A stretch of DNA of 21,651 nt from Candidatus Schekmanbacteria bacterium. GTDB lineage: Bacteria; CSSED10-310; JACPHN01. The stretch covers positions 1 to 21,651 of the forward strand of contig JACPHN010000074.1 in the NCBI GenBank assembly GCA_016188575.1, given 5' to 3'. The stretch's first letter is position 1. Every line of letters starts with the position of its first letter. Below, piece by piece: positions 1 through 21,651 of the stretch. A program made the position numbers and the translations under genes. Below the pieces are notes generated by a model that was given only the letters and a program-made list of their open reading frames with translations, did not search any database and was not told the DNA's origin.

Positions 1-540
1 CCGCGAGACGACAACGACTCCGCGTCGGCAACGACGGCGATCGCCGCGGCGATGGTCGGCCCGACGAAAGCCGAACGCATCGTCTGGGAGAGCATGAACG
101 GCTTCGACATCCCGGTGCGGCTGCGCACCTGGGATGGGGCGCCCTCCTCCGCGGAGATCCGGGTCGACTACACCACCGCGGACGGCACCGCCACCGGCGG
201 GCAGGACTTCACCGCGACCAACGGTACTCTCGTCTTCGCCGCTGGCACCCCCGATGGCGCTACCCAGACAATCTCGGTCAGCCTCCTGAGCGACGCGGAA
301 GCCGAGGCCGCCGAAACTTTCACCGTGACGTTTACCGACCCGCAAAGCGCCGTGCAGGTAACGCCGGCCGCGGTCACAGTGACGATTCAGGACGGCGCAC
401 CCGCGGTCCCGCTCGGATCCGCACTGATCCTGGCCGGTGTCGCCGGTGCCGCCATCGCGGCAACCCGGCGCCGGCTTGCGCATCGACGTCCGCGGGCGCA
501 GCAGCGACCTGTACCGGCCACCCCAATTGTGTGTTCCTGA
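1..540 (+). CDS. Calx-beta domain surface protein, C-terminal fragment
   Basis: The reading frame is already open at base 1, so the 5' end lies outside the window; 179 codons are visible. Residues about 21-131 form a Calx-beta domain: the run VDYTTADGTA, then GQDF, GTLVFAAG, a Q-T-I-S-V strand, an acidic D-A-E-A-E-A-A-E-TF turn and a final VTVTIQD strand is the classic pattern of these calcium-binding beta-sandwich repeats of adhesins. Residues about 136-154 are a hydrophobic segment beginning VPLGSALILAG and followed at once by TRRRLAHRR. A small motif, a membrane helix and an arginine cluster at the C-terminus resemble IPTL/PEP-CTERM-type sorting signals, although about 15 residues follow the cluster, more than usual. 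The protein is probably exported and held at the envelope. Internal Met/Val codons such as that at 52 are not likely starts because the coding pattern continues upstream. Confidence 0.85.
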   Translation, partial: PRDDNDSASATTAIAAAMVGPTKAERIVWESMNGFDIPVRLRTWDGAPSSAEIRVDYTTADGTATGGQDFTATNGTLVFAAGTPDGATQTISVSLLSDAEAEAAETFTVTFTDPQSAVQVTPAAVTVTIQDGAPAVPLGSALILAGVAGAAIAATRRRLAHRRPRAQQRPVPATPIVCS

Positions 541-660
541 TACGTGAAAGCGTGCACGGGCCTCGCCCCTCGACCGGCAGCAGGCGCGGTGCGAGCGGGA
601 CGCGGTGGGCGCGAAGGCCGGGTCTACGCATTTCTGCGGACAATCACGGTCGCAGCCATC

Positions 661-676
661 TGGCACGCTCCCTGCA
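661..676 (+). promoter_or_regulatory. Putative sigma-54 (-24/-12) promoter
   Basis: The sequence is TGGCACG, four bases, then CTGCA. The sigma-54 consensus is TGGCACG-N4-TTGCA, so 11 of 12 defined positions match, including the invariant GG and GC with correct spacing. Transcription would begin near base 687, about 50 bases before the ATG at 736 and its GGGAGA ribosome site. Transcription from such a promoter requires an enhancer-binding activator. None is encoded here and no activator site was identified. Confidence 0.7.
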
Positions 677-735
677 ATAGAGCTGGTGAGCCCCTCGCCC
701 GTCCTCGACGACACCGACCCCGGGAGACCATCAGC

Positions 736-3700
736 ATGCGCACCATCGAAGGCAAGCCCGCCAACCCCGTCGCGCCCTTCCCGCTTGAAGCCCCGAAGCT
801 CACCGCCGCCACCTCCACCGACCAGCAACCAGCACCGGCGGCGGCGCCGGAGGCCGCGGCACCGGACGCGGCGCGGGCGGGCTTCACGACCTGGGCCGAA
901 ACGAGCTCGGGAAAGACCGTTGCGGATCTCTTTCGCAAGGCACAGGCGCGCGGCGTCGCGCCCGCTGCTTCGCCACCGGCACCCGCGCGCGGCGGTGGCG
1001 CCGGCGCGCCGCTGCCGGGCACGCTCATGCGCATGGGCGCCGCGGCCTTCCAACGCTCCCTGGATTCCCGCCTCGGGTCGGCCGCGACCTCGCCGCTGCG
1101 CCAGCTCGCAGCCTCCGCGGGGGACACGGCCGTCCTCGGCGCAATTCAAGCCCGCTTTCAGGCCGAGATCCAGTCGCTGGCCCGAGCTTCTCCGCAGGCG
1201 TTTCGCCGCATCCTCGAACAGGCGCTCGGAGCGAAGGCCTCCCCCGCCGTCATCGATGGACTGCTCCAGGCCGCCGCGCGGGGCGAGCTCCCTATCGCCA
1301 ATCGCATCGCCTTTGCCGATCCCGCCAGGATGGGGGGTGCCGACGGTGCCTACGTGGGCCGAGACGGGACGGTGTTGCTCAATCGCGACTTGCTCGACCG
1401 GCCCGAGGCCCTGTTCGCCGCGTTCACGGAGGAGGCGGGTCATCACCTCGACGCGCTGATCGGAGGAGTCGACGCGGCCGGTGACGAGGGGCAAATCTTC
1501 TACGAAGCGCTGGCGCAACGCGGACCACTGGCCCCGGAGGCCCTCGCTCGCGCTCTCGCCGACGATGACCACGGCAGCTTGGCGATGGGCGAACAGACCC
1601 GGGATGTGGAGTTTCGGCGAAGTGAAGGTGCGCCGCGAGCGCGCGTCGCCTTCGCGGACGAGACGGCACGACCAGACGAAACGCTCGCAGACGTCGCAGC
1701 CCGCTTCTACGGTGACCCGGCCATGGCCGACGTGGTTGCTGTATGCAACGGGATCACCGGCCCGACGGCGCTGCGAGACGGCCAATCTCTCCGACTTCCG
1801 CGCGATCTCCACCTGGGCACGGGCAGCCCCCGGCAGAATATCCTGACGAGCTTGGTAGACAACGAGGTCCTGCAGTCCGCACTGGGCGCCGGCCATCCGG
1901 GCGCCGCGGCGCTGCTCAGAGAGGCCGCGCACGCGGGGCTACCGCGCGCCGCCGACCAACTCGCGGAATCGCCCACCGAGCGCCTGACGGCGGCGGACTA
2001 CGCCGCCTTGATGCCCTATCTGCGCGAGCCGGTCCGCGTTGGCAATAGCGCCACCCGGCGCATCGAGGAGGCCGCTTCACAGGCGCAGCCCGCGGTTTTC
2101 GCCGCGCTGCTCGACACCGCTGCCAACGCGCCGAAGACCGGCGTGCGGCGAGCGGCAATGGCCCAGCTTGGTGCGTTTGCGCAGGCCGCAGCCTGTCCGC
2201 CCGCGGCCCGCGAGGCGATCGTGCGATTCCTGGCCGACACGGCGACGGGCGGCGACCGCGCCCGCGCCGCAGACTCCCGCGCCCAGCTTCTCGATCTCAT
2301 CGCCGCGGCGGGCGAGACGAATCCCGCGCTGCGAAGCGCCGCCACGGCCGCGGTTCGCGATACCGCCGATCCGGACCTGCAAGCGCTCGCCCTGGGTGAG
2401 CTCCCGGAGAGCCCCGTCGGCGAGCACGGCCTGCGCAACGTCGAGCGCAGCTTTGTCGGCCTCCTCTCAAACGAGATCAACAAGGCCTTCAAAGGCGGGA
2501 TCGCCGATGGTCGGTTGGCGCAACGTTTGCGCCTGCTCGGGCAGCTCGGGGAAGTCACGCGCATGGCGAATGACCCGAGCTCGGAGTTTTATGGGCGCAT
2601 CGATACCGATATGCTGCAGCAAAAGATGACTCACCTGCTCGCGCAAGACGACGTGCAGGCGCTCTACAAGTCGCTGCGTGGAGAAGCGATACGTTCCGTA
2701 TACGGCACCGACAGCATCGCTGCGAAGCAAGCCGAGTACATTCGCGGCGATACGTTCCGCGACCGACTGACGTTGCTCCCCGAAGCGGCGAGAGGCGGCG
2801 CGGTGGCGGCGGAGCTGGCGAAGCTCCAGGTTCTCGATCCGGCACTCGCGGAAGCCACGCGGGCAGGGCTGCAACAGGACATGGGACGGCAGCTTTCGGG
2901 CATTCGCGACGACTTCGCCTCGCTGCTCAACGCTCTTCCCGAGCAAGAAGCGCAAAGTCTGCTGCGCGCGGGGATTCTCGATGGATCGGCGGGAGCGTAC
3001 AAGACCACCAAGATCTTCAATACTCTCGCCGGGGCCTACGAGGCATTCCGTGAGGCGAATCCGCAGGGCAGCACCGCCGACTTCGTCAAGACGCTTCCGG
3101 CCGGCAGTGAGGAAGCGAAGGCCGCGGGCAAGCTGGAGGCGATCGGCCAGAGTGGGCTTCTCGGCACGCTGCTCGGCGTCTTTACCTTGCCGTCGCTGTA
3201 CGACAATTTCATGGCGGGTGGCATCAGCGCGGCGACGCTCTCGGACGCGTTCGAAGTGCTGGGCAACTCCGAGGATTACGCCAAACTGCTCGGCTATAGT
3301 GGCGAGGTGCTGGAAGGCATGCCCAGGCTGAACACGGGGCTCAAGCTGCTCGGCGTGGTCGGCGCCGTGGGAGACGGCATCGGGGCATATCTGAGCTGGC
3401 GAGACGGCCTGGCGCAGTTCGAGGCCGGCGATGACGTCGACGGTTGGGCCAACATGGCACAAGCGGCGGGGAGCGCGACCAGCGCCCTGACCGGCGGCAT
3501 TGCGGCCGGAGCGGCGCTGCTCGGCGTCACCGTGCCGCCGGCGCTCGCGGCCGTGGCACTCGCGGGTGCGATTGTCAGCGGCGTGGGCTGGGCGGTCGAC
3601 TCTGCCTTCGGCAAGTCCGAGGCCCAGGAGCTGCTGGAGCGCCTCGACCTGATCCAGGAAGAGGTGACGCCGGAGGACCGCGACAAGCTCGGCGCTTTCG

Positions 3701-4395
3701 CCCAGCAAGCGAGCGGCGCACTGCAGGGTCGCTTCGGCAGTGATGCCGCTGCATTTGCCGCGGCGCAGGAGCAACCGGAAGCCGGCGTCTTCGCCCTCCA
3801 CCAGGTGCTCGATACGATCGCCAAACTCGGCAGTCAGCGCGCCGCGCTCAACGCCGACCCGCGCCTGCGACACCACCCCGAGCTGTTGGCGAAGCTGCAA
3901 GGTGACCTGGCGGCCGCGATGTCCCAGGCACAACAGATGATCTCGCCCGAGAAGCTGGCGGGCATCGGCCTGGAAGCCCGCACGCGCCTCCTGGACGCGA
4001 CCGCCGGCTTCAGCGCGGCGGTTCGCGACCCCATTCGGCAACGACTACTGGAGGCTACTCGTCCAACCGAGCGATCGGCGCTCCTGCTCCGCGCGGAAGC
4101 GAACGGTCGGACGGCGCGGTGGCTCCTGGAGCAAGCGCCTGCGGTGGGCCTGGCGACGGGCGATTGGCGCCCTGTAGAGCGCGCGCTCGGCGCCGTACCG
4201 CCGGCGCAACGCGCCGCGGAGCTCACCGTCGGGGTGCTCCGGCAGCTTTCCGACGCGCAACTGCGAACGCTTCCGCCGCAGGTGCGCGCGGCCTGGTCAG
4301 CGCTGCTGGGGTCGTACCTGCAGGCGCCAACCTACGGACACGGAGCGCAAATTTCGCTGGAGATTCGCCGCCAGGCAGCGCGGCTCGCCAACTAG
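736..4395 (+). CDS. Large LysM / HEAT-like protein with EExGHxxD motif, possible secreted effector
   Basis: A 1219-residue protein of unknown function. The ATG at 736 is preferred because GGGAGA lies 8 bases upstream and a sigma-54 promoter sits just before it; the frame is open back to a GTG at 544. There is no signal peptide; the first about 70 residues are Pro/Ala-rich and look disordered. Residues about 205-260 contain EEAGHHLD (E232, H236, H237, D239) and GDEG (249-252). From memory this resembles a putative metallohydrolase module, EE-x-GH-xx-D then GDEG, of large calcium-binding or secreted proteins. Residues about 310-362 match a LysM peptidoglycan-binding domain (DETLADVAARFYGDP ... 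LRDGQSLRLP). Residues about 390-560 are Ala-rich helical pairs like HEAT repeats. Hydrophobic stretches lie near 806-842, 870-890 and 915-959, the last Gly/Ala-rich and bilayer-compatible; the C-terminal 250 residues are helical. An envelope-targeting effector or toxin is a reasonable inference, not shown. Confidence 0.8.
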   Translation: MRTIEGKPANPVAPFPLEAPKLTAATSTDQQPAPAAAPEAAAPDAARAGFTTWAETSSGKTVADLFRKAQARGVAPAASPPAPARGGGAGAPLPGTLMRMGAAAFQRSLDSRLGSAATSPLRQLAASAGDTAVLGAIQARFQAEIQSLARASPQAFRRILEQALGAKASPAVIDGLLQAAARGELPIANRIAFADPARMGGADGAYVGRDGTVLLNRDLLDRPEALFAAFTEEAGHHLDALIGGVDAAGDEGQIFYEALAQRGPLAPEALARALADDDHGSLAMGEQTRDVEFRRSEGAPRARVAFADETARPDETLADVAARFYGDPAMADVVAVCNGITGPTALRDGQSLRLPRDLHLGTGSPRQNILTSLVDNEVLQSALGAGHPGAAALLREAAHAGLPRAADQLAESPTERLTAADYAALMPYLREPVRVGNSATRRIEEAASQAQPAVFAALLDTAANAPKTGVRRAAMAQLGAFAQAAACPPAAREAIVRFLADTATGGDRARAADSRAQLLDLIAAAGETNPALRSAATAAVRDTADPDLQALALGELPESPVGEHGLRNVERSFVGLLSNEINKAFKGGIADGRLAQRLRLLGQLGEVTRMANDPSSEFYGRIDTDMLQQKMTHLLAQDDVQALYKSLRGEAIRSVYGTDSIAAKQAEYIRGDTFRDRLTLLPEAARGGAVAAELAKLQVLDPALAEATRAGLQQDMGRQLSGIRDDFASLLNALPEQEAQSLLRAGILDGSAGAYKTTKIFNTLAGAYEAFREANPQGSTADFVKTLPAGSEEAKAAGKLEAIGQSGLLGTLLGVFTLPSLYDNFMAGGISAATLSDAFEVLGNSEDYAKLLGYSGEVLEGMPRLNTGLKLLGVVGAVGDGIGAYLSWRDGLAQFEAGDDVDGWANMAQAAGSATSALTGGIAAGAALLGVTVPPALAAVALAGAIVSGVGWAVDSAFGKSEAQELLERLDLIQEEVTPEDRDKLGAFAQQASGALQGRFGSDAAAFAAAQEQPEAGVFALHQVLDTIAKLGSQRAALNADPRLRHHPELLAKLQGDLAAAMSQAQQMISPEKLAGIGLEARTRLLDATAGFSAAVRDPIRQRLLEATRPTERSALLLRAEANGRTARWLLEQAPAVGLATGDWRPVERALGAVPPAQRAAELTVGVLRQLSDAQLRTLPPQVRAAWSALLGSYLQAPTYGHGAQISLEIRRQAARLAN

Positions 4396-4406
4396 CGGCA
4401 CGCTAG
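4392..4406 (+). other. Short perfect hairpin over the stop codon
   Basis: CTAGCG, a GCA loop, then CGCTAG gives a perfect 6-bp stem that includes the TAG stop of the large upstream gene. No T-tract follows, so it is not a standard intrinsic terminator. It could protect the 3' end or slow RNA polymerase. Confidence 0.35.
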
Positions 4407-4422
4407 AATTCACCGCCTGGTC

Positions 4423-4492
4423 GACTGCAAGCTGCGCGGAATGCGCATCACGAAGACCCCCCACCTCCCCTCCGGCAAGCGGGGGGAGGGGC
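4423..4492. repeat. Dispersed intergenic repeat, copy 1
   Basis: This stretch begins GACTGCAAGCTGCGCGGA and ends in a C-rich/G-rich inverted arrangement (CCCCTCC ... GGAGGGG). It is repeated in the same orientation at 10892-10966. The first 35 bases differ at only two positions; the second half is conserved with small indels around the C-tract. On the minus strand the unit reads as an SD-like GGAGG followed by codons for GLRDAxSAQLAV. Copy 1 begins 28 bases after a stop codon and is not part of a recognised gene. Confidence 0.8.
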
Positions 4493-4572
4493 GCAGGGGG
4501 CACTGTGGCGCCGACAGTGAATGGACGGTGGCTCCCGGCCGGCCTACCTCTTGCGCACCGCCACGATCGATG

Positions 4573-4610
4573 GTACTTTATATAGTACAAGAATGGTCCT
4601 ATATCTGACC
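4573..4610 (+). promoter_or_regulatory. AT-rich palindrome pair upstream of the kinase gene
   Basis: GTACTTTATATAGTAC (4573-4588) is an inverted repeat with 14 of 16 symmetric positions. Six bases further on, GGTC-CTATATCT-GACC (4595-4610) is a second, shorter one. They form an AT-rich island in a GC-rich region about 170-210 bases before the kinase start. TATAGT at 4581-4586 could be a -10 box, but no -35 box is correctly spaced. An operator for a dimeric regulator is the simplest reading. Confidence 0.4.
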
Positions 4611-4662
4611 GCAGCTTTTGCCGCGTGCTGACTGCTCGCCCGCGGAAAAGGAGGCCGGCAGC

Positions 4663-4791
4663 ATGATTTGTGATGGTCGTCGGTTCCCCCTACCCGGCAC
4701 CTCACCGCGGTGGCGATCCTCGTCATTCCCCCTTCCACGTGCGGGTGCACGCACCCTCGTCCCGCCGAATGCTCGGGCGCCATGGCGGTAA
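4663..4791 (+). CDS. Possible 42-residue leader peptide coupled to the kinase gene
   Basis: The ATG at 4663 has the strongest ribosome-binding site on this side of the window, AAAAGGAGG ending 8 bases upstream. Its frame runs MICDGRRFPLPG... for 42 residues, rich in Arg and Pro, and ends with TAA at 4789-4791, 10 bases inside the kinase gene in a different frame. The kinase start itself has no recognisable ribosome site. The arrangement fits translational coupling, in which ribosomes ending here restart at 4782. The peptide resembles no known family. A frameshift joining the two frames, or a chance ORF, remains possible. Confidence 0.4.
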   Translation: MICDGRRFPLPGTSPRWRSSSFPLPRAGARTLVPPNARAPWR

Positions 4792-7124
4792 AGCAGCAAG
4801 CACGGCGCCGGTTGGGGCGGTACGAGGTCACCGGGAGAATCGGCTCCGGCGCAATGGGTGTGGTGTATCGGGGCATCGACCCCGTGATCAGCCGCCCGGT
4901 CGCGATCAAGGCGATCAGCCGGGAGCTGCTCGACCATGAAGAAGTGCGGAATCGTTTCATTCGCGAGGCCCGTGCCGCGGGGCGCCTCACGCATCGCAAC
5001 ATCGTCACCATCTACGAGCTCGGAACCGACAGCTCGCGCCTTTTCATCGCCATGGAGCTCCTGGAAGGCAGCGAGCTGAAGCAGGTGATCGAGGAGGCTC
5101 GCCTACCGCTTCGCCAGCGACTCGACGCCATGGCGCAAATCTGCGACGGCCTGCAGTACGCGCACGACAACGGCGTGATCCACAGGGACATCAAGCCAAG
5201 TAATGTCTTCTTGCTCACCAACGGCACGGCGAAGATCCTCGACTTTGGTCTGGCCCGGATCGCGAGCTCTGAGCTGACGAGAACGGGCGCGGTGATGGGT
5301 ACGCCCAGTTACATGTCGCCGGAGCAGATCAGCGGACAAAGGGTCGGCCCGACCTCCGACATCTTTTCCGCGGGATGCGTATTCTACGAGCTTCTTGCCT
5401 TCGTGAAACCGTTCCCGGGAGACTCGATTCCGGCGATTCTGTTCAGTATCACGCATCAGGAGCCAGCGCCGCTGGAAGCGGTGTGCCCCGAGCTACCCGC
5501 GGAGCTGTGCATGCTGGTCACGCAGATGCTGTCGAAGCAGGCGCAGGCTCGCCCACAATCCATGGCAGAGGTAGCGAGCAGGATTCGCGAAACGCTGGCC
5601 GCGATACCGGAGAACGGCAATGGGAGCACGCATTCGCCGGCCTGGCGAGATGAGCCGCGGCCGGTGAGAGCCGAGGAAGCGCATGGTGGCAGTGCCCCGG
5701 GTCGGCCACTGGCAACGTGCTCGGTCACCCCGGATTCACAGGTATCGTGGGGATCGGTGGCGTCGCAGTCCGCGCAGTTCGTCTCGCCTCAGGTGGGGCC
5801 CGAGACCTTCATCGCGGCACCACGAGAAGTCGGCGAGCGGCGCGCCGGCAGGCGACGGCAGTTGGTGCAGCTTGGCATTGCCGCGGCAGCCGTCCTGGTC
5901 GTTGCGGCCGGTCTGGCAACCTACCTCGCCATCGCCCCCTCGGAGTCCGGCGAAGAACGCGCCGCCGAGCTCGCGATCGAGCCGCGGCAGGCGCCTGCTG
6001 CCGCCGGTGCCGAGCCCACTGCCGTCACGGCAGTGCCGAGCGGCGAGCCGCCGTCCGCGCCCGTGCAGCAAGCGGAGACGGCCCCCGCCGCGCTGGACGC
6101 CGATGCCGCAATGCCCACCGGTAGCGCCGTGGCCGAGCAACAGGCAAGCGCTGTGATCACCGCCGCCGTGGCGGTTCCGGAGCAGACAGCGCCGCCGCGC
6201 GACGATGCCGCGGCGGATGCCGCAGCGGATGCCGCTGCCGCCCGGGCCGCAGCGACCGAAGCGGCGCGGTTGCTGGCGGACGGCGAGCCGGAGGAGGCGC
6301 TCCGCGTCGCCAAGGAAGCACTTGCAGCGGCACCCGCGGACCGCGCGCTGCGCGGGGCCGCGGAGAAGGCGCGAGCGGCGATCGCGCGGCGCCAGGCCGA
6401 GCGCGACCGGCAGGAGGTGCGGCGGCGGGATGCGGCGCTCACGGCCGAAGCGGCCTACACCGACATGCTGCGCGGCGCCCCGGACCCGGGAGACAATGAG
6501 CTGATTGCAGCGGCCGTCGACGAGGCCATACGCCTGGCGGCGGGTGCGAGAAAGTTGCTGGTATCGAGAGAATACGAGGCGGCCGAGGTCGCCTATTTTG
6601 CGGCGCGGCGGCAGATGGCGAAAGCGGTGGCGCAGGCGCGAACAGCATCGCGGACCACTGCGGAACCGTCTGACGTCGCGGCACATTCGCTGCTGGCGCA
6701 CCTGGAAGCCCCGGGCGCGGACAGCGTGAAGCCGGTCGATGGCGCCGGCAATGGCGCGACGGCGAGCCGGCGGGGCCAAAAGACCGCGCGGGCGGAGCCG
6801 CTCTTGCCGCAGCTCGAGCGCGTGCTCGGCGACTACGCCGCGGCACTGGCGGCGAGGGACCTGGAGCGGCTGGAGCGGCTTTGGCCGTCGATGGAGGATG
6901 AGACGAGGAACAAGATCGCGGCGAGCTTTCGCTTCATCCGCAGCCAGCGGGTGGTGATCACGCCTGCCGGCGAGCCGGCGCAAGAGAACGGCCGGGTGGC
7001 GCTGCGCTGCCGAAGGACCGACACGATCGTCACCAGTGACGGCCAGGAGCTCCATCACGAGAGCGCGCCGACGGTGGTGTTTTTGCATCGCGGAGGCCAG
7101 TGGCAGATCGCCGAGATGAACTGA
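4782..7124 (+). CDS. Membrane-anchored Ser/Thr protein kinase with C-terminal NTF2-like domain
   Basis: A 780-residue Hanks-type (PknB-like) kinase. Its catalytic domain (about 14-275) has every key element: glycine loop GSGAMG (21-26), VAIK with K43, helix-C E62, HRDIKPSN (D136, N141), DFG (D154) and GTPSYMSPEQ in the activation segment. A linker follows, then a single membrane helix at about 363-385 (LGIAAAAVLVVAAGLATYLAI). Next comes a long Ala/Glu-rich, probably coiled or TPR-like, region. The last about 110 residues (LERVLGDYAAALAARDLERL ... GGQWQIAEMN) look like a SnoaL/DUF4440-type NTF2-like fold, probably extracytoplasmic, that might sense a ligand. ATG 4782 is chosen because kinase homology begins 13 residues later; GTG 4710 is also in frame. 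Neither has a good SD, but an upstream leader ORF ends over 4782. The barrel-protein gene begins 53 bases downstream and is probably co-transcribed. Confidence 0.93.
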   Translation: MAVKQQARRRLGRYEVTGRIGSGAMGVVYRGIDPVISRPVAIKAISRELLDHEEVRNRFIREARAAGRLTHRNIVTIYELGTDSSRLFIAMELLEGSELKQVIEEARLPLRQRLDAMAQICDGLQYAHDNGVIHRDIKPSNVFLLTNGTAKILDFGLARIASSELTRTGAVMGTPSYMSPEQISGQRVGPTSDIFSAGCVFYELLAFVKPFPGDSIPAILFSITHQEPAPLEAVCPELPAELCMLVTQMLSKQAQARPQSMAEVASRIRETLAAIPENGNGSTHSPAWRDEPRPVRAEEAHGGSAPGRPLATCSVTPDSQVSWGSVASQSAQFVSPQVGPETFIAAPREVGERRAGRRRQLVQLGIAAAAVLVVAAGLATYLAIAPSESGEERAAELAIEPRQAPAAAGAEPTAVTAVPSGEPPSAPVQQAETAPAALDADAAMPTGSAVAEQQASAVITAAVAVPEQTAPPRDDAAADAAADAAAARAAATEAARLLADGEPEEALRVAKEALAAAPADRALRGAAEKARAAIARRQAERDRQEVRRRDAALTAEAAYTDMLRGAPDPGDNELIAAAVDEAIRLAAGARKLLVSREYEAAEVAYFAARRQMAKAVAQARTASRTTAEPSDVAAHSLLAHLEAPGADSVKPVDGAGNGATASRRGQKTARAEPLLPQLERVLGDYAAALAARDLERLERLWPSMEDETRNKIAASFRFIRSQRVVITPAGEPAQENGRVALRCRRTDTIVTSDGQELHHESAPTVVFLHRGGQWQIAEMN

Positions 7125-7177
7125 AACCGGCCCGACCGCGATGAGGGGATTTCCAGCACGAAGGAAGGGGAACAAGA

Positions 7178-8539
7178 ATGCTTCGCAAGCGCGTATTTTT
7201 CTCGATAGTCCTTTCGGTGTTCGTGTCAGCTTTGCTCTGCCCACCTGCTCATGGACACGACCGCACCGGGTCGAGCCCGGGAGGGTTGAAGCGTATCGAT
7301 CGTTTGGCGCTGCTTCTCATCACCTTGTACGGCGAGGAGGGGCTGGCGGTAGACAGCCAGAGCACGCTACCCGATGGCTCGGACCATACGGCCCATTTCA
7401 ACGCCGGCCAAAGAGTGTCGGCACAGCGTTTCAACTTCGCTGTCGGCAACCAGATCACAGCGGTCCCGATCCCGTCCCCCGCGTCGAGCTTCACCTATCA
7501 ATTCGATGAGGCCTCGGGTGTGTTCACGCGCTCCACGGCCAGTCTCGGGCCGATATTCGGGGAACGTGTGGAGACAATTGGCAAAGGGCGGTTCGCCATC
7601 GGGTTTTCGTATCAGCACTTCGCTTTCGAGAAAATGGACGGCGTCGACCTGCAAGAAGTGCACACGGTGTTTCAGCACGACGACCCTGCCCCCGGTGGGC
7701 GCGCCGACGTGGTGACGACGGAGACCTCACTCGATGCGAAGGTGGACAGGTTCACGACCCTGCTGTCGTATGGGATCACGGACCGCTTCGACTTTTCACT
7801 CGCCTTTCCCCTGGTTAGGTCGTCGGTGCGCGCACAATCCGTCGCGACGATACAGCGCATCGGAACGTGGAGCGACCGTACGATCCATTACTTTGACGAC
7901 CTTGCGCTCCCAGGGGAGCAGTACGGGGATTCGCAGACCTTTGAAAGTTACGGGAGCGCGGCCGGGATCGGCGACGTCATTCTGAGGATGAAAGGATCGC
8001 TGTGGCGGAGCGCGCACCTCGGCCTGGGCGCGGGCATGGACGTGCGGTTTCCGACCGGCGACGCGCTCGACCTGCTCGGATCGGGGTCCTTCGGAGCGAG
8101 TCCATTCGCGGTGCTGTCGGCGAACTTCGGCCGTTTCTCGCCTCACGTGAACGTCGGGTACGAGTGGAACGGTAAGAGCGTGTTGGCGGGCGATGTCTCC
8201 ACGGGAGACGAGCAGGACGCTCCCGACATCCTGCTGTTGACGGCGGGTGCCGACGCGGGCATCACCTCGTGGCTGACCGTCGCCGGCGACGTCGCGATCC
8301 GCCGCATCGATGATACGGCGCGACTGAAGACGAGCACGTTCACTGCTCTCGATGGCCAGAGCGAGTTCAAGGACTCGCATTTCGAGAGCTCGGCGGCGAC
8401 CGAGGCCGACCTGGCGCTCGGCCTCAAGGTAAATCCCGTGACCAACCTGCTGTTTGTGGCCAACGTCACCGTGGCGCTGGACGATGCCGGCCTGCGGAGC
8501 GACTTCACGCCCGTTATTGGCCTGCAGTACACGTTTTGA
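7178..8539 (+). CDS. Predicted outer-membrane beta-barrel protein
   Basis: A 453-residue exported protein. Residues 1-26 are a clear signal peptide (MLRKR, a hydrophobic core FFSIVLSVFVSALL, cleavage near PAHG/HD). A run of amphipathic strands follows, ending in IGLQYTF; a C-terminal aromatic Phe is the usual barrel-assembly (BAM) signal. The segment FTYQFDEASGVFTRST, then GPIFGERVETIGKGRF and GFSYQHFAFEKMDG, resembles a family of uncharacterised barrel proteins that I recall from Myxococcota, Acidobacteriota and related groups, sometimes labelled putative transporter. The ATG is preceded by AGGAAGGGG at good spacing. It lies 53 bases after the kinase gene on the same strand, so one transcript is likely. 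The downstream gene is convergent with only 9 bases between stop codons. Confidence 0.85.
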   Translation: MLRKRVFFSIVLSVFVSALLCPPAHGHDRTGSSPGGLKRIDRLALLLITLYGEEGLAVDSQSTLPDGSDHTAHFNAGQRVSAQRFNFAVGNQITAVPIPSPASSFTYQFDEASGVFTRSTASLGPIFGERVETIGKGRFAIGFSYQHFAFEKMDGVDLQEVHTVFQHDDPAPGGRADVVTTETSLDAKVDRFTTLLSYGITDRFDFSLAFPLVRSSVRAQSVATIQRIGTWSDRTIHYFDDLALPGEQYGDSQTFESYGSAAGIGDVILRMKGSLWRSAHLGLGAGMDVRFPTGDALDLLGSGSFGASPFAVLSANFGRFSPHVNVGYEWNGKSVLAGDVSTGDEQDAPDILLLTAGADAGITSWLTVAGDVAIRRIDDTARLKTSTFTALDGQSEFKDSHFESSAATEADLALGLKVNPVTNLLFVANVTVALDDAGLRSDFTPVIGLQYTF

Positions 8540-8548
8540 TGCCGAGTC

Positions 8549-10933
8549 TCACGGCTCCGCCTGCTCCGCCGCGGCGGCGAAGCGGCGGACGAGCTCCTCC
8601 TGGACCGCGGTTTCGACGGCGCGCGGCGAGCGCGCGCGACGGACCTCGGTCAACGCTTCGTCCGCGCTCGCACCGCGGCCTCTGAGCAGGCACGCGGCCG
8701 CGGTTCCCGACCGGCCAAGGCCGCCGACGCAATGGATCAGCACCGCTTCGCCCGCGTGCAGACCCTGCTCCAGCCAGCGAACGGCGGCGCGCATGTCTTC
8801 CATGTCGCACGTCTTCTGGTCCGCGATCGGCTGGTGGCGGACGGTCAGGCCGCGCGCCGCGTAGGCTCCGAGCAGCTCGGGGACGCCATATCGTTCAAGC
8901 TCCGCGGCGGTTACCAGGCAGAGCACCCGGCGCACGTCGGCTCGCGCCAGCGCCTCGAGATCCCGCTCCAGATCGCGGGCGTGGTCCCGCCGGCCGGGCA
9001 GGATGGTCAGCGCGATGCGGCCCGGGCGCGTCCACGCGGTGTCCAACCAGTCGAGGCGCAGGTCGGCCGACTGCTCGAGGTAGGCTGAAATCTTGGCGGC
9101 GCAGCGACCCGCCGTGTACAGCGCCCAGCGCTTCTGTAGCGTGCTCGATTCGTCGAAGGACAGAGTGTGAACGGCATAGCGGAGCTGGGCCACCCAGAGC
9201 TGAAACGGGTTGCGACTGGCGTGGATCAGCCCAGGGTAGTGGGCACGAAGCATCCTCACCGTCGCCCACGCGCGCTGGAGCTGCGGGAGCTCGCCCCCGC
9301 CACCCGCCGGCAGCTCTGCAGCGAGATCCCGCACCTGCATGAGCGCGTCCGTCAGGCGCAGCGCCGCCAGCAGCTCGGCATCGTCCACCAGTGGCGTCCA
9401 AATGTACAGGAGATCATTTTCGAGCTTGACGAGATCCATCAGGACGTGCGCGCGTCGGGTGTGGAAGAAGTCGATAAGCCAGACGTTTTCGTGCTCATCG
9501 AGAATGATATTGGCGCCATTGAGGTCGCCGTGGACGTACGCGTGATAGGAGCGGTCCCGGGCCCGCCGGGGAACCTGGTCGAGGGTGTGCTCGTAGAACG
9601 AGCAAACATTCGGCACCAGCTCGCCGGGCAAGATCTCCAGCGCACCGGCGCTCGCGGCGGCGGTGCCGACGAGGTTTTCGACCTGCGCCCGCACGCTCGC
9701 GGCCCAGCGACTACTGAACATGTAGGACTCGAGCAGGTCGTGCTCCTCGAGCTCGGCGGCGCGGTACAGCCGCCTGAGCTGCTCGCCGAACACGGTATCG
9801 AGGATGCGCTGGATCCGCTCGAGCGGCGCACCCGACAGGTAGCAGCGCTGCAGCGTCTGCGAGAAGGCCCCCCCCATCGACGCATATCGGTACTTGAGCG
9901 CACCGCGCTCGCCATAGTCAGCAAAATCGGCGATTTGGGGCGCGTTGTTGCCGAGCACGTCCTGGACTCGCTCAAAGGACATGCGCTCCTTGCCGATCGC
10001 GGCGCGGGGGCCGATCTTGAGCACGTGCGGAACCTGCTCGTGGCCGCGCAGGTCGATGCTGGTCGCGATCGCAACGACGTTTCCCGAGAAGCCGCCGGAA
10101 AGTGGCTTCAGCGACACGGTCCGGCAGTCGCGAAACAGGTAGCGAATCAGCGCGAGATCGGTATCCGCCAGCTCGGGGAGCGCGCCGCACAGCTCCGGCG
10201 AGCGGTAGTCCGAAGCGACGAGGGGCGCCACCCGGGATTCGCCGCCGAGGAATGCCACGAAGTCTCCCACCGAGTCGCAGACGCGCACGCCGAGCAGCCG
10301 CTGAAGCTGGTCGAGCGCTTCGAACTGGTGCTGTCGTGACGATGATGCGGTCAGCGCGGAGCAGACGGCGAGCTCCAGACGGGGATATCGGGTGCGCAGG
10401 TCGTAGGCGAGAAAGGTGACCTTGGCCTCGGTCCAGACTCCCATGATCCCCACCCGCAACGGCAGCGCAGCGTAAGGCGCCAGCGCCGGCGCGAGCACGG
10501 TCCCCTGAAAATCGCTGAGGGAAAGCGAGTCGATGACGGCGACGTCCTTGTCGTGACCATCCGGAATCGTGAAGGCGAAGCTCGCCCCTGCGGTGTTCCG
10601 CAGGCAATGCTGGCCAAAGCGCCGAAGATGTTCCTGCTGGTCCGGGTCGCTCGGGTCGTGCCAGTCGCGCAGGTGGATGATGCGGAGCTGATCATCTCGG
10701 GTCGCGTAGGCCCAGCGCATGACCTGCGCCACCGGGCCTTCGGCCGGGTTTTCACCCATCAGGCGCCGTGCTTCTGAAAAGCCAACGTGCAGGCGGTTTG
10801 GAATCGGGTCATAGCGACCAATCGGCATGACGAAGTCGTCTTGCAGACACTGGGTGAAGAGCAGCGAGGTTGCTGAAGCCGCCGCCGGTTTGACTGCAAG
10901 CTGCGCGGAAAGCGCATCACGAAGATCCCCCAT
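8549..10933 (-). CDS. Three-domain fusion: degenerate isochorismatase-like + APH-like kinase + CDKN3-like phosphatase
   Basis: A 794-residue protein. Residues about 23-215 have the isochorismatase/cysteine-hydrolase fold (LLFTQCLQDDFV with D33, HLRDWHDPSD, HCLRNTAGA, SLSDFQGT, GVWTEAKV). By motif alignment the catalytic Lys is Ser136 and the catalytic Cys is Lys171, so this domain is probably non-enzymatic. Residues about 270-610 are an aminoglycoside-phosphotransferase-like kinase: SGGFSG (279-284), K306, the HGDLNGAN loop (D470, N475) and the metal-binding D488 in LIDFFHT are all intact. The opening resembles the TCAD9 domain of bacterial conflict systems. Residues about 640-794 are a CDKN3-type dual-specificity phosphatase with HC-VGGLG-RSG (C735, R741) and a candidate general acid D705. 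The ATG at 10933 has GGAGG immediately upstream and falls 1 base after the recQ stop. The frame is open further upstream, but only as a shadow inside recQ. Kinase and phosphatase in one chain suggest reversible phosphorylation of a shared, unknown target. Confidence 0.88.
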   Translation of the reverse strand: MGDLRDALSAQLAVKPAAASATSLLFTQCLQDDFVMPIGRYDPIPNRLHVGFSEARRLMGENPAEGPVAQVMRWAYATRDDQLRIIHLRDWHDPSDPDQQEHLRRFGQHCLRNTAGASFAFTIPDGHDKDVAVIDSLSLSDFQGTVLAPALAPYAALPLRVGIMGVWTEAKVTFLAYDLRTRYPRLELAVCSALTASSSRQHQFEALDQLQRLLGVRVCDSVGDFVAFLGGESRVAPLVASDYRSPELCGALPELADTDLALIRYLFRDCRTVSLKPLSGGFSGNVVAIATSIDLRGHEQVPHVLKIGPRAAIGKERMSFERVQDVLGNNAPQIADFADYGERGALKYRYASMGGAFSQTLQRCYLSGAPLERIQRILDTVFGEQLRRLYRAAELEEHDLLESYMFSSRWAASVRAQVENLVGTAAASAGALEILPGELVPNVCSFYEHTLDQVPRRARDRSYHAYVHGDLNGANIILDEHENVWLIDFFHTRRAHVLMDLVKLENDLLYIWTPLVDDAELLAALRLTDALMQVRDLAAELPAGGGGELPQLQRAWATVRMLRAHYPGLIHASRNPFQLWVAQLRYAVHTLSFDESSTLQKRWALYTAGRCAAKISAYLEQSADLRLDWLDTAWTRPGRIALTILPGRRDHARDLERDLEALARADVRRVLCLVTAAELERYGVPELLGAYAARGLTVRHQPIADQKTCDMEDMRAAVRWLEQGLHAGEAVLIHCVGGLGRSGTAAACLLRGRGASADEALTEVRRARSPRAVETAVQEELVRRFAAAAEQAEP

Positions 10934-10966
10934 CTCACCTTCCTCCGGACGCGGGGGGAGGGAGGG
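10892..10966. repeat. Dispersed repeat, copy 2, at the recQ/fusion-gene junction
   Basis: This is the direct repeat of 4423-4492, beginning GACTGCAAGCTGCGCGGA. It covers the last about ten codons and stop of recQ (ending ALPPPASGGR). It also covers the SD, start codon and first 14 codons (MGDLRDALSAQLAV) of the fusion gene. The element therefore supplies translation signals and coding sequence to two genes. Confidence 0.8.
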
Positions 10967-12836
10967 CGGGCGGCGCCGTGCGGCGGCCCGCGACAAATGC
11001 GGCAATCGCTTCCAGAAACGCCATGCCGAACTGCTCCAGCTTGCGTTGGCCAACCCCGGTGACGCCGAGCAGCTCGGCGTCGCACGCGGGGCGCAGCGCC
11101 GCCATTTCGCGCAGCGTGCGGTCGCTGAAGACCACATACGGCGGCACGCCAAGCTCTCCGGCCAGACGCCTGCGCAGACCCCGCAGGACTTCGAACAGGT
11201 CGGCGTCCTGAGCTCCCGCGGCGATAGGGGCTCCGGGTGATGGCGTTGACTGCCGCGCGGGAACGCGGTCACGGGAAATGGAGACGAAAAACGGCACCGC
11301 GCCGCCGAGCACATCGCGTGCCGTGGGCCGCACCGACAGCGTGGGATACTCCTTTCCCGACTGCGCCACAAGCCCCTGAGCGATGAGGTGATCAAGCACG
11401 AGCCGCCAATGGTGCCGCGGCCGGTCGGCGCCGATACCGTACGTCTTGATCCGATCGTGGCCGAGCGCGTGGATCCGCTCCGTGCTCGCTCCGGCCACGA
11501 CGTCGATGACGTGCCCCATGCCGAAGCGCTGGCCGGTGCGCACGATCGCGGACATCACGATCTGCGCATCGCGCGTGGCGTCCACCGACTCGACTTCCCC
11601 CGCGCAAACATCGCACGCGCCACAGCTCGGCGGCGAATACACCTCGTCGAAGTAGCTCAAGAGCTGCTTGCGCCGGCACGCATACACCGTTGCAAAGCTG
11701 ACCATCGCCGCCAGGCAGCGGTTGGCGTGCTTGCGCTCCGCCTCCTCGGGAATCTGCTCGTTAAAGTAGCGGAGCTTCGGGATGTCGCCGAATCCGAGCA
11801 GCAGGAAGCATTCAGCGGGCTCGCCGTCGCGTCCGGCCCGACCCGTCTCCTGGTAGTATCCTTCCAGGCTGCGAGGCAAGTCGGCATGCAAGACGTACCG
11901 CACGTTGGACTTGTCGATGCCCATGCCGAATGCGATGGTTGCGACCACCACGTCGACCTCGTCGCGGTTGAACGCCTCCTGGTTCGCCGCCCGTTCTCGA
12001 TCCTCGAGCCCTGCGTGGTAGGCCACCGCGCGCACACCGTGATCTCGAAGCTGCGTCGCGGTCTCCTCCACGCTGCGGCGCGTCGTCCGGTAGATGATCC
12101 CTGCCTGCCCTGCGTGCTTTCGCACGAAGGAGAGAATTTGCTTGGCAGGGTTCACTTTTGGCCGGATGCGGTAGAACAGGTTTGGGCGATTGAACGACGC
12201 GCGCACGAGCAGCGGCGATCGCAGCCGGAGCTTGTCGATGATGTCTTCCTGGACGCGGGGCGTCGCTGTGGCGGTGAATGCGGCAATGGGCGTCCCCGGA
12301 AATCGCTCGGTCAGCGTCGCGAGCCCGAGGTAATCGGGCCGAAAATCGTGGCCCCATTCGGAGATGCAGTGCGCCTCGTCGACGGCGAAAAACGAGAGCC
12401 GGATGCGGGCGAGCGTGGCGAGGAACTGCGGCATGGCGAGTCGCTCGGGCGACACGTAGAGCAGGTCGAGGCCGCCGCGCAACAGGTGATGGCTGACCTC
12501 GTTCTGCTCCCAGGGCCACAGCGCACTGTTGAGGTAGGCAGCCCGGAGCCCGGTCGCGGTGGCGGCGTCGACCTGATCCTTCATCAGTGATATGAGCGGG
12601 CTGACGACGACGCAGGTGCCCTCGAGAAGGTGGGCGGGAAGCTGGTAACACAAGGACTTGCCCCCACCGGTGGGCATGACGACAAAGGCGTCGCGAGCCG
12701 CCAGGAGCGCACGAATCACCGGTTCCTGGTGCGCGCGAAAGGCCGGGAAGCCGAAGAGATCGCGCAGCACGTCAGTCAGTGCAGGAGGAGAGCTCGCCGG
12801 CGAGGTCGTGCCGCGGATGTCAGCGGAGGCCGTCAT
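10935..12836 (-). CDS. recQ: ATP-dependent DNA helicase RecQ
   Basis: A 633-residue 3'-5' superfamily-2 helicase of recombination and fork repair, near the usual length (about 610). The helicase core shows HQEPVI near residue 36, Walker A PTGGGKS (K60), DEAH (153-156) followed by CISEWGHDFRPDY, SAT-like FTATATP (187-193) and QETGRAGRDGEP (329-340) with the motif VI arginines. The RecQ zinc cysteines are at C387, C405, C408 and C411. A winged-helix RQC region follows, and residues about 550-625 form an HRDC domain (DLFEVLRGLRRRLA ... VTGVGQRKLEQFG). The ATG overlaps the TGA of the ABC transporter gene (ATGA), so translation is coupled. The last residues (PPALPPPASGGR) lie in the dispersed repeat and are probably an acquired tail. 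The setting between an exporter and a kinase/phosphatase gene is unusual for recQ. Confidence 0.96.
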   Translation of the reverse strand: MTASADIRGTTSPASSPPALTDVLRDLFGFPAFRAHQEPVIRALLAARDAFVVMPTGGGKSLCYQLPAHLLEGTCVVVSPLISLMKDQVDAATATGLRAAYLNSALWPWEQNEVSHHLLRGGLDLLYVSPERLAMPQFLATLARIRLSFFAVDEAHCISEWGHDFRPDYLGLATLTERFPGTPIAAFTATATPRVQEDIIDKLRLRSPLLVRASFNRPNLFYRIRPKVNPAKQILSFVRKHAGQAGIIYRTTRRSVEETATQLRDHGVRAVAYHAGLEDRERAANQEAFNRDEVDVVVATIAFGMGIDKSNVRYVLHADLPRSLEGYYQETGRAGRDGEPAECFLLLGFGDIPKLRYFNEQIPEEAERKHANRCLAAMVSFATVYACRRKQLLSYFDEVYSPPSCGACDVCAGEVESVDATRDAQIVMSAIVRTGQRFGMGHVIDVVAGASTERIHALGHDRIKTYGIGADRPRHHWRLVLDHLIAQGLVAQSGKEYPTLSVRPTARDVLGGAVPFFVSISRDRVPARQSTPSPGAPIAAGAQDADLFEVLRGLRRRLAGELGVPPYVVFSDRTLREMAALRPACDAELLGVTGVGQRKLEQFGMAFLEAIAAFVAGRRTAPPALPPPASGGR

Positions 12837-14620
12837 GCCTGGCTCACCACCTGTGGCGCCCCGACTGTGATCGCCTTGCCTCCCTGAATGGAAAGAATCT
12901 GGTCGGCCTCGCGCAGGAAGTGGACGCGGTGGGTGATGAAGACGACCGTCATTCGGCCTCGCAGGAGGCGCACGGCGTCGAGGATTTTCCGCTCGCTGTC
13001 GACGTCCAGCGCGCTGGTCGCCTCGTCCAGAATGAGCAGGCGCGGGCGCCGCAACAACGCGCGGGCGAGCGCCAGGCGCTGCCGCTCCCCCCCCGACAGG
13101 CGTGAGCCGCGGTCACCGACCACGGAGTCCTGGCCCGCCGGAAGCTGGCGGACGAAGTCCGCCGCGGCCGCGCGATCCAGCGACTCCCAAATTTCCTCAT
13201 CCGTCGCATCCGGGCTCGCCCACCGGAGGTTGGCGCGGATCGTATCGTGAGAGAGAAACGTCTCTTGCGGAACGTAGCCGAGCCCGGCCCGCCAGGACGC
13301 GACCCGTTCGGCGACCAGCGGCCTGCCATCGACGAGGATCCGCCCGCTGTCAGGCACAAGCAGGCCCATCAACAGGTCCGCAAGTGTGCTCTTCCCCGCT
13401 CCCGACTCACCGACAATCACCGTGAAGGAGCCGGCGGGCAACGTGAAGGAAGCCTCGTCGAGCACGGCTCCGGGCGTGCCGGGGTCGTACGAGAACGAAA
13501 TACCCTCGGCGCGTAGCTCTTCTTCGAGCAGGAGTGGCGCGGCCTCCGCGGCGGCCGACACCGACCTCGGCTCCGCCATTCCGCTGGCCTCCTGGAGCGC
13601 CCGGGAATAGCTCGCGAACGCCGGGAGACAGTGGGCCAGCAGATGCAGGTCTCGCTGCAGATTCGTCGTTCTCGGGAGAATTCTCGTGAAGATGAAGATG
13701 AGCACGAGGACCCTGCTTGGGCTGGTCTGTAGCGTCGCGAACGCGAACCAGACAAGCAGTGCCAGCAGGGCGGCACCGGAAATCGAGCTCACCATGCCCG
13801 CCGTCGCATTGTTCGCCTGAAAGGCGAGCTGGGTGCCGCTGATCTCGGCCAGCGCGCTCCGGAAGGAATCCAGTGTCCGTTTCTCGGCACCAAAGCTCTT
13901 GGTCAAGCGCATTCCGGCGAGGTGGTCCGTGACCGTGCCGTAGAGGATGCGGTCTGAGGAGCTCAGTTTCGAGCCGAACAGTTCCGACCGCGAAATACCG
14001 GCGCGTTGCAAGACCAGCAGCAACCCCGCGCCGATGGCGGCGAGCGCGGCCATCGCCGGAGAAAGCGAGCACGCGGTCGCGCCGTAGATGATGAGCATGG
14101 AGGATTCGACGATGACGCGGAGGAGCAAAGACGTCCCATGCCCGATCCGCCGGACATCGGAGGTCAAAGTTTGCACGAAATCGCTTTGCCGGCTGCGGAG
14201 AAAGTAGCGCCACGAGGCGCTTGCCAGGGCCGCGTAGTAGCGTCTGGACAGGTGCTCGGTCAGGCCGATCTGAATCCGCCCGCCGGCAACCGCTTCCGCG
14301 CGGAGCAGCAATCCCCGCAGCGCCACCAGAGCGACGAACAGGGCGAGCACATTGGGCAGCGAGGCGCGCATGCCGGCAAGCTCGAAGAGCGGCGTCAGCG
14401 CGCTTGAACGGGCGGAGCCCGGGCCGCCACCCGTGACTCCGGTCAGCTCGAGCAGCGGCACCAGCAGCACGAGGCCGATACCTTCGGTAACCGCGGAGGC
14501 CATGGTCAGAGCCAGCCACCAGGCAACGCGGCGCCCGCCGTAGCCAGCCACGGTGCTCAAGAACTCGATCGTGACGCGCACGAGACGGTGGTCATCGCGA
14601 TGCCGTCCCGCCTCAGACAC
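12833..14620 (-). CDS. ABC exporter, fused membrane and ATPase domains
   Basis: A 595-residue half-transporter (MsbA/type IV exporter architecture) that would work as a homodimer in the inner membrane. Hydrophobic segments lie near residues 32-58, 88-107, 165-206 and 275-312, interspersed with polar loops. The ATPase domain (about 365-595) has Walker A GESGAGKST (404-412), Q-loop Gln452, signature LSGGERQ (508-514), Walker B LLILDEATSALD with Glu533, and the switch His564 in FITHR. The GTG start at 14620 overlaps the end of the nucleotidyltransferase gene by 8 bases and the TGA overlaps the recQ ATG. In related genomes such exporters next to PF14907 proteins export modified peptides or envelope glycans; the substrate cannot be read from the sequence. 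Confidence 0.92.
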   Translation of the reverse strand: MSEAGRHRDDHRLVRVTIEFLSTVAGYGGRRVAWWLALTMASAVTEGIGLVLLVPLLELTGVTGGGPGSARSSALTPLFELAGMRASLPNVLALFVALVALRGLLLRAEAVAGGRIQIGLTEHLSRRYYAALASASWRYFLRSRQSDFVQTLTSDVRRIGHGTSLLLRVIVESSMLIIYGATACSLSPAMAALAAIGAGLLLVLQRAGISRSELFGSKLSSSDRILYGTVTDHLAGMRLTKSFGAEKRTLDSFRSALAEISGTQLAFQANNATAGMVSSISGAALLALLVWFAFATLQTSPSRVLVLIFIFTRILPRTTNLQRDLHLLAHCLPAFASYSRALQEASGMAEPRSVSAAAEAAPLLLEEELRAEGISFSYDPGTPGAVLDEASFTLPAGSFTVIVGESGAGKSTLADLLMGLLVPDSGRILVDGRPLVAERVASWRAGLGYVPQETFLSHDTIRANLRWASPDATDEEIWESLDRAAAADFVRQLPAGQDSVVGDRGSRLSGGERQRLALARALLRRPRLLILDEATSALDVDSERKILDAVRLLRGRMTVVFITHRVHFLREADQILSIQGGKAITVGAPQVVSQA

Positions 14621-15815
14621 GGCGCCACGCCCTTTTCGCGTACTTGCGCGCCAGGCGGAGCAGGCGCACGGGCGCGTGAAGCACTGTCGGAACGTGTGAA
14701 TCCGCGGACGGCAGCCAGTCTTCCGGGGTGAGCTGCAGGGGTCGCAGCAGCATGAACCTGAGCCGCCGCCAGCACCGGCTCGGAAGCTGGAGCTGGAGCC
14801 GCTGGAGCTCCAGCACCGCGGCCAGCGCTGACAGGTTGGCTTGCTCGAGGGTGCGCCGCGCCGCCGCGACCGCGTGCTCGCTCACCGCCGGCCAGCGCCT
14901 CGTCTCCCAGTAGAGCTCGGGAGGAACGGGAGTCTCCAAGAGGTGGTGAGCCGTCCAGGCACCCAGCGCCAGGAAGCGTTCGGCCCCGATTTGTCTGGCC
15001 AGCGAGACGGCGGCGGCCCAATCCAACGGCAGTCTGCGAGCGCAATACGCACCCATGACTGCCACCCATTCGAGCCGGGACCACAGGTGATACGATCCGT
15101 GGACGGCGTGAATCAGCGCGCTGTCGAGAGCGCTCGGGGCCGGCACCGCAGCCGCTCCCGCGCTGCCGACCGCCACCGCGGTGCCACGGCGAGCGACGTC
15201 CTCGAAGCGCAACGGCAAGGAGAAATGCGGCGGTGTGAGGCGCCAGTGCAAATCGACGAAAACGGCATTTGCGCCGCTGACGAACGGTTGCTCGTGATAG
15301 GTCTGCCGATATAGCCAGTCCCAGCGCCGGGGGAGCTCGACCTTTGTAGCATAGCCGGCCGCGCGGAGCACCTGCCGCGCGGCGATCACGTCGTGGGGAT
15401 GCACGAGCAGGTCGAGGTCACGAATTTGGCGGAGCGCAAGACTGCCGTACACGGCCATGGCGAGCACCGGCCCCTTGTAGCAAAGCGCAGAGATGCCGGC
15501 GCGCTCAAAGGCCGCAACCAGTCGGACCAGCTCGGCGGCCAGCAACAGGTTGCGCGCCGTGTGGCACCGCCGCTGCCGGGCCACGGTGGCGCGGGCGGCA
15601 GCGCTCACGGACAGCTCAGGGTGGTCGCCCAGGTAGGCTCCCAGCAAGGGCAGCATCCCGTGAGCTGACGCTACGCTCACCAACGCTGCCGGGTCCGGCG
15701 GTCGGCGCTCGACCTGGGCGCGCAGGCCGTCAGGGGCAGGGACACCGGCCACAGCGCGCGCGGCCGCAAGCACCAGCGCGAGCTCGGAGGACGTAGGAAG
15801 CAGGATATGGGGCAT
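14613..15815 (-). CDS. Nucleotidyltransferase family protein (PF14907-like)
   Basis: A 400-residue protein of the uncharacterised nucleotidyltransferase family. The diagnostic core is CYKGPVLAMAVYGSLALRQIRD followed by LDLLV: the KG pair at 114-115, YGS, then the metal-binding D133 and D135 (D-x-D) of the pol-beta fold. Helical regions flank it, and a conserved-looking HEQPFV ... VDLHWRL segment follows the core. Members are found in lasso-peptide and exopolysaccharide clusters, often beside an ABC exporter as here, but the nucleotide acceptor is generally unknown. The ATG lies about 50 bases from a predicted transcription start. This is the first gene of the four-gene operon that runs down to 8549. 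Confidence 0.88.
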   Translation of the reverse strand: MPHILLPTSSELALVLAAARAVAGVPAPDGLRAQVERRPPDPAALVSVASAHGMLPLLGAYLGDHPELSVSAAARATVARQRRCHTARNLLLAAELVRLVAAFERAGISALCYKGPVLAMAVYGSLALRQIRDLDLLVHPHDVIAARQVLRAAGYATKVELPRRWDWLYRQTYHEQPFVSGANAVFVDLHWRLTPPHFSLPLRFEDVARRGTAVAVGSAGAAAVPAPSALDSALIHAVHGSYHLWSRLEWVAVMGAYCARRLPLDWAAAVSLARQIGAERFLALGAWTAHHLLETPVPPELYWETRRWPAVSEHAVAAARRTLEQANLSALAAVLELQRLQLQLPSRCWRRLRFMLLRPLQLTPEDWLPSADSHVPTVLHAPVRLLRLARKYAKRAWRRV

Positions 15816-15870
15816 TGGGGCGTTCGCGGTGTTGGCGCCACGCTACTGTAGGCGAGGCGCGTTGGCGGCG

Positions 15871-15899
15871 ACTGTAGCAGCAAAGCGACGGGAGAGCAA
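15871..15899 (-). promoter_or_regulatory. Putative sigma-70 promoter of the four-gene operon
   Basis: On the minus strand, TTGCTC (15899-15894), 17 bases, then TACAGT (15876-15871) resemble -35 and -10 boxes at ideal spacing, matching 3 and 4 of 6 consensus positions. Transcription would start near 15864, about 50 bases before the ATG at 15815. No other gene is recognised between 15816 and 16011. Confidence 0.45.
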
Positions 15900-16011
15900 A
15901 GGATAGACGCCGCCCGTGGTGGGAGAGACGGTGGGAGGAGTGCCATCGCGCGGATCAGGCGAGCGATTGGGAGCCGGCGCGCCCCGCGATGACGACGAGG
16001 GCAGAGCCGAG

Positions 16012-16803
16012 TCAAGAGGCCTGCCAGCCTTCGCCGCGCAAGACCGCGGCGGCGCGCAGGCGTAGCGCTTCGTCCGGGGAGCTGGCCAGCGCCTGGGCGA
16101 CGCGCCGGGTGCGCTCATGCTTGGGAAATGAGTCGAGCAAAGCCTCCGCAAGCTCCCGCTTCAGGACGAGATTCGGTTCCGCCTCTGCGCTTTCGGCGAG
16201 TCTCTGGACCAGATCTTCCTCGTCCGGGGTGAGTTGCTCGGCGATGGTGGCGGCCGCCGCCAGCGCCTGCTCCAGGCGGCTGCCCGACAGGAGCACCGGC
16301 CATTCGACTTCCAACCCGTCCTCGGAGATGCGCCACTCGCCGCCGATGCCGCCGATCGCCTGTTTGGCCTCGTCATTCAGAAGCGCCAGAACGGCCTCGG
16401 TGGATGAAGACGCACCGCCTCTCAAGCGAGCTTCTACGAGCTCTGCCATGCGCGGCTTCTCGTGCGGGCTCGTTCTTTCCGTTGCGAAAAGCTCATGAGG
16501 CGTGCGCAGCGCCGGATGCACCTTGCCTTGCGGCATCGCGCTGACCCGGGTGAAGCGCCGGACGTGCCGATGCTCCCGGCGTCCGACCGTCACCTCGATG
16601 ACGCGCGCGATGACGAACGCGCCGCGGAGATTTCCCGATACCATCGGCCCGCTGCTGTTGCGTGAGGCCTCCAGACCCAGGGCGGCGGCGACGCGCCGCC
16701 AGCTTCCCGTGCCCAACGCCGGCACGTACCCGAGACGCCGCACGGCTGCCAGCGCCGCGAGGACAGCAAAGACGACGTACAAGAGAACCGGATGATCGTT
16801 CAT
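16012..16803 (-). CDS. Membrane-anchored protein of unknown function
   Basis: A 263-residue protein. Residues about 5-22 (PVLLYVVFAVLAALAAV) form one N-terminal membrane helix with a short outside part, so the rest is probably cytoplasmic. Residues about 33-130 follow a pattern (WRRVAAALGLE ... VSGNLRGAFVIARVIEV ... RRFTRVSAMP) that recalls uncharacterised proteins common in Myxococcota, but I cannot name the family. The C-terminal about 100 residues are helical, with DEEDLVQRLAESAEAEPN and RRVAQALASSPDEALRLRAAAVL resembling HEAT-type repeats. GGAGG lies 9 bases before the ATG and a good promoter is upstream. It precedes the nucleotidyltransferase operon on the same strand but is separated by 196 bases with a separate promoter. 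Confidence 0.75.
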   Translation of the reverse strand: MNDHPVLLYVVFAVLAALAAVRRLGYVPALGTGSWRRVAAALGLEASRNSSGPMVSGNLRGAFVIARVIEVTVGRREHRHVRRFTRVSAMPQGKVHPALRTPHELFATERTSPHEKPRMAELVEARLRGGASSSTEAVLALLNDEAKQAIGGIGGEWRISEDGLEVEWPVLLSGSRLEQALAAAATIAEQLTPDEEDLVQRLAESAEAEPNLVLKRELAEALLDSFPKHERTRRVAQALASSPDEALRLRAAAVLRGEGWQAS

Positions 16804-16845
16804 CGGCTCCGACCTCCAACAAGAAGACTGCTCGGCGAAGTCACC

Positions 16846-17085
16846 TCATGCATGATAATGGCTCGGTCGCCGGGGTGCCAAGGGTGGCATCGCCTCGGAG
16901 CAGGCCACTAGCCGCGCTGTCGCCGCACGGCTTTTCCCTATCTTCATGAGCAGAAAAGGGCATGACTGCGCCGATTCCGAGTCGTTTCCACCTCGGGTAT
17001 CTGTATATACCAGGAACGGGTGTCTGGAAATTGGCGTATCCATCGCTTTTTCTACCAGGAAAATCAGGTTACGAGGTCGTCCGTT
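16846..17085 (-). other. Open frame continuing the broken orphan Rhs tip
   Basis: Immediately after the TGA that ends the orphan Rhs fragment, the same frame stays open for 79 codons (NGRPRNLIFLVEKAMDTPIS ...) to a TGA at 16846. It is AT-richer than its surroundings over about 16930-17090. It may be the remainder of a toxin tail cut by a nonsense mutation. The promoter of the next gene lies inside it, and no domain is recognised, so coding capacity is doubtful. Confidence 0.35.
16852..16881 (-). promoter_or_regulatory. Putative sigma-70 promoter for the 16803 gene
   Basis: On the minus strand, TTGGCA (16881-16876), 18 bases, then TATCAT (16857-16852): each hexamer matches 5 of 6 consensus positions. 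The predicted transcription start near 16845 leaves a leader of about 40 bases with a GGAGG ribosome site. Confidence 0.6.
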
Positions 17086-17727
17086 TCATCCGGCGAGGGT
17101 CAGCGGTGCCGGTGGAAAACTGATGTGCTTGTGTATCTTGGCTCCCAGTTGGCTATCGGTGAGGAATCCCGTCGGATCGACCGAGGTCACCGGCTCGTTG
17201 CCCGCGTAGGCGTAGCCGTCCAGCATAATGGCGGCGCCGGGCGTGGCGAGGAGCGGATCGGCGCTGACAAACCTCCCGGTGTCCGCGTCTAGCCAGCGCG
17301 CGCAGTGGTAGGCGAGCGCGGTGTCGCGGTCGGCGGGCTCGCCCGTGAACCCGTACGGCTGCGCGTCGCCGCCCTGATGCGGGAGCATCTCCCCGAAGGC
17401 GGAGTGCGGGTAGCCATCGATGGCCGCGCCCGCCGCGCTGATGGGCGCCGGCACCGAACCGAGAGCTTCGACATGAAGGTAGCGGATTTCCCTTTCACGG
17501 ATTACCGCCAGCAGCTCGTCGGCGGCGCGGGCGTAGTGGGCGGTGGGGTTGCTGGCGGCGGCGAGCGCCGCGACCACGTGGCTGAGCCCGCCGGCGGCGT
17601 CCACCAGGCATTGGGCCTCGGTCACAGGCTCGCCGGGCGGCGCCAGCCGCGCGCTGACGCGGTTGCCGTCGGCGTCGTAGTCGTATTCCACCACTGCACC
17701 GCCCGCGAGCGCCGCTCGGGTCGTAGC
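17086..17727 (-). pseudogene. Orphan Rhs C-terminal tip, truncated
   Basis: This fragment matches the end of the adjacent Rhs protein: LAGGAVVEYDYDADGNRV, LVDAAGGLSHVVA, ARAADELLAVIR, SAFGE, PYGFTGEP, CARWLDADTGRFVSADPL, GYAYAGNEP and the closing SVDPTG. The homology is in frame from about 17727, directly after two TGA codons, so no complete core or proper start remains; the first usable start is a GTG at 17694. After DPTG a different 26-residue tail (FLTDSQLGAKIHKHISFPPA...) replaces the toxin seen in the main Rhs protein, then a TGA. Displaced tips of this kind downstream of an Rhs gene and its immunity gene are known reservoirs for toxin exchange by recombination. A short translated product cannot be excluded. 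Confidence 0.8.
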
Positions 17728-17848
17728 TCATCACCTGCACCCTGCACCCAGTTGGCTCGCCCGAAGGGAGCTTTCGAGCCTCGGGGCATGGATGCGTCCC
17801 GCCGCCCCATGGCCGGGCGCCGGCTCACATTTGGATCGCCTGATGTTC

Positions 17849-18280
17849 TTACCTACATCGCGAAAACGCCTTCATGAGCGCCTCGAAGAACGCCTGGTTG
17901 GAGGAGGGCAGCTCGAGCTGAACGTCGTCCTCCTCCAAGCAGCCGATCCAGCCCGTACGCCCGTGCCGAGACGGACTGAGCTCCAGCGTCCCGCCGAGTT
18001 GATAAACGCTGACGGAATCGTGCGCGCGAGCGAATTTTCGGTAGGCAGCCGGTGATTCCGGAGGTGGAGTGGACGTTTCGTCGAGAATGCGCTCCCGCCA
18101 TCCCGCCAGCCAGTGCAGGATGACATCCAGGCCTTCCTTTTGCATTAGCTCCGCGGGCACCTGAACGAGCTCACCCCACTGCGTAAGCGCTCCGGGGACA
18201 CGGGGAGAATCGACCCAGACTTCGATCGAAAAATTCCCGGACTTGCGGTGCTTGTAAACAGCTAGTCCTGGGTCTTTCAT
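17849..18280 (-). CDS. Probable immunity protein for the Rhs toxin
   Basis: A 143-residue, Trp-rich, cytoplasmic-looking protein without signal peptide (MKDPGLAVYKHRKSGNFSIE ... FFEALMKAFSRCR). No family is recognised with confidence. Its role is inferred from position: its start lies 1 base after the stop codon of the Rhs toxin, and its SD (GAGGAGGT) is formed by the toxin's last codons and stop. That is the coupled toxin-immunity order of polymorphic toxin loci and ensures the antidote is made with the toxin. The orphan tip lies about 120 bases downstream. Confidence 0.8.
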   Translation of the reverse strand: MKDPGLAVYKHRKSGNFSIEVWVDSPRVPGALTQWGELVQVPAELMQKEGLDVILHWLAGWRERILDETSTPPPESPAAYRKFARAHDSVSVYQLGGTLELSPSRHGRTGWIGCLEEDDVQLELPSSNQAFFEALMKAFSRCR

Positions 18281-18281
18281 G

Positions 18282-21200
18282 CTACCTCCTCAACCTTCTT
18301 ACGGGAACAAGGCGAATATAGGTCCTGTACGTTCTGCTGAGCTCGCGAAGCGTTTTCTTGAATACGGAGTCTCTCAAGATGAATGCGTCATCCTGGCTGA
18401 TCCCTACTAAAAACGCCTTCGTCTGGATTGTTCCTTTTGGTATTACCTGCTTGGTACCATACCTGTCAGGGCCTCTCAGCTCCCTGTTCTCAATTCCAAC
18501 CATCTTCCTGACATCACCGCGAATGGCGTCAATCAGTGATTTGGTATCTTTCCTGACATACGACTTTACCGAGGTGCCAGTCCCGCCGCGCAAATTATCG
18601 ATAACCTCGAACTTGCCTCCGATATTGGGGTTCGCGAGATCCTCGACCTTGCACCCGCGCGGACAAGGTCCCGGCGGGATATCGTCCGCGTTTCGCAGCC
18701 ACGCCTCGGTCGCCGAGTCGAGGAACTGGAGCGCCTCGGCGCTTACACTGACGCAATCCGCGATGGTGCCGAGGCGCTGCACGATGTAGGGCGACATCAG
18801 CACCGTGAACAGCACCCGATGATAGGACCCGATGACGATCGCCGAAAGCGTCTGATAGATCCGGGCCGCCTGAATGGTACTGATGAGCCCATACTGGCCA
18901 GTCGGATCCACCACCAGCACGGGGTCGTTCGCAGCGTAGGTGTAGCGGTGCAGCGAGCCCGGATCGTCGGAGCGGCCGCGCCAGGGGCCCATGCTGGCGA
19001 ACCGACCGGCGGCGGGATCCATCCACCGCGCGCGGTGGTAGGCGAAGCCGGAGCTCGGGTCGAGCGGCTCGCCGGCGAAGCGGTAGGGCTGCGGATCGGC
19101 GCCGTCATGGGAAAGCGGCTCGCCGAAGGCGGAGTAGGCGTAGCGGTCGGTGACCGCGCCGCTCTCGCCCGTAAGCGCGCGGATCGAGCCGATGCCGTCA
19201 GCGTGGGCGTAGCGGGTCTCCCCGCCCCGGACTACCGCGAGCAGCTCGTCGCTCGCGCGCACGTACCGAGCAGTGGGGTTGCCCGCGGCATCGAGCTCCG
19301 CGACGACGTGGCTGAGCTCGCCGGCGGGGTCCACCAGGTAGTGGGTTTCCGTCGTCGGCCCGCCGGGCACCGTGAGCCAGGTGGTCACGCGGTTGCCGTC
19401 GGCGTCGTAGTCGTGCTCGACCACCGTGCCATCGGCGAGCGTCGCCTTCACCAGCCGGCCGTCGAAGTCCCACTGGTAGCTCGCTGCCGCGTCACCGGCC
19501 TGGGAGATGAGCTGGCCATCGACGTTCCAGCTCCAGGGCGCGCGGTCTACCTCGAGCAGCCGGTCGCGGCTGTCGTAGGTGTAGGCGTTCGTTTGGGTGG
19601 TACCATCGGCCACGGTCTTCGCCTGCTCTCTCCGGTTGCCGACCGGGTCGTAGGTGAAGCGATGCTCGTAGACCAGCGTGCCCAGCGCGTCCCGCATTGT
19701 CTCCCCGGTGAGCCGGTCGAGGGCGTCGTAGGTAAAGGATCGAGCGGTGCCGTCGCCCTCGGCGATCGCGATCCGCTTGCCGGTCGGATCAAGAGTGAAG
19801 GCGTAGCGCTGCAGGACCTCGCCGGCAGCCGCGCTCGTGCCGAGCTCGAGCAGGCGATCCTGCGCGTCGTAGGCGTAGGAGGTCGTCACGCCGTTCGGGT
19901 ATTCGAGCGCGGTGCGGTTGCCGGCGGCGTCGTAGCCGAGCGTGTAGACGCCCCCGCTCGCGTCGGTGACCGCGGTCAGGCGGCCGACCTCGTCGTAGCC
20001 GTAGCTCGTGGCAAAGCTCTCGCTCCCGACCGTTGCCGTCAGCGCCGTCCGGCGGCCGGCGGCATCGTAGGTGTAGCCGAGCTTGCGACCAGCCGGGTCC
20101 TCGACCTCGAGCAGCCGCCCGCGGGCGTCGTAGCGATACGCGGTGATCCCGCGCCGGTCGACAACCGCGGCGCGCTCGCCCGCGGCGGTGTAGGTAAACC
20201 ATACCGTGCTGCCGTCCGAGTAACGGCGGGCGCGCACGCGGTCATTTTCGTCGCGCTCGTAGACGACGGTGTCGCCGCCGAAGCTCGTGCGGCTCACCAG
20301 GTTTCCGGCGAGGTCGTAACGCAGGGTCTCGGTGCTGCCGTCCGGCAGAGTGCGCCCGGTCATCCGGCCCATGGCGTCGTAAGCGAAGCTCGTGGTGTGG
20401 CCGTTCGCGTCGGTCTGGCTCGTCCGGTTGCCGACCTCGTCGTAGCCGTAGCTCGTCCGCTGGCCGAGGGGGTCGAGCACCGCGGTGAGCTCGCCCGCGA
20501 GATCGTATTCATACGCTGTGGTGCGACCGGCCTCGTCGGTCTCGGCGACGGGCCGGCCAGTCGCGTCGTAACGCGCTGCGATCGCCGAGCCGTCGGGAAA
20601 GACGGTCCGCAGGACGTTGCCGAGCGCGTCGTGCTCGTAGGTCGTCCGCCGACCCGCGGCATCGACGGTGGCGACGCGCTGCCCGGTGGCGTCGAGCTCG
20701 GTCGTCACGGTCCGTCCGAGGGCGTCGGTGGTAGACACCTGCCGGCCGGCGGCGTCGTAGGCGTAGGTCGTCTTCGCCCCGACAGCGTCGGTGCTCGCCA
20801 CCAAGCGGCCCGCCGCGTCGTATTCACGGGACTCCGTCGCCCCGTCGGCAAAGGTAGTCGAGATGCGGCGACCCGCGGGGTCGTAGGCGTGAGTCGTCGC
20901 CCGCCCGGCGCGGTCCGTCTGGCGGATCATCTGTCCATCGGCGTCGTAGTCGTTCACCAGACGCGTCCCGTCCGGGTACGTCACCGCGGTCACCCGGCCG
21001 TGCGCGTCGTAGCTCGTCGCCGTGTGCCGGCCGAGCGCGTCGATTTGCTCGACCTCCTGCCCCACCGCGTCGTAGACCGTGCGGACGACGCTCCCGTCGG
21101 GGTGGGTCACCGCGACCAGGCGGCCCAGGTCGTCGTACCCGTTGGCGGTCACGAGCTGCTCGGTCAGCCCATCCAGCGAGCGGCTGCGCACCCGCGTGAG

Positions 21201-21651
21201 CATCCGCCCCCATCCGTCGTAGGTCATCGCCGTCTCGTTACCGAGCGCGTCAACCTCCCTGGTCTGGTTTCCCCGCGCGTCGTAGGCGAAGCGCGTCACC
21301 GCGCCGGCGGCGTCGGTCGTGGACAGCAGGTTTCCCGAGGTGTCGTAGGCGTACAGCGTCGCGTTGCCCGCGGCATCGGTGGCCGAGAGCAGATTCCCCT
21401 TGGCGTCGTAGGCGTTGGCAGCGACCCGTCCCAGCGCATCGGTGGTCGCCAGCACCCGGCCGCCGGCGTCGTAGGTGTGCCGGGTGGCGTTGCCCAGCGG
21501 GTCGACCTCGCTCGTCAGGTTGTCCTGGGCGTCGTACGTGTAGCGGGTGGTATTGCCGAGCGGATCGGTCTCGCTGGTCAGGTGGTCGCGGGCGTCGAAG
21601 GTGCGCCGGGTGACTGCGCCGGTCTGGTCGATTTCCTCGACCACATTGCCC
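18282..21651 (-). CDS. Rhs/YD-repeat polymorphic toxin, 5' end outside window
   Basis: The frame is open to the right edge, so the N-terminal part is missing; about 1123 codons are visible. Most is a run of YD repeats with a unit of about 21 residues (YDAxGRLxxxTDAxGxxTxY), which in Rhs proteins builds a shell around the toxin. The core-closing segment follows (SAFGEPLS, PYRFAGEP, FAYHRARWMDPAAGRF, YTYAANDP, VDPTG at 18908-18897). It reads FASMGPWRG where most Rhs proteins have a DP motif (the orphan tip has SADPL). After DPTG comes a 204-residue tip (18896-18285) with a hydrophobic segment, a CPRGC motif and a basic C-terminal half containing FEVIDNLRGG, GTSVKSY and RLVPVRRLRR. A SVKS element preceded by acidic residues is compatible with a restriction-nuclease-like toxin, but this is only suggestive. 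An immunity gene follows at once. Delivery would normally need a type VI secretion or similar system, not seen here. Confidence 0.93.
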   Translation of the reverse strand, partial: GNVVEEIDQTGAVTRRTFDARDHLTSETDPLGNTTRYTYDAQDNLTSEVDPLGNATRHTYDAGGRVLATTDALGRVAANAYDAKGNLLSATDAAGNATLYAYDTSGNLLSTTDAAGAVTRFAYDARGNQTREVDALGNETAMTYDGWGRMLTRVRSRSLDGLTEQLVTANGYDDLGRLVAVTHPDGSVVRTVYDAVGQEVEQIDALGRHTATSYDAHGRVTAVTYPDGTRLVNDYDADGQMIRQTDRAGRATTHAYDPAGRRISTTFADGATESREYDAAGRLVASTDAVGAKTTYAYDAAGRQVSTTDALGRTVTTELDATGQRVATVDAAGRRTTYEHDALGNVLRTVFPDGSAIAARYDATGRPVAETDEAGRTTAYEYDLAGELTAVLDPLGQRTSYGYDEVGNRTSQTDANGHTTSFAYDAMGRMTGRTLPDGSTETLRYDLAGNLVSRTSFGGDTVVYERDENDRVRARRYSDGSTVWFTYTAAGERAAVVDRRGITAYRYDARGRLLEVEDPAGRKLGYTYDAAGRRTALTATVGSESFATSYGYDEVGRLTAVTDASGGVYTLGYDAAGNRTALEYPNGVTTSYAYDAQDRLLELGTSAAAGEVLQRYAFTLDPTGKRIAIAEGDGTARSFTYDALDRLTGETMRDALGTLVYEHRFTYDPVGNRREQAKTVADGTTQTNAYTYDSRDRLLEVDRAPWSWNVDGQLISQAGDAAASYQWDFDGRLVKATLADGTVVEHDYDADGNRVTTWLTVPGGPTTETHYLVDPAGELSHVVAELDAAGNPTARYVRASDELLAVVRGGETRYAHADGIGSIRALTGESGAVTDRYAYSAFGEPLSHDGADPQPYRFAGEPLDPSSGFAYHRARWMDPAAGRFASMGPWRGRSDDPGSLHRYTYAANDPVLVVDPTGQYGLISTIQAARIYQTLSAIVIGSYHRVLFTVLMSPYIVQRLGTIADCVSVSAEALQFLDSATEAWLRNADDIPPGPCPRGCKVEDLANPNIGGKFEVIDNLRGGTGTSVKSYVRKDTKSLIDAIRGDVRKMVGIENRELRGPDRYGTKQVIPKGTIQTKAFLVGISQDDAFILRDSVFKKTLRELSRTYRTYIRLVPVRRLRR
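18285..18896 (-). other. Variable C-terminal toxin tip of the Rhs protein
   Basis: This is the coding region after the conserved DPTG. It is clearly AT-richer than the repeat core, most strongly at 18290-18600, and uses codons such as AAA, ATA and TTT that are almost absent from the core. This composition break marks an exchangeable toxin cassette. Confidence 0.75.
19450..21651 (-). repeat. YD-repeat coding tandem array
   Basis: A degenerate tandem repeat with a period near 63 bases, each unit containing a GCGTCGTAG-like segment on the plus strand (coding Tyr-Asp-Ala). Nearly thirty YD motifs are visible. The units diverge at the DNA level but share register, as expected for an Rhs shell domain. 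Confidence 0.9.

Follow-up and report, generated by a model that had tools for sequence, protein, structure and literature searches.

A bacterial protein of 794 residues carries, in a single chain, a nicotinamidase/isochorismatase-like fold without the hydrolase triad (the N domain), an APH-like kinase of the TCAD9 type, and a dual-specificity phosphatase. It is encoded in the 21,651-nucleotide stretch of DNA analyzed here (the window) and belongs to a widespread family in which the kinase and phosphatase signatures are intact and a rebuilt site in the N domain is strictly conserved. We propose that the protein is a conserved three-part signaling or metabolic switch, a reading to which we assign a probability of roughly 40%.

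Gene, domain architecture, and family

The open reading frame of the kinase-phosphatase gene (Table 1) runs without interruption, and GGAGGAAGGTGAG, a Shine-Dalgarno-like sequence, lies 5′ of its ATG at 10933 on the minus strand. An AlphaFold2 model of the whole protein, built from a 32-sequence alignment, reached a mean pLDDT of 87.5 and a pTM of 0.72. Profile matches and the predicted structure agree with the original prediction that the three domains follow one another in this order in one chain. An assembly join or a frameshift between the domains can be ruled out for the window gene because its relatives, 45 to 56% identical, are colinear over the full length and 13 more were found independently. 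The domains are of known kinds; as the original prediction had supposed of this domain order, we found no description of the combination in the open-access literature searched (subscription papers were outside its scope).

Members were collected from one scan of species genomes, which yielded 37 loci. The family spans at least eight phyla, a count to be taken as a guide because bin labels can be wrong, and includes two cultured isolates, Panacagrimonas perspica DSM 26377 and Hyunsoonleella aestuarii KCTC 23449. The bins of relatives are labeled Pseudomonadota, Acidobacteriota, Nitrospinota, Myxococcota (Deltaproteobacteria), Bacteroidota, Chloroflexota, Planctomycetota, Sericytochromatia, and Spirochaetota. 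Two loci titled Bordetella parapertussis (L020 and L031) are MAG bins that group with betaproteobacteria, and their species label is probably wrong. At two loci (L045 and L049), mutation or sequencing error has divided the gene between two frames. Every member of the first alignment of relatives contains the exact peptide MGVWTEAK, which was one search pattern; its invariance is uninformative in that set and was discarded as evidence, and we therefore repeated the search using a profile restricted to the kinase domain. Among 48 genomes examined from the class of one spirochaete relative, this profile matched 24 and gave 13 new full-length members (the kinase-selected set). Phages, plasmids, and viral contigs held no full-length match to the protein, plasmid matches being restricted to the phosphatase part, and a phage or plasmid origin was rejected on these grounds.

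The 5′ end of the gene is formed by a copy of an interspersed repeat of ∼85 nt, which provides the ribosome-binding site, the start codon, and the first codons, as well as the final codons of recQ. Residues 1 to 18 of the protein have low confidence in the AlphaFold2 model and are without a counterpart in relatives. Another copy of the repeat lies at 4413 to 4490 in the window, and the genome holds at least 40 (385 candidates at first look), with the other copies 81 to 90% identical. The kinase-phosphatase gene is the last of four tightly packed minus-strand genes, preceded by a nucleotidyltransferase-like gene, an ABC transporter gene, and recQ, none of which is a conserved neighbor in the loci of relatives. 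As recQ is a neighbor in no relative, we ruled it out as a functional partner.

The genes upstream of recQ (12833 to 15815, minus strand) are an ABC exporter gene overlapping a PF14907 nucleotidyltransferase-like gene; gene pairs of this sort can occur in clusters for peptide natural products. Elsewhere, the window has RHS/YD-repeat reading frames near its end (17086 to 17694 and 18282 to 21644, minus strand), one of 1,120 residues and one shorter but related. Divergent from the kinase-phosphatase gene is a gene for an 804-residue serine/threonine kinase (4710 to 7124, plus strand), whose C-terminal stretch weakly matches SnoaL_3.

Table 1. Positions of the kinase-phosphatase gene, its domains and key residues, and adjoining features in the window
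Feature	Coordinates	Strand	Basis
Whole gene, 794 aa: nicotinamidase fold, TCAD9 kinase, dual-specificity phosphatase	8549..10933	-	ORF translation; colinear full-length relatives
N domain, nicotinamidase/isochorismatase-like fold without hydrolase triad, residues 20-236	10226..10876	-	Weak Pfam match, structure, profile-profile comparison
Gln28-Cys29: Gln28 at the PncA Asp8 position, Cys29 adjoining, conserved	10847..10852	-	
Asp90-Trp-His92, PncA metal-site motif	10658..10666	-	
His102, invariant, not at a known PncA ligand position	10628..10630	-	
His109, equivalent of PncA metal ligand His71	10607..10609	-	
Ser136 at the catalytic Lys96 position (Ala/Ser/Thr among relatives)	10526..10528	-	
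Lys171 at the catalytic Cys138 position	10421..10423	-	
TCAD9/APH-like kinase domain, residues 237-620	9074..10225	-	Pfam TCAD9; fold
Lys306, likely ATP-binding lysine of strand beta-3	10016..10018	-	Invariant; role from fold position
Kinase catalytic and metal residues Asp470, Asn475, Asp488 (HGDLNGAN...WLIDF)	9470..9526	-	Invariant in 32/32 and 13/13
Dual-specificity phosphatase, KAP/CDKN3 type, residues 621-790	8564..9073	-	Pfam CDKN3; 1fpz; 5z59/5z5a
Asp705, likely phosphatase general acid	8819..8821	-	Invariant in family alignment A4; role inferred
HC(X)5R signature, His734-Cys735 to Arg741	8711..8734	-	Invariant
Copy of interspersed repeat, ∼85 nt	10878..10965	-	At least 40 genome copies
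recQ helicase	10935..12836	-	3′ end 1 nt ahead of the kinase-phosphatase start codon

Kinase and phosphatase domains

The kinase domain matched the Pfam family TCAD9 (PF19974) far above its gathering score (E = 1.7e-57; 195.9 bits versus a cutoff of 40), which bears out its earlier assignment. Modeled alone, it had a pLDDT of 88.7, and its fold best resembled APH-family small-molecule kinases, namely, PsiK (Z = 16.5) and 5-methylthioribose (MTR) kinase, maltokinase, and APH(3′) (Z of ∼14 to 16). The protein-kinase-like fold is accompanied by the APH-like motifs H-G-D-x-x-x-x-N and I-D-F, found here as invariant HGDLNGAN and LIDF, and the three catalytic residues that had been read as intact, Asp470, Asn475, and Asp488, are all present. 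In their kinase-domain match and in their fusion to other domains, members of the family resemble typical TCAD9 kinases. Since other TCAD9 kinases carry an N-terminal response-regulator receiver, EAD7, or Ser/Thr kinase domain, an input domain ahead of TCAD9 follows the pattern of sensor and adaptor fusions in that family. One Chloroflexota genome holds several other TCAD9 kinases (L068 to L072) fused to receiver, EAD7, Ser/Thr kinase, and AAA_35 domains; by these fusions, TCAD9 is a general signaling kinase module.

The phosphatase domain matched CDKN3 in Pfam (E = 2.2e-17; 63.7 bits versus a cutoff of 20.7) and 5z59/5z5a at an E value of ∼6e-21, and residues 623 to 793 of the model superimposed on KAP (1fpz) with a Z of 26.7 and a root mean square deviation of 1.8 Å. 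The HC(X)5R signature (here HCVGGLGR, 734 to 741) is invariant in 28/28 and 13/13 of the members having the domain, so Cys735 and Arg741 are as intact as originally predicted. With KAP/CDKN3 and the archaeal and bacterial dual-specificity phosphatases Tk-PTP, SsoPTP, and ShufPTP, the domain shares the fold, HCX5R, and, probably, the use of Asp705 as general acid; unlike them, it lies within a larger chain that also contains an opposing kinase. The invariant catalytic residues of both domains are consistent with an active kinase and an active phosphatase. Four Nitrospinota members stop after the kinase, and no separate phosphatase gene was found within the loci examined; the opposing activities are therefore not universal in the family.

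The N domain is a rebuilt nicotinamidase fold

The Pfam match of the N domain to Isochorismatase is below threshold (E = 0.013; 16.1 bits versus a cutoff of 27). The structure model settles this weak match in favor of a nicotinamidase/isochorismatase fold, as residues 20 to 232 align structurally with nicotinamidases and isochorismatase-like hydrolases (3hb7, Z = 21.6; 3o90, Z = 21.2). Profile-profile comparison with genuine cysteine hydrolases gave a probability of 99.1 and an E value of 7.8e-19. Besides the fold (Z of ∼21), the domain has in common with PncA and isochorismatase-like cysteine hydrolases a D-x-H...H-C...T-G-A metal-site motif and the strand-helix pattern at the C terminus; unlike these enzymes, it shares its chain with a kinase and a phosphatase.

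The catalytic residues of PncA are Asp8, Lys96, and Cys138, and its metal ligands are Asp49, His51, His57, and His71 (PMC3025910). We mapped these positions with HMMER alignments to 1ilw, 3s2s, and 3hb7, with a joint MAFFT alignment that included eleven cysteine-hydrolase homologues from genomes, and with hhalign. The three methods concur that Lys171 stands at the Cys138 position and Ser136, or Ala or Thr in relatives, at the Lys96 position, as originally predicted. The Asp8 position, a third change that had been missed, is occupied by Gln28, with Cys29 as an apparent insertion beside it; a coordinate overlay might shift this placement by one residue. A reading of Cys29 itself as the replacement of Asp8 was withdrawn because MAFFT and hhalign agree on Gln28 and three relatives have Asp28. 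The triad is thus replaced at all three positions, Asp28 being retained in 3/32 relatives and the triad Lys and Cys in 0/32. Compared with PncA, the N domain also has the adjacent Cys29, a conserved extra segment, PNxLHxG (residues 45 to 57), and His102.

Most of the metal-binding motif seems to have been kept. Asp90, His92, and His109 align to the PncA metal site and are present in 30/32, 30/32, and 32/32 relatives, respectively, and in 13/13 kinase-selected members; His102 is a possible extra ligand. In the alignment, the PncA His57 position, whose assignment as a metal ligand is to the Mycobacterium tuberculosis enzyme, is not common to the N domain. As two Bacteroidota members are without Asp90 and His92, the predicted metal binding is not universal.

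The kinase-selected set gives a view of the site independent of the original search pattern. In all 13 members, Gln28, Cys29, Asp90, His92, His102, His109, and Lys171 are retained, although the neighboring Met164 gives way to Ile, Val, or Ala in 12 of them. Of the three domains, the N domain shows the strongest conservation: its mean pairwise identity is 0.62 in this set (kinase, 0.54; phosphatase, 0.46) and 0.56 overall (kinase, 0.50; phosphatase, 0.43).

A profile search in Chloroflexota revealed a standalone protein of 260 to 280 residues that is related to the N domain and has no Pfam match. These remote relatives (L112 [1183 to 2022, minus strand] and L143 to L148, all from Chloroflexia) have close homologues in further genomes of the same class. 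The standalone protein retains Gln28, Cys29, His49, Arg57, Asp90, His92, His102, His109, Lys171, Arg182, and His203, and no kinase of the family type was detected in 6/7 of the genomes that encode it. The N domain can therefore work alone, a finding that makes an enzymatic role more probable. At L164 and L165, the standalone gene lies between an upstream Hsp70 gene and a downstream ThiF/E1-like gene.

The earlier description of the N domain as dead does not survive these data. The replacement residues are fixed and recur in the standalone proteins, and neither of the other domains is as well conserved; the site has therefore been rebuilt rather than left to decay, and it may serve binding or catalysis. 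We consider it very improbable that the N domain is a hydrolase in decay, retained only as a structural spacer or for dimerization; the loss of all three triad residues would fit, but not a most conserved domain with fixed polar pocket residues that survives alone.

Proposed function

In the proposed switch, the APH-like (TCAD9) kinase would phosphorylate a substrate, probably a small molecule or peptide, and the dual-specificity phosphatase in the same chain would strip the phosphate, most economically from the substrate of the kinase. The N domain, with its fixed Gln28-Cys29/Lys171 pocket, would probably bind a metal together with a specific small ligand and thereby shift the balance between the two activities. 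The architecture, the folds, the kinase and phosphatase signatures, and the conservation of the rebuilt site are shown; we infer the binding of metal and ligand, the common substrate, and the regulation. We favor this sensor role, in which binding of a ligand or metal by the N domain sets the kinase/phosphatase balance, and we consider a new enzymatic activity nearly as likely, as the conservation data are compatible with both.

Should the N domain instead catalyze a new reaction within the old fold, the protein could be a multistep metabolic enzyme that works on a single metabolite with all three activities. The nucleophile might then be Cys29 or water bound to the metal, or Lys171 might form a covalent adduct. 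The near-invariance of the full set of potentially reactive residues, the standalone Chloroflexia version with the same residues, mostly without a kinase, and the resemblance of the kinase fold to small-molecule kinases all speak for such an enzyme. However, the triad of every compared cysteine hydrolase is missing, two members have lost two metal-motif residues, no metabolic neighbors are conserved across lineages, and a fixed binding pocket would leave the same picture in the sequences. In a bolder version, which we hold only tentatively and regard as somewhat doubtful, the N domain would represent a new clade within the isochorismatase fold. Its functional rebuilt site (Gln28-Cys29, Lys171, His102, and metal) would carry out chemistry unknown in the superfamily and, with the kinase and phosphatase, make a self-contained trifunctional enzyme or second-messenger device across many phyla.

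A switch of the kind we favor has partial precedents. AceK (isocitrate dehydrogenase kinase/phosphatase) and HPr kinase/phosphorylase combine opposing phosphorylation and dephosphorylation in one polypeptide, with both reactions carried out by one active site or fold. The family described here likewise has kinase and phosphatase activities, here predicted, in one chain; unlike those enzymes, it uses two unrelated folds and adds a third, input domain.

Genomic context and the question of a conflict system

TCAD9 was named from vWA-MoxR-VMAP systems (PMC10910872), and the protein might accordingly be a component of a MoxR-vWA conflict or protein-remodeling system. Its kinase and phosphatase would then modify or regulate the MoxR/vWA complex, and standalone copies would have a related or relic role. 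The next gene encodes a highly conserved MoxR-type AAA+ ATPase in 11/37 loci. A quick tree places these in three separated parts (betaproteobacteria, Acidobacteria gp18, and Nitrospinota), so that the family gene heads a MoxR and vWA-like operon in three lineages other than that of the window. The MoxR gene is mostly followed by a gene for an uncharacterized protein of ∼340 residues and then by one for a protein with HEIGHH and DxSxS (vWA MIDAS-like) motifs, and several of the loci also hold genes for a PaaK-like adenylating enzyme and radical-SAM proteins. Leptospiraceae have another MoxR gene and a DUF58/vWA gene downstream of the family gene.

Other observations make this role unlikely. Most relatives are without these partners: in other lineages, the gene lies beside MoxR-DUF58 genes, ArsA-like ATPase genes, or SpoIIE/STAS regulator genes, and no partner gene is universal across the loci of the lineages. 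MoxR and vWA genes are absent from the window, and a homologue of the specific vWA partner is absent from the window genome, where AAA matches are generic. The family differs from the TCAD9 kinases of vWA-MoxR-VMAP systems in its N-terminal rebuilt nicotinamidase domain, its C-terminal phosphatase, and the apparent lack of VMAP. PADLOC had no model matching the protein up to E = 1; the operon partners matched no PADLOC model, apart from a weak overlap of two radical-SAM genes with the viperin model, and no Pfam vWA or VMAP model, and the protein encoded between the MoxR and vWA-like genes, compared as the candidate third component (VMAP or iSTAND in MoxR-vWA ternary systems), had no Pfam match. 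For the window gene, the hint of a conflict-system role in the original prediction thus finds no support in PADLOC, in phage or viral-contig relatives, or in a vWA homologue in the genome.

The operon itself may be an undescribed system. Across the 11 loci (L019, L020, L021, L023, L031, L032, L039, L040, L041, L043, and L045), it comprises genes for the MoxR AAA+ protein, the 340-residue protein, the HEIGHH and DxSxS protein (zincin-like plus vWA-like), a 210-residue uncharacterized protein, the PaaK-like enzyme, and the radical-SAM proteins.

Implications

Placing a kinase and a phosphatase with unrelated folds behind a third, more constrained domain would give a compact switch that lends itself to testing. 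The repurposing of the cysteine-hydrolase fold can be studied in the rebuilt site as a natural experiment. As the family is widespread (24 of 48 genomes examined in one spirochaete class and at least seven other phyla) and is carried by cultured isolates, these proposals are directly testable.
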